In this document: positions 1 to 64,000 of the stretch, one piece after another
How the letters are laid out: every line of letters begins with the position of its first letter
Numbering within the stretch: the first letter of the stretch is position 1
DNA from: Arthrobacter sp. D5-1
Lineage (GTDB): Bacteria; Actinomycetota; Actinomycetes; Actinomycetales; Micrococcaceae
DNA length: 64,000 nt
Reading direction: 5' to 3'
Assembly: GCF_017357425.1 (NCBI RefSeq)
Contig: NZ_CP014571.1
Location: 1,736,001-1,800,000, forward strand
Made by a program: the position numbers and the translations under genes
The notes under the pieces: model-generated
Told to the model about the DNA's origin: nothing
Seen by the model: only the letters and a program-made list of their open reading frames with translations
Database searches by the model: none

Positions 1-1
1 G

Positions 2-763
2 GCATCCCTGCACCCCGAACGGCTCTGGGCGTATATCGAGGTTGCCAGGGACCACAGGCGTGAAGGTGTGGGCGCCACCCTGCTGACCATGCTTCGCCGC
101 GAAGCCGGGAATTCGCCGTCGGGCGTTTCCAAGCTGCGCAGCAAGGTGGAGCCGGACACAGCCGGTGCGGCGTTCGCCGCGGCAGCGGGACTTGCGCCCA
201 TCCAGCGGTCGCAACTGGTGGTGGTGGAGCCGGAGCCCCTGTCCTTGCCGCGGTTCGGTGACGGTTCCGAGGAAGCCGCGTCCGAGCGAGTGGAGGACCT
301 GGCGACAGGTTCGGTTGAGTTGAGTGACGTTGTGGGCAAGTACTACTCGCACGTCCACCAATGGGACAGCCCCGGGGAGCTCAGCATCGCCACAGTGCAG
401 CGGTTGTTCCTGCATGACCTGACCGGAGCCCATGGCGCGATCGTGCTGCGCGCGCCCAAAGCCAGTGCCTTTGGCCAAGGCGTTCCAGCAACCCGCAAGG
501 GCAAAATCCAGGCCTTCGCCATCAGCTACGCCCAGGGCAACCCGGACGAACCGTCGGATGTCTTCCTGGGGCATGACCCCCAGCTGTCAGCCGACGACGC
601 AGCCGCGGCGGTACGTGATCTCTTGGCGCTCATCGCTTACCAGCACCCGGTACTGCTGGAAGTGGACGAATCCATGACGGCCCTTCGGACGGTTCTGGAG
701 CCACTGCTGGGATCGGGCAAGGCCCATGTGCGCGGCGCGGATACGTTGATCGTCAGCGACTGA
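2..763 (+). CDS. GNAT-family N-acetyltransferase, 5' end outside the window
   Basis: The reading frame is open from base 2, so the N-terminus lies upstream of the window. The visible start carries RDHRREGVGATLLTMLRREA, the acetyl-CoA pyrophosphate-binding motif A (R-x-x-G-x-G/A) of GNAT enzymes. An in-frame GTG at 68 falls inside this motif and is not a true start. The remaining 230 residues look like a second, weaker GNAT-like half, as in actinobacterial double-domain GNATs. Substrate cannot be predicted. A strong hairpin follows the stop codon. The call rests on one motif plus overall length. Confidence 0.6.
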   Translation, partial: ASLHPERLWAYIEVARDHRREGVGATLLTMLRREAGNSPSGVSKLRSKVEPDTAGAAFAAAAGLAPIQRSQLVVVEPEPLSLPRFGDGSEEAASERVEDLATGSVELSDVVGKYYSHVHQWDSPGELSIATVQRLFLHDLTGAHGAIVLRAPKASAFGQGVPATRKGKIQAFAISYAQGNPDEPSDVFLGHDPQLSADDAAAAVRDLLALIAYQHPVLLEVDESMTALRTVLEPLLGSGKAHVRGADTLIVSD

Positions 764-780
764 GCAGTGTTGATCGGCTG

Positions 781-828
781 GATCCCGTGCTGCCTGCATT
801 CTGCGGGCGGCACGGGATCTTGTGCTTT
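781..828 (+). terminator. Rho-independent terminator after the GNAT gene
   Basis: A 14-bp stem pairs GATCCCGTGCTGCC with GGCGGCACGGGATC, including one G-T wobble, around a loop of about 10 nt, and is followed by a T-rich TTGTGCTTT. It sits 17 nt after the GNAT stop and ends that transcription unit before the YibE/F gene. Confidence 0.7.
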
Positions 829-891
829 ATGGCTGAACTCTGCAGTGGGCCTGGTCCCGCGTAGGGTTAAGGGCATGAGGTTTTGCTGCTG

Positions 892-2409
892 ATGGGCCAC
901 GGTCACTCCCACGGACATTCTGAAAGTTCCGAGCCAACACCGCAGGCCCTTGCCTCGCGAAAGAGGGCCAACTGGATTCTGGCGGCCATACTGGTTCCGC
1001 TGGGCGTCCTGACGCTCGTGGCCATGATGGTCATGTGGCCTTCCGGAAGCCGGGAGGGAATCACATTCTCGAGCCCCTACCAGGCTGCCCCGGGTGTTAC
1101 CTTCGATACCGGGCGGATCCAGAGCGTCGTGGTGGAAAGCTGCACGCAAACGGGCCAAACTGACACGGGACAGCCCAACACGGGACAGCCCAGCACTGGC
1201 CAACCCGACTCCAACCAGGGTGGGCAGGCCGGCGGTTCCCAGTGCACCTTCGCCTTCACGGAGCCGGACAAGGGCGGGGACGTGGTCAAGGTGGTCATCA
1301 ACCCTGATGTGGCAATGTCCCACGGTGTGGACGTGGGGGATTCCATCAGGTACCTGAACCTTTCAGCAGTCCAAGGCGCCAACGCGGGCAGCGGCGCTCC
1401 GGCCTTCGTCTTCGTCGACTTCGTCCGCAGCATTCCCATCGCCCTCCTGGCCGTCTTGTACGCAGCGGTGGTCATAGCTGTGGCACGCTGGCGTGGTTTC
1501 CGGGCGCTGCTTGGCTTGGTGGGCGCCTATTTCGTCCTGGTGAGCTTCATCCTGCCGGGTCTGGTGGAAGGCAAGCCACCGCTGCTTTTGGCGTTGGTGG
1601 GGTCCACGGTGATCATGATCGGGGTCCTGTACTTCGCGCACGGATTCTCGGCGCGAACATCCACGGCATTGCTGGGCACCATTTTTGGGCTCAGCATTAC
1701 CGCGCTGTTGGCGGCCTGGGCTACGGACGCCGCCAACCTGGCGGGTGTGGGAAACCACGATGCCTCCACTTTGGTGAACATGTCACCCCAGATCTCCATC
1801 TCCGGGATCATCCTCTGCGGCCTCATCATTTCCGGCCTTGGCGTGCTCAACGACGTCACCATCACCCAGTCATCTGCCGTGTGGGAATTGTATGAACTGG
1901 CGCCCAACACCACGGCCCGGAAACTGTTCACCTCGGCCATGAGGATCGGTCGGGACCATATCGCCTCCACGGTGTACACCATCGCTTTTGCCTATGCGGG
2001 CGCCGCCCTGCCGATCCTCATCATCGTGATGCTGTACGACCGCCCGCTGGCCGAAGCCCTGACCAGCGCCGAGCTGTCCGAGGAAGTCATCCGGACCCTG
2101 GTGGGATCCATCGGCCTGGTCCTCGCGATCCCCGTCACCACACTGATCGCTGTCCTGGTGGTCAAGGCCACCGGTATGAAGCGCCTCGCCGCCGCTGGTG
2201 GGCCGTCAGTGACTGCCGACGAGCTGAACGATACCGGTGCGCTGGCAGCAGCCGCCGCCGTCGTGGGTTCGGCCCCCCACGACAAGCAAAAGACGCAGGA
2301 AGCGCACGACGCCGGTACGGGCCAGGGCGCTTCCGGCCGTCCGGCGCGTCCAGGGAGCCGCCGCGCCCAGCGGGAAGCGGAGCGGCATGGCAGGGACGAA
2401 ACAAGGTAG
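892..2409 (+). CDS. YibE/F-family multipass membrane protein
   Basis: The protein has about 505 residues. It starts with a His-rich MGHGHSHGHS segment, followed by one membrane segment, an extracytoplasmic region of about 120 residues, then seven or so hydrophobic segments typical of YibE/F proteins. The extracytoplasmic part contains a TGQP-type repeat encoded by 15-bp DNA repeats (1163-1207). ATG 892 is preferred because GAGG at 877-880 lies 11 nt upstream; a TTG at 883 is in frame but too close to it. The C-terminal tail is charged and rich in Arg/Glu. Family function is unknown; transport or a membrane-associated metal role is only a guess from the N-terminal histidines. Confidence 0.8.
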   Translation: MGHGHSHGHSESSEPTPQALASRKRANWILAAILVPLGVLTLVAMMVMWPSGSREGITFSSPYQAAPGVTFDTGRIQSVVVESCTQTGQTDTGQPNTGQPSTGQPDSNQGGQAGGSQCTFAFTEPDKGGDVVKVVINPDVAMSHGVDVGDSIRYLNLSAVQGANAGSGAPAFVFVDFVRSIPIALLAVLYAAVVIAVARWRGFRALLGLVGAYFVLVSFILPGLVEGKPPLLLALVGSTVIMIGVLYFAHGFSARTSTALLGTIFGLSITALLAAWATDAANLAGVGNHDASTLVNMSPQISISGIILCGLIISGLGVLNDVTITQSSAVWELYELAPNTTARKLFTSAMRIGRDHIASTVYTIAFAYAGAALPILIIVMLYDRPLAEALTSAELSEEVIRTLVGSIGLVLAIPVTTLIAVLVVKATGMKRLAAAGGPSVTADELNDTGALAAAAAVVGSAPHDKQKTQEAHDAGTGQGASGRPARPGSRRAQREAERHGRDETR

Positions 2410-2531
2410 CGCGTGATCGTGCCGGTCTTTGCTCCGCCCGCTGGACTGCGCGGAGATTGGCGAACACGGTGTATTGCCCAACTATGTGGCGGGATTCCGG
2501 CCGATTTGCCTCGCTTTGCAACAATGGATAG

Positions 2532-3713
2532 GTGACTGTAGTAGCAACGCCCCCCGCACCAAAGCTCGAGCTCCCGCCCTTGAAGCTCGGCGGGATCACC
2601 GTGGACACCCCGGTGATCCTTGCCCCCATGGCGGGCATCACCAACTCGGCCTTCCGCAGGCTCTGCCGTGAATACGGCGGCGGCATGTACGTGGCCGAGA
2701 TGGTCACTTCCCGTGCCCTGGTGGAACGGACGCCGGAATCGTTGCGCATCATCTCCCACGATGAGGACGAGAAAGTCCGTTCCGTGCAGCTCTACGGTGT
2801 GGATCCGGTGACGGTGGGTGCCGCGGTTCGAATGCTCGTGGAAGAAGACCGTGCGGATCACATCGACCTGAACTTCGGCTGCCCCGTACCCAAGGTCACC
2901 CGGCGCGGTGGCGGCTCGGCGCTCCCGTGGAAGATCGATCTCTTTACGTCCATCGTGCAGACGGCGGTCAAGGAAGCGTCCAAGGGCGGAATCCCGCTGA
3001 CCATTAAGATGCGCAAGGGTATCGACGAAGACCATTTGACGTACCTCGACGCGGGCCGCATCGCCCGCGACGCAGGCGTGGCCGCCGTCGCCCTTCATGG
3101 ACGCACGGCCGCCCAGTTCTACTCCGGGCAGGCCGACTGGTCCGCCATCGCACGTCTTCGCGAAGCGCTTCCGGATATCCCCGTGTTGGGCAACGGCGAC
3201 ATCTGGTCCGCTGAGGATGCGGTCCGCATGGTGCGGGAAACGGGTGTGGACGGCGTCGTGGTTGGCCGCGGTTGCCAGGGCCGTCCGTGGTTGTTCGGGG
3301 ACCTGCAGGCAGCTTTCGAAGGCAGTGACCAGCGGCACCGCCCCGGACTCCGGGAAGTGGCTGAGGGGGTTTACCGGCACGCCGAGCTCATGGTGGAGAC
3401 CTTCGGCAACGACGAATACAAGGCGCTTCGCGAAATCCGCAAGCACATGGCCTGGTACTTCAAGGGCTACGTGGTGGGCGGCGAGCTCCGCGCCAAACTG
3501 GCTACGGTCCCCACCCTCGAGGTGCTGCGCGAATACCTCGATGAACTGGACATGGACTCGCCCTACCCGGGTGTCGATTCAGAAGGTCCCCGGGGCCGCG
3601 CCGGCTCGCCCAAGAAGCCGGCCTTGCCGAAAGACTGGCTGGTGAGCCGTCAGCTGAACGCTGAACAGAGCGCGGATATCTCGGCTGCGGAGCTGGACGT
3701 TTCGGGCGGCTAG
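2532..3713 (+). CDS. dusB: tRNA-dihydrouridine synthase DusB
   Basis: This FMN-dependent enzyme reduces uridine to dihydrouridine in tRNA D-loops, using NADPH. The 393-residue protein opens its TIM barrel with PVILAPMAGITNSAFRR and carries LNFGCPVPKVTRRGGGSAL, where Cys117 is the expected catalytic acid. The FMN-binding end is VDGVVVGRGCQGRPWLF. The start is GTG 2532, directly after an in-frame TAG. The dgt gene follows 64 nt downstream on the same strand. Length is somewhat above the usual 320-350 residues because of a C-terminal tail rich in Ser, Pro and Lys. Confidence 0.93.
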   Translation: MTVVATPPAPKLELPPLKLGGITVDTPVILAPMAGITNSAFRRLCREYGGGMYVAEMVTSRALVERTPESLRIISHDEDEKVRSVQLYGVDPVTVGAAVRMLVEEDRADHIDLNFGCPVPKVTRRGGGSALPWKIDLFTSIVQTAVKEASKGGIPLTIKMRKGIDEDHLTYLDAGRIARDAGVAAVALHGRTAAQFYSGQADWSAIARLREALPDIPVLGNGDIWSAEDAVRMVRETGVDGVVVGRGCQGRPWLFGDLQAAFEGSDQRHRPGLREVAEGVYRHAELMVETFGNDEYKALREIRKHMAWYFKGYVVGGELRAKLATVPTLEVLREYLDELDMDSPYPGVDSEGPRGRAGSPKKPALPKDWLVSRQLNAEQSADISAAELDVSGG

Positions 3714-3777
3714 CCTCACACGTGTAAGACTGACTCAAGAAGCTCCACACCCCGGCGCTTGAAGGAGGCAGATACCC

Positions 3778-5094
3778 ATGGGAACCGAAGCGATACTTGG
3801 CCACGACGGGACGGCCCACGATTTTGTGCTGGCCATCCCCGGTTACGCCGAGGCAGATTCCGCGCGGTGGGTTGAAGAGCCGCGCAAGAGCAACTATCGC
3901 TCCGATTTTGAACGGGACCGCGCCAGGGTCCTGCACTCTTCGGCCCTGCGCAGGCTCGGTGCAAAAACACAGGTTGTTGCCCCGGACACTGATGACTTTG
4001 TCCGGACCAGGCTGACCCACAGCTTGGAAGTGGCCCAGGTGGGCCGTGAACTGGGACGTTCCCTTGGCTGCGATCCGGACGTGGTGGACACCGCATGCCT
4101 GAGCCACGACCTCGGCCACCCGCCCTTCGGCCACAACGGCGAGTCCGCGCTGAATGAAGTGGCGCACACCATTGGTGGATTCGAAGGCAACGCCCAAACA
4201 CTGCGCCTGCTGACCCGGCTCGAACCCAAAGTGCTCGCCGAGGACGGACGGCCGGCAGGGCTCAACCTGACCCGCGCCAGTCTCGATGCTGCGTCCAAAT
4301 ACCCGTGGTCCGCCGTCGACGCTCCCGTCATCCATGGCCACCGCACCAGCAAGTTCGGCGCCTACGAGGACGATCTTCCGGTCTTTGAATGGCTGCGCGA
4401 GGGTGCCCCCGGGAACCGGTCCTGCATCGAGGCCCAGGTGATGGACCTGGCGGACGACATTTCCTACTCGGTCCACGACGTCGAGGACGCGATCGTAGCG
4501 GGTCATTTCCAGCTCAAATGGATGGACAACCCGGACCATCGGGCGCGCGTGGTGGGTTACACCAAACAGTGGTACCTGCCGCACAACGACCCCGCCGAAA
4601 TCGACGCCGCCCTGGCTCGGCTGGAAGCCACCGAGGTCTGGGTCCGCGAGGCGGATGGCAGCCGTAAATCGATGGCTGCCCTGAAGGATATGACCAGCCA
4701 GTTGATCGGCCGGTTCTGCCAAAGCGCCATGGAAACCACGCGGGCGCACTTTGGCCCGGCCAACCTGACCCGCTATGACGCAGAGCTCATGGTTCCTGAG
4801 GACACCGTTACCGAAATCGCGGTGCTCAAGGGTCTGGCCACCACGTTTGTCATCTCCACCGACCACCGCCAGCCCGTTTACGAACGCCAGCGCGAAGTGC
4901 TGCACGCGCTCGTGGGTGTTTTGAACGCCTCCGGCGACCGCCATCTGGAGCCAATGTTCGCCGCGGACTGGCGTGACGCCGCCGACGACGGTGCCCGGTT
5001 GCGCGTAGTGATCGACCAGGTCGCTTCGCTGACGGATGTCTCCGCGCTGGCCGTGTACGAACGCCTCGTGGGCAGTCTTCCATCCCTCTGGTAA
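3778..5094 (+). CDS. dgt: Deoxyguanosinetriphosphate triphosphohydrolase-like protein
   Basis: An HD-superfamily dNTPase that cleaves dNTPs to deoxynucleosides and triphosphate. The 438-residue sequence shows the metal site: RLTHSLEVAQVGREL (His), LSHDLGHPPFGHNGE (His-Asp pair), and the distal Asp in MDLADDISYSVHD. ATG 3778 has a strong Shine-Dalgarno (GAAGGAGG at 3760-3767). The order dusB-dgt-dnaG is common in actinobacteria and ties dNTP pool control to replication priming. The exact nucleotide preference of this non-E. coli-type Dgt cannot be read from sequence. Confidence 0.92.
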   Translation: MGTEAILGHDGTAHDFVLAIPGYAEADSARWVEEPRKSNYRSDFERDRARVLHSSALRRLGAKTQVVAPDTDDFVRTRLTHSLEVAQVGRELGRSLGCDPDVVDTACLSHDLGHPPFGHNGESALNEVAHTIGGFEGNAQTLRLLTRLEPKVLAEDGRPAGLNLTRASLDAASKYPWSAVDAPVIHGHRTSKFGAYEDDLPVFEWLREGAPGNRSCIEAQVMDLADDISYSVHDVEDAIVAGHFQLKWMDNPDHRARVVGYTKQWYLPHNDPAEIDAALARLEATEVWVREADGSRKSMAALKDMTSQLIGRFCQSAMETTRAHFGPANLTRYDAELMVPEDTVTEIAVLKGLATTFVISTDHRQPVYERQREVLHALVGVLNASGDRHLEPMFAADWRDAADDGARLRVVIDQVASLTDVSALAVYERLVGSLPSLW

Positions 5095-5153
5095 CTCCGG
5101 AGCCGCAGACGTTAACGGCGGGGTCATTGGGGGCAAGCGACTAGGATGGTGAC

Positions 5154-7043
5154 GTGGCTGGCCTGATCAAACGTGAAGATATCGACGAAGTACGCCAGCG
5201 CACGGATATCAAGGAAGTCGTTGACGGTTACGTCACCCTCAAGGGCGCCGGGCTGGGCAGCTTCAAGGGCTTGTGCCCCTTCCACGACGAACGCTCGCCC
5301 TCCTTCACTGTTCGCCCGCAAGTGGGCAGGTACCACTGCTTCGGCTGCGGGGAGGACGGGGATGCCATCTCCTTCGTCCAGAAGATGGACCACAGCTCCT
5401 TCCACGAAGCTGTTGAGAAGCTGGCCGCCAGGATCGGCTACGAGCTGCGTTACGAGGACGGCGGCACCGGGCCCAGCCGCGAGGAAGTGGGAAAGCGCCA
5501 GCGCCTGCTGGACGCTCACAAGATCGCCGACGAGTTCTTCCGCGCCCAGCTGCTGACCCCCGGCGCGGCCGAAGGGCGCAACTTCCTCGATGGACGCGGC
5601 TTCGACCGCGCCGCTGCCGAGCATTTTGGCGTGGGCTATGCCCCCCAAGGCTGGGACTCGTTGCTCAAGCACCTCCGCGGGCGCGGGTTCACGGATGCTG
5701 AATTGAAACTCACCGGGATGTTCTCCGAAGGAAACCGGGGCATCTATGACCGCTTCCGGGGGAGGCTCATCTGGCCCATCCGCGACATCGCCGGGGACAC
5801 GATCGGATTCGGCGCCCGCAAGCTCTACGAGGACGATCAAGGCCCCAAGTACCTGAACACTCCGGAGACCACGCTCTACAAAAAGTCACAGGTCCTCTAC
5901 GGGATCGACATCGCCAAGCGGAACATCGCCAAGGAACGGCAACTGGTGGTGGTGGAAGGGTACACGGACGTCATGGCCTGCCATCTGGCAGGAGTCACGA
6001 CGGCGGTGGCCACCTGCGGTACTGCGTTCGGCACCGAACACATCAAGGTGGCCCGGCGGCTGCTTTCGGACGACGGCAGCGGCGGTGAGGTCATCTTCAC
6101 CTTCGACGGCGACGCCGCAGGACAGAAAGCCGCCCTGAGGGCCTTCGAGGAAGACCAGCGCTTCACTGCCCAGACGTACGTCGCCGTGGAGCCCTCCGGC
6201 GCGGATCCTTGCGATCTTCGCCAGCTCAAGGGCGACGCCGCGGTGCGCGACCTCATCGGTACCCGAAAGCCCCTCTTTGAGTTCGCCATCCGGGCCACGC
6301 TTCGCCGGCACAACCTGGACACGGTGGAAGGCCGTGTGGCGGCACTGCGCGAGGCCGCCCCAGTGGTGGCGCAAATCAGGGACTCCGCCACGAGGCCCGG
6401 CTACACGCGCAACCTGGCCGGCTGGCTGGGTATGCCTATCGAGGAAGTCAGCAGCTACGTTGGGGCGGCCGCCAAGCGCGCCGCATCCGGTGGCAATGCG
6501 TCAGCTCCGGCCGGTCCGGGCGGGCAATCGGCCGCCGCAGCCCCGCCGTCGGGCAGTCCTGTCTTCCAACGGCCCGATCCCAGGGACCCCATTGCGGGTA
6601 TGGAACGCCAGGCATTGGAAGTTGTCCTCCAGGAGCCGGGGGTGTTGGGCGGGGGCGCCTGGGAGCGTTTCGAGGCCTCGCACTTCGCCACCCCTGCGTA
6701 TGCGGCGGTCCACACGGCCGTGCGGGCTGCCGGACTTGCCCACTCGGCTGATCCGGTGGCGTGGGTGGAGCAGGTCCGCCAGGAAGTTCCCGAGCCTTTG
6801 CGGCCCTTGGTGTCCGAGTTGGCAGTGACACCCTTGCCCGCCAGTACACCGGAGGCCATGCAGCGGTACTGCCGCGATATCCTGGCCCGCCTCTTCGAGC
6901 TGCAGATCACCCGTATCAAGGCAGACAAGATGGGCCAGCTGCAACGCCTGGATGCGGGAGCCAATCCGGAAGAATTCCAGCGGCTGAACCGTGAGTTGAT
7001 GGTGTTGGAAATGGAGCGCCGATCCTTGCGATCGGACGGGTGA
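5154..7043 (+). CDS. dnaG: DNA primase DnaG
   Basis: This enzyme makes RNA primers for chromosome replication together with the replicative helicase. Domain order in 629 residues: an N-terminal zinc-binding domain (CPFHDERSPSF and YHCFGCGEDGD), the RNA polymerase core with Toprim motifs (VVVEGYTDVMACHLAG and FTFDGDAAGQKAALRAF), then a low-complexity Ala/Gly/Pro linker near residues 440-475 and a helical C-terminal helicase-binding domain. The start is GTG 5154. Two tRNA-Asn genes follow immediately. Confidence 0.96.
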   Translation: MAGLIKREDIDEVRQRTDIKEVVDGYVTLKGAGLGSFKGLCPFHDERSPSFTVRPQVGRYHCFGCGEDGDAISFVQKMDHSSFHEAVEKLAARIGYELRYEDGGTGPSREEVGKRQRLLDAHKIADEFFRAQLLTPGAAEGRNFLDGRGFDRAAAEHFGVGYAPQGWDSLLKHLRGRGFTDAELKLTGMFSEGNRGIYDRFRGRLIWPIRDIAGDTIGFGARKLYEDDQGPKYLNTPETTLYKKSQVLYGIDIAKRNIAKERQLVVVEGYTDVMACHLAGVTTAVATCGTAFGTEHIKVARRLLSDDGSGGEVIFTFDGDAAGQKAALRAFEEDQRFTAQTYVAVEPSGADPCDLRQLKGDAAVRDLIGTRKPLFEFAIRATLRRHNLDTVEGRVAALREAAPVVAQIRDSATRPGYTRNLAGWLGMPIEEVSSYVGAAAKRAASGGNASAPAGPGGQSAAAAPPSGSPVFQRPDPRDPIAGMERQALEVVLQEPGVLGGGAWERFEASHFATPAYAAVHTAVRAAGLAHSADPVAWVEQVRQEVPEPLRPLVSELAVTPLPASTPEAMQRYCRDILARLFELQITRIKADKMGQLQRLDAGANPEEFQRLNRELMVLEMERRSLRSDG

Positions 7044-7096
7044 GAACCTCGATTTCGTTTTCCGGCGGGCCCCTGTTAAGCTAGTAACCGCTTCAT

Positions 7097-7169
7097 TCCT
7101 CCGTAGCTCAATTGGCAGAGCATTCGACTGTTAATCGAAGGGTTACTGGTTCAAGTCCAGTCGGAGGAG
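7097..7169 (+). tRNA. tRNA-Asn (GTT), copy 1
   Basis: The 73-nt cloverleaf has acceptor stem TCCTCCG/CGGAGGA, D-arm GCTCAATTGGCAGAGC, anticodon stem-loop TTCGACTGTTAATCGAA with anticodon GTT, T-arm ACTGGTTCAAGTCCAGT and G73. CCA is not encoded. It is identical to the copy at 7286-7358 and has its own promoter-like region and terminator. Confidence 0.97.
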
Positions 7170-7174
7170 CGCAC

Positions 7175-7214
7175 AATACCCCCGTTCCGAGCTTTCGGAG
7201 CGGGGGTATTTTTA
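7175..7214 (+). terminator. Terminator after first tRNA-Asn
   Basis: A 16-bp stem (AATACCCCCGTTCCGA with TCGGAGCGGGGGTATT, one G-T pair) encloses a 4-nt loop and runs into a T-stretch. A second small hairpin, ATACCCC/GGGGTAT at 7214-7230, follows at once. Confidence 0.85.
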
Positions 7215-7285
7215 TACCCCTCAGGGGTATCCGGAGTCGATTTCGCATTCCGGTAGAACCTTTGCTAAAGTCATAACCGCTTCAT

Positions 7286-7358
7286 TCCTCCGTAGCTCAA
7301 TTGGCAGAGCATTCGACTGTTAATCGAAGGGTTACTGGTTCAAGTCCAGTCGGAGGAG
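7286..7358 (+). tRNA. tRNA-Asn (GTT), copy 2
   Basis: Identical over all 73 nt to the copy 189 bp upstream. The two copies also share the upstream AACCGCTTCAT and a TCGATTTCG...TTCCGG block, so the promoter was duplicated together with the gene. Confidence 0.97.
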
Positions 7359-7363
7359 CATAA

Positions 7364-7406
7364 GAACCCCGCATCGGCGTCACGCCGGTGCGGGGTTCGT
7401 CTTTTC
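7364..7406. terminator. Bidirectional terminator between tRNA-Asn 2 and the convergent gene
   Basis: A 16-bp stem GAACCCCGCATCGGCG / CGCCGGTGCGGGGTTC (one G-T wobble) with a 3-nt loop is followed by a T-rich run on the plus strand. The minus-strand gene ends at 7407, so the hairpin may serve both directions. Confidence 0.8.
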
Positions 7407-7814
7407 CTAGACGAAATCCATCTCCACTTGCAGGAACCGGGCGGCCTCGGCAACAGCTGCAAGGAACGAATCCTGCTCAGTGGGCGGGGTCCTGGGTTCG
7501 CGCGGATGCCACTCGTGCGGGGCTGAATAGACGCGGGTGAATCCGCCACCGGGCGGGGCATAGAAGATTCCGAATCGCTGGACCGGCCACTCAGGGGAAG
7601 TCTCCGGCGCAACCAGCAGGGCGGCGTCGGCCTGGGGGTTGTACCACTGGGCGATGGGCCGGCGGCGGTCATCCGTGAAGAGGCCCGCGGCGTAAAGGGC
7701 GGCCGACTGCGGGCTGGTCACCGAGCACAGACGGTCCCACCACAGCGGCAGGATGCGTTCATCCCGACGCTGCCACGGTGCCGGAAGCGGCTGCAGCTCT
7801 TGCCCATGTGGCAC
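7407..7814 (-). CDS. Conserved-type hypothetical protein, 135 aa
   Basis: A soluble protein that I do not recognise. It is rich in Trp, Pro and Arg (LPLWWDRLCSVTSPQSAALY in the first third, QWYNPQADAALL in the middle), with no signal peptide or membrane segment. The ATG is at 7814. Codon use matches its neighbours, and it sits between the tRNA terminator and the esterase gene on the same strand (44 nt away). It could be a small Arthrobacter-type family of unknown role. Confidence 0.6.
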   Translation of the reverse strand: MPHGQELQPLPAPWQRRDERILPLWWDRLCSVTSPQSAALYAAGLFTDDRRRPIAQWYNPQADAALLVAPETSPEWPVQRFGIFYAPPGGGFTRVYSAPHEWHPREPRTPPTEQDSFLAAVAEAARFLQVEMDFV

Positions 7815-7858
7815 ACCCCAACTTTATCGCCGGTTCGGGGCCTGCAACAGGGGGAGCC

Positions 7859-9142
7859 CTAGCGGGAGAGCCCCAGCCGGGGATACAGCACCTCGAAGCC
7901 TTTGGCCAGGCCCGCATTGAGGGCCAGTCCCACGTGGCCGCCGTTGGGGACCTCGTAATAGGTCACCGTCATGCCCGCCGCCTGTGCAGCGGCGGAGACA
8001 GCTTTCGCCGCGGCTACATACGTCACGTCGTCGGATCCGACAGTGAAGACGGCTGTCGTATCAGGGAACTGCTTGCCCTTCATGATGTTGATGGGCTTCT
8101 GGGCGTCGTAGTCGGCCTGGTTGCCGCCGAAGATGGTTGCGAGGTTGCCTGCGGGGTCCTCGGCTCCCGGGAACTCTTCGCCGGAGATGTCCACCACGTT
8201 GCCCCACATTTTCGGGTACTTAACGGCGAAGGAGATGGCGCACTGGCCGCCGTTGGAGTAACCGGCGATGGTCCAATGCTCCCGGTCCGGGAGGATGGTG
8301 AGGTTGGCTTTGGCCCAGTTCACTACGTCCTCATTGATGTACTTCTCTACGTTGCCGTACTTGGTGGTGTCCAAACAGAGGGTGTCGTTCTCATCCGGGC
8401 CGATCTGGTCAGCCACGATCGCAATCGGCGCCAGGCCGTTGTTCTTCGCCGCGAAGTCATCCAGTGCCGCCGAGACGTACTGGGGGTCGGGTAGGCCTGG
8501 TTGGCCCATCATGAGGACGAACAGGGGAAGCCGGGGAGGATTGTCCGTCAGGGCCGCGGGAGGCAGGTAGATGCCGGCGGGCCTGGCCTCAAATCCGGAG
8601 GCCGTCGGCGGTATCACCTGGGTGCCCACCTTGCCCTTGGATGGCATGGTGGCCGGGGGTTTCCAGCTTTGCCACAGTGGTCCTGCCGGTATGGAGGCGT
8701 CCGGGTTGGGCTTGTTCAACTGGATGGCGCCTTCGGTGGAAATCCCCAGGGCCGAGCCCAAGGTCTTGTTCAGCCCGAACTCGGTGTTGATGCCCAGCCC
8801 CGCGACGAGGACAAAAACGGGGATGGAGACTGCAGCCACCACTTTCCGCCAAGCACGGCTGTGGCGGAAGCTGACCACCGACAGTCCCAGCGCGGCGAAG
8901 CAGGAGATGGCCCAGAACCATACGCGGGGAGTCAGGCCAACATGGAAGACGTCCATGACGTCCTCGATGATCCACACCGTCAGCCACCCCAGCAGGGCAG
9001 CGGAAACAATGGCAATGATCGCGGTCAGCGCCCACCGGGCTGACGGCCTGAGGAAAAGCACCAGAAAGAACACGACGCCGATCGCCCCGGCAATGGTCAT
9101 GACTACAGGGCCGCTGATCTCAAGTTTCAGGAGGTCGTCCAT
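7859..9142 (-). CDS. Membrane-anchored alpha/beta-hydrolase esterase
   Basis: The 427-residue protein has four membrane segments in residues 10-120, then an extracytoplasmic esterase domain of the antigen 85/esterase D type. The catalytic triad is visible: Ser296 in HWTIAGYSNGGQ (G-x-S-x-G), an Asp at 371-372 in VGSDDVTY and His403 in NGGHVG. ATG 9142 is chosen because the frame upstream of it is the antisense of the preceding gene. It starts 22 nt after the stop of the MprF-like gene, implying one transcript. By analogy with synthase/hydrolase pairs described for aminoacylated lipids in other Gram-positives, it may act on lipids made by its neighbour; this is inference. Confidence 0.8.
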   Translation of the reverse strand: MDDLLKLEISGPVVMTIAGAIGVVFFLVLFLRPSARWALTAIIAIVSAALLGWLTVWIIEDVMDVFHVGLTPRVWFWAISCFAALGLSVVSFRHSRAWRKVVAAVSIPVFVLVAGLGINTEFGLNKTLGSALGISTEGAIQLNKPNPDASIPAGPLWQSWKPPATMPSKGKVGTQVIPPTASGFEARPAGIYLPPAALTDNPPRLPLFVLMMGQPGLPDPQYVSAALDDFAAKNNGLAPIAIVADQIGPDENDTLCLDTTKYGNVEKYINEDVVNWAKANLTILPDREHWTIAGYSNGGQCAISFAVKYPKMWGNVVDISGEEFPGAEDPAGNLATIFGGNQADYDAQKPINIMKGKQFPDTTAVFTVGSDDVTYVAAAKAVSAAAQAAGMTVTYYEVPNGGHVGLALNAGLAKGFEVLYPRLGLSR

Positions 9143-9164
9143 GGCTGGGAACACCGCCTGCCCC

Positions 9165-11663
9165 TCATGCTGCGGGCTCCCTGGCGACCATTTGCCGCAG
9201 GAGGCCGGCACTCTGCGCGGGGGAGAGGCCCGGCAGGTAGGCAGAACCAACAGCGATACCAATGGATGGCAAGGCCAAGGGGTCCTGGTAGTACATGTAC
9301 AGGGTCCGGTGCTCGGGCTGGAACCGTGACTTGAAGGCTGCCAGGGACTTGAATCCGTACATCGGCTCCAGGGCATTGCCGAGCAGCGCCAGGACGCGGT
9401 CCAGGGAGCTTCGGTCCCCTTCGGCGCCGTCAGCCCCGGCGTTGGCCAAGGGCGAGCCGGACAGCGAGATTTGCGGGACTTCTTCCTTGAAGTGGGTCAC
9501 GGCCGAGGCGATCAGGAATTCCATGACGCCCTTGAACCCGGTGGTGCGTCTTCGCATGAAATCCAAAGTCCATCCCGAGATGACGCCGTTGCGGAACACG
9601 GGCAACCAACTCGTGACTCCATGGACCAAGCCCTCATCGTCCACGGCCACGCAACAGAGGACTTCGGGATCTTTCAGCTCATTGAGGCCTCCCAGGGTGA
9701 ATCCCATTTCCGGCAGGGCTTTGTCCGCGACCCACTCCTCGGAGATCTCTGGAAGTTGGGCCCTGACTCCCGGCGGCATCCCCTGGTAGGGATACCAGTG
9801 GTCCTTGATGGACAACTTCTCTGCTCGGTTCAGGGCGGTGCGCACGTTCTGCCATTCCTTGCCCTTGAAGGTCATGGCCTGGACGTTCAAAAGGGTTTCT
9901 TCCGCCACTTCCAGCTTGCGGAATCCCCGTGGTTCGAGAGGGGCGTCGAGCTCTTCGGTGGCCGAATAAAAGCATGGGATGAGTCCCAGGCCGGCGCAGT
10001 GCTTCAGGAACCCCGTGGCTGCATCCGCGTGGTGCTCTTCAGCCCCGAAGGGGCCCGCAACCGTCAACGCCACGCCGTTGTGCACCTGATAGGCGACGCC
10101 GGCCTTCCGGTCCGGCGTGAACCAGTACTGGTTGTTGTCCCACAACGCCATCCAGGACAGGGTGCCGCCACCATCATGGAGCAACTCGCGGGTGTGGCCG
10201 AGGTCTGCGGCCGGATCGGTGGCCAGCATCCTGAACCGTCGGAAGTTGTTCAGGACCAGTACCAGGATGCAAAGCCAGATGATGTCCCCGCCAAGCCCGT
10301 ACACCACCGTGCTCAACAGGCCTTGGGGGAGGGCCACCACAAAGGGGACAGGGAAAGGAACCAGGATGTGGGTCAGCTGCCCCGCAAGGTCCCACAGCGT
10401 GGAACGTCCCGGGTTGCCTTCGACAAACCAGAACGCCACATAGAGAACAATCGCGGCGACGGCCAGGATCAGGGAGGTCCTGCCCAGGACCCGGTATCCG
10501 GCGTCGCTGGACTCCACCCGGAACTTGTGGCGGTTGGCCAACAGCAAGGCCACGATGATCACCGGTGCTAGGACCGCCGGGACTGCATAAAGCAGGAGGT
10601 AGCCGAAATCGTCATCGCCCAGGGCGACGTCCGGATCAGTGATGTACTGGATGATCGACAGGACCGTCACCGCTGCCAGGTACGCCTGGATCACGAGTGT
10701 CAGGCGGTAGGCGAGCCGGCGGCCACGGCGGAGACCCTCGGCGCAAACCAGCAGCAGGAGGACCGGAATCAGCGTCAGAATGGCTGCGCCGAAGCTCTGA
10801 ACACCCACGATGCTTTGCAGCGTGACGCAATTGGTGTCGTTGTTACAGGCTTCCTTGACTTCGTCGGCGTCGGGACTGGCCTGGAGCATCACCTCGGAAA
10901 CGACCGAGAGTGGCCCGATTTCCCACGTGCCGGTGAGTTGTGTGAGCAAAGGTCCTACTGCGAAGACACCCACCACCGTGCCCACCAGGAAGCGCGTCTC
11001 GCGGAGAGATGAAGAATGCAATGATCCTGCCCGGCGCCGGAGGACCAGCGACTGGACGGCCCAGCCGGCCAGTATGCCGATTACCGCTCCAGCCAGTGCC
11101 TGGAGTGTTTGGGCGACGCCGACGAACAGGGCGAACATCAGCGTGGCGGCCAGCAACCACGTCCGCAGTCTCCGTCGCCACAGCGCGTCAAGTGCCGCCG
11201 TCGCGCATCCCAAAGTGGCGGCAGCGCCGCCGTAGGCTCCCACAACGTATTCGCCGCCCAGGAAACTCAGCCACTGGTCGCTGGCGTCGGTCCCGAAAGC
11301 AACCAGCGCCACCAGAACCAGGGCACTGAGGGCTGAGCCCGCAATGAAGGCAACGAGGGCGAGCCACTGGCCCATGACCCGCTCGGCGATGCCCACGCCC
11401 ACCAGGATCGCGGCCGTGCAGGCAAGGTAGTCCAAGAGGGAAGAAGCAAAGAACGCCGACGTGAAAATCGACCACCATGGCCCTGGCTCCACGGCCAATC
11501 CCAGACCTACTTGGTCCAGCAACGCCTCGCTGGGCCCATTCAACAGGCTCCCTGTCGCAGCCCCCAGGATCCACAGCAGTACTGCCAGGCCCAGTGCCAG
11601 GGGCAGCCGGCGCACCGTGGCCAAGCCGCGGATACCGCCCCGCAATCCACCAGCCGCGCTCAT
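9165..11663 (-). CDS. MprF-like DUF2156 aminoacyl-lipid synthase with rhomboid-like N-terminus
   Basis: The 832-residue membrane protein has about 12 hydrophobic segments followed by a cytoplasmic domain from about residue 505 that matches the DUF2156/phosphatidylglycerol lysyltransferase fold. Visible features of that domain are LLHDGGGTLSWMALWDNNQY, NVRTALNRAEK and GVMEFLIASA. Such enzymes transfer an amino acid from aminoacyl-tRNA to a membrane lipid. Residues 60-210 resemble a rhomboid fold, but the nucleophile position reads GAYG (Tyr144) and the His position reads Ala189, so protease activity is unlikely. The acceptor lipid and amino acid cannot be read. It is co-oriented with the esterase downstream. 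Confidence 0.75.
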   Translation of the reverse strand: MSAAGGLRGGIRGLATVRRLPLALGLAVLLWILGAATGSLLNGPSEALLDQVGLGLAVEPGPWWSIFTSAFFASSLLDYLACTAAILVGVGIAERVMGQWLALVAFIAGSALSALVLVALVAFGTDASDQWLSFLGGEYVVGAYGGAAATLGCATAALDALWRRRLRTWLLAATLMFALFVGVAQTLQALAGAVIGILAGWAVQSLVLRRRAGSLHSSSLRETRFLVGTVVGVFAVGPLLTQLTGTWEIGPLSVVSEVMLQASPDADEVKEACNNDTNCVTLQSIVGVQSFGAAILTLIPVLLLLVCAEGLRRGRRLAYRLTLVIQAYLAAVTVLSIIQYITDPDVALGDDDFGYLLLYAVPAVLAPVIIVALLLANRHKFRVESSDAGYRVLGRTSLILAVAAIVLYVAFWFVEGNPGRSTLWDLAGQLTHILVPFPVPFVVALPQGLLSTVVYGLGGDIIWLCILVLVLNNFRRFRMLATDPAADLGHTRELLHDGGGTLSWMALWDNNQYWFTPDRKAGVAYQVHNGVALTVAGPFGAEEHHADAATGFLKHCAGLGLIPCFYSATEELDAPLEPRGFRKLEVAEETLLNVQAMTFKGKEWQNVRTALNRAEKLSIKDHWYPYQGMPPGVRAQLPEISEEWVADKALPEMGFTLGGLNELKDPEVLCCVAVDDEGLVHGVTSWLPVFRNGVISGWTLDFMRRRTTGFKGVMEFLIASAVTHFKEEVPQISLSGSPLANAGADGAEGDRSSLDRVLALLGNALEPMYGFKSLAAFKSRFQPEHRTLYMYYQDPLALPSIGIAVGSAYLPGLSPAQSAGLLRQMVAREPAA

Positions 11664-11788
11664 GTGATGTCCCCTTCACCGGTCCGGCACCGGTTAGCCC
11701 GGCTGGCCACCATTCTGCCTTGCGGGACGCTGTAAGGGGAGAGGTTGGACAGTCCCGACGGCGGCGGGCCGCGTTTGGTTCGGTGGGC

Positions 11789-11968
11789 CTAGTCCCGTTT
11801 CCAGGGGCCGGGGTTCACCCGGTAAAGGATGGCGGCGCCAATCACGGCACCGAGAATCGCGCCGAACAGGGCACTTCCTGCGGCACGGCCGATGAGCGCG
11901 CCGGCAGTGGCGCCAAGCAGGGCGCCGAGAAAGAGGCCCCTGCCGTTGCGGTGCGGTTTCCTGGTCAT
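11789..11968 (-). CDS. Small glycine/alanine-rich membrane protein, 59 aa
   Basis: The ATG at 11968 opens a 59-residue frame ending at TAG 11789. The N-terminus is basic (MTRKPHRNGR), followed by a long hydrophobic stretch with regular small residues (LGALLGATAGALIGRAAG, then LFGAILGAVIGAAILY) and a polar tail. The spacing of Gly/Ala resembles glycine-zipper membrane segments. It lies 23 nt downstream of the Bcr/CflA gene on the same strand. Function is unknown; coding potential is supported by composition and spacing only. Confidence 0.55.
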   Translation of the reverse strand: MTRKPHRNGRGLFLGALLGATAGALIGRAAGSALFGAILGAVIGAAILYRVNPGPWKRD

Positions 11969-11991
11969 GGTGTCAGCCTACGGGTGGTTTC

Positions 11992-13221
11992 CTAATGGAT
12001 GGAGGGCACGGTGCGGGGCCGGACCACAATCCAGAGTGCGGCGATGGCCCCCGTGATGCACACCGCCATGACGGAGCCCATGGGAACAGCGGAACTGACG
12101 CCCAGCCAACCCACTACCGGCGGGACAATTCCGGCCATCATGAACTGTGATGCCCCGAGGAGGGACGCAGCGGTGCCTGCCTGGGCGCCGTGATTGGCGA
12201 GTGACAGGACCTGGACGCAGGGGAACATGAACCCGGTGGCACAGATATAGAACCACAACGGAATGAGGATGCCCCAGAGGCCGGCGTGCAAGAGGTCAAG
12301 CACCACGATGAGGAGGGCAGCGAAGAGCATGAACAATGTTGCCCCGGCAACAATCCACTGCGGGGCCACCCGCCTGATCAAGCGTGAACTGATCTGTACA
12401 CCCGCAACAATGCCCAGCGAATTGATGCCGAACAGGAGCCCGTATTGCTGCGGCGAGAATCCGTAGACGTCCTGGAACAGGAAAGTGGACGCGGAAAGGT
12501 AAGCGAACAAACCACCGAAGTTCAGGCTTCCCACCAGCACCATGCCCACGAAGATCCGGTCCGTAAGGACCGATTTGTAGCGCTGTCCCACCGTGATGGT
12601 GGATTTGCCGCGCTGGGCTGCGGGCAGCGTCTCCCGGATGAAGAAGATGGAGGCAAGGATCACCAGCAGCCCGTAGGCGGCCAGGAAGTAGAAAATACCG
12701 GGCCATGGGAAGACCAACAGCAACTGGGATCCGATAACGGGGGCAAGGATGGGAGCCAGGCCGTTGACCAGTGACATCCTCGAAAACATGCGGACCATGG
12801 AATAGCCGTGGAAGAGGTCCCTGACCATGGCCATGGCCACTACACCGCCGCCTGCGGCGCCGATGCCCATGAGGACGCGGAACAGGGACAGCATCCCGAT
12901 GTCTGTTGCCAGCGCTGCACCGAACGAGGAACCGATGTGGAGGGCGGTGGCCAGTATCAGCGGAAGCCGGCGCCCCACTTTGTCGCTGAAGGGACCCACC
13001 ACCAGTTGGCCAAGCCCGAAGCCTACGGTGGTTCCCGTCAGGGTGAGCTGGATGGCCGCAGCCGAAACGTCGAAACTCTCCTCCAGCGCCGGGAACGCCG
13101 GGAGGTAAAGGTCGATCGTGAAGGGACCCAGCGCAGTCAGTGCACCCAGCAGGAGAATGTAGACAAGTTTTTCGCGTCGGCTCAGGGAGTCGCCCGGAGC
13201 AATGGGAGAGGTCACGATCAT
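11992..13221 (-). CDS. Bcr/CflA-type MFS multidrug transporter
   Basis: The 409-residue, 12-segment permease belongs to the drug:H+ antiporter-1 family. Family features are the first segment ending in GPFTIDLYLPAFPALEESF, motif A GPFSDKVGRRLPL between segments 2 and 3, and the motif-C-like AYGLLVILASIFFI in segment 5. It probably exports small toxic molecules across the cytoplasmic membrane. The start ATG is at 13221. It is divergent from the holin-like gene, with 175 bp between them that hold both promoters. Confidence 0.88.
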   Translation of the reverse strand: MIVTSPIAPGDSLSRREKLVYILLLGALTALGPFTIDLYLPAFPALEESFDVSAAAIQLTLTGTTVGFGLGQLVVGPFSDKVGRRLPLILATALHIGSSFGAALATDIGMLSLFRVLMGIGAAGGGVVAMAMVRDLFHGYSMVRMFSRMSLVNGLAPILAPVIGSQLLLVFPWPGIFYFLAAYGLLVILASIFFIRETLPAAQRGKSTITVGQRYKSVLTDRIFVGMVLVGSLNFGGLFAYLSASTFLFQDVYGFSPQQYGLLFGINSLGIVAGVQISSRLIRRVAPQWIVAGATLFMLFAALLIVVLDLLHAGLWGILIPLWFYICATGFMFPCVQVLSLANHGAQAGTAASLLGASQFMMAGIVPPVVGWLGVSSAVPMGSVMAVCITGAIAALWIVVRPRTVPSIH

Positions 13222-13396
13222 CTATCCTATGGCCCGGATCATATTTATTGGGCGTATGACGGGCGCGCCGCAGTGTGGCCCCGAAAGTTCAGCAGGAACC
13301 TGAATGATAGCTTTGAGAACAGGTGTCCGCGGTGAGAGATTTCAGTCCGCGTTCGCCCCAACACGATGCCCAGAGGAAAGCAGTTAGGCGGAACCC

Positions 13397-14245
13397 ATGA
13401 GTGGACGTCACACCGGCCGGACCAGTCAAGGACCTGCCATTCGTACTTTGCCGAAGACCCTCAAGCTCGTTGCACGGTTGGCCCCACGGCAAATCAACGA
13501 CGAAATTGCCTTGGCCAAGGTGGAACTCAAACGCAAGGCCACCCAGGTTGGAATAGCCGGCGCCTTCTTTGGCGTGGCCCTTGCCTTCCTTGCGCTGTTG
13601 GTGATCGCCCTCGTTGTTGCCGCCATTCTGGGGCTGGCAACCATCATGCCGGGATGGCTCGCGGCGCTGATCGTCGCAGCGTTCTTCTTGGTGATCGTGG
13701 CCATTGCATCCCTGATTGGAATCGCCAAGTTCAAGAAGGCCATGCCCCTGGTGCCCGAGGACACCATCCGGGGCATCAAGCACGATCTTGGAATTGCCAA
13801 AGAGGGCTCTGCCTTCGATGAGTCCATCCTCGATCCCAACTCGCCCGCTGCCAAGGCGGCCAAGGCCGAGAAGGAAGCTGCAGCGGAGAAGGCCAAGGCA
13901 GAGAAGGCTGCGAAGGAAGCCGCCAAGGAAGCGGACGCCGTCAAGGCACCCACGGAAGCGGAGCTTCGCTCGCGCCTGAAGAAGCGCCGCGAACACCTGA
14001 CGGGGGTCCGCGACGAGCTCGGCGAGCAGTTGGACGTCAAGAAGCAGGGGCAGGCCCTGCTGAACAGTGCCGGCGGAAAGTTCCAGGAGGGTAGGGAGTT
14101 CGCTGCGGCGAAGTTTGCCGACCTCGGAGACGCCGTCCCCGAAAGCCTCACCGAACGGCTCGCCGCCCGGTGGAAGGACCTGGCCGCTTTTGCCACTGCT
14201 GCCGTGGTCTTCGTTGTTGCCCTGCGGAAGCTGCTGAAAAAGTAG
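13397..14245 (+). CDS. Holin-X-like/DUF1469-type membrane protein with coiled-coil tail
   Basis: This protein of 282 residues has two adjacent membrane segments at about residues 50-80 and 83-112 and a charged Lys/Ala/Glu-rich coiled-coil region at about 150-190. A further helical domain and a short hydrophobic C-terminal segment before LRKLLKK follow. The paired segments and the preceding RQINDEIALAKVELKRK resemble the actinobacterial phage-holin-like family (Phage_holin_3_6). Despite the family name there is no sign of phage here. Location upstream of phospholipid genes suggests an envelope role. Start is ATG 13397. Confidence 0.65.
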   Translation: MSGRHTGRTSQGPAIRTLPKTLKLVARLAPRQINDEIALAKVELKRKATQVGIAGAFFGVALAFLALLVIALVVAAILGLATIMPGWLAALIVAAFFLVIVAIASLIGIAKFKKAMPLVPEDTIRGIKHDLGIAKEGSAFDESILDPNSPAAKAAKAEKEAAAEKAKAEKAAKEAAKEADAVKAPTEAELRSRLKKRREHLTGVRDELGEQLDVKKQGQALLNSAGGKFQEGREFAAAKFADLGDAVPESLTERLAARWKDLAAFATAAVVFVVALRKLLKK

Positions 14246-14293
14246 GCAGAAATCCGCAGCACCAAACATTGACAACGAGGAAGGGGGACACAC

Positions 14294-14917
14294 GTGAAAT
14301 TGATCGGTGCTGGTTCGAACCCTGACCGGCCGCAGGTTGACCACGACCTCATCTTCACTGTCCCCAACATCCTCACGGTCCTCCGCTTCATGGGGGTCCC
14401 GCTGTTCGTGTGGCTCGTTTTGTCGGAGCAGGAGTACGGCTTCGCGGTCCTGGTACTTGTGATCATGGGCAGCACCGACTGGGTTGATGGCTACATCGCC
14501 AGGCGGTTCGACCAGACCTCCAAGCTGGGCCGCATCCTGGATCCCATGGCCGATCGGGCCGCGCTGCTGGCCGTTGCCTTCACGTTGGCGATTGCCGGCG
14601 TCGTGCAGTGGTGGTACCTGGCCGCGCTGCTGGTTCCGGACGCCATCCTGGCCATTGCTTCATTGATCTACTTCCGCAGCCACCCGGACCTTCCAGTGAG
14701 CGTCATTGGGAAAATCCGCACGGCGCTGTTGCTGCTCGGCACTCCGTTGCTTGTCCTCTCCAAATTGCCCATCCCGTTCACTGAGGTCTACTTCGTTGCC
14801 GCCTGGACGTTTCTGGGCTTCGGGCTGCTGGGACACTGGATTGCGGCCTACAACTATTTCTGGGCCATCTTGCGTAAGGGAAAAGAACTGAAAAACGACG
14901 ACGGCGGACACGGCTGA
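14294..14917 (+). CDS. CDP-alcohol phosphatidyltransferase
   Basis: An integral membrane enzyme of phospholipid synthesis. The 207-residue protein contains the complete CDP-alcohol motif D-x2-DG-x2-AR-x8-G-x3-D-x3-D as DWVDGYIARRFDQTSKLGRI followed by LDPMAD, and six hydrophobic segments. Candidate products are phosphatidylglycerophosphate, cardiolipin or a phosphatidylinositol-type lipid; the motif alone does not decide. The start is GTG 14294 with a strong ribosome site (GGAAGGGGG). Its stop overlaps the start of the next gene (TGATG), indicating translational coupling. Confidence 0.88.
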   Translation: MKLIGAGSNPDRPQVDHDLIFTVPNILTVLRFMGVPLFVWLVLSEQEYGFAVLVLVIMGSTDWVDGYIARRFDQTSKLGRILDPMADRAALLAVAFTLAIAGVVQWWYLAALLVPDAILAIASLIYFRSHPDLPVSVIGKIRTALLLLGTPLLVLSKLPIPFTEVYFVAAWTFLGFGLLGHWIAAYNYFWAILRKGKELKNDDGGHG

Positions 14918-15822
14918 TGGTCTGGTTGGCGGTTTTCCTTGCGGTCCTTGGTGCCTTCTTCCTCGCCATAGGCGCCCAACGGCAGGGCAGCGCAGTCAAA
15001 GCCGACACCGGTGGCCTGGCGCTGAGCTCCAACGGTTTCCTGAGGCTGCTGCGGAATCCCCGCTGGATGCTCGGGCTGCTGTTCCTTACCCTCGGAATGG
15101 GGATGAACGCCATCGCCCTGGTTTCTGCACCGCTCACCGTGGTGCAGCCCATTGGTGCCATTGCGCTGGTGATCACCACGGTGGTCAATGCCAAGGACCA
15201 GGGTCTGAGCATTAACCGTGCAACTGTGGTGGCCATCAGCGCATGTGTCACGGGCTCGGCATTGTTCGTGTTGCTGGCCGTCTTCGTCACGCAGGAGAAC
15301 CATCACGTCACCAGCGAGGACGAGCTGACCATTGTTCTCCTTCTCGCTCTGGCCGTGGGAATCTTCGGAACTTTGGCCGTGCTGTTCAAACACCGCATGA
15401 GTGCCTTCGTCTACATCCTGGGTGCTGGTGTCCTGTTCGGCTTTGTTGCCGTCCTGACCCGCATCATCGGCAAGCACCTGCTGGATCCCAACGGGTTGTT
15501 CCTGCTCAACGTCCAGTGGTACACCCTCATAGCCATCGTGGCCGCCGGGGGATTGGGATCCTGGTTCGTGCAAAGTGCCTACTCCGGCGGCCCACCGGAC
15601 CTCGTCATCGCCGGTTTGACCGTTATTGACCCGATGGTGGGCATCGCCATCGGCATCGTGATCCTCGGTGAGCTTCGTCCCGATGTCCACGCCGTGATGG
15701 CTATCGCCATGGCTGTGGCCGCAACGCTTGCTATCGTGGGAGTTATTGCCCTGAGCCGGCACCATCCGGAAGTCACCAAACGCAAGAAGGACGCAAAGGC
15801 GGCTGCCGCCAAGAAGGCCTAG
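14917..15822 (+). CDS. DMT/NIPA-like multipass membrane protein
   Basis: The 301-residue protein has nine or ten hydrophobic segments and the internal two-fold pattern of drug/metabolite-type transporters. The segment VVQPIGAIALVITTVVNA and the late segment VIDPMVGIAIGIVILGE are the kind of signatures shared with NIPA magnesium transporters. The C-terminus is Lys/Ala-rich. Its ATG overlaps the stop of the phosphatidyltransferase gene, so it belongs to the same operon. Substrate is not predictable. Confidence 0.72.
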   Translation: MVWLAVFLAVLGAFFLAIGAQRQGSAVKADTGGLALSSNGFLRLLRNPRWMLGLLFLTLGMGMNAIALVSAPLTVVQPIGAIALVITTVVNAKDQGLSINRATVVAISACVTGSALFVLLAVFVTQENHHVTSEDELTIVLLLALAVGIFGTLAVLFKHRMSAFVYILGAGVLFGFVAVLTRIIGKHLLDPNGLFLLNVQWYTLIAIVAAGGLGSWFVQSAYSGGPPDLVIAGLTVIDPMVGIAIGIVILGELRPDVHAVMAIAMAVAATLAIVGVIALSRHHPEVTKRKKDAKAAAAKKA

Positions 15823-15931
15823 GGCATAGCTGTACCTTGCGCCGCCGCTGCACGCGGACCGGCAACCCGGCGACACCGCAGTATTGCCACAAGCAGTGCT
15901 GTCCGCACCGTGAACATCAGGAGTTCTCCAC

Positions 15932-17128
15932 GTGACCATTCCCGACACCAACAAGCCCCTCACTCTTCTGATTGCTGCGGACACTTACCCGCCGCATGTC
16001 AACGGTGCCGCGCAGTTTGGCTACCGCCTGGCCAAGGGAATGACGGCACGAGGACACAACGTCCACGTGTTGGCCTGCCGTCCGGACACGGGCAAGAGCT
16101 TCACGGAGTTCCGCGACGAAGCCACTGTTCACCGGCTCCGTTCCCATGGCGTTTTCACCCATGAGTACTTCCGCATTTGCTTCCCTTGGGAGATCAAGAA
16201 GGAAATCAGCCTGCTGTTCGACAAAGTCCAGCCGGATGTCGTCCACATCCAAAGCCATTACATGATTGGCGAGCACGTTCTGTACGAGGCCGTTAAGCGT
16301 GGCATCCGTGTTATTGCCACCAACCACTTCATGCCGGAAAACCTGAATCCCTTCCTGCCGTTCCCCCAGTGGTTCAAGGACATCGTTGGCCGCATCTCCT
16401 GGAAGGACATGGGCAAGGTGATGAGCCAGGCCGATGTGGTCACCACGCCTACGCCCCTCGCTGCCAAGGCCATGCACCAACACGCGTTCCTGCGTAAGGT
16501 CCTGCCGCTCTCCAACGGCATTGACTCCTCGGCTTACGAACTCCAGCCTGGTGAGACCATCGAGCCGCACGCCCACCCTACGGTGCTGTTTGCCGGACGT
16601 CTTGCCGAAGAAAAGCATGTGAACGTCCTGATCGATGCCGTGGCCAAGACGTCCCCGGCGTTGAATGTCCACCTGGAGATTGTGGGGGGCGGCGAAGTCC
16701 GTCCCGCCCTTGAGGCGCAGGTAGCAAAGCTGGGGCTGGGGGACAGGGTCAGGTTCCTGGGACTCGCCAGCGACGAAGATTTGCGCGAGGCCTACATCAA
16801 GGCCGACATTTTCTGCATGCCCGGAACAGCTGAGCTCCAGTCGCTGGTGACCCTGGAAGCCATGTCTGCTTCCACTCCGGTGCTGTTGGCCAATGCCATG
16901 GCCTTGCCGCATCTGGTCCGTGATGGTGAGAACGGCTATCTCTTCACGCCGAACAACAGCGATGAACTGGCAGCCAAAATCACCAAGCTGGTGGAGCTTC
17001 CCAAGCATGAGCTGGAAGCCATGGGCAAGTTGAGCCGCGAGATGGTGGAGCCCCACAGTATCAACGGCACGCTCCAGACGTTCGAGGACCTCTACCGTGG
17101 GGCTTCCTACGAGGACAAGGTGGTGTGA
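15932..17128 (+). CDS. GT4-family glycosyltransferase
   Basis: The protein of about 398 residues has the two-domain GT-B plan. The N-terminal part carries DTYPPHVNGAAQFGYRLAKG, and the C-terminal nucleotide-sugar site has VLFAGRLAEEKHVNVLIDAV and the E-x7-E-type motif in MPGTAELQSLVTLEAMSAST. This resembles mannosyltransferases that act on phosphatidylinositol or glycolipids in actinobacteria. The upstream neighbour makes phospholipids, which fits a glycolipid role. GTG 15932 follows an AGGAG site. Donor and acceptor are not determined. Confidence 0.8.
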   Translation: MTIPDTNKPLTLLIAADTYPPHVNGAAQFGYRLAKGMTARGHNVHVLACRPDTGKSFTEFRDEATVHRLRSHGVFTHEYFRICFPWEIKKEISLLFDKVQPDVVHIQSHYMIGEHVLYEAVKRGIRVIATNHFMPENLNPFLPFPQWFKDIVGRISWKDMGKVMSQADVVTTPTPLAAKAMHQHAFLRKVLPLSNGIDSSAYELQPGETIEPHAHPTVLFAGRLAEEKHVNVLIDAVAKTSPALNVHLEIVGGGEVRPALEAQVAKLGLGDRVRFLGLASDEDLREAYIKADIFCMPGTAELQSLVTLEAMSASTPVLLANAMALPHLVRDGENGYLFTPNNSDELAAKITKLVELPKHELEAMGKLSREMVEPHSINGTLQTFEDLYRGASYEDKVV

Positions 17129-17130
17129 CA

Positions 17131-17172
17131 AAAGCACTCCCCGGCACCTATTAGAATTGCTGGAGTGCTTTG
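17131..17172 (+). terminator. Probable terminator after the glycosyltransferase gene
   Basis: AAAGCACTCC at 17131-17140 pairs perfectly with GGAGTGCTTT at 17162-17171 around a 21-nt loop, starting 2 nt after the stop codon. The loop is long and the T-run short, so strength is uncertain. Confidence 0.4.
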
Positions 17173-17211
17173 CCCGGAACTGCCGCTTTGCGGGGGTTTT
17201 CCGGGCTTCAC

Positions 17212-17285
17212 GGGGCTATAGCTCAGCTGGTTAGAGCGCGGGACTCATAATCCTAAGGTCCTCGGTTCAAGTCCGAGTAGCCCTA
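17212..17285 (+). tRNA. tRNA with CAT anticodon (elongator Met or Ile2)
   Basis: The 74-nt cloverleaf has acceptor GGGGCTA/TAGCCCT (first pair a G-T wobble), D-arm GCTCAGCTGGTTAGAGC, anticodon loop CTCATAA, T-arm CTCGGTTCAAGTCCGAG and A73. The anticodon stem CGGGA/TCCTA has a C-A mismatch at its top pair. The three G-C pairs of initiator tRNAs are absent, so it is not the initiator. A CAT anticodon can be elongator Met or a lysidine-modified Ile tRNA; I cannot decide between them by eye. CCA is not encoded. Confidence 0.9.
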
Positions 17286-17297
17286 CATTTGACGCAG

Positions 17298-17340
17298 GAG
17301 CTGTGGCCGACAATCCATGATTGTCGGCCACAGCTCTTTT
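17298..17340 (+). terminator. Terminator after the CAT tRNA
   Basis: A perfect 17-bp stem (GAGCTGTGGCCGACAAT and its exact complement) with a 5-nt loop is followed by TTTT. Confidence 0.92.
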
Positions 17341-17360
17341 GCGTTCCCCCTTGGTTGCGG

Positions 17361-17382
17361 TAAGTTACTCATCAGTAACTTA
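17361..17382 (+). promoter_or_regulatory. Perfect palindromic operator upstream of the acyl-CoA dehydrogenase
   Basis: TAAGTTACT-CATC-AGTAACTTA is a 22-bp perfect inverted repeat 37 nt before the ATG at 17420. It lies between a possible -35 (TTGGTT at 17351) and the downstream -10 region. Its size and symmetry are typical of TetR-family operators. No regulator gene is adjacent, so the cognate protein must be encoded elsewhere. Confidence 0.65.
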
Positions 17383-17419
17383 GTCTTGGTCGCAGGTGAC
17401 CACCCTTGAAGGAGCGAAC

Positions 17420-18610
17420 ATGTCCAACGCCGCATTCGACGCCACCAACCTTCCTTATGCCGACGGCGACTTCTATGCCTTTGAGCAGATGCTGACAGGC
17501 AAAGAGCAGGACCGCCTGGCCGAGGTCCGCGAATTCCTGGCCCGTGAGGTCAAGCCCATTGCCGTGGATTGCTGGAACCGTGGGGAGTTCCCCATGGACC
17601 TCATTCCCAAGCTCGGCGAACTGGACCTTGTCAGCCCTGTCCGCCGTCAGGGGTACTCCAATCTGTTCGCCGGAATGCTCCATGCCGAGGTGACCCGGGC
17701 GGATGCTTCCATTGCTACCTTCATGGGTGTCCACGACGGCTTGTTCACCGGCTCCATCGAAGCCCTCGCTTCCCAGGAGCAGAAGGATGCCTGGCTTCCG
17801 GATATCTATTCGCTCAAGAAGATCGGAGCTTTCGGCCTCACTGAACCGTTGGGTGGCTCCGATGTTGCCGGCGGCACCAGGACCACGGCAAAGCGCGACG
17901 GCGACACCTGGATCCTCAACGGTGCCAAGCGGTGGATCGGCAACGCTACTTTCTCCGACTGGGTAGTGATCTATGCCAAGGACGTGGCCGACAACCAGGT
18001 AAAGGCGTTTTTGGTGGACACCGCGCTGCCAGGCTTCTCCGCGACCAAGATCGAGAACAAGATCTCCCTTCGTACGGTCCAGAACGCGGACATCGTTCTG
18101 GATAACGTTGTGGTGCCGGACTTCTTCAAACTTGCCAACGGCAACAGCTTCCGGGACACCAACAAGGTCCTCAAGGTCACGCGTTTGGCTGTCGCGTGGC
18201 AGGCGGTGGGGCTTCAGATGGCAGCTTTCGACGTCGCCCGGAGCTACGCCGTGGAGCGTCAGCAGTTCGGACGGCCGCTGGCCGCGTTCCAGTTGGTGCA
18301 GAACCAGTTGGTCCAGATCCTCGGGAACACCGTTGCTTCCATGGGCATGATGGTCCGTCTGGCCCAACTCGAAGACGCAGGAGTCGCCAAGGATGAGCAG
18401 TCAGCCTTGGCCAAGGCGTTCACCACCGCACGCATGCGCGAAAGTGTCGCCCTGGGCCGCAGCATCCTGGGTGGCAACGGGATCGTCACGGACTACGGGA
18501 TGGCCAAGATCTTCTCCGATGCCGAGGCCATTTACTCTTACGAGGGCACGCACGAGATCAACACGCTGGTCACCGGCCGGGCCATTACGGGCGTTTCGGC
18601 CATCGTCTAG
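17420..18610 (+). CDS. Acyl-CoA dehydrogenase, glutaryl-CoA dehydrogenase-like
   Basis: This FAD enzyme of 396 residues oxidises an acyl-CoA to the enoyl-CoA. The FAD/substrate signatures are IGAFGLTEPLGGSDVAGGT and RQQFGRPLAAFQLVQ. The catalytic Glu is in AIYSYEGTHEINTLVTGRAI, the arrangement seen in glutaryl-CoA dehydrogenase-type members. ATG 17420 is chosen because AAGGAG lies just upstream; an in-frame GTG at 17396 has no such site. It stands alone between a tRNA terminator and a convergent peptidase gene. The palindrome at 17361-17382 suggests repression in the absence of an acyl-CoA ligand. Confidence 0.85.
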   Translation: MSNAAFDATNLPYADGDFYAFEQMLTGKEQDRLAEVREFLAREVKPIAVDCWNRGEFPMDLIPKLGELDLVSPVRRQGYSNLFAGMLHAEVTRADASIATFMGVHDGLFTGSIEALASQEQKDAWLPDIYSLKKIGAFGLTEPLGGSDVAGGTRTTAKRDGDTWILNGAKRWIGNATFSDWVVIYAKDVADNQVKAFLVDTALPGFSATKIENKISLRTVQNADIVLDNVVVPDFFKLANGNSFRDTNKVLKVTRLAVAWQAVGLQMAAFDVARSYAVERQQFGRPLAAFQLVQNQLVQILGNTVASMGMMVRLAQLEDAGVAKDEQSALAKAFTTARMRESVALGRSILGGNGIVTDYGMAKIFSDAEAIYSYEGTHEINTLVTGRAITGVSAIV

Positions 18611-18651
18611 ATGGTCCGCTGACCAGGGTGCTGTCCCGGCGGGGTGGGGGC

Positions 18652-19161
18652 TCAGGAAAGCGGGAGCAGGATGGACGGGCGCAGGTCCGCTACGAAGCTC
18701 AGCGGGTTGAGATAGTCCCCGCCCCGGCGAACACCCCAATGCAGGCACGGACTGAGGCCGCAATGTCCGGGTTCCACGATCCCTATGACCTGGCCCTTAC
18801 GGACAACGTCGCCGGCTTTGAGTTCGCTGGTCACGGGTTCGAAGCTGCTTTTGAGGCCATCGCCGTGGTCGAGGGTCAGTACCGGTCGATCCACCACTAC
18901 GCCGGCAAAGGTCACCATGCCGTCCGACGGCGCGGTGACCTTTCCGCCGTCGGACGCTGGTCCGACATCCACACCCCGATGGCCGCTCAGCCACGGTTTG
19001 TCCGGGGGATCGAAGATCCGAAGCACGTCAGGTTTGGGGGAGAGCGGCCAGCTCCACCGGGCGGAGGCAGGATCCGGTGCGGCCGGCCCGGATGCGCCAA
19101 GTCCGCCCGCGCTCATCGCCACGGCAGCCAGGAGGGTCGTCAAGGACTTCGTAAGGGTCAT
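18652..19161 (-). CDS. Secreted M23-family peptidase with altered HxH motif
   Basis: A signal peptide (MTLTKSLTTLLAAVAMSAGG) leads a short LytM-type domain of about 140 residues. The first metal motif is intact in SGHRGVDVG (His61, Asp65). The second motif, usually HxH, reads CLHWG, with Cys139 in place of the first His and His141 retained; His99 and His133 are nearby. It is probably a cell-wall hydrolase or a regulator of one. A similar peptidase gene lies next to rpsB in M. tuberculosis (Rv2891), so the neighbourhood is conserved. Activity with the Cys substitution is uncertain. Confidence 0.8.
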   Translation of the reverse strand: MTLTKSLTTLLAAVAMSAGGLGASGPAAPDPASARWSWPLSPKPDVLRIFDPPDKPWLSGHRGVDVGPASDGGKVTAPSDGMVTFAGVVVDRPVLTLDHGDGLKSSFEPVTSELKAGDVVRKGQVIGIVEPGHCGLSPCLHWGVRRGGDYLNPLSFVADLRPSILLPLS

Positions 19162-19260
19162 GGATCAAGCCTTCCGGGGAGCCCGCGGCGGGTCGATCCC
19201 CGGTCGTTCGTATGTGGACAACGGGCTGCGGCCGCGGTCAAACAGGTGGGGCTGCTGTAG

Positions 19261-19568
19261 TACACTTGGTGGAGCAGTTTGCTGTGCCCTCAAGCTTGTT
19301 CAGGAACATGTCTCATTCAGATATGTGGGGGTCCCAGGCTGACTACGCGTATCCAGCCCTCCACCAGCGAAGCCACGTGGCTTCAGGCTGCGGAAGATTG
19401 TGCCTCTTGCGGTCCGGACAAGCCTTTGGCTTCACTCCGGATGAGAAGTGCAATGGATGCCAGGAGCCGCGCCCATCCGGGCAAAGGCTAAACAACCGTC
19501 AACTATTGGCAGGGTAAGAGCAGTCCCATGGGCTCTCTCATGAATGACCTGCCGGAAGGAGCGTCGGC
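19261..19568 (+). promoter_or_regulatory. Promoter and long structured leader of rpsB
   Basis: About 400 bp separate the divergent peptidase and rpsB starts. A candidate promoter is TACACT at 19261-19266 with a weak GTCAAA about 18 bp upstream. The leader of about 300 nt contains a perfect GAAGCCAC/GTGGCTTC hairpin (19369-19384). Just before the Shine-Dalgarno it has a nested stem, GGCAGG (19508-19513) with CCTGCC (19548-19553), enclosing GAGC/GCTC. Such leaders often mediate S2 autoregulation, but no known consensus was recognised. Confidence 0.4.
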
Positions 19569-20441
19569 ATGCCCGTCGTAACTATGCGCCAGCTGCTTGA
19601 CAGCGGCGTCCACTTTGGACACCAGACCCGTCGTTGGAACCCGAAGATGAAGCGCTTCATCTTCACGGAGCGCAACGGCATCTACATCATTGACCTCCAG
19701 CAGTCGCTGTCCTACATCGACCGCGCCTACGAGTTCGTCAAGGCTACTGTCGCCCACGGCGGCACCGTCCTGTTCGTCGGCACCAAGAAGCAGGCTCAGG
19801 AAGCAATTGCCGAGCAGGCTACCCGTGTTGGCCAGCCGTACGTCAACCAGCGTTGGTTGGGCGGTATGCTCACCAACTTCCAGACCGTCGCCAAGCGCAT
19901 CCAGCGCATGAAGGAACTCGAAGAGATCAACTTCGACGACGTCGCAGGCTCGGCTTACACCAAGAAGGAGCTCCTGCTCCTCAAGCGCGAACTCACCAAG
20001 CTGGAATCCAACCTCGGTGGTATCCGCAACCTGACCAAGGCTCCCTCGGTTCTGTGGGTTGTTGACACCAAGAAGGAACACCTTGCTGTTGACGAAGCCA
20101 AGAAGCTGAACATCCCGGTTGTTGCCATCCTGGACACCAACTGCGATCCCGACGAAGTTGACTTCCCGATCCCGGGTAACGACGACGCCATCCGCTCCGT
20201 CAACCTGCTGACCCGCGTTGTTGCCGACGCTGTCGCTGAGGGCCTCATCGCCCGCAACCAGCGCGCAACCGGCACCACCGAGGCTCCGGAAGAGCCGCTG
20301 GCTGAATGGGAGCGCGAGCTCCTCGAAGGCAGCAAGGCCGAAGAAGCAGCGGCAGCCGAGGCTCCGGCAGCAGAAGCTCCCGCAGCAGAAGCTCCCGAAG
20401 CAACTGAAGCTGCAGCCGGCGAAGCCGAAGCAGCCAAGTAA
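19569..20441 (+). CDS. rpsB: 30S ribosomal protein S2
   Basis: Small-subunit ribosomal protein. The 290-residue sequence has the conserved [20 protein letters not shown] start, the [14 protein letters not shown] motif and [20 protein letters not shown]. The C-terminal 45 residues are an Ala/Glu/Pro-rich extension (repeats of PAAEA), encoded by 15-bp repeats, that is common in actinobacterial S2. GGAAGGAG precedes ATG 19569. The tsf gene follows after 120 bp with two hairpins in the gap. Confidence 0.98.
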
Positions 20442-20453
20442 ATCTGGACCTTC

Positions 20454-20526
20454 CCTGATGCCGCAAACAGCATCGGGGGCAACTGACAGGATGGCAGCTC
20501 ACATGGTGGGCGGCCGTCCTGTCAGT
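20454..20526 (+). other. Two intergenic hairpins between rpsB and tsf
   Basis: CCCTGATGC/GCATCGGGG (20454-20479) is followed by a 14-bp stem ACTGACAGGATGGC/GCCGTCCTGTCAGT (20482-20526, one G-T pair). Neither has a T-run, so processing or partial attenuation that sets the S2:EF-Ts ratio is more likely than full termination. Confidence 0.5.
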
Positions 20527-20561
20527 CCGTAAACACACAAATTCTAGACAGAGGGGTTCAC

Positions 20562-21398
20562 ATGGCGAACTACACTGCTGCTGACATCAAGGCCCTGCGC
20601 GAGCGCACCGGCGCCGGCATGATGGACGTCAAGAAGGCTCTTGACGAAGCCAACGGTGACGCCGAGAAGGCCATCGAGATCATCCGCATCAAGGGCCTCA
20701 AGGGCGCTACCAAGCGTGAAGGCCGTTCGACCGCTGAGGGCCTGGTTGCTGCCAAGGTCAACGGCGGCGTTGGCGTAATGATCGAGGTCAACTGCGAGAC
20801 TGACTTCGTTGCCAAGGCTGACAAGTTCATCCAGCTGGCTGACAAGGTCCTCAACGTTGCAGTCGAGTCCGGCGCAGCCGATCTCGAGACCCTGCTGGCT
20901 ACCGAGGTTGACGGCAAGCCCTTGTCCGAGGTTGTTGTCGAAGAGGGCGCTGTCCTCGGCGAAAAGGTTGTCGTCCGTCGTATCTCCCGCGTTGAGGGAA
21001 CCACGGTTGACGCTTACCTGCACAAGACTTCCAAGGACCTTCCGGCCCAGGTCGGCGTCCTGTTCGCTGTTGACGGTGAAGGCGAAGCCGCTGCCACCGC
21101 CGCACATGACATCGCTGTCCACGTTGCAGCCATGGCTCCGAACTACCTGACCCGCGACGACGTTCCGGCCGAACTGGTCGAGTCCGAGCGCCGTATCGCC
21201 GAAGAGACCGCCAAGGCTGAAGGTAAGCCCGAAGCTGCTCTTTCGAAGATCGTTGAAGGCCGCGTGACGGGCTTCTACAAGGGCGAAGTTCTGGTTGACC
21301 AGGCATTCGCCAAGGATTCCAAGAAGACCGTTGCACAGGTCCTCGAAGAAGCCGGCGTCAAGGCAACCGCAGTAACCCGTTTCCGCGTAGGAAACTAG
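20562..21398 (+). CDS. tsf: Elongation factor Ts
   Basis: The nucleotide-exchange factor for EF-Tu. The 278-residue protein begins with the UBA-like domain MANYTAADIKALRERTGAGM-MDVKKAL and has the core signature EVNCETDFVAK. The C-terminal part has GRVTGFYKGEVLVDQAFAKD. Strong codon bias (AAG, CTG, GTC/GTT) fits a highly expressed gene. A terminator follows directly. Confidence 0.98.
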   Translation: MANYTAADIKALRERTGAGMMDVKKALDEANGDAEKAIEIIRIKGLKGATKREGRSTAEGLVAAKVNGGVGVMIEVNCETDFVAKADKFIQLADKVLNVAVESGAADLETLLATEVDGKPLSEVVVEEGAVLGEKVVVRRISRVEGTTVDAYLHKTSKDLPAQVGVLFAVDGEGEAAATAAHDIAVHVAAMAPNYLTRDDVPAELVESERRIAEETAKAEGKPEAALSKIVEGRVTGFYKGEVLVDQAFAKDSKKTVAQVLEEAGVKATAVTRFRVGN

Positions 21399-21407
21399 TA
21401 ATTCATG

Positions 21408-21443
21408 AAAAGGGGTGGTCACTTCGGTGGCCGCCCCTTTTTC
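21408..21443 (+). terminator. Terminator after tsf
   Basis: AAAAGGGGTGGTCAC and GTGGCCGCCCCTTTT pair with a TTCG tetraloop and one G-T wobble, ending in five Ts. Confidence 0.92.
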
Positions 21444-21518
21444 ATGCACCCGTCCGGGTAGTACCTGCGCGGACCCACAGCACGATAATCTAGCCAGAGT
21501 CCACCAACGGGAGGCACC

Positions 21519-22256
21519 ATGGAAACCGTCAACACTGCAATCCAGCCCGAGAAGACCCGCCGACGTGTACTTCTGAAACTTTCCGGCGAGGTCATCGGCG
21601 GAGGCAAGCTCGGCGTCGATCCTGAGACCGTCCGGGCCATCGCCAAGCAGATCGCGGCAGCCGTGTCCGACGTCGAAGTTGCGATCGTCGTAGGCGGCGG
21701 CAACTTCTTCCGCGGCGCAGAGCTGTCCCAGAGCGGTATGGACCGTTCCCGCGCCGACTACATGGGCATGCTCGGCACGGTCATGAACTGTCTGGCCCTG
21801 CAGGACTTTCTGGAGCAGGCAGGCGTTGAAACCCGCGTCCAGAGCGCCATCACCATGGGCCAGGTTGCCGAGGCCTACATTCCCCGCCGTGCCATCCGCC
21901 ACATGGAGAAGGGCCGCGTTGTCATCTTCGGTGCAGGCGCCGGACTGCCCTACTTCTCCACTGATACCGTAGCGGCCCAGCGTGCCCTCGAAGTCCATGC
22001 TGACGTGGTCCTCATGGCCAAGAGCGGTGTGGATGGCGTCTACACTGCCGATCCCAAGAAGGACCCCACAGCCGAGAAGCTGGATGTCCTCAGCTACGAC
22101 GACGCCCTGCGCCGGGACATCCGCGTCATGGACCAGACGGCCATGACCATGTGCAAGGACAACAAACTGTCCATGGTGGTCTTCGGCATGGAAGGTGAGG
22201 GCAACGTTACCCGTGCCATCCTCGGCGAAACGCTGGGAACCCTGGTTACTCCCTAG
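21519..22256 (+). CDS. pyrH: Uridylate kinase
   Basis: This enzyme phosphorylates UMP to UDP in pyrimidine nucleotide synthesis. The protein has 245 residues, with the amino-acid-kinase fold signatures [46 protein letters not shown] and [12 protein letters not shown]. Start ATG 21519 follows a GGGAGG site. It is transcribed with frr (103 bp downstream), with only a weak hairpin (TCCGCC/GGCGGA, 22283-22300) between them. Confidence 0.97.
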
Positions 22257-22358
22257 CTGGGGCTAGGATATTTCTAGGACCTTCCGCCTTTCACGGCGGA
22301 TCTTTACTGTGCACTGCGGCCTGCATGAGGGCAGCAACTTATTTCTGAGGAGAAACCC

Positions 22359-22916
22359 GTGATCGAAGAGACCTTGCTCGAAGCCGGCGAAAAGATGGAC
22401 AAGGCGGTTGAGGTAGCCAAGGACGATTTCGCTACGATCCGTACGGGTCGGGCGAACCCCGGTCTCTACAACAAGGTAATTGTCGAGTACTACGGCACCC
22501 CCACGCCGCTCCAGCAGTTGGCTTCCTTCGGTGTTCCCGATGCCCGGACCATCCTCATCACGCCCTACGACAAAACCGCTCTGCGCGACATTGAGAAGGC
22601 GTTGAGCGATTCCGAGGTTGGTGCCAACCCATCGAACGACGGCAACGTCATCCGCATCACCATTCCTGAGCTCACCAAGGAACGCCGCAAGGAGTACGTC
22701 AAGATTGTCAAGGGCAAGGGTGAAGACGCCAAGGTCTCCATCCGCAGCATCCGCCGCAAGGCAAAGGACGCGCTGGACAAGCTCGTCAAGGACGGCGAAG
22801 CCGGTGAAGATGAGGGTGCCCGCGCTGAGAAGGAGCTCGACGCCCTGACCAAGCAGCACGTTGACAGCATCGACGAGCTGCTCAAGCGCAAGGAAGCCGA
22901 GCTGCTCGAGGTCTGA
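22359..22916 (+). CDS. frr: Ribosome recycling factor
   Basis: It releases ribosomes from mRNA after termination together with EF-G. The 185-residue protein has the family marks [20 protein letters not shown], the triple-helix core, and the C-terminal [21 protein letters not shown]. The start is GTG 22359 with GAGGAGA upstream. Its TGA overlaps the ATG of cdsA (TGATG), so the two are coupled. Confidence 0.97.
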
Positions 22917-23851
22917 TGAACCAGGCTGAGCCGGCACCCGCTGGACGGGTCCCGACACGCGATACCCCTCAGCGCGCCAGGCGCGTACGGACGAACCCCA
23001 CGCCAAAGGCCGGCCGGAACCTTCCGGCGGCCATCGGCGTCGGCCTTTCCATGCTTCTGGCGGTTTTGGGCGGATTGCTTTTCCTCCCCTTGGGATTCGT
23101 CCTGCTCACCACGGCTTTTGCTGTGTTGGGTGTGTGGGAAGTTTTCCGGGCCCTCGAAGCCCAGGGCACCAGGATGCCGATCATCCCCGTGATGGTTGGC
23201 AGCCTGGTGATGCCGGTATCGGCCTATTTTGGCGGCCTGGAAGGTTTGCTGTTCACCATGACGGCGAGTTCCGTGGCCGTCTTGCTCTGGCGTTCCATCG
23301 AGAGCGCCGCTGGAGCGCCGCGGAGCGTCTTCGCCGGTGTGTTCACCCTGGCGTGGATTCCTTTCCTCATCAGCTTCGCGTCGCTGTCCTTGCACACCAC
23401 CAGCGGCCCCACTCCTGTGGGCTTTTGGCCGGATGGGATCCCCGAAGGTGCATGGCAGATTGCGTCCATGCTGCTGTTGGTCGTTTCCAATGACACGTTT
23501 GGGTACATCGTTGGGGCGTCCTTCGGGAAGCATCCGATGGCTCCAAAAATCAGTCCCAAAAAGTCGTGGGAGGGTTTCGCCGGGTCGGTGGGTGGAGCCA
23601 TGCTGATTGGCGTCCTGGCCTGCATCTTCCTCCTCGACAAGCCCTGGTGGGTGGGCTTGCTCCTGGCCGTTGGCATGGTGGCCGCAGCTACGGCAGGCGA
23701 CCTTGCCGAGTCCATGGTCAAACGTGAATTGGGGGTCAAGGACATGAGCAGTATCCTGCCCGGCCACGGTGGCGTCATGGACCGCCTGGACTCCATTGTG
23801 TTCGCGGCCCCTGTAGCCTATGTTCTGTTCGCGCTGCTCAGCGGCGTCTGA
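22916..23851 (+). CDS. cdsA: Phosphatidate cytidylyltransferase
   Basis: This integral membrane enzyme makes CDP-diacylglycerol from phosphatidate and CTP, feeding the CDP-alcohol transferases such as the one at 14.3 kb. The 311-residue protein has about eight membrane segments and the full C-terminal signature SMVKRELGVKDMSSILPGHG followed by GVMDRLD. The N-terminal 30 residues are a polar extension. It is translationally coupled to frr. The DivIVA-repeat gene follows after 20 nt. Confidence 0.95.
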   Translation: MNQAEPAPAGRVPTRDTPQRARRVRTNPTPKAGRNLPAAIGVGLSMLLAVLGGLLFLPLGFVLLTTAFAVLGVWEVFRALEAQGTRMPIIPVMVGSLVMPVSAYFGGLEGLLFTMTASSVAVLLWRSIESAAGAPRSVFAGVFTLAWIPFLISFASLSLHTTSGPTPVGFWPDGIPEGAWQIASMLLLVVSNDTFGYIVGASFGKHPMAPKISPKKSWEGFAGSVGGAMLIGVLACIFLLDKPWWVGLLLAVGMVAAATAGDLAESMVKRELGVKDMSSILPGHGGVMDRLDSIVFAAPVAYVLFALLSGV

Positions 23852-23871
23852 CAATCAACGAAGGAAAATTA

Positions 23872-24456
23872 GTGTCCGTGGATATTCGACGCCAGATTCC
23901 CGCAACGTTCGATCGCGTGGAGCGCAGCAAGTACGGCTATAACGCCAAACAAGTTGACGAGTTCCTCCAGCGAGCCAGGACGTCGTTCGAGAACCCCGTG
24001 GGTACCGCTGACCAGGTGGCCAGCGTGGACGTGCGGGACGTGGCCTTTGATCCCGTCAAAGGCGGGTACGACGCCCACAGCGTGGACGCCGCCTTGGACC
24101 GGCTCGAGGATGCGTTTGCACGCCGCGAGCGTGACGACCTGATCAGCCAGCAGGGCGAAGAAGCCTGGTTGCGCCAGATCGGCAAACTCTCCGGCATCCT
24201 GCGGGGCCGGCTTCACCGGCCCGATGGCGAGCGGTTCCGTCGACCTTCCAGCAGGCGGGCGCGCAGCTACAACATCCAGGACGTGGACGCACTGTGTGCT
24301 GAACTGGTGGGATACCTTGAACACGACCAGGTCCTGAGCGTGGACACTGTCCGCCGGGCCGTGTTCCGGGCGGCCAAGGGCGATGAAGGCTACGAAGAAG
24401 CCCAGGTGGACGCGTTCCTGGCCCGCGCCGTGGAGCTCATGGCGGCTATCGACTAA
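23872..24456 (+). CDS. DivIVA-domain repeat protein, four short motifs
   Basis: The 194-residue soluble protein contains four copies of a G-Y-x4-V-D-x2-L-type motif: residues 22-33 (GYNAKQVDEFLQ), 65-76 (GYDAHSVDAALD), 132-141 (SYNIQDVDAL) and 173-184 (GYEEAQVDAFLA). This motif is the short DivIVA N-terminal (lipid-binding) signature. The long coiled coil of real DivIVA/Wag31 is missing. It may act at the cell pole or septum. GTG 23872 has AAGGA 7-8 nt upstream. It is probably the last gene of the pyrH-frr-cdsA unit. Confidence 0.75.
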   Translation: MSVDIRRQIPATFDRVERSKYGYNAKQVDEFLQRARTSFENPVGTADQVASVDVRDVAFDPVKGGYDAHSVDAALDRLEDAFARRERDDLISQQGEEAWLRQIGKLSGILRGRLHRPDGERFRRPSSRRARSYNIQDVDALCAELVGYLEHDQVLSVDTVRRAVFRAAKGDEGYEEAQVDAFLARAVELMAAID

Positions 24457-24480
24457 TCCACACCCTGCTCATCGGGCGGG

Positions 24481-25173
24481 CTAATGGGTGCTGGGGGAAA
24501 CAGGCGGGTGGTTCTTCCACACTGCCAGGTAGCGTCTGTGGCCGCGGACCAGTGATGTGCCGAAGAAGGCCAGGGCGACCAGAACGGCGACGGGGACTGC
24601 CACCACTGGGGGAAGCCCGGCAGTCAGCAGTGCCGATCCCAGCAGGAGGGCGATCAAGGCTGAGTTGACGAAGCCCATGAAGACCATGCTGCTGCCAGCG
24701 ACCTGGCTGAAGTCCGTCCGAACGCCCAGGAAGTAGTATGTCCTTTTAGCGCCTTCTTCGTCATCGTGGGCGCCGGCCATGAGGTACGGCCCTATGCCGG
24801 GATCCATGTCGACGTAGGCCGCCCGCAAGCGGTTCATCGCCAGGACGTACATCAGGTCCTCCATGCCCACACTCATGACGCGGACGTGAGTGAGCAGGCC
24901 AACCACAAGGTCGATACTGAGGACGGTCAGCGCGAAAGCCCTGAAGGCATCTGAAAACTGTGTGGCGTTACCCACCAGCGCCACACTCAACAGGCTTGCC
25001 GAAGTGAAGGTCAGGAACATGCTGATGCGTGTGAGGACTTCGCCCTGGGTGGTACTGCGTGAGGCGAGCAGGCTCCAGTGCTCGGTGGCCAGCAATTGAG
25101 CGCGGACACTCGGTGACAACTCCGTCGGTCTTGCCGGCGGCTCTGGGCTTGAGGCGCCCGGTTCCTCGGACAT
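24481..25173 (-). CDS. Hypothetical four-segment membrane protein
   Basis: A protein of 230 residues that I do not recognise. A Pro/Glu-rich N-terminus is followed by two membrane segments (about 55-75 and 80-105), a loop with MEDLMYVLAMNRLRAAYVDM, and two more segments near the C-terminus ending in a basic tail. ATG 25173 is preferred over one 15 nt upstream. It lies 45 nt downstream of the symporter gene on the same strand and could be co-transcribed with it. Confidence 0.55.
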   Translation of the reverse strand: MSEEPGASSPEPPARPTELSPSVRAQLLATEHWSLLASRSTTQGEVLTRISMFLTFTSASLLSVALVGNATQFSDAFRAFALTVLSIDLVVGLLTHVRVMSVGMEDLMYVLAMNRLRAAYVDMDPGIGPYLMAGAHDDEEGAKRTYYFLGVRTDFSQVAGSSMVFMGFVNSALIALLLGSALLTAGLPPVVAVPVAVLVALAFFGTSLVRGHRRYLAVWKNHPPVSPSTH

Positions 25174-25218
25174 GGCGTCATTGTCCACCCTGGCTGCTGC
25201 GCGGACAACAGGCCGGGC

Positions 25219-26685
25219 CTAGCGCTCGGTGACCACCGGCCGCTCCGGAACGTGCAGCCGCGACATGACGCGGTTCACAGACCCAGGCACACGGCTTTTC
25301 GTTGCAAGGGAAACGACCACCGTCACCGCGAACGCTGCCGGGACGCTCCACGCTGCCGGCTGGGCAAGCCACGCGGGCGCGTTGCCTGATCCCATGAGCG
25401 TACCCATCACCATGGCACCACCACAGAGCAGTGCACCGGTCAGCATTCCGGCAATCGCACCGGCGTCGGTCAGGCCGCGCCACCAGATTCCCAGGAGCAG
25501 GACCGGGCAGATGGTCGAGGCTGTGAACGCGAAGACCAAGCCAACGCTCCCGGCCAGGGCCAGGCTGTCGGTCATTAAGGCAAAGCCCAAAGGAACGACG
25601 GCGGCCAGCACCGCTGCGAGGCGGAAGCCCCTGACGCTTCCGCCGAAGAGGTCCTGGCTGATGACGCCTGACAGCGAAACGACCAACCCCGAGGTGGTGG
25701 ACAGGAAGGCGGCGAAGGCTCCGGCTACGACGAGGGCGGAGAGAAGGTCTCCGGCGGTGCCCCCTATCAGCTTGCCGGGGAGCAGGAGGACCAAGGCGTC
25801 GGCCTGGCCGGACTGTGCGAGTTCGGGCGCGAACATTCGTCCCACCGCGCCGGATGCGGTGGGAAAAAGATAAAAGACGGAGAGCAGGCCCAGCACAATG
25901 AGTGTGGTTCTCCGGGCGGATTGCCCGTCCGGGTTGGTGTAGAACCGCACCAGGACATGGGGCAGGCCCAGCGTTCCGAAGAGCAACGCCACCAACAGGG
26001 AAATGTGCTGGTACGCGCCGGCGGAGGGCTGGCCGGTGGGGTTGATGGGAAGCGGCGCCTGGGGTCCGGTGCCGTTACCAGCCAGCACCAGCAGCACGAA
26101 GACCACCGGAACTGCCAGGGCAGTCAGTTTCAGCCAATATTGGAAGGCCTGCACAAACGTGATGGAACGCATGCCACCTGCCACTACCGTGAGGCACACG
26201 ACCACAACAACCGCCGTCGAGCCTACCCACGACGGCAGGCCTGTGGTGATGCGGATGGTGAGCGCCGCCCCGTGGAGTTGCGGGACGATGTACAGCCAGC
26301 CAACGGCTACCACCACCAGGCTGGTCACGCGGCGGACCAGAGCGGAATCCAGACGGGCTTCGGTGAAGTCGGGAATGGTGTAGGCACCTGAGCGACGCAG
26401 AGGAGCGGCGACAAAGAGCAGCAGCATCAAGTAACCGGCGGTGTAGCCCACCGGGAACCAGAGTGCGTCCGTTCCCGAGAGCAGGATCAGTCCGGCGACG
26501 CCAAGAAAGCTGGCGGCAGACAGGTACTCACCGCCGATTGCAGAGGCATTCCACCAGGGCGGGACGGTTCTCGAAGCCACGTAGAAGTCGCCGGTTGTCC
26601 GCGAGATGCGCAGACCGTAGAAGCCGATGACTGCCGTCGCCAGTGACACGGCAAGGAACGCAAACAGGCCCACAGCCGGGTTCAT
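25219..26685 (-). CDS. Sodium:solute symporter, ActP-like
   Basis: A secondary transporter of the SSS family, 488 residues with 13 or so membrane segments. Family features: FYVASRTVPPWWNASAIGGE, YLSAASFLGVAGL, GGMRSITFVQAFQYWLK and GTLGLPHVLVRFYTNPDGQS. This is the arrangement of acetate/monocarboxylate permeases. ATG 26685 overlaps the stop of the preceding DUF485-like gene by 4 nt. It is the last gene of a likely sensor-regulator-DUF485-symporter operon. Substrate is inferred (acetate, pyruvate or similar). Confidence 0.85.
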   Translation of the reverse strand: MNPAVGLFAFLAVSLATAVIGFYGLRISRTTGDFYVASRTVPPWWNASAIGGEYLSAASFLGVAGLILLSGTDALWFPVGYTAGYLMLLLFVAAPLRRSGAYTIPDFTEARLDSALVRRVTSLVVVAVGWLYIVPQLHGAALTIRITTGLPSWVGSTAVVVVVCLTVVAGGMRSITFVQAFQYWLKLTALAVPVVFVLLVLAGNGTGPQAPLPINPTGQPSAGAYQHISLLVALLFGTLGLPHVLVRFYTNPDGQSARRTTLIVLGLLSVFYLFPTASGAVGRMFAPELAQSGQADALVLLLPGKLIGGTAGDLLSALVVAGAFAAFLSTTSGLVVSLSGVISQDLFGGSVRGFRLAAVLAAVVPLGFALMTDSLALAGSVGLVFAFTASTICPVLLLGIWWRGLTDAGAIAGMLTGALLCGGAMVMGTLMGSGNAPAWLAQPAAWSVPAAFAVTVVVSLATKSRVPGSVNRVMSRLHVPERPVVTER

Positions 26686-27044
26686 TTGTCCTCCACCAGA
26701 TCCCTGTAGCGGGCCTCGTTGCGGGCCGCCGCGCGGTTGTATAGCCAGGCGCTCAAGCCAATCACCGGATAGATGCCGGCGCCCAGCACCATCCAGTCCA
26801 GCGGGATGCCGAATATCCTTGTTTCTGCCACGCCAGGCCCGTACACGAGGAACAGTGCGATCACCACGAGGATGATCAGGAAGCAACATGCCACCACCAG
26901 CGCCAGGCGCAACTGCGAGCGGATCAGGGACCGGATGAAAAGTTTGCCTGCGTCGGAGTCTTCGGCGACCTCGCGCGGGTAGGGCAGCCGCCCGGGAGCC
27001 GCTGTGGCCGGCTGGCGGGGTGCCGTCACACGGACGCGGGTCAT
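26682..27044 (-). CDS. DUF485-like small membrane partner of the symporter
   Basis: The 120-residue protein has two membrane segments, about 45-70 and 80-102, separated by a short loop (GVAETRIFGIPLDWM), and a polar C-terminus ending RDLVEDK. This is the usual small companion encoded before actP-type symporters. Both ends overlap neighbours by 4 nt (response regulator upstream, symporter downstream), so translation is coupled throughout. Confidence 0.72.
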   Translation of the reverse strand: MTRVRVTAPRQPATAAPGRLPYPREVAEDSDAGKLFIRSLIRSQLRLALVVACCFLIILVVIALFLVYGPGVAETRIFGIPLDWMVLGAGIYPVIGLSAWLYNRAAARNEARYRDLVEDK

Positions 27045-27760
27045 CCCTGCGGCCGGATGCGCGTGGACTGCAGTTTGTCCCGGACGGAAGGCAGGTGGCG
27101 TCGGCTGATGGGCAATTCAGCTCCGGCCACGGCGACGCTGGGACCCGTTGCAGCCAGCTTGAGGTGCTGGACGTGGTTCAGGGCGATCAGGTACGAGCGG
27201 TGGATCCGGATGAAGCCTGCCTCTGCCCACTTCTGTTCAAGGTCGCTGAGGGGAACCCTGATGAGATAGCTGGCTTCGGCTGTGTGCAACCTCGCGTAAT
27301 CGCCCTGGGCCTGGACGTAGGTGACATCGTCCCGGCGGATCATGCGGGTGGTGCTGCCGAGGTCCACGGTAATCATTTCCGGCGCAGGGGTGCCTTCCCT
27401 GATCAGGTCGCTGATCCGGTCCACGGAACGGGACAACCGTTCTGCGCGCAGCGGCTTGAGCAGGTAGTCGATCGCGGCGAGGTCGAAAGCTTCCAGTGCG
27501 CACTCTTCATCAGCGGTGACAAAAACGACGGCGGGTGGATGGCTGCTGCGGGAAATGGCCCGTGCGATGTCCAGGCCGGACAATGCCGGCATGTGGATAT
27601 CGAGGAACACGGCGTCGACAGACTCCGTTTCCAGGGTCCGCAGCGCCTCAGCACCGGAGGAGGCCCGGTGGATGGCGCCAATCCGTTCATCCCGTCCCAG
27701 CAGGAAGGCAAGCTCCTCCACGGCGGGAAGTTCGTCATCAGCGACGAGCACGTTGATCAT
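27041..27760 (-). CDS. LytTR-family response regulator
   Basis: The 239-residue protein has an N-terminal receiver with acidic pocket (VADDE), phospho-acceptor Asp54 in AVFLDIHMPALSGLD and the KP pair in YLLKPLRAERL. Its C-terminal LytTR DNA-binding domain includes RRDDVTYVQAQGDYARLHTA and FIRIHRSYLIALNHV. Such regulators bind paired short direct repeats. It pairs with the sensor kinase 21 nt upstream. Likely targets are the adjacent symporter genes; repeats at 29049-29078 fit. Confidence 0.93.
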   Translation of the reverse strand: MINVLVADDELPAVEELAFLLGRDERIGAIHRASSGAEALRTLETESVDAVFLDIHMPALSGLDIARAISRSSHPPAVVFVTADEECALEAFDLAAIDYLLKPLRAERLSRSVDRISDLIREGTPAPEMITVDLGSTTRMIRRDDVTYVQAQGDYARLHTAEASYLIRVPLSDLEQKWAEAGFIRIHRSYLIALNHVQHLKLAATGPSVAVAGAELPISRRHLPSVRDKLQSTRIRPQG

Positions 27761-27781
27761 GTTTAAAGACTAACCGTCGCC

Positions 27782-28984
27782 TCAGGCGTCATGGCCGGGC
27801 TGGGATTTCGGCACCCGCATGGTGATCAGGGTTCCTTCCCCGGGAGCAGTGTCGATGACCAGTCCGTGCTCGTCCCCGTACACCTGGCGCAAGCGGGCAT
27901 CCACGTTGCGCAGGCCCACATGGATTCCATCCGTGTGCCCGGCGAGCACTGACCGAAGGTGGTCGGGGTCCATGCCCACGCCGTCGTCTTCGATGGTTAC
28001 TTCAGCGAAAGCACCGGAATCGTTGGCGCAGATGGTGATATGGCCCGGGCCCTCCTTGGCCTCCAGCCCGTGCCGGACTGCGTTCTCGACCAAAGGTTGC
28101 AGGCTGAGGAACGGGATGACCGTACTGAGGACCTCGGGGGCGATCCTCAGGCTCACCTGGACGCGTTCGCCGAAGCGTGCCCGTTCCAGCAGGAGATAAC
28201 GGTCGATGCAGCGCAGTTCCTCGGCCAAAGTGGTGAAGTCGCCGTGGCGCCGGAAGGAGTACCGGGTGAAGTCGGCGAACTCCACCACCAACTCACGGGC
28301 CCGGGCGGGGTCGGTGTTGATGAACGAGGCAATGGCATTGAGGGAGTTGTAGATGAAATGCGGGCTGATTTGGGCACGCAGCGCCCTGACCTCAGCCTCC
28401 ATCAGCAAGGTCCGGGAGGCTTCGAGTTCCGTCAGTTCCAGCTGGGCGGCTATCCAGTCGGCCACCTCGCTGGTGGCCCTCACCAGCCCGGCACCTGCCG
28501 CCGGTGCCAGGGCTGCCACGGAGCCGACCACCCTGGAACCGGAGCGGATAGGAGCGATCACGGCACTGAAATCATGGTTTCCATGCTCGGCCTTGGCAGT
28601 GGTCCGATGCCCGGCGTGCGGCACCACCGCGGTTCGGCCAGTGGCCAGGACCTCGGCCGCAAGACGCATCAGCGACGGTCTGAGTTCCTCGGCTGTACCG
28701 TCCCACGCGAGCACAGAACCGGTGTCCGTGATGGCCAAGGCATCGCAGCCCAGCAGTACGCGCAGTTGCTTGCTCGCTTTCGCTGCACCGGCCGGTTGGA
28801 GGCCGCCACGGAGATGCTGCCCGGCCCGGGAGGCCGCGTGCAAAGTGTTGTAAGTGGCGCGTTCAGCGTCGGTGCCCAGGTCCCGGAAGGAACGCATGAC
28901 CTTGAGCCCAACACCCACGACGACGGCGATGGCCAGCACGATCACGGCGATGGCAGCGGCGGTGAACAGCGGTGAGTCGGGCAT
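27782..28984 (-). CDS. LytS/BtsS-type sensor histidine kinase
   Basis: The 400-residue kinase has one N-terminal membrane segment, a GAF-like sensory region (about 60-180), then the His_kinase domain with His209 in RAQISPHFIYNSLNAIASF and an ATPase domain (LVENAVRHGLEAKEGPGHI, EDDGVGMD, GIHVGLRNVDARLRQVYG). Unlike LytS it lacks a multi-pass 5TM sensor. Sensing is therefore probably through the cytoplasmic GAF-like part. ATG 28984 is chosen because the in-frame upstream extension runs into the divergent control region. Confidence 0.9.
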   Translation of the reverse strand: MPDSPLFTAAAIAVIVLAIAVVVGVGLKVMRSFRDLGTDAERATYNTLHAASRAGQHLRGGLQPAGAAKASKQLRVLLGCDALAITDTGSVLAWDGTAEELRPSLMRLAAEVLATGRTAVVPHAGHRTTAKAEHGNHDFSAVIAPIRSGSRVVGSVAALAPAAGAGLVRATSEVADWIAAQLELTELEASRTLLMEAEVRALRAQISPHFIYNSLNAIASFINTDPARARELVVEFADFTRYSFRRHGDFTTLAEELRCIDRYLLLERARFGERVQVSLRIAPEVLSTVIPFLSLQPLVENAVRHGLEAKEGPGHITICANDSGAFAEVTIEDDGVGMDPDHLRSVLAGHTDGIHVGLRNVDARLRQVYGDEHGLVIDTAPGEGTLITMRVPKSQPGHDA

Positions 28985-29048
28985 AAGGCCAGCGTAGCCG
29001 GATGCTCCTGAACCTCGCCCCGATTCCACGGAACGTGGTGCACATTCC

Positions 29049-29080
29049 ACCGTTTGGCGCAGCACCGCAACCGTTGAGCG
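29049..29080 (+). promoter_or_regulatory. Candidate LytTR binding site: two ACCGTT direct repeats
   Basis: CACCGTTTGGCG at 29048 and AACCGTTGAGCG at 29069 share ACCGTT and GCG, and their ACCGTT cores are exactly 21 bp (two helical turns) apart. This is the geometry of LytTR sites. They lie in the divergent region 111 bp upstream of the DUF485 start at 29192. A possible -10 (GATAGT, 29124-29129) is placed downstream of them. Confidence 0.55.
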
Positions 29081-29191
29081 ATGGCAGGGCGCGATGCTCT
29101 GGAACAGGCACCGCGCGGCGTTCGATAGTGATTGCAGTCACATTGGCAGGCGTGTGGAGCTGGTGTGGACACATCACAATCAGGAGGAACC

Positions 29192-29572
29192 ATGGGTAAT
29201 GAGGCCCAACCCCAGGACGAAAAAGCGTCCGTGGACTTCCAGGAAGTTCAACAGACGGAACGGTTCAAGACACTGCGCAAGCGGCACCGCAGCTTTGTCT
29301 TCCCGATGGCAGTCGTATTCCTGCTCTGGTATTTCGCATATGTTCTCTTGGCCGACTACGCGGTGGGCTTCATGTCCATCAAGGTATGGGGCAACATCAA
29401 CGTCGGGCTGATCCTCGGCCTGCTGCAGTTCGTCACTACCTTCGGCATCACGGCATGGTACGTGAGCTACTCCAACAGGAAGCTGGACCCCATCGCTGCT
29501 GAAATCCGCCATGAGATCGAGGGACACGAATTTGATAAGGACGGCAAAGTGATCAGCGGGGGAGTCAAATGA
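29192..29572 (+). CDS. DUF485 membrane protein, ActP partner
   Basis: The 126-residue protein has two membrane segments (VFPMAVVFLLWYFAYVLLAD and INVGLILGLLQFVTTFGITA), which with FKTLRKRHRSF in front is the DUF485/YjcH signature. The C-terminus is charged. ATG 29192 follows AGGAGG at a good distance; the in-frame ATG at 29132 does not. Its stop overlaps the ATG of actP by 4 nt. It is a second copy of the small-partner/symporter arrangement and is divergent from the two-component operon. Confidence 0.9.
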   Translation: MGNEAQPQDEKASVDFQEVQQTERFKTLRKRHRSFVFPMAVVFLLWYFAYVLLADYAVGFMSIKVWGNINVGLILGLLQFVTTFGITAWYVSYSNRKLDPIAAEIRHEIEGHEFDKDGKVISGGVK

Positions 29573-31188
29573 ACACCATGGTCCCGGCAGCAGTCAACGT
29601 CGAAGCGCTGAAAGACACCACCCTGCTCAACATGGGCATTTTCGCCCTCTTCGTCGCGGTCACCATGGTGATCGTCTTCCGGGCCAGCCGGAACAACAAG
29701 ACCGCAGCAGATTACTACGCAGCAGGCCGATCCTTCACTGGTTCGCAGAACGGCACGGCCATCGCCGGAGACTACCTGTCGGCGGCATCCTTCCTCGGCA
29801 TTACCGGCGCCATCGCCATCAACGGCTACGACGGGTTCCTGTACTCCATCGGCTTCCTTGTCGCCTGGCTCGTGGCTTTGCTCCTGGTGGCTGAACTGCT
29901 CCGCAACACCGGCAAGTTCACCATGGCTGACGTTCTGTCCTTCCGCTTGCGTCAGCGCCCTGTCCGAATTGCGGCTGCCCTCTCCACCTTGGCCGTGTGC
30001 TTCTTCTACCTCCTCGCCCAGATGGCAGGAGCAGGCAGCCTCATTTCGCTCCTGCTGGGCATCAGCGACTGGGGCGGCCAGGCCTTGGTGATCATCGTCG
30101 TCGGCGCCTTGATGATCATGTACGTACTCATCGGTGGCATGAAGGGCACCACCTGGGTCCAGATCATCAAAGCCATCCTGCTCATTGCCGGTGCAGGGGT
30201 CATGACAGCAATGGTGCTTGCAATCTACGGTTTCAACCTGTCCAGCCTGCTGGGCTCTGCCGCTGAAGCGGCCAACAACCCGGCAATCCTGAACCCCGGG
30301 CTGCAGTATGGAAAGACCGAAACGTCCAAGCTCGACTTCATGTCTCTGGGCCTTGCCCTGGTCCTGGGCACAGCCGCATTGCCGCACGTGCTGATGCGCT
30401 TCTACACTGTCCCGACAGCCAAGGAAGCCCGCAAATCCGTGGTCTGGGCGATCTGGCTGATAGGCCTGTTCTACCTCTTCACCCTGGTGCTGGGCTACGG
30501 TGCCGCAGCCCTGGTGGGGGCGGAAACCATCAAGTCCGCACCCGGCGGCGTCAACTCCGCCGCACCTCTGCTGGCCTTCCACCTTGGCGGCCCTCTGCTC
30601 CTGGGCTTCATTTCGGCGGTTGCCTTCGCTACCATCCTGGCGGTGGTGGCTGGTCTGACCATCACGGCGGCTGCATCCTTCGCCCACGACATCTACGCAA
30701 ACGTCATTGCCAAAGGCAAAGCGGATGCCATCACCGAGGTGAAGGTGGCCCGTCGGACGGTACTGGTGATCGGCGTGCTTGCCATCCTGGGCGGCATCTT
30801 TGCCAACGGACAGAACGTAGCCTTCCTGGTGGCGCTCGCCTTCGCAGTTGCAGCCTCGGCGAACCTGCCCACCATCGTCTACTCCCTGTTCTGGAAGAAG
30901 TTCACCACCCAGGGCGCAGTCTGGAGCATGTATGGCGGTTTGGCTGCAGCCATCCTGCTCATCACGTTCTCACCCGTGGTTTCGGGCGCCAAGACGTCCA
31001 TGATCCCCGGAGCGAACTTCGCCCTGTTCCCGCTGAGCAACCCGGGCATTGTGTCCATCCCGTTGGCCTTCTTCCTGGGATGGCTCGGAACCGTTCTGGA
31101 CAAGCGGCGCGAAGATCCGGCCAAGCAGGCGGAGATGGAAGTGCGCTCGCTGACCGGCGTCGGTGCCGAGAAGGCGGTAGACCACTAG
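29569..31188 (+). CDS. actP: Cation/acetate symporter ActP
   Basis: A sodium:solute symporter of 539 residues and 13 membrane segments. Signatures include AADYYAAGRSFTGSQNGTAI, AGDYLSAASFLGITGAI, GGMKGTTWVQIIKAILL and GTAALPHVLMRFYTVPTAKE, which place it with the acetate/glycolate permeases. Together with the DUF485 protein it forms the classical yjcH-actP pair. The strong terminator at 31218-31262 ends the unit. LytTR repeats upstream suggest control by the adjacent two-component system. Confidence 0.93.
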   Translation: MNTMVPAAVNVEALKDTTLLNMGIFALFVAVTMVIVFRASRNNKTAADYYAAGRSFTGSQNGTAIAGDYLSAASFLGITGAIAINGYDGFLYSIGFLVAWLVALLLVAELLRNTGKFTMADVLSFRLRQRPVRIAAALSTLAVCFFYLLAQMAGAGSLISLLLGISDWGGQALVIIVVGALMIMYVLIGGMKGTTWVQIIKAILLIAGAGVMTAMVLAIYGFNLSSLLGSAAEAANNPAILNPGLQYGKTETSKLDFMSLGLALVLGTAALPHVLMRFYTVPTAKEARKSVVWAIWLIGLFYLFTLVLGYGAAALVGAETIKSAPGGVNSAAPLLAFHLGGPLLLGFISAVAFATILAVVAGLTITAAASFAHDIYANVIAKGKADAITEVKVARRTVLVIGVLAILGGIFANGQNVAFLVALAFAVAASANLPTIVYSLFWKKFTTQGAVWSMYGGLAAAILLITFSPVVSGAKTSMIPGANFALFPLSNPGIVSIPLAFFLGWLGTVLDKRREDPAKQAEMEVRSLTGVGAEKAVDH

Positions 31189-31217
31189 CGCCGGCTCAAA
31201 CAAATCAGTAACCCAAA

Positions 31218-31262
31218 AAGAAGGCTCCTCCTGCGAACAACGCGCAGGAGGAGCCTTCTTCT
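31218..31262. terminator. Bidirectional terminator between actP and the PHP gene
   Basis: A perfect 18-bp stem (AAGAAGGCTCCTCCTGCG and its complement) with a 7-nt loop has A-rich and T-rich flanks on both sides, so it works in both directions for the convergent genes. Confidence 0.92.
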
Positions 31263-31273
31263 ATAGGCTGAGC

Positions 31274-32293
31274 CTACTTCTTCAGGCTGAGCCACTCCGT
31301 AAGTTGTTCCAGCGGCCAGGTAGTGACAATCCGTTCCGTTGGGACCCCCAGGGCTTCGGCGCGTTCGGCACCGTACTGCAGGAAGTCGAGTTGGCCAGGA
31401 GCATGGGCATCACTGTCGATGCTGAACAGGCAGCCGGCGTCCAGAGCCATTGTGATGAGGTTGTCCGGTGGGTCCTGACGCTCGGGACGGGAGTTGATTT
31501 CGACGGCGACACCCCACTCCGCGCACTCCTTGAAGACTTTCGCGGCATCGAACTCGGACTCGGGCCGCGTACCCCGTGATCCCTGGACGAGGCGTCCGGT
31601 GCAATGCCCCAGCACGTTGGTGTGGGGATCGGTGATGCCGCCCAACATCCGCGTGGTCATGGTCTTCTTGTCTGACCGGAGTTTGGAGTGGACGCTGGCC
31701 ACCACCACGTCCAGTTGGCCCAGCATGTGCGGAGTCTGGTCCAGGGTTCCGTCTTCGAGGATGTCCACTTCAATGCCCTTGAGCAGGCGGAAGCCATCCT
31801 GGGATGAGTTGATTCCCTCCACGACGCCGAGCTGCTTCTCAAGCCGCTCCACGCTCAGTCCATTGGCAATGGTGAGATTGGGGGAGTGGTCGGTAAGGGC
31901 AAGATATTCACGGCCGAGGGTCCGTGCCGCTGCCACCATGGATTCAATGGGGGAGCCGCCGTCGGACCAGTTGCTGTGGCTGTGGAGATCGCCGCGCAGT
32001 GCTGCCCGGAGCGTGTCCCCTCCGGATGCCAACGATTCGGTGCCCCGTTGGCGCAGGTCCGCAAGGTATTCGGGGATCCGCCCTTCGAGGGCCTGGGTGA
32101 TGACTTCGGCGCTGCGGTTGCCGACCCCTTTGAGACTGGTGATCCGCCCGGTGCCCACAAGCTTGGCCAACTCTTCGGGCGAAAGCTGCCGCACGGCGTC
32201 GGCCGCTTTCCGGAAGGCCTGGACCTTGAAGGTGGGGGCCTGGCTGCGTTCAAGCCAGAAAGAGATTTCGTCGAGCGCCTCTATGGGATCCAT
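31274..32293 (-). CDS. PHP-domain phosphoesterase with PolX-like HhH domain
   Basis: The protein of about 340 residues has an N-terminal helix-hairpin-helix region like that of family X polymerases (AFRKAADAVRQL, ITSLKGVGNRSAEVITQAL). A complete PHP metal site follows: GDLHSHSNWSDG, ALTDHSPN, LKGIEVDILEDG, VVASVHSK, VLGHCTGR, VEINSRPER and SIDSDAHAPGQL. The nucleotidyltransferase palm of bacterial PolX is absent. It may be a DNA-end processing or other phosphatase. ATG 32293 is the likely start; GTG 32308 is also possible. Confidence 0.82.
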   Translation of the reverse strand: MDPIEALDEISFWLERSQAPTFKVQAFRKAADAVRQLSPEELAKLVGTGRITSLKGVGNRSAEVITQALEGRIPEYLADLRQRGTESLASGGDTLRAALRGDLHSHSNWSDGGSPIESMVAAARTLGREYLALTDHSPNLTIANGLSVERLEKQLGVVEGINSSQDGFRLLKGIEVDILEDGTLDQTPHMLGQLDVVVASVHSKLRSDKKTMTTRMLGGITDPHTNVLGHCTGRLVQGSRGTRPESEFDAAKVFKECAEWGVAVEINSRPERQDPPDNLITMALDAGCLFSIDSDAHAPGQLDFLQYGAERAEALGVPTERIVTTWPLEQLTEWLSLKK

Positions 32294-32369
32294 GGCTCCA
32301 TGATCCACGAACCAGGCGCACCATCAACAGTGGGCAGTGTCAATGGTGCGCCGGTCCGGTCGCCGTCAG

Positions 32370-32975
32370 CTAGTGGTGGCGACCCGGGTCCAGGGCGGGA
32401 TTGGAGCCCTGGCCGTTTTCTCCGTGCGGGGCTTGGCCGTGCTCGCCATGCGGGACAGCGTGCTGTCCTGCCATTGAGGCGGCCAGTCCTGGTGTTGCAA
32501 CTGAAGCAACAACGACGGCGGCTCCGAACGCGGCTGCCAGAAGCCGCCCGGTCCTTGGCTGGCCGTGGGCGCCGCCGTCGTTGGTCTTGTGCTGCCGCCT
32601 CAGCCAGCCGGCTCCGGCAAGAGCCATGAGCGTCAGGCCGAGGGCGGCAAAGTGGCTCACGTCCAGTGAGCGCAGGGAACTGATCCCGGCAACTGTGACT
32701 GCGAGGTGAGCAGCTGCCGTAACAGCGAGGACAGGAAGAGCGAACCGTGCCATGACCAGGGAGTTGCGGTGCAGCCCCCGCAGGGACCAGGCCAAAAAGG
32801 CAAGGCCCGCCGCGAGGGTCGCCACGCCGGCTGCCACCATCCCGGGTGTCGCTGACGCTGTTCCAGTGAGATATCCGGCGGCAAGGGAAAGCTCAACCAT
32901 CCCGGCGGCCATCGCTGCGAAGTAAACAAACAGGAGGGTCGCTGCGTTCAGTGTGGGGTGGTGTCTGCGTTCCAT
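32370..32975 (-). CDS. Hypothetical membrane protein with His-rich tail
   Basis: I do not recognise this 201-residue protein. It has five hydrophobic segments (four in residues 10-125, one at about 143-165) and then a polar extracytoplasmic or cytoplasmic tail with many His and Gly residues (GQHAVPHGEHGQAPHGEN, then GRHH). The His clusters suggest metal binding. It is followed on the same strand by the PHP gene and preceded by the DUF4383 gene. Confidence 0.55.
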   Translation of the reverse strand: MERRHHPTLNAATLLFVYFAAMAAGMVELSLAAGYLTGTASATPGMVAAGVATLAAGLAFLAWSLRGLHRNSLVMARFALPVLAVTAAAHLAVTVAGISSLRSLDVSHFAALGLTLMALAGAGWLRRQHKTNDGGAHGQPRTGRLLAAAFGAAVVVASVATPGLAASMAGQHAVPHGEHGQAPHGENGQGSNPALDPGRHH

Positions 32976-33019
32976 GGCTCTTGCCGTCCTTTCGCTGCTT
33001 TACTCGGTGATCAGGCGGA

Positions 33020-33427
33020 TCAGGCGCGGGCGGAAGCTACGGTTGCCTTGTCCTGGGACAGGGCAACACCCAGCAGGACCACGGCGCTGGCGAGGTGCAG
33101 AACATTGTCTGCGCCATTGAGGGCGATGATGTTCAGGGACGAACCCACCAGGAAGAGTCCGAGGATACCCACCAGGAGGTACACGCCGCCTACGGCCGTG
33201 TTGACGGATTTGGACAGCGTGACGCTGTTCATACCGGCGTAAAGAAGGGCAGCGCCGATGGCCAGGTGGATGATGTTGTGAAGCGGGTTCACGGCGAAGA
33301 TGATGAGGTTGGCGCCCTCGGTGGCGAAGAAGCCGATTCCCGAGGTGACAAAGAATCCGAGCACGCCTACCAAGAGGTAGACGGCTCCGAAGATGGTGGC
33401 GATCAGGCGATTGGGCGAAGTACGCAT
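33020..33427 (-). CDS. DUF4383 membrane protein
   Basis: The 135-residue protein has four membrane segments. The signature NPLHNIIHLAIGAALLYAG and its internal echo GADNVLHLASAVVLLGVA show the two-fold repeat of this actinobacterial family. The function is unknown. GGAAGG (33436-33441) lies 8 nt from the ATG at 33427, but the start codon is buried in a long stem of the structured leader upstream. Confidence 0.82.
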   Translation of the reverse strand: MRTSPNRLIATIFGAVYLLVGVLGFFVTSGIGFFATEGANLIIFAVNPLHNIIHLAIGAALLYAGMNSVTLSKSVNTAVGGVYLLVGILGLFLVGSSLNIIALNGADNVLHLASAVVLLGVALSQDKATVASARA

Positions 33428-33516
33428 GGTCCGAACCTTCCGGTGATGGCCGGATATCCCGGCCGTCCTGCTGAGCCCCGGGTGGGGCTCTCAAGCAGTG
33501 ATTCGGACCATAAGCG
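33423..33516 (-). promoter_or_regulatory. Structured 5' leader, candidate cis-regulatory RNA
   Basis: Read on the minus strand, an outer stem P1 pairs CGC-UU-AUGGUCCGAA with UUCGGACCAUGCG (13 bp, UU bulge) and includes the DUF4383 start codon. Inside are P2, CUGCU-(UGA bulge)-GAGCCCC / GGGGCUC-AGCAG with an ACCC loop, and P3, GGCCGG/CCGGCC with a GAUAU loop. The Shine-Dalgarno GGAAGG lies in the single-stranded joint between P3 and P1. This three-way junction is directly visible; its regulatory role is inference, and I do not recognise it as a known riboswitch class. Confidence 0.6.
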
Positions 33517-33555
33517 CAGGTGGATGGGTGGTGTAAGGGAAATTCTTTCCGGCGG

Positions 33556-34263
33556 TTAGGGCCGGAGGCGGATGCTGCTCATCTTGAGGTCGTTGCTGCC
33601 CTCGAAGACGTAGTGGAGATCAATGGTCTTGCCGTCGCATTGCAAGGCACCGGAGAGATCGGCTTTGTTGTTGCCGTTGTTGTTGTTGACGTTCACCGAG
33701 TTGTAGTTCGGCTTGCACGAGCTATCCAGTTCCAGGCTGGCAATGCCGTCCATGAACGACTGCTTGTCCAGCTCATCCTTCAGGGGCTGGCTCAGGTAGT
33801 TGTCGTAGGCCTGCTCGGTTTGGCCGGAGACCACCAAATTGGTGAATTCGTCCGCCAAGGACCTGGCCTTGGACGTTGCATTGCCCACCAGATTGACCAG
33901 CAGCAGCACGCCCACCACCGCCAGCACGATCACTCCGGCGACGATGCTGAGGACGATCCACAAAACCTTCCTGCTCTTCCGGGCCGGTGGCTGGCCGAAT
34001 TGGCCCGGAGGGTACTGTCCGGACTGGGATTGGCCCTGCGGATAAGGGTTCTGGGCGTACGGCTCCTGGCCGGCGGCTGCGTACTGGGGGCCGCCGTATT
34101 GGGGCCCTCCGGCTTGGGGCCCTCCGGCTTGGGGAGCAGCGGACGACGGCGGCTGTTGCCACTGCGGCGCGCCGCCGGTCTGAGGGGGGTACCCGGGCCC
34201 GGGCGGCACCGGCGGCGGGTTCTGGCCCGGGTAGTTGGGTTCGGGTTGTTGCGGGTTGCTCAC
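33556..34263 (-). CDS. Proline-rich membrane-anchored protein with extracellular domain
   Basis: The 235-residue protein has about 95 residues rich in Pro, Gly, Gln and Tyr (GGPQAGGPQYGGPQYAAAG), one membrane segment (LWIVLSIVAGVIVLAVVGVL), then an extracytoplasmic domain of about 115 residues. GTG 34263 is chosen because AAAGGGG lies just upstream; the frame extends further but without a site. The layout resembles actinobacterial surface proteins with a DUF4878/DUF4333-like outer domain. The function is unknown. Confidence 0.65.
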   Translation of the reverse strand: MSNPQQPEPNYPGQNPPPVPPGPGYPPQTGGAPQWQQPPSSAAPQAGGPQAGGPQYGGPQYAAAGQEPYAQNPYPQGQSQSGQYPPGQFGQPPARKSRKVLWIVLSIVAGVIVLAVVGVLLLVNLVGNATSKARSLADEFTNLVVSGQTEQAYDNYLSQPLKDELDKQSFMDGIASLELDSSCKPNYNSVNVNNNNGNNKADLSGALQCDGKTIDLHYVFEGSNDLKMSSIRLRP

Positions 34264-34410
34264 GGTAGTGCCCCTTTCGGCAGCCTTCGGCAGCGCCACC
34301 ACATGGCCGGGGACCTCTGGCCGGTCCCCGGTACGTCCTCTTGCATCCAATCGCATGCGGGTTCGACGGGCAAGTACCGGGCTGCCAATAACCGCAGGTG
34401 GGGAGGGAGT

Positions 34411-34881
34411 TCAGTCCCCGGAGCGCCTTCCAAGGAGCGGCTGGACGCGGTACGGGATCATCTCACGCATTGCCAGTGCTGTGTCGGTCCGTTCCACCCC
34501 TTCGCAGCCGAGGATTTTTCCATTGATGCGGTAGAGGTCCTCCGCGTCCAAGGCGACAACACGCAACAGCAGGTCCGCCGATCCTGTGAGGCCGAAGCCT
34601 TCAAGGATTTCCGGAATGTCTGCCAGGTCCTGAGCCAAGGAGGCGAGCTTTTGCTGTTGGACGTGGACCGTGATGAATGCAGTCAACGGATAGCCGAGCG
34701 CAACCGGGTTGATCCTTCGTTCAAAGGAGAGGAAGGCGTGCTTCTTCTCCAGCTGGGCCATGCGCGCTTGCACCGTATTGCGGGACAGGCCCAGCCTTTG
34801 GGCCAGCGCCACCACTGTCCCGCGGGGGTCCTTTGCCATCGCAGAAAGGAGCCGGGTGTCAGTGCCATCCAGGGGTTGCAT
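34411..34881 (-). CDS. Lrp/AsnC-family transcriptional regulator
   Basis: The protein of about 156 residues has an N-terminal winged helix (DTRLLSAMAKDPRGTVVALAQ, LGLSRNTVQARMAQLEK) and a C-terminal RAM ligand-binding domain (FITVHVQQQKLASLAQDLAD, GSADLLLRVVALDAEDLYRI). It is divergent from the branched-chain oxoacid dehydrogenase operon, the same position as BkdR in Pseudomonas, and may sense leucine or another branched-chain amino acid. ATG 34881 gives the standard domain start; an in-frame GTG at 34899 is the alternative. Confidence 0.88.
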   Translation of the reverse strand: MQPLDGTDTRLLSAMAKDPRGTVVALAQRLGLSRNTVQARMAQLEKKHAFLSFERRINPVALGYPLTAFITVHVQQQKLASLAQDLADIPEILEGFGLTGSADLLLRVVALDAEDLYRINGKILGCEGVERTDTALAMREMIPYRVQPLLGRRSGD

Positions 34882-34883
34882 AA

Positions 34884-34933
34884 TGCGCAAGATTAGCACG
34901 GTGTGCTCAAGCGAAACAGGGCAGAATGCTCAA
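34884..34933. promoter_or_regulatory. Three TGC(G/T)CAA repeats in the lrp/bkd control region
   Basis: TGCGCAA at 34884, TGCTCAA at 34904 and TGCTCAA at 34927 are same-orientation repeats 20 and 23 bp apart, roughly two helical turns each, between the two divergent starts. This phasing suits an oligomeric Lrp protein. It is a candidate only. Confidence 0.35.
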
Positions 34934-35076
34934 TTTTCAGAAGGGTAGTTGTACCTGATGCGCGTTGTGAGTAGGGTCACAATTAACTTCGGCGAAGGTG
35001 CCGGAGGGCCGGTCTGCGGCAGGATCACAAGTCCAGTCAGCGCCGACGAAAACGAGCCGGAAGGTTGCGATCACCT

Positions 35077-36246
35077 GTGTTGACGGATCAGGCGGGCAAG
35101 GGAGTGCATCACGACACTCCGGGCCCTGGACATAGTGCACAAATTCCCCTGAGGACTGGCGGCAATCTGCTCCAGTTGGTCTCGCCGGAAGGCGAACGGA
35201 TCAGCCATCCCGAATTCGATGTCTGGGTGAAGGACGTCGGAGATGAGCAGTTGTGTTCCTTGTACGAGGACATGACAGTTATCCGCCGCATCGATGCCGA
35301 AGCGACGGCGCTCCAACGTCAGGGCGAACTGGCATTGTGGCCACCGCTCCTGGGCCAGGAGGCGTCGCAGATCGGCTCCAGCCGCTCCCTGCGCGATGAC
35401 GACTTCGTCTTCCCCAGCTACCGCGAAAGCGGCGTAGCCTACGTTCGTGGAGCCCACCTCTCCGAGATTGCCAGGGTGTGGCGGGGCAATGCTTCCTATG
35501 GCTGGGACCCGCAGCGCATCAACCTGGCGACGCCCCAGATCATCATCGGATCCCAGAGCCTGCACGCCACCGGCTACGCCATGGGCGTGCAGTTGGATGG
35601 AGCCAACACTGCGGTCCTCGCCTACTTCGGCGATGGCGCCACAAGTGAAGGCGACGTGAACGAGGCCATGGTGTTCGCCGCCAGCTACCAGGCTCCCGTG
35701 GTCTTCTTCTGCCAGAACAACCATTGGGCCATTTCAGAACCTGTGCGGGTACAGTCGCACGTGCAATTGGCCGACAGGCCCACTGGATTCGGAATTCCCA
35801 GCATGCGGGTTGACGGAAACGATGTCCTCGCTGTCATGGCTGCCACGCGGGTCGCCCTGGACCGGGCACGCAATGGCGGCGGACCCACCTTTATCGAGGC
35901 CGTCACTTACCGTATGGGTCCGCACACCACTGCCGACGACCCCACCCGGTACCGCGACCCGATCGAACTCGAAGACTGGGCCGCCAAGGATCCCATCCTG
36001 CGGCTGCGCAAGCTCCTGGAGGCCAAAGGCCTCCTCACCGAGGACGTCGAGGCCCGCGTCAAAAGTAAGGCTGACGCGGTAGCAGCCGAGCTCCGTTCCA
36101 GCTGTATCGAGATGCCGGACCCGCAGCCGTTGGACGTCTTCAACCACGTCTACAGCACGCCCCATTCCTGGATTGAACGCCAGAAGGACCATTACTCGCG
36201 CTACCTGAACAGCTTCAACCAGCCAGTCGAGGAAGGTGCACTCTGA
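35077..36246 (+). CDS. bkdA: Branched-chain 2-oxoacid dehydrogenase E1 alpha
   Basis: The thiamine-diphosphate-dependent decarboxylase subunit of the complex that converts branched-chain 2-oxoacids to acyl-CoA. It has about 389 residues, with the TPP motif GDGATSEGDVNEAMVFAASY followed by CQNNHWAIS, and phosphorylation-loop-like YRMGPHTTADDPTRY. The PQIIIGSQSLHATGYAMGVQ segment is typical of E1 alpha. The start is uncertain: GTG 35077 has GGAAGG 12 nt upstream; TTG 35065 is in frame but abuts it. The gene overlaps the next by 1 nt. Specificity for branched-chain over pyruvate is inferred from context (Lrp regulator, leucine genes nearby). Confidence 0.82.
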   Translation: MLTDQAGKGVHHDTPGPGHSAQIPLRTGGNLLQLVSPEGERISHPEFDVWVKDVGDEQLCSLYEDMTVIRRIDAEATALQRQGELALWPPLLGQEASQIGSSRSLRDDDFVFPSYRESGVAYVRGAHLSEIARVWRGNASYGWDPQRINLATPQIIIGSQSLHATGYAMGVQLDGANTAVLAYFGDGATSEGDVNEAMVFAASYQAPVVFFCQNNHWAISEPVRVQSHVQLADRPTGFGIPSMRVDGNDVLAVMAATRVALDRARNGGGPTFIEAVTYRMGPHTTADDPTRYRDPIELEDWAAKDPILRLRKLLEAKGLLTEDVEARVKSKADAVAAELRSSCIEMPDPQPLDVFNHVYSTPHSWIERQKDHYSRYLNSFNQPVEEGAL

Positions 36247-37256
36247 TGTCGAAGCTCACGTTTGCCCGCGCCATCAACGCCGGCCTCCGGAAGTCGCTCG
36301 AAAACGATCCCAAAGTGGTCCTGATGGGTGAGGATATTGGCGCGCTCGGTGGTGTTTTCCGCGTCACCGACGGACTTCAGAAAGACTTTGGAAAGCACCG
36401 GGTCATCGATTCCCCCCTGGCTGAGTCAGGCATTATCGGCACCGCGGTGGGTCTGGCCTACCGCGGCTACCGTCCCGTGTGCGAGATCCAGTTTGATGGC
36501 TTCATCTACCCTGCGTTTGACCAGATTGTCAGCCAGGTCGCCAAGATGCACTACCGCACCCAGGGGCGGGTCAAGATGCCCATCACCATCCGCGTTCCCT
36601 TCGGGGGTGGCATCGGCTCGCCGGAACACCATTCAGAGTCGCCCGAGGCCTACTTCACCCATACATCCGGACTCCGGGTTGTGGCAGTGTCCAATCCGCA
36701 GGATGCCTACACCATGATCCAGCAGGCGATCGCCTCAGATGATCCCGTCCTCTACTTTGAACCCAAGCGTCGCTATCACGACAAGGGTGATGTGGACGAA
36801 ACCATCGACCTCTCCACGGCACTTCCGTTGGACAGAGCCGCCGTGGTGAATGCCGGTTCTGACGTGACACTTGTTGCCTACGGTCCGCTGGTGAAGACAG
36901 CAAAGGACGCCGCGATGGCAGCGGCTGACGAAGGCCTGTCCGTGGAAGTCATCGACCTCCGGTCACTGGCCCCCGTGGACTACCCCGTGGTGGAAGCATC
37001 TGTCCGCAAGACGGGCCGCTTGGTGATCACCCACGAGGCCGGCCAGTCCGGCGGCTTGGGTGCGGAGATCGCCGCCAGCATCACTGAACGGTGCTTCCAT
37101 TACCTGGAGTCCGCTCCCGTCCGCATCACCGGCTTCGATGTGCCCTACCCTTACTCGAAGCTGGAGATGCACCATCTGCCGGATCTGGACAGGATTCTCG
37201 ACGGCGTTGACCGCGCCTTGGGCCGCCCCAACTCGCTGAGTGGACTGGAAGGATGA
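36246..37256 (+). CDS. bkdB: Branched-chain 2-oxoacid dehydrogenase E1 beta
   Basis: The beta subunit completing the E1 heterotetramer. The 336-residue protein has the transketolase-like pyrimidine-binding domain (MGEDIGALGGVFRVTDGLQK, EIQFDGFIYPAFDQIVSQVA, RVPFGGGIGSPEHHSESPEA). The C-terminal domain follows (VEVIDLRSLAPVDYPVVEAS, THEAGQSGGLGAEIAASITE). Its start and end overlap the flanking genes (TGATG and ATGA), so the three subunits are translated together. Confidence 0.9.
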   Translation: MSKLTFARAINAGLRKSLENDPKVVLMGEDIGALGGVFRVTDGLQKDFGKHRVIDSPLAESGIIGTAVGLAYRGYRPVCEIQFDGFIYPAFDQIVSQVAKMHYRTQGRVKMPITIRVPFGGGIGSPEHHSESPEAYFTHTSGLRVVAVSNPQDAYTMIQQAIASDDPVLYFEPKRRYHDKGDVDETIDLSTALPLDRAAVVNAGSDVTLVAYGPLVKTAKDAAMAAADEGLSVEVIDLRSLAPVDYPVVEASVRKTGRLVITHEAGQSGGLGAEIAASITERCFHYLESAPVRITGFDVPYPYSKLEMHHLPDLDRILDGVDRALGRPNSLSGLEG

Positions 37257-38692
37257 CCGCCACCATGATCAAGGAATTCAGGCTGCCGGACCTTGGTGAA
37301 GGCCTCACAGAATCGGAAATCCTGAGCTGGAAGGTGGCTGTGGGGGACACTGTCACGCTGAACCAGGTGATCGCCGAGGTGGAAACCGCCAAGGCCGTTG
37401 TGGAGTTGCCCTCTCCCTTCGCAGGAGTGGTTGCTGAACTTCATGAGCAGCCTGGCACGGTGGTGGAGGTCGGCAAGCCGATCGTTTCGTTTGAGGTCGA
37501 CGACGCCGGGTCTCCCACTGGGGGTGGCGCGCCGGCTGCTGGCAACGGGTCCGCCGGTGAGCGGACCGCCGTCGAAAGCGCTGCCAACGGCTCGCTGGCA
37601 AATGCCGGCACTGAAGCGGTGGGGGCCCCGGCGAAACGTGAGCCGAACCTGGTGGGGTACGGCGCCGTCGTCGAACATTCCGGCCGTCCGACACGGCGCG
37701 CCCGGGGGCAGGTACGGGACATCAAGGTCCCAACGCCGGAAACCCCGGAGGAGCCGGTAACTCCGGCGGCGCCAGCAATCGTCGCGCCCACAGCGGCACG
37801 TCGTGCAGAAGAAGGAAGCCCTGAGCGACCCCGTTCCACTCCGCCCGTGCGAAAGCTGGCCCGTGACCTGGGGATCAACCTGGAATTGGTTCGCGGCACC
37901 GGGCCGGACGGACTTATTACCCGCGAGGATGTCCAGAACTTCACGGGTACCGAGGCGCCGGTCGAGGTGTCCGCTGCACCAGCGCAGGGCGAACGGGAAA
38001 CTCGTACTCCCATCAAGGGTGTCCGCAAGTTCACTGCCGCCGCCATGGTGCAGAGTGCCTTCACCGCGCCGCATGTGACGGAGTTCCTGACCGTCGACGT
38101 CACGGCGACCATGGAGTTGTTGGCCCGGCTCAAAGGCAGCCGCACGTTCGAAGGCTACAAGCTGACACCGCTGACCATCGCGGCCAAGGCGGTCCTGGTA
38201 GCGCTGGGCAACAACCCGTCGCTGAATTCACGCTGGGATGAGGCGAGCCAGGAGATCGTCCAGTTCAATTACGTGAACATGGGCATCGCTGCGGCAACGC
38301 CTCGTGGCCTGACGGTACCCAATATCAAGGACGCTGACCGGCTGACACTGCGTGAGCTGTCCACGGCGCTCACTGAACTGACCGATACTGCCCGGGCGGG
38401 CAAGACGTCCCCAGCGGACTTGTCCGGCGGGACCATCTCCATCACCAACATCGGTGTGTTTGGGATCGACGCCGGCACCCCCATCCTGAACCCTGGCGAG
38501 GCCGCTATCGTGGCACTTGGTGCTGTGCGGAAGGCGCCATGGGTGGTGAATGACAAACTCGCCGTCCGGCAGGTCATGTCCCTCAGCCTGTCGTTCGATC
38601 ACCGCCTGGTCGATGGCGAACAAGGGTCCCGGTTCCTTGCCGACTTGGGCGCCATCCTTGAAGATCCCGCCATGGTCATGACCATGATCTAG
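37253..38692 (+). CDS. bkdC: Branched-chain 2-oxoacid dehydrogenase E2 (dihydrolipoyl acyltransferase)
   Basis: The 479-residue core subunit. A single lipoyl domain has Lys47 in VETAKAVVEL. A Pro/Ala-rich linker leads to the peripheral subunit-binding domain (PPVRKLARDLGINLELVRGT), and the catalytic domain ends with FDHRLVDGEQGSRFLADLGA (His and Asp of the active site). There is no E3 gene in the operon, so lipoamide dehydrogenase must come from elsewhere. It ends at 38692, facing the convergent SDR gene. Confidence 0.92.
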   Translation: MTATMIKEFRLPDLGEGLTESEILSWKVAVGDTVTLNQVIAEVETAKAVVELPSPFAGVVAELHEQPGTVVEVGKPIVSFEVDDAGSPTGGGAPAAGNGSAGERTAVESAANGSLANAGTEAVGAPAKREPNLVGYGAVVEHSGRPTRRARGQVRDIKVPTPETPEEPVTPAAPAIVAPTAARRAEEGSPERPRSTPPVRKLARDLGINLELVRGTGPDGLITREDVQNFTGTEAPVEVSAAPAQGERETRTPIKGVRKFTAAAMVQSAFTAPHVTEFLTVDVTATMELLARLKGSRTFEGYKLTPLTIAAKAVLVALGNNPSLNSRWDEASQEIVQFNYVNMGIAAATPRGLTVPNIKDADRLTLRELSTALTELTDTARAGKTSPADLSGGTISITNIGVFGIDAGTPILNPGEAAIVALGAVRKAPWVVNDKLAVRQVMSLSLSFDHRLVDGEQGSRFLADLGAILEDPAMVMTMI

Positions 38693-38787
38693 CGTTAACT
38701 GAAGCTGCGCCGGCCCATCCTCTTACGAGTGCTTGCAGGAAACTGCGGTTAGGGGGTGGGCCGTCGCGCGTCAGCGGGCAGGTGGTG

Positions 38788-39660
38788 TCAATCCTCGGTG
38801 GGGGTTGTCCGGTTGGAGTGGACATTGCGCCAACTGTGTTCCGGCTTAAAACCCAGGAGCCTGCGCGCCTTGTCGATGGACAGCATGGTTTCGTGCTCGC
38901 CCAGTTCCTTGAGGACCTCGACGCCGGGGAAGACTTCCGCGGCCAAATCGGCGCTGCTTCGGCTCATCACGGTATCAGCGGCGGCAATGATGAACGTCTC
39001 AAAACCCGGCACGCCATGTTCCAGGGCCTTGACCACTGCCAGTGCACCGTCGCGGGCGTCGATGTAGCCCCAGAGGTTCCACTTCCGAAGGTTTGCGTCA
39101 GAGTCGAACGACGGGAAGGCGTCGTAGTCCTCGGGGTCCATGACGTTGGAGAAACGCAGCGCCGTGATGCTGAGTTCCGGATCCCATCGCGTGAGCTGGA
39201 CGGCCATCTGCTCCTCGAGATGCTTGACCAGCGAGTAGGTGCTTTCCGGCCGGGCCGCGTACTCCTCGTCCACGGGAATGTAGGGAGGAGCGATGTCGAA
39301 GGGAAGTCCCAGTACCGTCTCGCTGGAGGCATAGACCACCTTCTTGATGCCGGCCCGCCGGGCAGCTTGGAACACGTTATAGGTGGACACCATATTGTTC
39401 TCGAAAATTGTTGCGTCGGGGGCAAGGCCTGGTGCGGGAATGGCGGCCAGGTGGACAATTGCGTCCAAACCGTGGTGCTGGTCGTCCAGGCCCAGGATGA
39501 CATCCAGGACCTGCCCGTAATGACGGAGATCCACGTTGACGTAGCCCTTGCCACGGGTCCCGGCGCGGTCAATGTTGAGTACCTGGTGGCCATCCTGCGT
39601 GAGTCGCCGGACTACGCTCCTACCCAGTTTTCCGCTTCCGCCCGTGACGGCAATCCTCAT
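38788..39660 (-). CDS. NAD-dependent epimerase/dehydratase-type SDR
   Basis: An extended short-chain dehydrogenase of 290 residues. The nucleotide-binding motif is VTGGSGKLGRSVVRRL, followed by DAIVHLAAIPAPG and the catalytic Tyr-x3-Lys in STYSLVKHLEEQMA with upstream YASSETVLG. It likely acts on a sugar or sugar nucleotide, but the substrate is unknown. It stands alone, convergent with the bkd operon, with 421 bp of non-coding DNA upstream. Confidence 0.82.
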   Translation of the reverse strand: MRIAVTGGSGKLGRSVVRRLTQDGHQVLNIDRAGTRGKGYVNVDLRHYGQVLDVILGLDDQHHGLDAIVHLAAIPAPGLAPDATIFENNMVSTYNVFQAARRAGIKKVVYASSETVLGLPFDIAPPYIPVDEEYAARPESTYSLVKHLEEQMAVQLTRWDPELSITALRFSNVMDPEDYDAFPSFDSDANLRKWNLWGYIDARDGALAVVKALEHGVPGFETFIIAAADTVMSRSSADLAAEVFPGVEVLKELGEHETMLSIDKARRLLGFKPEHSWRNVHSNRTTPTED

Positions 39661-40081
39661 GGTGTGCTCCTCGATAGTGGCTGGTCCCTGACCCTGTCGC
39701 CTTGTTGATTCAGCTGCTTCGTTGAGTCAGCAAGGTCCGGGTTTCAGCCTAGGCGGCGAGGCGGCAGAAAACAGCCTCTCAGGCTGGCCCTGAGAGTCCT
39801 AGGAAGACACGAACGACCCAGGGCATACGAGTACAACGAAACGGGTTGCCGCTCGCTCAGGTTGCCGCTCGATCAGGAGCTTTGCCGGGCAGCTTCTTTT
39901 GCCCTGGGATTCCTCTGACCTTCGCAGCCGGAGCCGGACGCGCCCAGCATCAGGCGCCGTCCAGCATCAGGCCCTCCCCGACCGCGCACCGTTTTATCGG
40001 ACTGTCGCCCTGTTATTCGGACGGTGCTGGGCGTGACCCGGCGTCACCGGTTTGGCGTGTTGTTGTTCTGCGGACGCTTTC
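39661..40081. other. Intergenic region with short repeats and a hairpin
   Basis: No gene is seen here. It holds the SDR promoter region and a perfect hairpin, CTCTCAGG/CCTGAGAG (39776-39796), which on the minus strand is followed by GGCTGTTTTC and could attenuate. A 16-bp tandem repeat, GGTTGCCGCTCG(C/A)TCA, lies at 39844-39875, and a CCAGCATCAGGC pair at about 39949 and 39964. Confidence 0.45.
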
Positions 40082-42172
40082 CTATGTTCTGTGGGGTGTG
40101 TGGTGGTGGTTGCGTCGGGGTGTTTGGTGTGGGTCGATGTGGGGTGGGGGGATGAACCAGGGGATGCCGGTTTTGATGTCGATGCGCCATTGTTCTTTGT
40201 GGATGAGGTGGTGGTGGTGGCTGCAGAGCAGGGTGCCGTTGTCTGTTGAGGTGGTGCCGCCGTGGGACCAGTAGGTGGTGTGGTGGGCTTCGCACCAGGG
40301 TGCGGGCATGGTGCAGTCGGGGAAGGCGCATCCTTGGTCGCGGGCGGTGATGGCTTTGCGGATGTGGGGTGGGAAGATCCGGGTGGTGCGGCCGATGTCC
40401 AGGATGCGGGAGTCGCTGCCGAGCACGACGGGGAGGATGTCGGCGTCGCAGGCGATTTTGCGGATGGTGTTCGGGTGCATCGGGCCGGTGAAGGTCGCGG
40501 TGCCAGTCCCTACCCCGGCCCCTGTCCCTATCCCAGCCACTGGCGCTGCCCCAGCCCCGGTCCCTAGCCCAGCCCCAGTCCCTATCCGAGTCCCTGTTCG
40601 GGTGCCGTGCTGGTTCGGGGCGGTGCCGGTGCCGGGGTTGTGGTGGTGGTTGTGGACTTGTTCGAGGAGTTCTTGGTATCCGATGGTGACGGTGAGTTGG
40701 GGTGGGAGGCCGCCGTTGGCGGGTAGTTTTTCGGTGCGCATGGCGAGGCTGCAGGCGCTGGTGAGGCCGTTGAGGAGTTTCTGTGGGCGGCTGCGCCGGT
40801 CGAGGTCCGGGCTGGTGCCTGTGCCTGGGCCGTTGTGTGGGTTGTTGTGTGGGTTGTTGTGTGGGGTGTCCCCGGTTTCGGTGTTTTCCGTGGTGCCGGT
40901 GCCGGGGGTGGTGAGGCGGGGGTTGGTGGCGACGTTCATGGCGGTGGTGAGGATTTCGTATTGTTCGTCGGTGGCGAAGATTTCGAGGTGGTGGAGGCCG
41001 TGGCGGCGTTGGCGGCGGAGGAACACGCCTTGGAGTTGGCGGAGGATTTCTTCGGTGGGTTCGGGGCCGTCGTGGTCGATGGCGTCGATCCAGCGTTTGG
41101 CCATTGTGGTGACGAAGTCCGGGTCGGTCTCGACCGCGGTGGTGGTGAGGGCGTGTTCCATCCGGGTGAGGGTGTCCTCGTCGGTGAGGTTCCGGACTTT
41201 GTCCAGGGCGGTGCTGATGATCGAGGCCGAACGGGAAGGCACCAGTGCGGAACCAACCGCTTGGGAGAGGATTGCGTGGCGGGCCGGGATGTTCTGCCCG
41301 GTGATCCCGGTTTGGGGGAGGACGTCCGGGGCGAGGGCGAGCCTGCGCTTGGCTTCTGCGATGCCGATCCGCAACCGTGCGCGCAGGAACTGGGCCGCGT
41401 TCCGGTACCCGTCATCCAGAACACTGGCCTGGGCGTCCGATGCCCAACGTGCTGATCCTGTTTCACCATCGGTCGCCGCAGCGGTGGCGGTTCCCGTCCT
41501 GCCATGGGAAGCTCCGCTCTGGGAAGCCGCGCTCTGCGAAGCCGCGCTCTGGGAAGCCGCGCTCTGCGAAGCTGCCGCGGTGTCGGTGCCTGGCTCTGGT
41601 TCGGTCCAGCCGGTCCGCCATTGCGGTGCTGCTGCCGAGGACCCCGGACCGGCCTGTAGGGCTTCGGTCCGGGTCCGTTCCACAGCCTGCGCCGCGACCA
41701 CCTGCAAGTACTCCACCGACCGGGCGATCTCCTCGACCTCGCCGGCAAAATCCGCTGCTTCAACGAACCCAAACAGCCGGGTTTTATGAAGGACGGATTG
41801 GCGGAGGGATGTCAGGATTGCACCGGCCTGCGCAAGTGGTACGTCTACGACGTCGGGAGAGGGTTGGCCCGCATCGACGAAGCCAGCCGCGCGCTTAATG
41901 TCCGCAACCGGAACTACACGCAAGCCCGGAGCAACGTCTGGGGAGCTCAGGCCGCCAGCGTAGCCCGACTCCGAGGACCGCGCCATCGGACTCAGACCGA
42001 GAAGCAGCCCAGTGCCGCTGGACGTATCCGCATCCTGGCCTACCGCCGTCGTGAGCTTGAATGCCGGGACCCGGGCAGGACCGTTAAGAGATGTGAGGGC
42101 TCTTTGACGAAGCAGCGCATGGCCGCGGGGCGAGCCTGCCCGCCTTGCCAATACCTGCCCGATTGCTCCCAT
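40082..42172 (-). CDS. DUF222 / HNH endonuclease-domain protein with low-complexity inserts
   Basis: The frame encodes 696 residues. A DUF222 region (about 115-440) is followed by a C-terminal HNH domain (QGCAFPDCTMPAPWCEAHHT, TDNGTLLCSHHHHLIHKEQW). Between and around them are low-complexity stretches: an SQSAA repeat (15-bp DNA units at 41506-41565), an NNPHNNPH repeat and a Gly-Thr repeat near residue 545-575. The tail is rich in His and Thr. This is the multicopy actinobacterial family that includes the mycobacterial 13E12 repeats. The start ATG 42172 is uncertain because the first 80 residues look poorly conserved in character. Confidence 0.82.
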   Translation of the reverse strand: MGAIGQVLARRAGSPRGHALLRQRALTSLNGPARVPAFKLTTAVGQDADTSSGTGLLLGLSPMARSSESGYAGGLSSPDVAPGLRVVPVADIKRAAGFVDAGQPSPDVVDVPLAQAGAILTSLRQSVLHKTRLFGFVEAADFAGEVEEIARSVEYLQVVAAQAVERTRTEALQAGPGSSAAAPQWRTGWTEPEPGTDTAAASQSAASQSAASQSAASQSGASHGRTGTATAAATDGETGSARWASDAQASVLDDGYRNAAQFLRARLRIGIAEAKRRLALAPDVLPQTGITGQNIPARHAILSQAVGSALVPSRSASIISTALDKVRNLTDEDTLTRMEHALTTTAVETDPDFVTTMAKRWIDAIDHDGPEPTEEILRQLQGVFLRRQRRHGLHHLEIFATDEQYEILTTAMNVATNPRLTTPGTGTTENTETGDTPHNNPHNNPHNGPGTGTSPDLDRRSRPQKLLNGLTSACSLAMRTEKLPANGGLPPQLTVTIGYQELLEQVHNHHHNPGTGTAPNQHGTRTGTRIGTGAGLGTGAGAAPVAGIGTGAGVGTGTATFTGPMHPNTIRKIACDADILPVVLGSDSRILDIGRTTRIFPPHIRKAITARDQGCAFPDCTMPAPWCEAHHTTYWSHGGTTSTDNGTLLCSHHHHLIHKEQWRIDIKTGIPWFIPPPHIDPHQTPRRNHHHTPHRT

Positions 42173-42251
42173 GAATCAAGCATGTCAGGGGGGTCCGACA
42201 TTATTAGCCAGCAATTGAGGACGGTCCGAGCCGCCCAAGAAAACAAGACAG

Positions 42252-42884
42252 TTATGCCGAGGTGAGAGCAGCCAACGCCATCTGTTCCAGGATGGGCCTG
42301 GCTGACTTGGCGGCAATTTTCCTGCCGTGGTGGCGCACCGAGTGGGGTGTGGAGTTGATCAAGCCAAAGGCTGCGTGCGCCCGGACGCGGAGGCCGGGGA
42401 TATCGGCGTCGGTATGGATGCGTGCAAGGACGTCCACCCACGTTTCAACGTAACTCCGCTGGAGGGACCTGACTTCCGCTTGGTCGGCGTCGCTGAGACT
42501 TCCAAAGTCGCGGTCCTGGACGCGGATGACGTCGGGATTGCTGAGTGCGAAATCAACCTGGAACTGGATCAGGCCGTTCAGTGCGGTCAGGGGATCGTCC
42601 GACTCTGACACCACCCGTGTTCCACCATCCAGCAAGTCCCGGCTGACGCTGAGGAGTAGTTCGCCGAGGACCGCTTGTTTGCCGGGAAAGTGCCGGTAGA
42701 CGGCGGGTCCACTGACGCCCGCTGCGGCGCCGAGATCCTCAAGCGATACGCGGGTAAATCCGTTCTCCGCAAAAAGTCCCGCGGCAGCGGACAACAACGC
42801 CAATCGTCGGACTTCCTTGGCCTGCCCACGTTGCGTGGCGGCGGCACGGGTGCCGTTGTTGCTTGCTTCCGGACCTCCGGTCAC
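42252..42884 (-). CDS. TetR-family regulator of the leucine operon (inferred)
   Basis: The 210-residue protein has a TetR helix-turn-helix (LLSAAAGLFAENGFTRVSLE, DLGAAAGVSGPAVYRHFPGK) and a variable ligand domain. It is divergent from the acyl-CoA carboxylase operon. The 125-bp gap contains two identical-architecture operator candidates. The likely ligand is an acyl-CoA of the leucine pathway; this is inference from position. Confidence 0.9.
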   Translation of the reverse strand: MTGGPEASNNGTRAAATQRGQAKEVRRLALLSAAAGLFAENGFTRVSLEDLGAAAGVSGPAVYRHFPGKQAVLGELLLSVSRDLLDGGTRVVSESDDPLTALNGLIQFQVDFALSNPDVIRVQDRDFGSLSDADQAEVRSLQRSYVETWVDVLARIHTDADIPGLRVRAHAAFGLINSTPHSVRHHGRKIAAKSARPILEQMALAALTSA

Positions 42885-42944
42885 TTTTCCTCCTTGGCGC
42901 CAGAGCGGACCCGATACTCGCTGGATCGGCTGTGCTGGACATCA

Positions 42945-42989
42945 CAGTTAATAAAGACTAACCTAAATTTCAGTTACGCGGCACTAACC
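42945..42989. promoter_or_regulatory. Twin operator sites CAGTTA-N6-ACTAACC
   Basis: Two 19-bp sites (42945-42963 and 42971-42989) share CAGTTA and ACTAACC around different 6-bp centres and are 26 bp apart start to start. Each contains the inverted half-sites GTTA-N8-TAAC. They lie between the divergent TetR and carboxylase genes, the second ending 20 bp before the ATG at 43010. Confidence 0.6.
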
Positions 42990-43009
42990 GAAATGGCCTG
43001 TGGCCGGGA

Positions 43010-44635
43010 ATGGAACAGGGGTCAATGGAGACAATTGCCAGCCTGATGGGAACCGCCGGCGGTACCTTTGAAGCCAACCAGGAGGCGCAACTGGCCTTGG
43101 TGGCAGAACTGAAGGACCGCTTGGCGACGGCGGCCCTCGGCGGTCCGGCCACGTCGCGTGAGCGGCACATCGCCCGGGGAAAACTTCTCCCGCGCGAACG
43201 CATCGACTACTTGCTGGATGACGGCAGCCCGTTCCTTGAGATTGCACCCTTGGCTGCCAATGGCATGTACAACGACGATTCCCCGGGCGCCGGGGTCATT
43301 GCCGGCATCGGACTGGTCCATGGACGCCATGTCCTGGTGATCTCCAACGACGCCACAGTCAAGGGCGGCACCTACTATCCCATGACGGTGAAAAAGCACC
43401 TGCGTGCCCAGGAAATCGCGTTGGAGAACAAGCTCCCGTGCATCTACCTCGTGGATTCCGGCGGAGCCTTCCTGCCCAAGCAGGACGAGGTCTTCCCCGA
43501 CAAGGAGCACTTCGGCCGGATCTTCTATAACCAGGCCAAGATGTCCGCGGCCAAGATCCCGCAGATTGCATCGGTCATGGGGTCCTGCACGGCCGGCGGC
43601 GCCTATGTACCCGCCATGAGCGATGAGACCGTTATTGTCCGGAACCAGGGCACCATCTTCCTGGGTGGTCCGCCCCTGGTTAAGGCAGCGATTGGCGAGA
43701 TCGTCACGGCCGAGGAACTAGGCGGCGGCGACGTCCATTCAAGGATCTCCGGGGTCACCGACCACCTGGCCGAGAACGACCAACACGCCCTGGAGATTGT
43801 TCGGGACATCGTGGCCACGTTACCGAAGCCGGCACAGCCGGCATGGGACATGTCCGACGTCGTCCTGCCGCCCGTCGTCGATCCTTCCGGGATATACGGT
43901 GTGGTTCCCACGGACGTCAACGCCCAGTACGACGTCCGCGAAGTCATCGCGAGGCTCGTGGACGCTTCCGAATTCCACGAGTTCAAAAAGAACTACGGCA
44001 CCACCCTGGTGACCGGATTTGCGCACCTCCACGGGCATCCCGTCGGCATTGTGGCCAACAACGGCGTCCTCTTCAGCGAATCCTCGCTCAAAGGCGCCCA
44101 CTTCATCGAGCTCTGCGATCAGCGCGGCATCCCGCTGATCTTCCTGCAGAACCTCTCCGGCTTCATGGTGGGCAAGGACTACGAGCAAGGCGGCATCGCC
44201 AAGAACGGCGCCAAAATGGTCACCGCAGTGGCTACAGCCCGGGTACCCAAGCTGACGGTGGTCATCGGTGGTTCCTTCGGCGCGGGCAACTATTCCATGT
44301 GCGGCCGCGCGTATTCGCCGCGGTTCCTTTGGATGTGGCCGGCCGCGAGGATCTCCGTGATGGGCGGAAATCAAGCATCGAGCGTCCTGGCAACGGTCAA
44401 AAGGGATCAGTACGAGGCCTCCGGCCAGGAATGGTCTGCTGAGGATGAGGAAGCCTTCAAAGCCCCCATCAAGCAGCAATACGAAGAACAAGGAAGCCCC
44501 TATTACTCCACCGCAAGGCTGTGGGACGACGGCATCATCGACCCCGCTGACACTCGGCGCGTCCTGGGGATGGCCCTGGACGTTGTCTCCCGCCAACAAC
44601 TGCCCGAGACCTCCTTCGGTCTCTTCAGGATGTGA
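43010..44635 (+). CDS. accD1: Methylcrotonoyl-CoA carboxylase-type beta subunit
   Basis: The carboxyltransferase subunit transfers CO2 from carboxybiotin to an acyl-CoA. The 541-residue protein has [36 protein letters not shown] and the C-terminal [20 protein letters not shown]. This length and sequence type match AccD1/MccB rather than propionyl-CoA carboxylase. ATG 43010 or the in-frame ATG 43025 could be used. Its stop overlaps the alpha-subunit start. The role in leucine breakdown is supported by the operon. Confidence 0.9.
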
Positions 44636-46812
44636 CCATGACGCTGCCCACAACAACCACAGCCCCACCCGCCCCGGCCGTCGCTGCCCGAACCTTCAGC
44701 GCCGTCCTCGTTGCCAACCGCGGAGAGATCGCCTGCCGCGTCATCCAGACACTGAGGGAGATGGGCATCCGCTCCGTCGCCGTGTACTCGGACGCTGACA
44801 AGGATGCCAGGCATGTGGCCCTCGCCGATACCGCCGTCGCCATCGGTGGCACGGCACCAGCCGAAAGCTACTTGAAGATCGACGCCATCATCGACGCGTG
44901 CCGCCGCACCGGAGCTGAAGCGGTCCACCCGGGCTACGGGTTCTTGTCGGAGAATGTAGAGTTCGCCAAGGCCCTGGATGCCGCAGGAATCACGTTCATT
45001 GGGCCGGGCATCAATGCCATTGACGTCATGGGCGACAAAATCCGTTCCAAGAACCACGTGATGACCTACGGCGTCCCCTGCGTTCCCGGCATCGCGCAAC
45101 CAGGTCTTACCGACCAGGAACTGATCGACGCTGCAGCGGCGGTAGGTTTCCCCCTGCTGATCAAACCGTCCGCGGGTGGTGGCGGCAAGGGCATGCATGT
45201 GGTGGAACGGGCTGAGGACATGGCATCCACGCTCGTCACTGCGAGGCGTGTGGCAGCATCCGCTTTTGGCGACGACACCCTCTTCCTGGAACGGCTCATC
45301 AGCACGCCCCGCCACATCGAGGTCCAGGTGCTGGCAGACAACCACGGAAATGTGATCCACCTCGGCGAGCGCGAGTGCTCACTCCAGCGACGCCACCAGA
45401 AGGTCATCGAAGAAGCGCCGTCGGCCCTTTTTGAGTCACTGCCCGACGGTGTGGAGCAACGGGCCCGCATTGGCGAGGCGGCCTGCAACGCGGCACGTTC
45501 GGTCAACTACAGCGGTGCCGGTACTGTCGAATTCCTGGTGTCCGACGAGCACCCCGATGAGTTCTTTTTCATGGAGATGAACACCCGCCTGCAGGTGGAG
45601 CATCCCGTTACTGAGATGGTCACCGGCATCGACCTCGTTGAATGGCAGGTGAGGATCGCCGCCGGTGAGGTGCTCACTGTGGCGCAGTCCGACGTCGTTC
45701 TTCAAGGCCACGCCGTGGAGGCGCGTGTTTACGCCGAGGTGCCGGAGCGGAACTTCATGCCATCGATGGGGCGGATCGTGGCGCTCGCAGAGCACGGTCC
45801 CTCGGATGCAACCGTTTCGGGCCATCAAACGGCGCAGGCAAACGTTCGGATTGATTCCGCCATGCGCGACAACCTGGAGATCACGGGGGACTACGATCCC
45901 ATGCTGGCCAAGGTCATCGCATGGGGTGGGGACAGGACGGCGGCGCTGGATACCCTTGACGCTGCCCTGGGCCGTTACACGCTGCTTGGGGTGGATACCA
46001 ACGTGGAGTATCTGCGGTTGCTGATCAACGATTCCGAGGTCCGCGCCGGGCAGTTGGATACCGGATTGATCGAGCGCAAACTTCCGTCGATGTCCTTCCG
46101 GCACGCCGGTTCCGACGAACTGATTGCTGCCGCGCTCACGCTGTGGCTGGAGCGCACGGGATCGACGCCGGCGGGGGATGCCTGGGCAACACCGGACTCC
46201 TGGCGTGTTGGTGCCCGGGGTGCCTGGACCGCTACGTTGGGGATTCCCGGAGGCGGCGTTGCCACGGTGTCCGTCACCGAAGTGGGCGGCAACGTGACGG
46301 CAAGCATCGACGGCGGGCAGCCGGTCAACGTCCGGGTAGCGGACCGCTGCGTGGACGGGATTGTTCTGGAGTTCGACGGCGGCCTTGTCACCTACGCGGT
46401 TGGCGTGGACCCCCGCGGGCAGGACAGCGTCAGCGGGCTGGGCCGTGTCCACGAAATCTACCTCGGCAACGATGGCTGGTCCTGCAGGCTCGAGGTCCTG
46501 AACCGTGCCGAGCGCCTGCGGCGGATGCTTGCAGGGATCCAGCGCGATGAAGGGGCAGCGGACCCCGAAGTGCGCTCGCCGATGCCCGGAACGGTGGTGT
46601 CGGTGTCAGTAGCCGATGGCGAGACGGTGGAAGAAGGCCAGGTGCTCCTGGCCGTCGAGGCCATGAAGATGGAGCATCACCTGGTGGCGTCCGTTGCTGG
46701 CACCGTCCACCTCACCAGCAAACCCGGCGACCTGGTCAAGGCCGACCAGGTGCTCGCCACCATTCATGTGGACGCAGAGACCACAAGCACAGACAAGGAA
46801 ATCCAGCCATGA
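44632..46812 (+). CDS. accA1: Biotin-dependent acyl-CoA carboxylase alpha subunit
   Basis: The biotin carboxylase/carrier subunit, 726 residues. Biotin carboxylase motifs: [71 protein letters not shown]. The C-terminal carrier domain carries the biotinyl Lys679 in [10 protein letters not shown]. The start is GTG 44632 (4-nt overlap) or ATG 44638. It pairs with the beta subunit directly upstream. Confidence 0.92.
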
Positions 46813-47972
46813 GCACTTTTGAACTCAATGAGGAGTACCAGGACCTCAGCGACTCCGTCCGCGAGTTCGCCGACGAGGTTGTCGCACCCGTGTCCGCCAA
46901 GCATGACGAAGAGCACAGCTTTCCCTACGAGGTTGTAAAGCAGATGGGGGAGATGGGCTTGTTCGGGCTGCCTTTCCCTGAGGAATTCGGCGGAATGGGC
47001 GGCGACTACTTCGCCCTGGCACTGGCACTGGAACAGCTGGGCCGCGTTGACCAGTCGGTAGCCATCACCCTGGAAGCCGGGGTTTCCTTGGGCGCCATGC
47101 CGGTCTACCGCTTCGGTACGGATGCACAGAAAGAAGAATGGCTGCCGCAGTTGGCGTCGGGACGATCCTTGGCCGGGTTCGGCTTGACCGAGCGCGAAGC
47201 AGGGTCGGATGCCGGCGGCACCAAAACCAACGCCCACCTGGAAAGCGGCGAGTGGGTTATCAACGGCAACAAGGAGTTCATCACCAACTCCGGCACGGAC
47301 ATCACCACCTTGGTGACGGTCACGGCAGTCACGGGCCAGAAACAAAACTCGGATGGCAGCACCAAGAAGGAGATCTCCACCATCCTGGTGCCAACGGACA
47401 CTCCCGGGTTCAGGGCGGAAAAGCCCTACAACAAGGTGGGCTGGAACGCTTCCGATACGCATCCGCTCACGCTGGACAATGTCCACGTTCCTGAAGCCAA
47501 CCTTCTGGGCGAGCGCGGCCGGGGCTATGCCAACTTCCTTTCCATCCTTGACGAGGGCCGTATCGCCATCGCAGCACTGGCTACCGGCGCAGCCCAGGGG
47601 TGTGTGGACCTGTCCGTGAAGTACGCCAAGGAACGCAGTGCCTTCGGACAGAACATCGGTAAGTACCAGGCCATCCAGTTCAAGATCGCCCGGATGCAGG
47701 CCAGGGCCCACACCGCCCGCCTTGCCTACTACGATGCCGCCTCCCGGATGCTGGCAGGGAAGCCGTTCAAGACCGAAGCGGCCATCGCTAAGATGGTCGC
47801 AGGCGAGGCAGCCATGGACAACGCGCGGGACGCCACCCAGGTGTTCGGCGGCTATGGTTTCATCAACGAATTCACGGTGGCACGTCATTACCGCGATTCC
47901 AAGATCCTTGAAATCGGCGAAGGCACCACCGAGGTTCAGTTGATGCTGATCGCACGCGAGCTGGGTCTGTAA
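46809..47972 (+). CDS. Acyl-CoA dehydrogenase, isovaleryl-CoA dehydrogenase-type
   Basis: The 387-residue FAD enzyme has GFGLTEREAGSDAGGTKTNA and KYAKERSAFGQNIGKYQAIQ. The C-terminal ARHYRDSKILEIGEGTTEVQ places the catalytic Glu as in short/branched-chain members. The M. tuberculosis counterpart in this gene order is FadE19. It most likely oxidises isovaleryl-CoA to 3-methylcrotonyl-CoA, the substrate of the carboxylase encoded just before. ATG 46809 overlaps the upstream stop by 4 nt. Confidence 0.88.
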   Translation: MSTFELNEEYQDLSDSVREFADEVVAPVSAKHDEEHSFPYEVVKQMGEMGLFGLPFPEEFGGMGGDYFALALALEQLGRVDQSVAITLEAGVSLGAMPVYRFGTDAQKEEWLPQLASGRSLAGFGLTEREAGSDAGGTKTNAHLESGEWVINGNKEFITNSGTDITTLVTVTAVTGQKQNSDGSTKKEISTILVPTDTPGFRAEKPYNKVGWNASDTHPLTLDNVHVPEANLLGERGRGYANFLSILDEGRIAIAALATGAAQGCVDLSVKYAKERSAFGQNIGKYQAIQFKIARMQARAHTARLAYYDAASRMLAGKPFKTEAAIAKMVAGEAAMDNARDATQVFGGYGFINEFTVARHYRDSKILEIGEGTTEVQLMLIARELGL

Positions 47973-47992
47973 CCGTACGGGAAGGATCAAGG

Positions 47993-48811
47993 ATGATTGA
48001 CAAGGTTGTTGCCAGCGCCGCGGAAGCGGTGAAGGACATCCCCGACGGGGCCTCCCTGGCTGTGGGAGGGTTCGGCCTCTGCGGTATTCCCGTCTCCCTG
48101 ATCGAGGCCCTGCACAGCCAAGGCACCACTGGTCTTGAGACTGTCAGCAACAACTGCGGCGTGGACGATTGGGGCCTGGGCATTCTCCTGAAGGACGGTC
48201 GCATCCGCCGCACCATCAGCTCGTACGTGGGGGAGAACAAGGAATTTGCCCGGCAGTACCTGGCGGGGGAGTTGGAAGTAGTCCTCACCCCGCAGGGGAC
48301 TTTGGCGGAGAAGCTCCGCGCCGGTGGCGCCGGCATCCCGGCCTTTTACACCAAGGCCGGCGTGGGAACCCAGGTGTCGGAGGGTGGGCTTCCGCAAAAG
48401 TACGACGCCGAAGGGAACGTTGCGCTGGCGTCGTCCCCTAAGGAGGTCCGCACCTTCAATGACGCCGACTACGTCCTGGAGGAGTCCCTGACGCCGGATT
48501 TCGGCTTGGTCCATGCGTGGAAGGGTGACCGGCACGGCAACCTGGTGTTCCATGCAACGGCCATGAATTTCAACCCGCTCTGTGCCATGGCGGCAAAAAC
48601 CACCATTGCCGAAGTGGAGGAACTGGTGGAACCTGGCGAGCTTGACCCTGAGCATATTCATACGCCGGGAATCTTCGTCCAGCGGGTGGTGCTGGCGACC
48701 TCCAGCGAGAAGCGGATAGAAAAGCGGACCGTGGCGCTGACTCCCGGAGCGGGCCCAAACCAAACGGGCATGGGACAGGCGGGCGCAAGCCAGACAGGAA
48801 CGGACCGATGA
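47993..48811 (+). CDS. scoA: 3-oxoacid CoA-transferase subunit A
   Basis: Together with subunit B it moves CoA from succinyl-CoA to acetoacetate, activating the end product of leucine breakdown. The 272-residue protein has the signature [19 protein letters not shown] and [14 protein letters not shown]. The family usually ends near EKRIEKRTV; here about 25 extra residues rich in Gly, Gln and Thr follow ([20 protein letters not shown]). It overlaps scoB by 4 nt. Confidence 0.92.
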
Positions 48812-49560
48812 CCGACAACACGTTCCACGACATCCCACCCCGTCCGGAAGCCGTCCGGCACGAGTACCGTCGCGCCGACGTCGAACATCACGAGGCCAAA
48901 GGCTGGACCCGCAACGAACTGGCCGCCCGCGTAGCCAAGGAGCTCACCAACGGCCAATATGTGAACCTGGGAATCGGGATGCCCACCCTGATCCCCAATT
49001 ACATCCCAGATGGTGTGGAGGTCATCCTTCACTCCGAGAATGGGATCCTGGGCGTCGGTCCTTACCCTGCCGAGGACAAAATTGATCCGGACCTCATCAA
49101 CGCGGGCAAGGAAACGGTCACCACGAATGCGGGGGCCGCGTTCTTCGATTCGGCGGCGTCCTTCGGCATGATCCGCGGCGGGCACGTGGACGTCGCTGTG
49201 CTGGGTGCCATGGAGGTGGCTGCCAACGGGGACCTCGCCAACTGGATGGTTCCCGGCAAGATGGTAAAGGGCATGGGTGGCGCCATGGACCTGGTGTTCG
49301 GTGCCAAGAAGGTCATCGTCATGATGGAGCACGTGGACCGCAGCGGCCGACCGAAAATTGTTCAGGACTGCACGCTGCCCTTGACGGGTAGAGGGTGCGT
49401 AGACCGGATCATCACCGACCTGGCCGTCATCGACGTCGTCAAGGACCAAGGGGACCCGCGACTGGTCCTTCGCGAACTGGCCCCCAACGTCACTCTTGAG
49501 GACGTCCTCGCAGCAACCGGAGCCGACCTGTTCGAGGAAGACCAGGAGCTCACCGTATGA
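48808..49560 (+). CDS. scoB: 3-oxoacid CoA-transferase subunit B
   Basis: The 250-residue subunit carries the active-site Glu in [14 protein letters not shown], plus [17 protein letters not shown] and [20 protein letters not shown]. The N-terminus is about 35 residues longer than usual. Overlaps by 4 nt with both neighbours point to tight stoichiometry within the operon. Confidence 0.93.
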
Positions 49561-50042
49561 CCCGGGTTGTTGAGCAGCGGGGGCTGTACTTCGACGAACT
49601 CGAAGAGGGCGTGGTCTACGCCCATAAGCCAGGGCGGACCGTCACTGAAGCGGACAATGTCCTGTTCACCACCATGACCATGAATACCCAGGCGCTGCAC
49701 TTGGACGCGGCGTGGAGCTCAACCCAGCCCTTTGGGCAGCGGCTCATGAATTCCATGTTCACCTTATCCACCATGGTGGGGCAGTCGGTGGCCCAGCTGA
49801 CCCAGGGCACCATCATCGCGCAGCTGGGGCTGACCGATGTCACTTTTCCGCACCCGCTGTATCACGGAGATACCCTGTACACGGAAACGGTGATCACGGG
49901 AAAAAGGTTGTCGACCTCCCGACCCGGCCAAGGCGTGGTGACCATGCAGCACACCGGCCGTAACCAGGATGGGGCGGTGGTGGCGCTGGCCACCCGGACA
50001 TGCCTGATGTGGACGAAGGAAGCGCACACAACGCAATCCTGA
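49557..50042 (+). CDS. MaoC-like hot-dog hydratase
   Basis: This 161-residue protein resembles the R-specific enoyl-CoA hydratase fold. It has [20 protein letters not shown] in place of the usual hydratase D-x4-H region, [20 protein letters not shown], and [19 protein letters not shown]. In M. tuberculosis the homologous position is Rv2499c, described as an itaconyl-CoA hydratase. It could hydrate 3-methylglutaconyl-CoA here. The last codons and the stop lie inside the first unit of an 18-bp tandem repeat. Confidence 0.82.
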
Positions 50043-50104
50043 AACACAGCGCAATCCTGAAACACAGCGCAATCCTGAAACACGGCGCAGTTTTGAAACA
50101 CAGC
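50033..50104 (+). repeat. Four tandem 18-bp repeats at the 3' end of the MaoC gene
   Basis: The unit GCAATCCTGAAACACAGC occurs twice exactly, then with one change (50069-50086) and with three changes (50087-50104). Each unit includes the TGA of the MaoC frame, so every copy would re-create the ending ...QS-stop or QF-stop. Confidence 0.95.
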
Positions 50105-50154
50105 GCCTTGGAACCGCTCCAGTCCCTTGCCAGAACTACAAGCTAGGAATCCGC

Positions 50155-51024
50155 ATGCCCTCTCCCGACTCCCCGTCTCCCTCAGCAGCGGTTCTGCCGT
50201 TCACCATGGGGCCGGCACTCCTGTTCTGTCCAGCCGACCGGCCGGAGCGTTTCAGGAAGGCTGCCGAGCGGTCCGATGCCGTGATCCTGGACCTCGAAGA
50301 TGCGGTGGCTCCGACGGACAAACCCCGGGCCCGCGAGGCGATTCTTGAGCAGTTGGGTGACGGCCAGCTGGATCCGGGCAGCACTATTGTCCGGGTTAAC
50401 CCTGTGGGAACGCCTGAGTTCGAGCTCGATCTCCAGACCCTGGCGAAGACGCCCTACCGGACGGTCATGCTGGCCAAGGCGGAAAGCGCCGGGCAACTCA
50501 AAGCCCTGGCCGGCTACCAGGTCATTGCGCTCTGCGAGACAGCGGCGGGCATCGTCAATGCCTCCTCCATTGCGGCCGAGCCGAACGCCGTGGGACTGAT
50601 GTGGGGTGCTGAGGATCTGTTGGCTTCCCTGGGCGGGCTCTCCAGCCGGAACGACGACGGCGGGTACCGGGCTGTCGCGCTGCACTCACGGTCCGCGGTC
50701 CTGCTTGCCGCAAAAGCTGCCGGCAAGGAAGCCATCGACTCCGTCTACGTGAACATCCCGGATCTTGAAGGGTTGTTGGCAGAATCCCACGACGCCGTAG
50801 CCAGCGGTTTCGGCGCCAAGGCCTGCATCCACCCCAACCAGGTGGCCGTAGTGCGTGAGGCCTATGCTCCCTCCGCGGAAGTGGTGGCCGAAGCCACCGA
50901 GCTCCTGGACGCAGCGGAAGCGGCAGGTACGGGGGTGTTCCAGTTCAAGGGCAAGATGATCGACGGGCCCATCCTCAAGCATGCCCAAGCGACACTCCGC
51001 AGGGCCGGGCGCCCCGCGGGATGA
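50155..51024 (+). CDS. citE: CitE-like beta-hydroxyacyl-CoA lyase
   Basis: A HpcH/HpaI-type TIM-barrel lyase, 289 residues. Motifs: FCPADRPERFRKAAERSDAV, LDLEDAVAPTDKPRAREAIL (metal/CoA site), VRVNPVGTPEFELDL, ALCETAAGIVNASSIAAEP, LMWGAEDLLASLGGLSSRND and GFGAKACIHPNQ. In M. tuberculosis, Rv2498c in the same operon position cleaves HMG-CoA and citramalyl-CoA. No conventional HMG-CoA lyase is seen here, so this is the likely substitute. It ends at the first bases of a long inverted repeat. Confidence 0.87.
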   Translation: MPSPDSPSPSAAVLPFTMGPALLFCPADRPERFRKAAERSDAVILDLEDAVAPTDKPRAREAILEQLGDGQLDPGSTIVRVNPVGTPEFELDLQTLAKTPYRTVMLAKAESAGQLKALAGYQVIALCETAAGIVNASSIAAEPNAVGLMWGAEDLLASLGGLSSRNDDGGYRAVALHSRSAVLLAAKAAGKEAIDSVYVNIPDLEGLLAESHDAVASGFGAKACIHPNQVAVVREAYAPSAEVVAEATELLDAAEAAGTGVFQFKGKMIDGPILKHAQATLRRAGRPAG

Positions 51025-51080
51025 CAGTTAATGCCCATGTCGAATGCCCACGTTCGGCATTCGACACGGGCATTAACTGT
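51024..51080. repeat. 57-bp inverted repeat between convergent genes
   Basis: ACAGTTAATGCCC-A-TGTCGAATGCC pairs with GGCATTCGACA-C-GGGCATTAACTGT: 24 base pairs with one A-C mismatch and a 7-nt loop. There is no T-run, so it is not a classical terminator, though it may stop both converging transcripts. It could also be a dispersed palindromic element. Confidence 0.85.
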
Positions 51081-51103
51081 TGTCCCGGCGGGCGGTAAGT
51101 GCG

Positions 51104-52243
51104 CTAGACGCGTACCGCCGTCGACAGGGCTGTCAGTGCAACAGCGGCGGGCCGTGCCGCCTGGCTCTTGATGGATACCGCCTTCCCGTTTTTGGCGGAT
51201 TCAAGCACCGATTCCATGACCTCCAGCGCGTGGAAGGCCAGTTGCCCGCCCGCGCGTGGTTCCTGGCCCGCAGGGGTCGCTGCGAGGTCGGCGATTCCGA
51301 AGCCACGGCCCGAGTCCACGTAGCCGGCCGAAACGGGGAGCGTTTCCCAGTCCTCGGCACCCAGCGCGAAAAGCTGTACATCGCCGTCGAAGTGGTTGGG
51401 GTCCGGGACGATCAGCGACCCCTTTTCCCCGTGGATCTCGATGTTGGGGCTCTTGGTCTTGACAGCGTCGAAGCTCATGAACAGGGTGGACAGAGCACCG
51501 GATGCATGGACCAGGACGCCGGTGACATGCGAGTCAATGTCCACCGGCACCGTCTGACCCTGCCGTGGGCCCGAACCGATGGTGCGTTCGTTCCGGGTAT
51601 GGCTGGCAGCCCCCACCACCGACACCACGGGACCCAACAGTGTGACCAAGGCCGAGACGTAGTACGGTCCCATGTCCAGCAGGGGACCACCCCCGGGCTG
51701 GTAATAGAAGTCGGGGTTGGGATGCCAGCGCTCGTGCCCGGGGGTAGCCATGGTGGCCGTGGCGGAAACGGGCGCTCCGATCAGGCCGTCGTCGATTGCC
51801 TTGCGGGCGGTCTGGATTCCCGTGCCCAGCACAGTGTCAGGGGCACAGCCCACAATAACTCCGGCCGCCGCAGCAGCGGCCAGGACGTCCCGGGCCTCCG
51901 CCGTGGTGGCAGCCAGTGGCTTTTCGCCGTAAACGGATTTGCCGGCGGCGATGGCTCTGAGTGCGATGTCTGCATGGGCCGCAGGGATGGTCAGGTTCAG
52001 GACCAGATCCACGTCATCGGCGGCGAGGAGTCCGTCGACGGTCAGTGCCCGGACGCCCTCGTAGGAGTCGGCGACGGCCTCCGCCCTGGCCGGGTCCAGG
52101 TCTGCTACGGCCACGAGGTTGATGGAATCGAGCCGGCGGAAGTTGGTCAGGTACTGGGCGATGATGGCGCCACAGCCAATGACTCCAACGTTGAGCGGAC
52201 CCTCGGTGCCCAACTCCTTGGCAAGGTCTACCGGGACGCCCAC
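51104..52243 (-). CDS. Gfo/Idh/MocA-family oxidoreductase (1)
   Basis: The 379-residue NAD(P)-dependent dehydrogenase has the Rossmann motif VGVIGCGAIIAQYLTNF and the family motif GEKPLAATTAEARDVLAAAA. The C-terminal fold includes GGGPLLDMGPYYVSALVTLL. It likely oxidises a sugar or inositol derivative. The start is GTG 52243 with AAAGGGG upstream, overlapping the stop of thuA by 16 nt. It is the last gene of the sugar operon. Confidence 0.88.
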   Translation of the reverse strand: MGVPVDLAKELGTEGPLNVGVIGCGAIIAQYLTNFRRLDSINLVAVADLDPARAEAVADSYEGVRALTVDGLLAADDVDLVLNLTIPAAHADIALRAIAAGKSVYGEKPLAATTAEARDVLAAAAAAGVIVGCAPDTVLGTGIQTARKAIDDGLIGAPVSATATMATPGHERWHPNPDFYYQPGGGPLLDMGPYYVSALVTLLGPVVSVVGAASHTRNERTIGSGPRQGQTVPVDIDSHVTGVLVHASGALSTLFMSFDAVKTKSPNIEIHGEKGSLIVPDPNHFDGDVQLFALGAEDWETLPVSAGYVDSGRGFGIADLAATPAGQEPRAGGQLAFHALEVMESVLESAKNGKAVSIKSQAARPAAVALTALSTAVRV

Positions 52244-52929
52244 AGCATGCCCCTTTCAATGATGGTACGGACGTTGCTGTCCTGGAGGATTTCCACGCGG
52301 TGGCCGGGAGTGCAGACGAAGATCCTGCCCTCACCCCACTGACGGGTCCAGATGGCAGGCGAGGTGACCTCACGGTTCCACGGATCCCATTCCCGCACCT
52401 TTTGCGTGGTGGTGGCCAGAACGTCAATGTAGTCGTCGGACAGGACCCAGTACTGCTCCGTGACGAGGTCGAAGTCGCTGATACCCTGCGTGATGGGGTG
52501 ATCGGCCGCAGCGGGCAACATGTTCACGGTGTAAGGGACGTAGTTATCCGACTGCTCGCCGATCCGCTGGTCCGCGTGCTTGCCGGGGTGGCAGGCAAAC
52601 TGGCCGCCAATCAGGTGCAGGTAGTCCGAGTTGTTGCGGTAGGAATCCGCGATGCCCCCGTGCCAGCCGGCAAGGCCCGTGCCGTTTTCGACTGCCGCGC
52701 GAAGACCCTCGAATTCGTGCTTCTCGATGGTCGTCATGGTCATGCATTGCACTATGAGGTCCACGCCCGCCATGTACTCGGAGTCGGCATAGATCTTCGG
52801 GGATTCTTCCACCCGGACGTCGTAGCCATTGTCCTTGAGGAAGGGGATGAACAGTTCGGTGGCCTCCACCGGTTGGTGGCCGTCCCAACCGCCTCGAACC
52901 ACCAACGCTGTCTTGTTTTCGCGTGTCAT
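52228..52929 (-). CDS. ThuA-domain protein (trehalose utilisation-like)
   Basis: The 233-residue protein of the ThuA/glutamine amidotransferase-like fold has ALVVRGGWDGHQPVEATELF, NGTGLAGWHGGIADSYRNNS, GGQFACHPGKHADQRIGEQS and SPAIWTRQWGEGRIFVCTPG. ThuA proteins, with ThuB-type Gfo/Idh partners, take part in disaccharide (trehalose/maltitol) conversion in rhizobia. The exact reaction here is unknown. It sits between two Gfo/Idh genes. Confidence 0.87.
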   Translation of the reverse strand: MTRENKTALVVRGGWDGHQPVEATELFIPFLKDNGYDVRVEESPKIYADSEYMAGVDLIVQCMTMTTIEKHEFEGLRAAVENGTGLAGWHGGIADSYRNNSDYLHLIGGQFACHPGKHADQRIGEQSDNYVPYTVNMLPAAADHPITQGISDFDLVTEQYWVLSDDYIDVLATTTQKVREWDPWNREVTSPAIWTRQWGEGRIFVCTPGHRVEILQDSNVRTIIERGMLWASR

Positions 52930-52938
52930 GTTTTCCTT

Positions 52939-54159
52939 TCAGACTTTCTGCCAGCGGCTTGAGTTGTCCGCGCTCGCCTCGACGGCGGCCAGAACCTTTT
53001 GCACCTGCAAAGCGTCAGCGAACGACGGCGACGGCTGCTCGCCTGCGCCGATGGCGGTCACGAGGTCCACCACCTGATGCGTGAAGCCGTGCTCGTACCC
53101 CAGTCCATGGCCGGTGGGCCACCAGTTGCCCACATAAGGGTGGGAAGGCTCGGTGACCATGATTTTTCGGAAGCCCGCGTCAGGTTCCAAGGCGGCATCG
53201 TAGAACTGGAGCGAGTTCATGTCCTCGAAATCGAAGGCCAGAGACCCCTTGGTGCCGTTCAGCTCCAGGCGCATGGCGTTCTTGCGGCCCAAGGCAAACC
53301 GGGTAGCCTCGAAGATGCCGATGGGGCCGGAGCTGCCGTTGAAGCGTGAGCTGGCGTCAGCGCCGTCGTCGTGGGTGGCCTCGAAGCGGGCGGTGAACAG
53401 CGCCGCGTCGTCCACCGTTACCGGTCCTCGAGGACCATCTGCGCCGCCGTGGCCACCAAGCCCCACAAAGTCTCCGCCCACCGGGCGTTCCTTGACGAAT
53501 GTCTCCAGCAAGGCCGAGACGCCGCTGATGTTCAGGCCGGTGATCCATTGCGCGGCGTCAATGCTGTGCGCCCCGATGTCGCCCAGTGATCCGGAGCCGG
53601 ATTTGGACTTGTCCATCCGCCAGGTCAGCGGCGCGTCTGCGTCGCTGAGCCAGTCCTGCAGATACTGTGCGCGGACGTGGCGGATGCTGCCCAGCCGGCC
53701 ATCGTCCACCATCCGCTTGGCCAGCGCCAGGGCAGGCGTGCGGCGGTAGCTGAAGCCGCACGTGGAGAGAACCCCACGTCCGACTGCCGCCTGGGCCACT
53801 GCCGTCATCTTCTCCGCTTCCTCCACTGAATTGGCCAACGGCTTCTCGCAGAGGACATGCTTTCCCGCTTCAAGAGCGGCGATGGCGATCTCCGCGTGGG
53901 TATTGCCAGGCGTGCAGATATCGATGAGGTCGATGTCTTCGCGCTCTATCAGGCGACGCCAGTCAGTTTCGGTTGAGTCCCAACCAAATTTGCTGGCTGC
54001 TGCCCGGACACCGGCTTCGTTGCGGCCGGCCACGGCAGCCAATTCAGGTCTCAGCGGCAAGTCGAAGAAGCGCGGCGCGGTCCGCCAGGCGTGGGAGTGG
54101 GCGGCTCCCATGAATGAGTAGCCCACCATGCCTACCCGCAAGGGCTGTGGCTGTGTCAT
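52939..54159 (-). CDS. Gfo/Idh/MocA-family oxidoreductase (2)
   Basis: The 406-residue dehydrogenase has GMVGYSFMGAAHSHAWRTAP, EDIDLIDICTPGNTHAEIAI and LCEKPLANSVEEAEKMTA (the conserved Glu-Lys-Pro). The C-terminal SGSGSLGDIGAHSIDAAQWI holds the catalytic His region. It is longer than the other copy and only distantly similar in sequence, so the two probably catalyse successive steps. It lies between the permease genes and thuA. Confidence 0.9.
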   Translation of the reverse strand: MTQPQPLRVGMVGYSFMGAAHSHAWRTAPRFFDLPLRPELAAVAGRNEAGVRAAASKFGWDSTETDWRRLIEREDIDLIDICTPGNTHAEIAIAALEAGKHVLCEKPLANSVEEAEKMTAVAQAAVGRGVLSTCGFSYRRTPALALAKRMVDDGRLGSIRHVRAQYLQDWLSDADAPLTWRMDKSKSGSGSLGDIGAHSIDAAQWITGLNISGVSALLETFVKERPVGGDFVGLGGHGGADGPRGPVTVDDAALFTARFEATHDDGADASSRFNGSSGPIGIFEATRFALGRKNAMRLELNGTKGSLAFDFEDMNSLQFYDAALEPDAGFRKIMVTEPSHPYVGNWWPTGHGLGYEHGFTHQVVDLVTAIGAGEQPSPSFADALQVQKVLAAVEASADNSSRWQKV

Positions 54160-54189
54160 GTGTGGTCCCTTTCTCCTGGCAGCAGCCAG

Positions 54190-55089
54190 TTATTTGCTGA
54201 AGCCGGCGGTCAGGCCACTGAGCAATTGGCGCCGTGCAACGACGTAAATCACCAGCAGTGGGAGCGTAGCCAGGACAACCGAGGCGAGCACCGCAGGAAT
54301 GTTGACGCTGAACTCACCTTGGAACGTCCAGAGCGATAACGGCAGAACGCGGGTGTCCGGGCTTTGGGTCAAGATCAGCGGGAACAGGAATCCGTTCCAT
54401 ACATGCAGTGCGTTGTAGATGCCAACCGTGATGACAGCGGGCTTGGTCATCGGCAATGCCAGGCGCCACATCATGGCCCAGTCGGAGCAGCCGTCCAGCC
54501 GCATCGACTCAAAAAGTTCGTTGGGCACGTCCCTCATGAAGTTGGAGAGAATCAGCACGGAAATGGGGATGGCAAAGGCAATCGAGGGCAGGATGAGTGC
54601 CAGCAAAGTGTCGTACATGTGGGCTTTGGTGATCATCCAGTAGATCGGGATGATCGTGGCATGCAGGGGAATGGCCAGGCCCAGGAGGAACACGTTGTTG
54701 GTCCAACTCAGGAACTTCCCCTTGCCGCGCACAATGGCGTACGCCGCCATGAAGGAGACAAAGAGGGCTGGAACCACGCTGCCCACCGTTACGATCAGGC
54801 TGTTGGTGAAGTACTTGGCGAACTCGTTCTCCACGACCAGCTTGTAGTTATCCAGCGTTGGTTCCGCCGGGGGCATCAGCGGATTGGAGGTGAAGAAGCC
54901 TGCTTGGTTCTTCAAGCTGGTGATCACTACGTAGTACACAGGCACAATAATGACCGCGAGCCAGAGCCAGCCCCCCAGTCCTCCGAGGAAGTTGGGCCGC
55001 GAGCGGCCCATTTTCTGCGGACGACGGCGGTCGGCCGCCGGTTCGGGCAGCGTTGCCGGTGCTGTGGGGAGTTGTGTGGTGGAAGCCAT
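54190..55089 (-). CDS. Sugar ABC transporter permease, MalG type
   Basis: The 299-residue protein has six membrane segments and the EAA loop that contacts the ATPase (LFESMRLDGCSDWAMMWRLA-LPMTKPA). The long first periplasmic loop (TSNPLMPPAEPTLDNYKLVV) is typical of CUT1 importers. Its start overlaps the stop of the other permease by 1 nt. Confidence 0.93.
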   Translation of the reverse strand: MASTTQLPTAPATLPEPAADRRRPQKMGRSRPNFLGGLGGWLWLAVIIVPVYYVVITSLKNQAGFFTSNPLMPPAEPTLDNYKLVVENEFAKYFTNSLIVTVGSVVPALFVSFMAAYAIVRGKGKFLSWTNNVFLLGLAIPLHATIIPIYWMITKAHMYDTLLALILPSIAFAIPISVLILSNFMRDVPNELFESMRLDGCSDWAMMWRLALPMTKPAVITVGIYNALHVWNGFLFPLILTQSPDTRVLPLSLWTFQGEFSVNIPAVLASVVLATLPLLVIYVVARRQLLSGLTAGFSK

Positions 55090-56015
55090 TACGCACCTTC
55101 CAATTGGCTGGCGTTGCGGTTCTTGCCGCCGAGTCGTTGAAGGAACAGTGCCAGGGCCAGTCCGATGACCACCAGGATCACTCCCAGCGCGCTCGCTGCG
55201 CCCATGTCGTTCGCTTTGAAGCCAGTGAGGTACATGTGCAGCGGCAACAGCCTGGTTGAATAGCCGGGGCCGCCCGCGGTCAGCACGAACACCAGGTCGA
55301 AGTACGCCAGGGATCCCACCACCATGAGGGTGGAGGAGGTGATGATGGTGTACTTCAGCTGGGGGAGCGTGATGTTGAGGAACTGCTGTACGCGGCCGGC
55401 GCCGTCGATCTGCGCGGCTTCATAGAGGGAGGCGGGGATCTGTCGGACGCCGCCTTGGTAGATCAGGGTGTGGAACGGAACGAACTGCCACGCGATGACG
55501 AAGACCACCACGAACAGGACCAGATCCGAGTTGCCCAGCCAGTCCTGCGCCAGGAACGGCAAACCCAAGCCGGGGCCGAGGCCGAAGTTCGGGTCCAGCA
55601 GGGCCTTGAAGGCAATGGCCACAGCGGCCGAGGAGAGCAACAGCGGAACGAAGTACAGGACGGCCAACGCGGCACGGTACTTCTGGTTTGCTGCGGTGAA
55701 GACGCCTAACAAGAGACTGATGGGTGCCTGGACAATGAAGGAGAAGAACATGATCTTGGCGGTGACGAGCAAGGCGTTGCCCGTCACGGGATCTGCCAGG
55801 ACGGTGTTCCAGCTGGACAGGCCGTCGAGCTTGATCTCGCCCAGGCCATCCCAGCGGGTGAAGCTCAGGAACAGGACTCCCAGGAGCGGGAGGATGGCGA
55901 ACAGCATGAAGAACGCGAGCGCCGGGGCGGCCAGCCACCCCGACGGACCCTTCTCGAGGGTCGGTCGGGACAGCTGTGCCCGGGCGGTCCGGCGGTGCGC
56001 AGTAGTGGACGACAC
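55089..56015 (-). CDS. Sugar ABC transporter permease, MalF/UgpA type
   Basis: The 308-residue protein has six membrane segments, an EAA loop (LYEAAQIDGAGRVQQFLNIT-LPQLK) and a CUT1-type first domain. Between the solute-binding protein and the MalG-type permease it forms the standard importer. No ATPase gene is present in the operon; actinobacteria often use one shared MsiK-type ATPase. Confidence 0.93.
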   Translation of the reverse strand: MSSTTAHRRTARAQLSRPTLEKGPSGWLAAPALAFFMLFAILPLLGVLFLSFTRWDGLGEIKLDGLSSWNTVLADPVTGNALLVTAKIMFFSFIVQAPISLLLGVFTAANQKYRAALAVLYFVPLLLSSAAVAIAFKALLDPNFGLGPGLGLPFLAQDWLGNSDLVLFVVVFVIAWQFVPFHTLIYQGGVRQIPASLYEAAQIDGAGRVQQFLNITLPQLKYTIITSSTLMVVGSLAYFDLVFVLTAGGPGYSTRLLPLHMYLTGFKANDMGAASALGVILVVIGLALALFLQRLGGKNRNASQLEGA

Positions 56016-56019
56016 CGGG

Positions 56020-57339
56020 CTACTTTCCGATCGTTGCGTTCATGGTGGAAGCGAACTGTTCCGGGGTGATCTTCTTCAGGAAGATCTGGTCCAGGTTGGC
56101 CAGCATGGCATCGCCTTGCGCGGGGCTGAGTGCCTGGTCCCAGGACAGGGTGAAGTCCGGTGCATCCTTGGCCATTCCATACACGTAGCTCAGGAAGTCC
56201 TTGTCAGGGGATGCCGCCAGCTTGTCTTCAATACCGGTGACCACGGGTACGGCTCCTGAGTCGATGAGGCTTTGGACGTTCTCATCGGTGAACATTCCGT
56301 CCTTGACGTACTCAAGGGCCGTTTTCTTCTGTTCTTCGGTGGCTTTGGAGGAGACTGACCAGAAGTTGGTGGGGTTGCCCACGACGTTGGCCGGGTCGCC
56401 CTTGCCGCCCTCTACGGTGGGGAAGGGGGCGTATCCGAGCTTGCCGCTGGTGACGAAGTCCGCTGCGTCCTTTTTCATGCCTTGGTAGATCCAGCTGCCC
56501 TGCAGGATCATGGCGGCCTTGCCGGTGTAGAGCAGGGCCTGGTCGGCGTTGCTGTCCGCGGCAATGGAGGAGAAGCCGTTGATGAAGCCGCCGGCGTCCA
56601 CCAGTTCCTGGATCTTGGTCAATGCCTCAATGACAGCTGGGTCGGACCAGGCATTCGGCGTGTTGGACGCGATCTTGGCGAAGACTTCGGGGCCGCCGAT
56701 GCGGTCTACCAGGTATTCGAGCCACATGAGGTCCGGCCATTTGGACTGCCCACCCAAGGAGAAGGGTGCCACGCCTGCGGCCTTGAACTTGGGGACCAGG
56801 GCCATGAGTTCGTCCCAGGTCTTGGGTGCCTCCGCGCCGATCTTGTCGAAGACTTCCTTGTTGTAGTACAGAACTACGGGCTGCACTTTGTTGTTGGGGA
56901 GGGCGTAGGTCTTGCCGTCGACCACGCCGCTTTCCAGGATGGAGGGAAGGTAGCGGTTCTGGACTTCCGGGTTTTCCTTGAGGAATCCCGTGAGGTCGTC
57001 CACCTGTCCGGCGTCAACGTAGGACTTCAGGACACCGCCTCCCCAGCCATAGACCAACGTGGGACCCTGTCCGGCGCCGACGGCCGTGCGCACCTTGGTC
57101 TTGTAGGCATCGTTGGCGAAGAAGTCGAGCTTGATGGAGGAATCGGGGTGTGTTTTGTTCCAGGAGTCCACGGAGGCTTGGAACACCGGCTGGTCACCGC
57201 CGGTGAGCCCCCACATGGTGGCCGAATCCGCGGAGACTCCGGTTCCGGCAGGGCCCGAGGAGCCGCAGGCTGCGAGCGAGATCGACAAGACGGCTGCCGA
57301 GACCGCCATTCCGGCGGTGCGCAACTTCAGATTATTCAT
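56020..57339 (-). CDS. Sugar ABC transporter substrate-binding lipoprotein
   Basis: The 439-residue protein starts with a lipoprotein signal peptide and lipobox SLAAC (Cys25). The mature part is a CUT1-type binding protein (MWGLTGGDQPVFQASVDSWN, TLVYGWGGGVLKSYVDAGQV, AAMILQGSWIYQGMKKDAAD). It is the first gene of the operon. The ligand is probably an oligosaccharide or sugar glycoside, judging only by family. Confidence 0.93.
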   Translation of the reverse strand: MNNLKLRTAGMAVSAAVLSISLAACGSSGPAGTGVSADSATMWGLTGGDQPVFQASVDSWNKTHPDSSIKLDFFANDAYKTKVRTAVGAGQGPTLVYGWGGGVLKSYVDAGQVDDLTGFLKENPEVQNRYLPSILESGVVDGKTYALPNNKVQPVVLYYNKEVFDKIGAEAPKTWDELMALVPKFKAAGVAPFSLGGQSKWPDLMWLEYLVDRIGGPEVFAKIASNTPNAWSDPAVIEALTKIQELVDAGGFINGFSSIAADSNADQALLYTGKAAMILQGSWIYQGMKKDAADFVTSGKLGYAPFPTVEGGKGDPANVVGNPTNFWSVSSKATEEQKKTALEYVKDGMFTDENVQSLIDSGAVPVVTGIEDKLAASPDKDFLSYVYGMAKDAPDFTLSWDQALSPAQGDAMLANLDQIFLKKITPEQFASTMNATIGK

Positions 57340-57446
57340 GTGCTGTTTCCATTCGTCCTACGGGCTCGACGCTGATGGCCCGGCTGCTCGTACAAAGCCG
57401 CACTCTGCGGGGGAGGGATCACCTGTGATCACCAGTACCCTGAAAG

Positions 57447-57614
57447 CTTTTTCGAAATGTTTCGAAGGTCCTTTCGGAAGTGCCCACCTAACTTAGCCGT
57501 GAGCCACGTCACCGTCAAGGGTCAATTTCCAAGAGATATTGGAGGCACGCGAGCCATATTGACGGGCGGGCCGACGACGATGCACACTGTCTGCAACCGA
57601 AACTTTTCGAAAGC
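57447..57614. promoter_or_regulatory. Candidate LacI operators between the importer and its regulator
   Basis: GCTTTTTCGAAATGTTTCGAAGG (57446-57468) and the palindrome CTTTTCGAAAG (57603-57613) share the TTTTCGAAA core; CTTTCGGAAG at 57471 is a weaker copy. The second lies just before GTG 57622, near a TTGACG (57559) promoter start, so it fits autoregulation. The first is about 110 bp upstream of the binding-protein gene. Confidence 0.45.
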
Positions 57615-57621
57615 GAAAACT

Positions 57622-58689
57622 GTGAGCCCCGACGATCGACCCTCCAAGCTGACCCTCTCTGCCGTCGCGCAGGAGGTGGGAGTCTCTGTGCCTACTGTCT
57701 CCAAGGTGGTCAACGGTCGCGGGGATGTGGCCCAGGCAACCCGGGCCCGCGTGCTGGCGGCACTGCAGCGCACAGGCTATAAATCTCCCCTCCAGCGCAA
57801 AAGCAATCCGGTGCAGCGGACTGTCGAAGCGGTTTTTGATTCCCTCAATTCGGCCTACAACATGGAAGTCCTCAAGGGGATCATGGAGCAGGCAAACGTC
57901 TCCGACATGGAAGTGATCCTGTCCGTGACCGGTCTCCAGGCGGCGCCTCCGCTGGGGCCGGAAGAACGGGCCCAACGCATGGTCGATGAAGGCCGCAGCG
58001 GGATGATCGTGGTGACCTCAGCCTTTGGCGCAGCCCACTTGGAGGCCTTCCAAAGGCGTCAAATTCCCATTGTGGTGATCGACCCCCTCAACCCGCCGCC
58101 GGCCGACCTGTTCAGTGTGGGCGCCAGCAACTGGGCCGGTGGCAAAGCCGCCGCGACACACCTCCTGGAGCTGGGGCACCGGCGGATCGCGTACATCGGC
58201 GGCCCAGCCACCGCCGAATGCAGCCAGGCCAGGCTGCACGGTTACATGGCCGCGCTCATGGCCGCAGGCATAACGGTGGAACACGAATACGTATCGGCAG
58301 GCCCGTTCCGCCCCGAGACCGGGGCCGCAGCCTTCAAGTCCCTGTTGGCGCTGGAGGATCCGCCCACGGCAGTCTTCGCCGGCAGCGACAGCATCGCCAT
58401 GGGGGTGCTGGCCGAGGCACGTAGGCAGGACGTGCGGATTCCCGAGGAAATCAGCCTGGTGGGGTTCGACGGTACCTACCAAGCTGAAGAATCCACGCCG
58501 CCCCTCACTTCCGTGAGCCAGCCGCTTCAGGAGATCGGGCGATCGGCGTTGAACTTCATCCTGCGCCAGATGCAGGGCGAAGACATCGACTCCCGGCGCG
58601 TGGAACTCGCAACCCACCTGGTGGTCCGGGAATCAACGGCACCCCCCGTGGACCTGGCCTCACGAAAGAAAGCGGCGTCGCGGGTTTAG
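57622..58689 (+). CDS. LacI-family transcriptional regulator
   Basis: The 355-residue repressor has an N-terminal LacI HTH (LTLSAVAQEVGVSVPTVSKV, VNGRGDVAQATRARVLAALQ) and a periplasmic-binding-protein-like ligand domain (VFAGSDSIAMGVLAEARRQD, LVGFDGTYQAEESTPPLTSV). GTG 57622 gives the standard start; the open frame upstream is control DNA. It is divergent from the sugar importer and likely represses it. Its 3' end overlaps the convergent lipase maturation factor gene by 30 bp. Confidence 0.9.
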   Translation: MSPDDRPSKLTLSAVAQEVGVSVPTVSKVVNGRGDVAQATRARVLAALQRTGYKSPLQRKSNPVQRTVEAVFDSLNSAYNMEVLKGIMEQANVSDMEVILSVTGLQAAPPLGPEERAQRMVDEGRSGMIVVTSAFGAAHLEAFQRRQIPIVVIDPLNPPPADLFSVGASNWAGGKAAATHLLELGHRRIAYIGGPATAECSQARLHGYMAALMAAGITVEHEYVSAGPFRPETGAAAFKSLLALEDPPTAVFAGSDSIAMGVLAEARRQDVRIPEEISLVGFDGTYQAEESTPPLTSVSQPLQEIGRSALNFILRQMQGEDIDSRRVELATHLVVRESTAPPVDLASRKKAASRV

Positions 58690-60120
58690 CCCCACCGGTC
58701 CAATGGCGTCATACAGCCAGACCCGTACCCAGCGTTCGCCGGTCTCACGGAACTCCGCACGGCTGGCGAACCGGTACAGATAGCTGCGTGCGCGCACCCA
58801 ACGGGGGCGTTCGCCGTCGAACGGGTCATGGCGAAGCAGCCCCAACGTGGGCTTGTCTGCCTCCAACAGCTTGTCCAGGAAGGCGTAGAACCAGTCTTCG
58901 TGGACAGTCCGCAGCGGCAGGAACCACATCAGCCAATCCAGGCGTAGATGGTACGGCGCCCACTGCCGCGGGAGCCGCCGCACCTCGCCGGGCTTGCCCT
59001 TGAAGCCGTACTCACGCCAGTGCTCATCGGCGGCGTCCGGCTCCTCGGCCAGTGTGCCTTCAACCACGATCTCGATCCGCTGCTTGGTGACGGTCCCGAA
59101 CGCCCCATAGGCGTTGACCAGACGCCAACGGTTGAAGCTGGCATTCATCAGCTGCCGGCTGGAGAAGAGGTTCAGGAGCGGCTGGTAGCTCAACGCCAGC
59201 AACACCACAGTCACGAGCACGACGACGGCGAGCCACCACACCGGGGTATCGGCGCCAGGGTGCCAGTCCAGCGGGATGAACGGAAAGACCGCGTGGGCGA
59301 GGGGGTCGCTGACGGCCGCGAAGGCAAGGATGATCGCCGCCCAGTTCAACCAGGCAAAATTCCCGGTGCCTACCAGCCATAGCTGGGTCGCGATGATGAT
59401 GCCTGCCGCAATGCCGGCCAGGGGCTGTGGCGCGAAGAGGAAAAACGGCACCACCAGCTGTGCGAAATGGTTGCCCGCCACTTCCACTTTATGCAGCGGA
59501 CGCGGCAGGAGATGGGCTTGCCTGCTGAGCGGGCCCGGCATGGGCTGTGTCTCATGGTGGTAGAACATGGCCGTCATGTCGCGCCACTCGCGGCCGCCCC
59601 GGATCTTGATCATGCCCGCCCCGAACTCAAGCCGGAAAACCAGCCACACAATGAGGATCAGGATGGTGGTGGGCGGGGGAGTCTGGTCCGAGCCGAGGAA
59701 GGCCACGGTAAACCCGGCCTCGAGAAGCAGGATCTCCCAGCCGAAGCCGTAGAACGTCTGGCCGACATTGACGATCGACATGTAGAGGAACCACAGGATC
59801 AGAAATGCCAGCATGGGCAGCCATGGAGGGCCCGTTTGGGGGAGACCGATCACGAGCAAGGCAGCGACGCCGATCCCCGTCCAGCACACCCACCCCAGGA
59901 GCGCATCGGAGTAATACCAGCGGAAGAGGGTGGGCCTGGCCAGTCTGCGGGCCATGTCCAGGAACGCCGGTACCGGCAGCAGCCCGCGCTCGCCGAGGAG
60001 TGCAGGGAACTGGTTCATGGTGGAAAGAAAGGCAACCAGATACAGCGCAGCCGTGCCGCGCTGCAACACTTGCCGGGCGAACTCATAGTCCCGCGCATCA
60101 AACCAGGACAGCCACTCCAC
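58660..60120 (-). CDS. Lipase maturation factor (LMF) family protein
   Basis: The 486-residue membrane protein has eight or more hydrophobic segments in the first 320 residues and a C-terminal domain with [40 protein letters not shown] and [20 protein letters not shown]. These motifs match the LMF1/LMF2 family, which in vertebrates assists lipase folding in the ER. The bacterial role is not established. It is divergent from dxr (105 bp apart). Confidence 0.9.
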
Positions 60121-60225
60121 CTTTCCACCGTACGCGCGGGCTGTGGATGGTCAAGCGATGCAGGTTTTCCCAGTATCGTCCCTGCTCCGTTCGCCGCTCG
60201 CGTTACTGGCTGGGATACTTGGAGA

Positions 60226-61410
60226 ATGCAGCCGCGCAAGATCGTCATCCTCGGGTCCACCGGTTCCATCGGCACACAAGCGATTGACGTCGTCGATGCT
60301 GCCCCGCACCGTTTTGAGGTGGTGGCGCTCAGCGCAGGTGGAGGGAACCTGGAACTCATCGCCCGGCAGGCGGTCCACACCCAAGCGCAGGCTGTGGGCA
60401 TAGCCCAGGGAGATCCCGCGGTTTTGCGGCAACTGATTGACGCGGCGGCCTCGGCTGCGGGGGTGCCCCATTGTGCGCCGGAGATCTTCGTCGGCCCGGA
60501 TGCCTCCACCCGGATCGCAGCCATCGAGTGTGACGTCGTCCTCAATGGCATCACCGGTTCCATTGGCTTGGCACCTACCTTGGCCGCGCTCAGCACCGGC
60601 GCAACGCTGGCACTGGCCAATAAGGAATCACTGATCGTGGGTGGTGCCCTGGTCAAGGCCGCGGCCCGGCCGGGGCAGATAGTGCCCGTTGACTCTGAGC
60701 ACTCCGCCATTGCCCAGTGTTTGCGGTCCGGGACCGAGCAGGAAGTGGAGAAGTTGATCCTGACCGCATCCGGCGGTCCCTTCCGCGGGCGCACACGCGA
60801 TCAGCTTCACGGGGTTACGCCGCAGGAAGCGCTGGCCCACCCCACCTGGGACATGGGCCTGATGGTCACCACCAACTCCGCCAGCCTGGTCAACAAGGGC
60901 CTGGAAGTCATTGAGGCACACTTGTTGTTCGATGTTCCCCTGGACAGGATCGAGGTGGTGGTCCACCCTCAGTCGGTGGTTCACTCCATGGTCCAGTTTG
61001 TGGACGGGTCCATCATTGCCCAGGCGTCACCCCCGGACATGCGCCTGCCTATCGCGCTGGGGCTGGGATGGCCGGACCGCGTCCCGCGTGCTGCCAAGCC
61101 CTGCGACTGGACCAAGGCCACCAGTTGGACGTTCGAGCCCTTGGACACCGTGGCATTCCCCGCCGTGGACCTGGCCAAAGACGCCGCCAAACAAGGCAGC
61201 ACCTTCCCGGCGGTGTTCAACGCCGCCAATGAGGAAGCCGTCCAGGCCTTCCACGCCGGGCGCATCCGCTTCACGGACATCGTGGATACCGTGGAGTCCG
61301 TCCTCAGTGAACATTCAGGCTCCTCCGAGCTAACGGTGGAGTCCGTGCTGGATGCTGAGAAGTGGGCACGCGCCCGCACCCTTGATCGTTTAGCCAGCAG
61401 CGCCCTGTAG
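60226..61410 (+). CDS. dxr: 1-deoxy-D-xylulose 5-phosphate reductoisomerase
   Basis: The second enzyme of the MEP isoprenoid pathway; it converts DXP to MEP with NADPH. The 394-residue protein has the NADPH motif [52 protein letters not shown] (metal ligands), SGGPFRGR and HPTWDMG. ATG 60226 is used although GGAG is only one base upstream; no other start fits the family N-terminus, and the open frame further upstream is antisense to the LMF gene. Confidence 0.95.
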
Positions 61411-61442
61411 CTCAGAACCCTTATGGAAGCAGTCCCACCGGC

Positions 61443-62774
61443 ATGAGTCCCGTCCTTCTCTTCATTCTCGGAGTCGTCTTCGTCGCCATCGGCGTCGCCG
61501 TTTCCATCGCGCTTCACGAGGTAGGCCACCTGGTGCCGGCGAAGCTCTTCAAAGTCCGCGTCACCAAGTACATGATCGGCTTTGGCCCCACCCTCTGGTC
61601 CAGGAAGAAGGGCGAGACGGAGTACGGATTCAAAGCCCTTCCACTGGGCGGATACGTCTCCATGATCGGCATGTACCCACCCAATAAGGTGGACGGCGCT
61701 GTCCGCCCTTCCAGCACCGGGATGTTTCAAACGCTGGCCACAGAAGCGCGCTCCATGGCGCACGAAGAAGTAGGGCCGGGGGACGAAAACCGCGTCTTCT
61801 ACAAATTGCCCGTGTGGAAAAAGATCATTGTCATGCTCGGTGGCCCTGCCATGAACATGATCATCGGGTTGATCCTGTTGGCCGTCCTGGTCATGGGCTT
61901 CGGCACGGCGCAGGCGACCACCACCATCGCAGACGTTTCCAAATGCCAGGTCGCCGCGGGCGAAACCGTGGATCCGGATTCAGCGGACTGCAAGCCCACA
62001 CCGGCAGCAGCTGCGGGGCTCCAGCCGAACGACACCATCACGTCCTTTGACGGAAAGACCGTCACGAGTTGGGACGAACTGACCGGCTGGATCCGTGCCT
62101 CGGCAGGCAAGGATGTGGCCATCACCGTGCAGCGCAACGGTTCTCCTGTGGAGACCACCGTGACCCCTGTGCTCTCGTCCCGTCCCGTGGTGGGCTCCGA
62201 TGGGCGCCAGGCGCAGGACGCCAACGGTGTTCTGCAGTACCAGGAGGTCGGCTTCCTCGGGATCGGCGCCCAAAGCGCCTTGGTTCCCCAACCGGCGTCG
62301 GCCGTTCTCCCCATGGCGGGGGAGAACATCAAACAAATTTCCGGTGTGATCTTCAACCTGCCGGCCAGGGTAGCCGGGGTGGCGAAAGCAGCCTTCAGCG
62401 AGGAACCCCGGGATCCGAACGGTCCCATCAGCGTAGTGGGCGTTGGCCGCGTGGCCGGCGAAGTCGCGGCCATGGAACAGGTTCCCATGCAGGCCCGCAT
62501 CGGAACCCTGGTGGGGCTGCTTGCAGGGCTGAACTTCGCGTTGGCCATCTTCAACCTCATCCCCTTGCTTCCCCTCGATGGCGGCCATGTGGCAGGGGCT
62601 TTGTACGAGGGCGCACGGCGTCAAGTGGCCAGGTTGAGGGGCAAACCGGATCCGGGTTCGTTCGACATTGCGAAACTGTTGCCGCTGACCTATGTGGTGG
62701 CTGCGCTGCTGATGGCCATGGGCGCCCTGCTGATCTATGCGGACATCGTGAAGCCCGTCAACATCTTCGGCTGA
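61443..62774 (+). CDS. Site-2 intramembrane metalloprotease (RseP/Rip1-like)
   Basis: An M50-family protease of 443 residues that cuts membrane-bound regulators such as anti-sigma factors. The first segment holds the zinc motif HEVGH (His25, Glu26, His29). A PDZ domain (about 165-260) includes AAGLQPNDTITSFDGKTVTS. The third segment has FNLIPLLPLDGGHVAGALYE with the metal-binding Asp. The position between dxr and ispG is conserved in actinobacteria (Rv2869c in M. tuberculosis). Confidence 0.93.
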   Translation: MSPVLLFILGVVFVAIGVAVSIALHEVGHLVPAKLFKVRVTKYMIGFGPTLWSRKKGETEYGFKALPLGGYVSMIGMYPPNKVDGAVRPSSTGMFQTLATEARSMAHEEVGPGDENRVFYKLPVWKKIIVMLGGPAMNMIIGLILLAVLVMGFGTAQATTTIADVSKCQVAAGETVDPDSADCKPTPAAAAGLQPNDTITSFDGKTVTSWDELTGWIRASAGKDVAITVQRNGSPVETTVTPVLSSRPVVGSDGRQAQDANGVLQYQEVGFLGIGAQSALVPQPASAVLPMAGENIKQISGVIFNLPARVAGVAKAAFSEEPRDPNGPISVVGVGRVAGEVAAMEQVPMQARIGTLVGLLAGLNFALAIFNLIPLLPLDGGHVAGALYEGARRQVARLRGKPDPGSFDIAKLLPLTYVVAALLMAMGALLIYADIVKPVNIFG

Positions 62775-62837
62775 GCCATGAACATTTTCGGCAGAACATG
62801 AATATTTCCGGCGGAGCAGGCGGGATAGGCTAGCACC

Positions 62838-63131
62838 ATGACTGTTTTCGCTGTTGAGTACGTATACGTCGCCGACTCCGGTGCCCTCCGCGACGAAGCC
62901 CGCCCCGCACACCGTGCCTGGCTGGGCGAACTGGCCGAGGAAGGCAAGCTCCTTGCCAGCGGCCCGTACGGTGACGGCGCCGGTGCCCTCCTGATCTTCA
63001 AGTCCGCAGATGAAACCGGGCTCAACGACCTCCTCAAGCAGGATCCCTTTGCCGAAGCAGGCGTGATTGCCGGCATCCGCACCACCGAATGGGCCCCCAT
63101 CATCGGGGTCCTGGCGGCCCACGCGTCCTAG
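62838..63131 (+). CDS. YciI-family protein
   Basis: A 97-residue protein of the YciI/muconolactone-like ferredoxin fold. It has [20 protein letters not shown] followed by [19 protein letters not shown], with the family's conserved His in the first helix and Asp in GD. Many YciI proteins are dehalogenase- or hydrolase-like, but physiological roles are mostly unknown. It lies between the protease and ispG, 48 nt upstream of the latter. Confidence 0.85.
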
Positions 63132-63178
63132 CCGGGCGTTCTCCACCACAACGATCCACCCCAATCCAAGGAGTCCAC

Positions 63179-64000
63179 GTGACCTCGGTCAGCCTGGGAA
63201 TGCCAGCAGCCCCACCCCCCGTACTTGCCCCGCGCCGTAAGACACGGCAGATCAAGGTTGGGTCCGTTGGTGTTGGTTCTGATTCGCCCATCAGCGTTCA
63301 GTCCATGACCACGACGCCCACCACGGATATCAACGCCACTCTTCAGCAGATTGCCGAACTCACGGCGTCCGGCTGCGACATCGTGCGTGTTGCGTGTCCT
63401 TCGGCGGACGACGCCGAAGCGCTTCCCATCATCGCCCGCAAGTCCCAGATCCCCGTGATCGCCGATATCCACTTCCAGCCCAAGTACGTTTTCGCGGCCA
63501 TTGAGGCCGGATGCGCGGCTGTTCGTGTGAACCCGGGCAACATCCGTAAGTTCGATGACCAGGTCAAGGAAATCGCGGCAGCGGCCCGGGACCACGGCAC
63601 GTCCATCCGGATCGGCGTCAATGCCGGTTCCCTGGAGCCGGGCATCATGAAGAAGTACGGCAAGGCGACACCCGAAGCCCTGGTGGAGTCCGCCGTGTGG
63701 GAAGCGTCCCTGTTCGAGGAACACGGCTTCCACGACTTCAAGATCTCCGTCAAGCACAACGACCCCGTGATCATGGTGGCCGCATACGAAATGCTGGCTG
63801 AGCAGGGCGACTGGCCCTTGCACCTCGGTGTGACCGAGGCCGGGCCGGCATTCCAGGGCACCATCAAGTCGGCAACGGCGTTCGGTGCGCTTCTGTCCCG
63901 CGGCATCGGTGACACCATTCGTGTTTCCCTTTCGGCTCCGCCGGTGGAGGAAATCAAGGTGGGCAACCAGATCCTGCAATCCCTGAACCTGCGCCCCCGC
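63179..64000 (+). CDS. ispG: 4-hydroxy-3-methylbut-2-enyl-diphosphate synthase, 3' end outside the window
   Basis: The penultimate MEP-pathway enzyme (also GcpE). The 274 visible residues cover the TIM barrel: [79 protein letters not shown] and [20 protein letters not shown]. The C-terminal domain with the [4Fe-4S] cysteines lies beyond the window. GTG 63179 has AAGGAG at 63168-63173. Confidence 0.96.

Follow-up and report, generated by a model that had tools for sequence, protein, structure and literature searches.

The DUF4383 membrane-protein gene of Arthrobacter sp. D5-1 is very probably preceded, as judged from sequence, by a SigK-type (ECF19-like) promoter and a roughly 65-nt 5' UTR containing two hairpins. 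The gene lies in the window, the 64,000-nucleotide stretch of contig NZ_CP014571.1 that was analyzed, and, like all features described here, is on the minus strand. In the proposed mechanism, RskA would hold SigK until a signal frees it; RNA polymerase carrying SigK would bind CCCATCC-N15-CCGAAT and start about 7–9 nt past CCGAAT, giving an mRNA with the order hairpin P1, hairpin P2, Shine-Dalgarno sequence and ATG. Free SigK would transcribe its own operon, an MPT70-like lipoprotein gene and the DUF4383 operon, which would include a 201-aa gene, and P1, 2 nt from the inferred 5' end, would most likely shield the mRNA. What is new is the predicted entry of a DUF4383 subfamily into the SigK regulon: DUF4383 is a family without known function, and the subfamily gains a predicted RskA/SigK regulator across Arthrobacter-type bacteria, perhaps beyond, and thereby a condition under which its function can be sought.

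Predicted promoter boxes and their association with sigK and DUF4383 genes

The predicted promoter consists of the -35 element CCCATCC (33522..33528) and the -10 element CCGAAT (33501..33506), separated by a 15-nt spacer (33507..33521) that is variable except towards its last five bases. Alignment A1, comprising 39 of the 42 listed leaders (L047, L050 and L051 were excluded as a divergent group), displays the conserved blocks CCNATCC and CCGAAT, the latter with a nearly invariant last T; 15 variable bases separate the blocks, except for 16 in L034, and a variable stretch follows the second one. Two invariant boxes held a constant distance apart by a spacer that is free to vary in sequence are typical of a promoter and not of an RNA helix. 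Changes were counted in the 77 of 79 motif-bearing loci with a spacing of 15, using clades of our own choosing that are both monophyletic in the tree. All 7 bases of the -35 element are unchanged throughout the 27 loci of clade 1 and the 18 of clade 2. Spacer positions 1–10 average 6.4 changes in clade 1 against 2.0 for positions 11–15, an end roughly three times slower; the contrast is less clear in clade 2 (4.8 against 3.0) and hardly present in the other loci (12.0 against 9.6), and sorting loci by outer complementarity, described below, is partly circular for such spacer counts.

The two boxes agree with CCATCC...CCGAAT, which we take to be the SigK (ECF19) consensus of M. tuberculosis. 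At a spacing of 14–16, the exact CCCATCC/CCGAAT motif occurs at four sites in the 5.1-Mb genome, and its reversed control at none. Three of these sites precede sigK-rskA, an MPT70-like fasciclin lipoprotein gene and the DUF4383 gene; the fourth lies inside the ORF of L059 and is probably due to chance. Allowing up to one mismatch at spacing 15 yields 14 sites against 1 in the control, gene context having been read at the exact four. The ECF sigma gene scores 264.8 bits with the NCBIfam SigK model NF007228 (cut-off 226) and is followed by rskA; the closest solved chain to its protein is M. tuberculosis SigK (4nqw, E 5.3e-59), and the best solved relative of the fasciclin lipoprotein is MPT70 (1nyo, E 3.2e-58). 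The locus thus resembles the SigK/RskA (ECF19) regulon of M. tuberculosis in a sigK gene over cut-off with adjacent rskA, in an MPT70-like target and in the shared two-box motif, although the genus is different and SigK dependence is here predicted. The accessible parts of two papers state that mpt70 is driven by SigK and that SigK sites are conserved across actinobacteria, and do not name DUF4383 among the targets (PMC7509140, PMC4821874). In same-genus genomes the motif also directly precedes a FAD amine-oxidase-like gene (L078:180-800) and an NmrA/NAD-binding gene (L074:177-800), both of them likely further SigK targets. The former recalls a member of the M. tuberculosis regulon, Rv0449c, which is presumably an oxidoreductase.

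Across relatives, the CCMATCC form of the motif was matched in all 91 same-genus genomes, with 1–9 sites each and 6 in total for the reversed control, and the motif is present in 107 of the 149 genomes overall. A motif-independent test used the best 30 RskA_C loci of a 59-genome search, which came from 30 genomes belonging to the window's genus. The motif lies 1.1–1.3 kb upstream of RskA_C in all 30 at no more than two mismatches, always with spacing 15 (21 exact, 8 with one mismatch and 1 with two), against 1 of 30, at two mismatches, in an equal length downstream; that a sigma gene stands between motif and rskA was verified for the D5-1 genome and, using a peptide pattern, for a sample.

The named DUF4383 loci are the best 80 of 178, three of them from one genome. 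In 79 of these 80 the motif lies within 400 nt upstream at up to two mismatches (47 exact, 19 with one and 13 with two), and in 77 of the 79 the spacing is exactly 15, the controls giving 34/800 for shuffles, 3/80 for reversed motifs and 0/80 for a 400-nt stretch taken from farther upstream. Motif, spacing and association with both rskA/sigK and DUF4383 are thus direct observations. Motif-bearing organisms include Paenarthrobacter, Arthrobacter, Pseudarthrobacter and Glutamicibacter; matches only at one or two mismatches make up 32 of the 80, among them all five Cellulomonas, Cellulosimicrobium and Leifsonia loci, and the single locus of the best 80 without the motif is from a Microbacterium. 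In a second, higher-scoring DUF4383 group the motif was found at 3 of 30 loci, so the link is limited to the window's DUF4383 subfamily. Pseudarthrobacter sp. Fe7 has three DUF4383 loci (L125, L151 and L153), each with the motif at one mismatch.

The inferred leader and its two hairpins

The usual distance from -10 element to start places the transcription start at the first G of a GAG (33492), with 8 nt between this G and the -10 element, and the true start may lie a few nucleotides to either side. The interval between -10 element and GAG is 7–9 nt in 39/39 A1 leaders, and the leader from GAG to ATG measures 63–74 nt in the same rows. From the inferred start the mRNA would begin, after about 2 nt, with P1 (GAGCCCC-ACCC-GGGGCTC, 33473..33490), followed by P2 (GGCCGG-GATAT-CCGGCC, 33448..33464) and the Shine-Dalgarno sequence GGAAGG (33436..33441). 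The latter may be held in a small hairpin of its own (CCGGA-AGG-TTCGG, 33431..33443), with pairing in 97.8% of cells across the 27 clade 1 loci and in 85.3% across the 19 loci of clade 2 and L148 combined.

Judged from the alignments, P1 and P2 are kept through apparent compensatory changes. In A1, P1 is paired in 94.0% and P2 in 96.6% of cells (95.2% together), and the two hairpins hold 24 double-changed cells against 8.9 in shuffles (0/500 reach this value, kinship ignored), spread over 4 pairs compared with 3.5 in shuffles; one P2 pair changes from C-G to G-C in 12 rows. Broader sampling was obtained from 71 of the 79 motif-bearing loci, 8 with leaders under 58 nt being excluded, and 43 of these 71 leaders were hand-picked for diversity as alignment A2. 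Here P1 is 86.7% paired, with 5 of its 7 pairs double-changed somewhere, and P2 is 67.1% paired, a low value that we think comes partly from misalignment. Together they hold 55 double-changed cells against 29.1 in shuffles (0/500, kinship ignored), with a covariation score of 0.304 against 0.206, while the 9 pairs that show a double change do not exceed the shuffles, which average 8.0 (179/500 reach 9). Sliding the A2 structure by one column gives 49 double-changed cells in 11 pairs, and paired cells fall to 62.0% from 77.2%. RNAalifold predicts only 4 pairs on A2, all in P1.

A stable first hairpin is general even where its sequence is not: the 30 nt starting 5 nt past the -10 element fold at -6 kcal/mol or lower in 71/71 leaders, with z below -1 in 65, and the 71 leaders carry 57 distinct first hairpins. 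The sequence-only reading had rightly proposed a structured leader of no recognized class, and this leader is conserved as well. Its inner hairpins do covary, as the A1 counts indicate, whereas the lower 5-bp part of its hairpin 1, whose 5' half precedes the inferred start, is paired in just 52.8% of cells. Given the inferred start, a hairpin within a few nucleotides of the 5' end that undergoes compensatory change is what would be expected of a 5'-terminal stabilizing hairpin. The leader of E. coli ompA carries such a 5'-terminal stem-loop, which stabilizes the mRNA; P1 resembles it in lying about 2 nt from a 5' end that is, in our case, an inferred one. At sigK, a small CAGG...CCTG hairpin apparently stands at the start of the leader (L057:1636-1690) in several relatives, as seen by eye.

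The outer inverted repeat and its possible readings

The element that first drew attention to this locus is a 94-nt stretch immediately upstream of, and including, the ATG (33425-33427), described as a three-way junction with the AUG in the closing stem, two enclosed hairpins and the Shine-Dalgarno sequence in the joint. We reproduced this fold: the minus strand alone reaches -55.8 kcal/mol against a mean of -32.4 for 200 shuffles (z -7.43, no shuffle as good), with a predicted outer stem of 12 bp plus CGC/GCG that includes the AUG, an inner hairpin 1 of 5+7 bp with a UGA bulge, an inner hairpin 2 of 6 bp plus 2 bp, and a joint containing GGAAGG. The minimum-energy fold stays the same within a 161-nt context (z -3.93). 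The opposite strand folds about equally well (z -6.04), the sequence being an inverted repeat, so that fold energy is silent on which nucleic acid matters.

The fold is real and was misread as a switch, its ordinary core being a predicted SigK promoter. The 5' arm of the outer stem (33500-33511) has the -10 element CCGAAT as its core, and the 3' arm (33425..33437) contains the ATG. Because the 5' arm holds the -10 hexamer, the prediction is a transcription start inside the element, which the sequence-only reading had itself named as refuting evidence, and its view of the outer stem as a switch acting within the DUF4383 mRNA is wrong or at least unsupported: transcription should start just 3' of the -10 element, and the 5' arm would be absent from that mRNA. 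The three-way junction belongs to the DNA as an inverted repeat and, as RNA, could arise only in read-through transcripts; inverted repeats around ECF promoters can in this way imitate riboswitches. A six-codon upstream ORF overlapping the 5' arm (ATG GTC CGA ATC ACT GCT TGA) was rejected as a leader peptide; by eye, several relatives have a GTG or CTG start or have lost the stop, and its codons coincide with the promoter box.

The remark that no known RNA class is recognizable agrees with Rfam, which at gathering score places no family at the element (three tRNAs elsewhere in the window are the only hits) and, when relaxed to E up to 10, returns three hits, all implausible. A dispersed RNA was likewise rejected, given a single full-length genomic copy (the next of 23 matches spans 19 bases at E 0.22) and strong matches in relatives that all stand before DUF4383. 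A covariance model of the leader (R1), with 150 first-look candidates scored per genome, finds matches at E<1e-5 in 12 of 29 genomes, always directly before DUF4383, and some match at E<=1 in 22 of 29; when the leader served as a DNA query, 41 of 149 genomes gave a match, the window's own included, some of them partially.

The outer pairing behaves differently from P1 and P2. In A1, 91.6% of its cells are paired against 91.2 in shuffles, only 2 double-changed cells occur in 39 rows, and one pair is broken in 11/39 rows (10 A-C, 1 U-C); since the promoter locks one arm, this lack of covariation is weak evidence. Pairing of the arms exceeds that of 97.5% of shuffles at 39 of 77 loci (25/27 in clade 1, 12/18 in clade 2 and 2 others), whereas 38 of 77 keep the promoter without such pairing (p>0.025), and these numbers shift with the cut-off and the 3' window. 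Loss of pairing in homologues, named beforehand as grounds for abandoning the switch, is accordingly seen in about half of the loci and not in the rest. An ungapped count of at least 8 of 9 pairs, covering loci with the motif at no more than one mismatch, gives 25/27 in clade 1, 13/18 in clade 2 and 1/21 in the rest. The slow end of the spacer and the clade-wise pairing together indicate that in clades 1 and 2 the complementarity is more than chance. It may have a further role, because the start region and the last spacer bases of these clades are more conserved than a promoter by itself would seem to require. Two readings fit: silencing of read-through RNA, or the small Shine-Dalgarno hairpin, which shares the start arm. 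In the divergent group left out of A1 (L047 and, from contigs C56 and C58 of genome G009, L050 and L051) the leader is longer and has no outer pairing; the promoter and, by eye, P1 are retained.

Could the element still be a translational riboswitch or thermosensor in a DUF4383 mRNA that starts at some unknown promoter farther upstream? The SAM-III (SMK box) riboswitch is a translational switch in which a three-way junction holds the translation start region in its closing stem. The present junction, a stable one, is alike in this layout, with the AUG in the closing stem and conserved inner hairpins, but differs in showing no conserved ligand core, no Rfam match and a promoter as its 5' arm. 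Invariance runs longest in the promoter boxes and at the start region, not in a junction core; the other invariant columns are a GAG and isolated bases within helices, and variation is seen in the inner loops and joints. The closing stem, with its 2 double-changed cells in 39 rows (a test weakened by the promoter-locked arm), is not above shuffles in 38/77 loci, no sigma-70-like promoter was found in 33380-33700, and the strict R1 matches, in 12/29 genomes, each stand directly before DUF4383. The computed energy of arm pairing is -13 kcal/mol or below in 29 of 39 leaders, hardly marginal for a thermosensor helix. A ligand riboswitch or thermosensor is not supported, and we regard it as extremely improbable. 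The repeat might instead be a DNA operator to which a repressor binds at two half-sites with a separation of 62 bp, as its symmetry, the overlap of its 5' half with the promoter and the conservation of both halves in clades 1 and 2 would allow. Against this, substitutions in the downstream half frequently preserve pairing of the RNA type (at one pair, G-U in 13 rows), and this half drifts in other lineages while the promoter stays; we know of no regulator that would fit, and consider an operator very unlikely.

A further reading is an addition to the SigK promoter rather than a replacement for it. In phage T4, the start codons of genes e, soc, 49 and I-TevI are concealed in a helix of long RNAs, and for gene e the late promoters are located where the 5' strand of the helix is encoded, as described in the accessible part of PMC3014915. 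The locus studied here is alike in having a predicted promoter box in the 5' arm and the start codon in the 3' arm; it differs in that the promoter would be a chromosomal ECF promoter and the pairing is lineage-limited and poorly covarying. On this reading the -10 box would double as a silencing 5' arm: read-through RNA would hide the AUG, RNA from the SigK promoter would be translated, and DUF4383 expression would be strictly SigK-dependent. The arms beat shuffles in 34 of 39 leaders (at most 15/300 as good). In RNAs cut 12 nt into the gene, the mean probability of an unpaired AUG is 0.70 for the promoter RNA and 0.20 for RNA begun 40 nt before the -10 element, with computed values of 0.51 and 0.08 for the window's own AUG. 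Spacer bases 11–15 evolve more slowly than 1–10, chiefly in clade 1; no terminator-like site was found in 33380-33700; and a co-directional gene of 266 aa (33556..34356), a possible source of read-through, has an upstream homologue in the same orientation at 41 of the 80 named loci (not found in 39).

The counter-evidence is considerable. Besides the two double-changed cells, the pair broken in 11/39 rows and the loci (38/77) in which pairing is not above shuffles, the Shine-Dalgarno sequence gains little accessibility in the short RNA (mean 0.45, against 0.33 in the long one; the window's own 0.57 against 0.58), the AUG is still predicted shut in the poorly pairing leaders L039, L045 and L046, and the layout is not kept at sigK itself. 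There, the bases at a possible GTG start (L057:1681-1689) are, by eye, nearly complementary to the -10 region in this genome, but the relatives compared do not keep this, also by eye, and the same layout was rejected for sigK. The local Shine-Dalgarno hairpin may instead preserve the start arm, and read-through is itself hypothetical. Upstream-gene orientation was discarded as a test, since a rough ORF listing has co-directional upstream ORFs at some loci without outer pairing as well (e.g., L122-L124 and L130) and orientation cannot separate the ideas. We therefore hold such silencing of read-through RNA to be unlikely, though far from negligible; if it were true, the T4 late-gene trick would be a leak-proof gate for an envelope-stress membrane protein, and the locus would allow silencing by a promoter-containing stem to be tested cleanly outside phages.

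The DUF4383 protein and neighboring genes

The gene behind the predicted SigK promoter (33020..33427) encodes a four-helix membrane protein of 135 aa, and its initial assignment to DUF4383 is borne out by PF14325 at 89.1 bits (cut-off 27). Its helices are predicted at residues 5–28, 48–67, 69–93 and 105–123 (mean pLDDT 81); the model has no Foldseek match at E<=0.001, and no solved relative was found at E<=1. The closest proteins, at 96–99% identity, are from Paenarthrobacter and Arthrobacter sp. records (L090-L103; Micrococcaceae). Downstream lies the co-directional 201-aa gene (32370..32975), without a Pfam match over cut-off, a homologue of which follows on the same strand in 71 of the 80 named loci (best 80 of 178). 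Our literature search, in which subscription journals are little covered, returned no link between DUF4383 and SigK. The accessible part of one paper lists a DUF4383 gene in an M. avium hypoxia table (PMC11876180), and that of a Leifsonia anti-sigma K paper names an Arthrobacter homologue and not DUF4383 (PMC6323826).

Two loci look decayed: in L155 the expected ATG reads otherwise, and in L156 the frame stops after 16 codons. The DUF4383 protein itself contains two similar conserved motifs, NPLHNxIHL and NGxDNVLHL, which are perhaps an internal repeat with conserved His and Asn residues and could form a cofactor or metal site.
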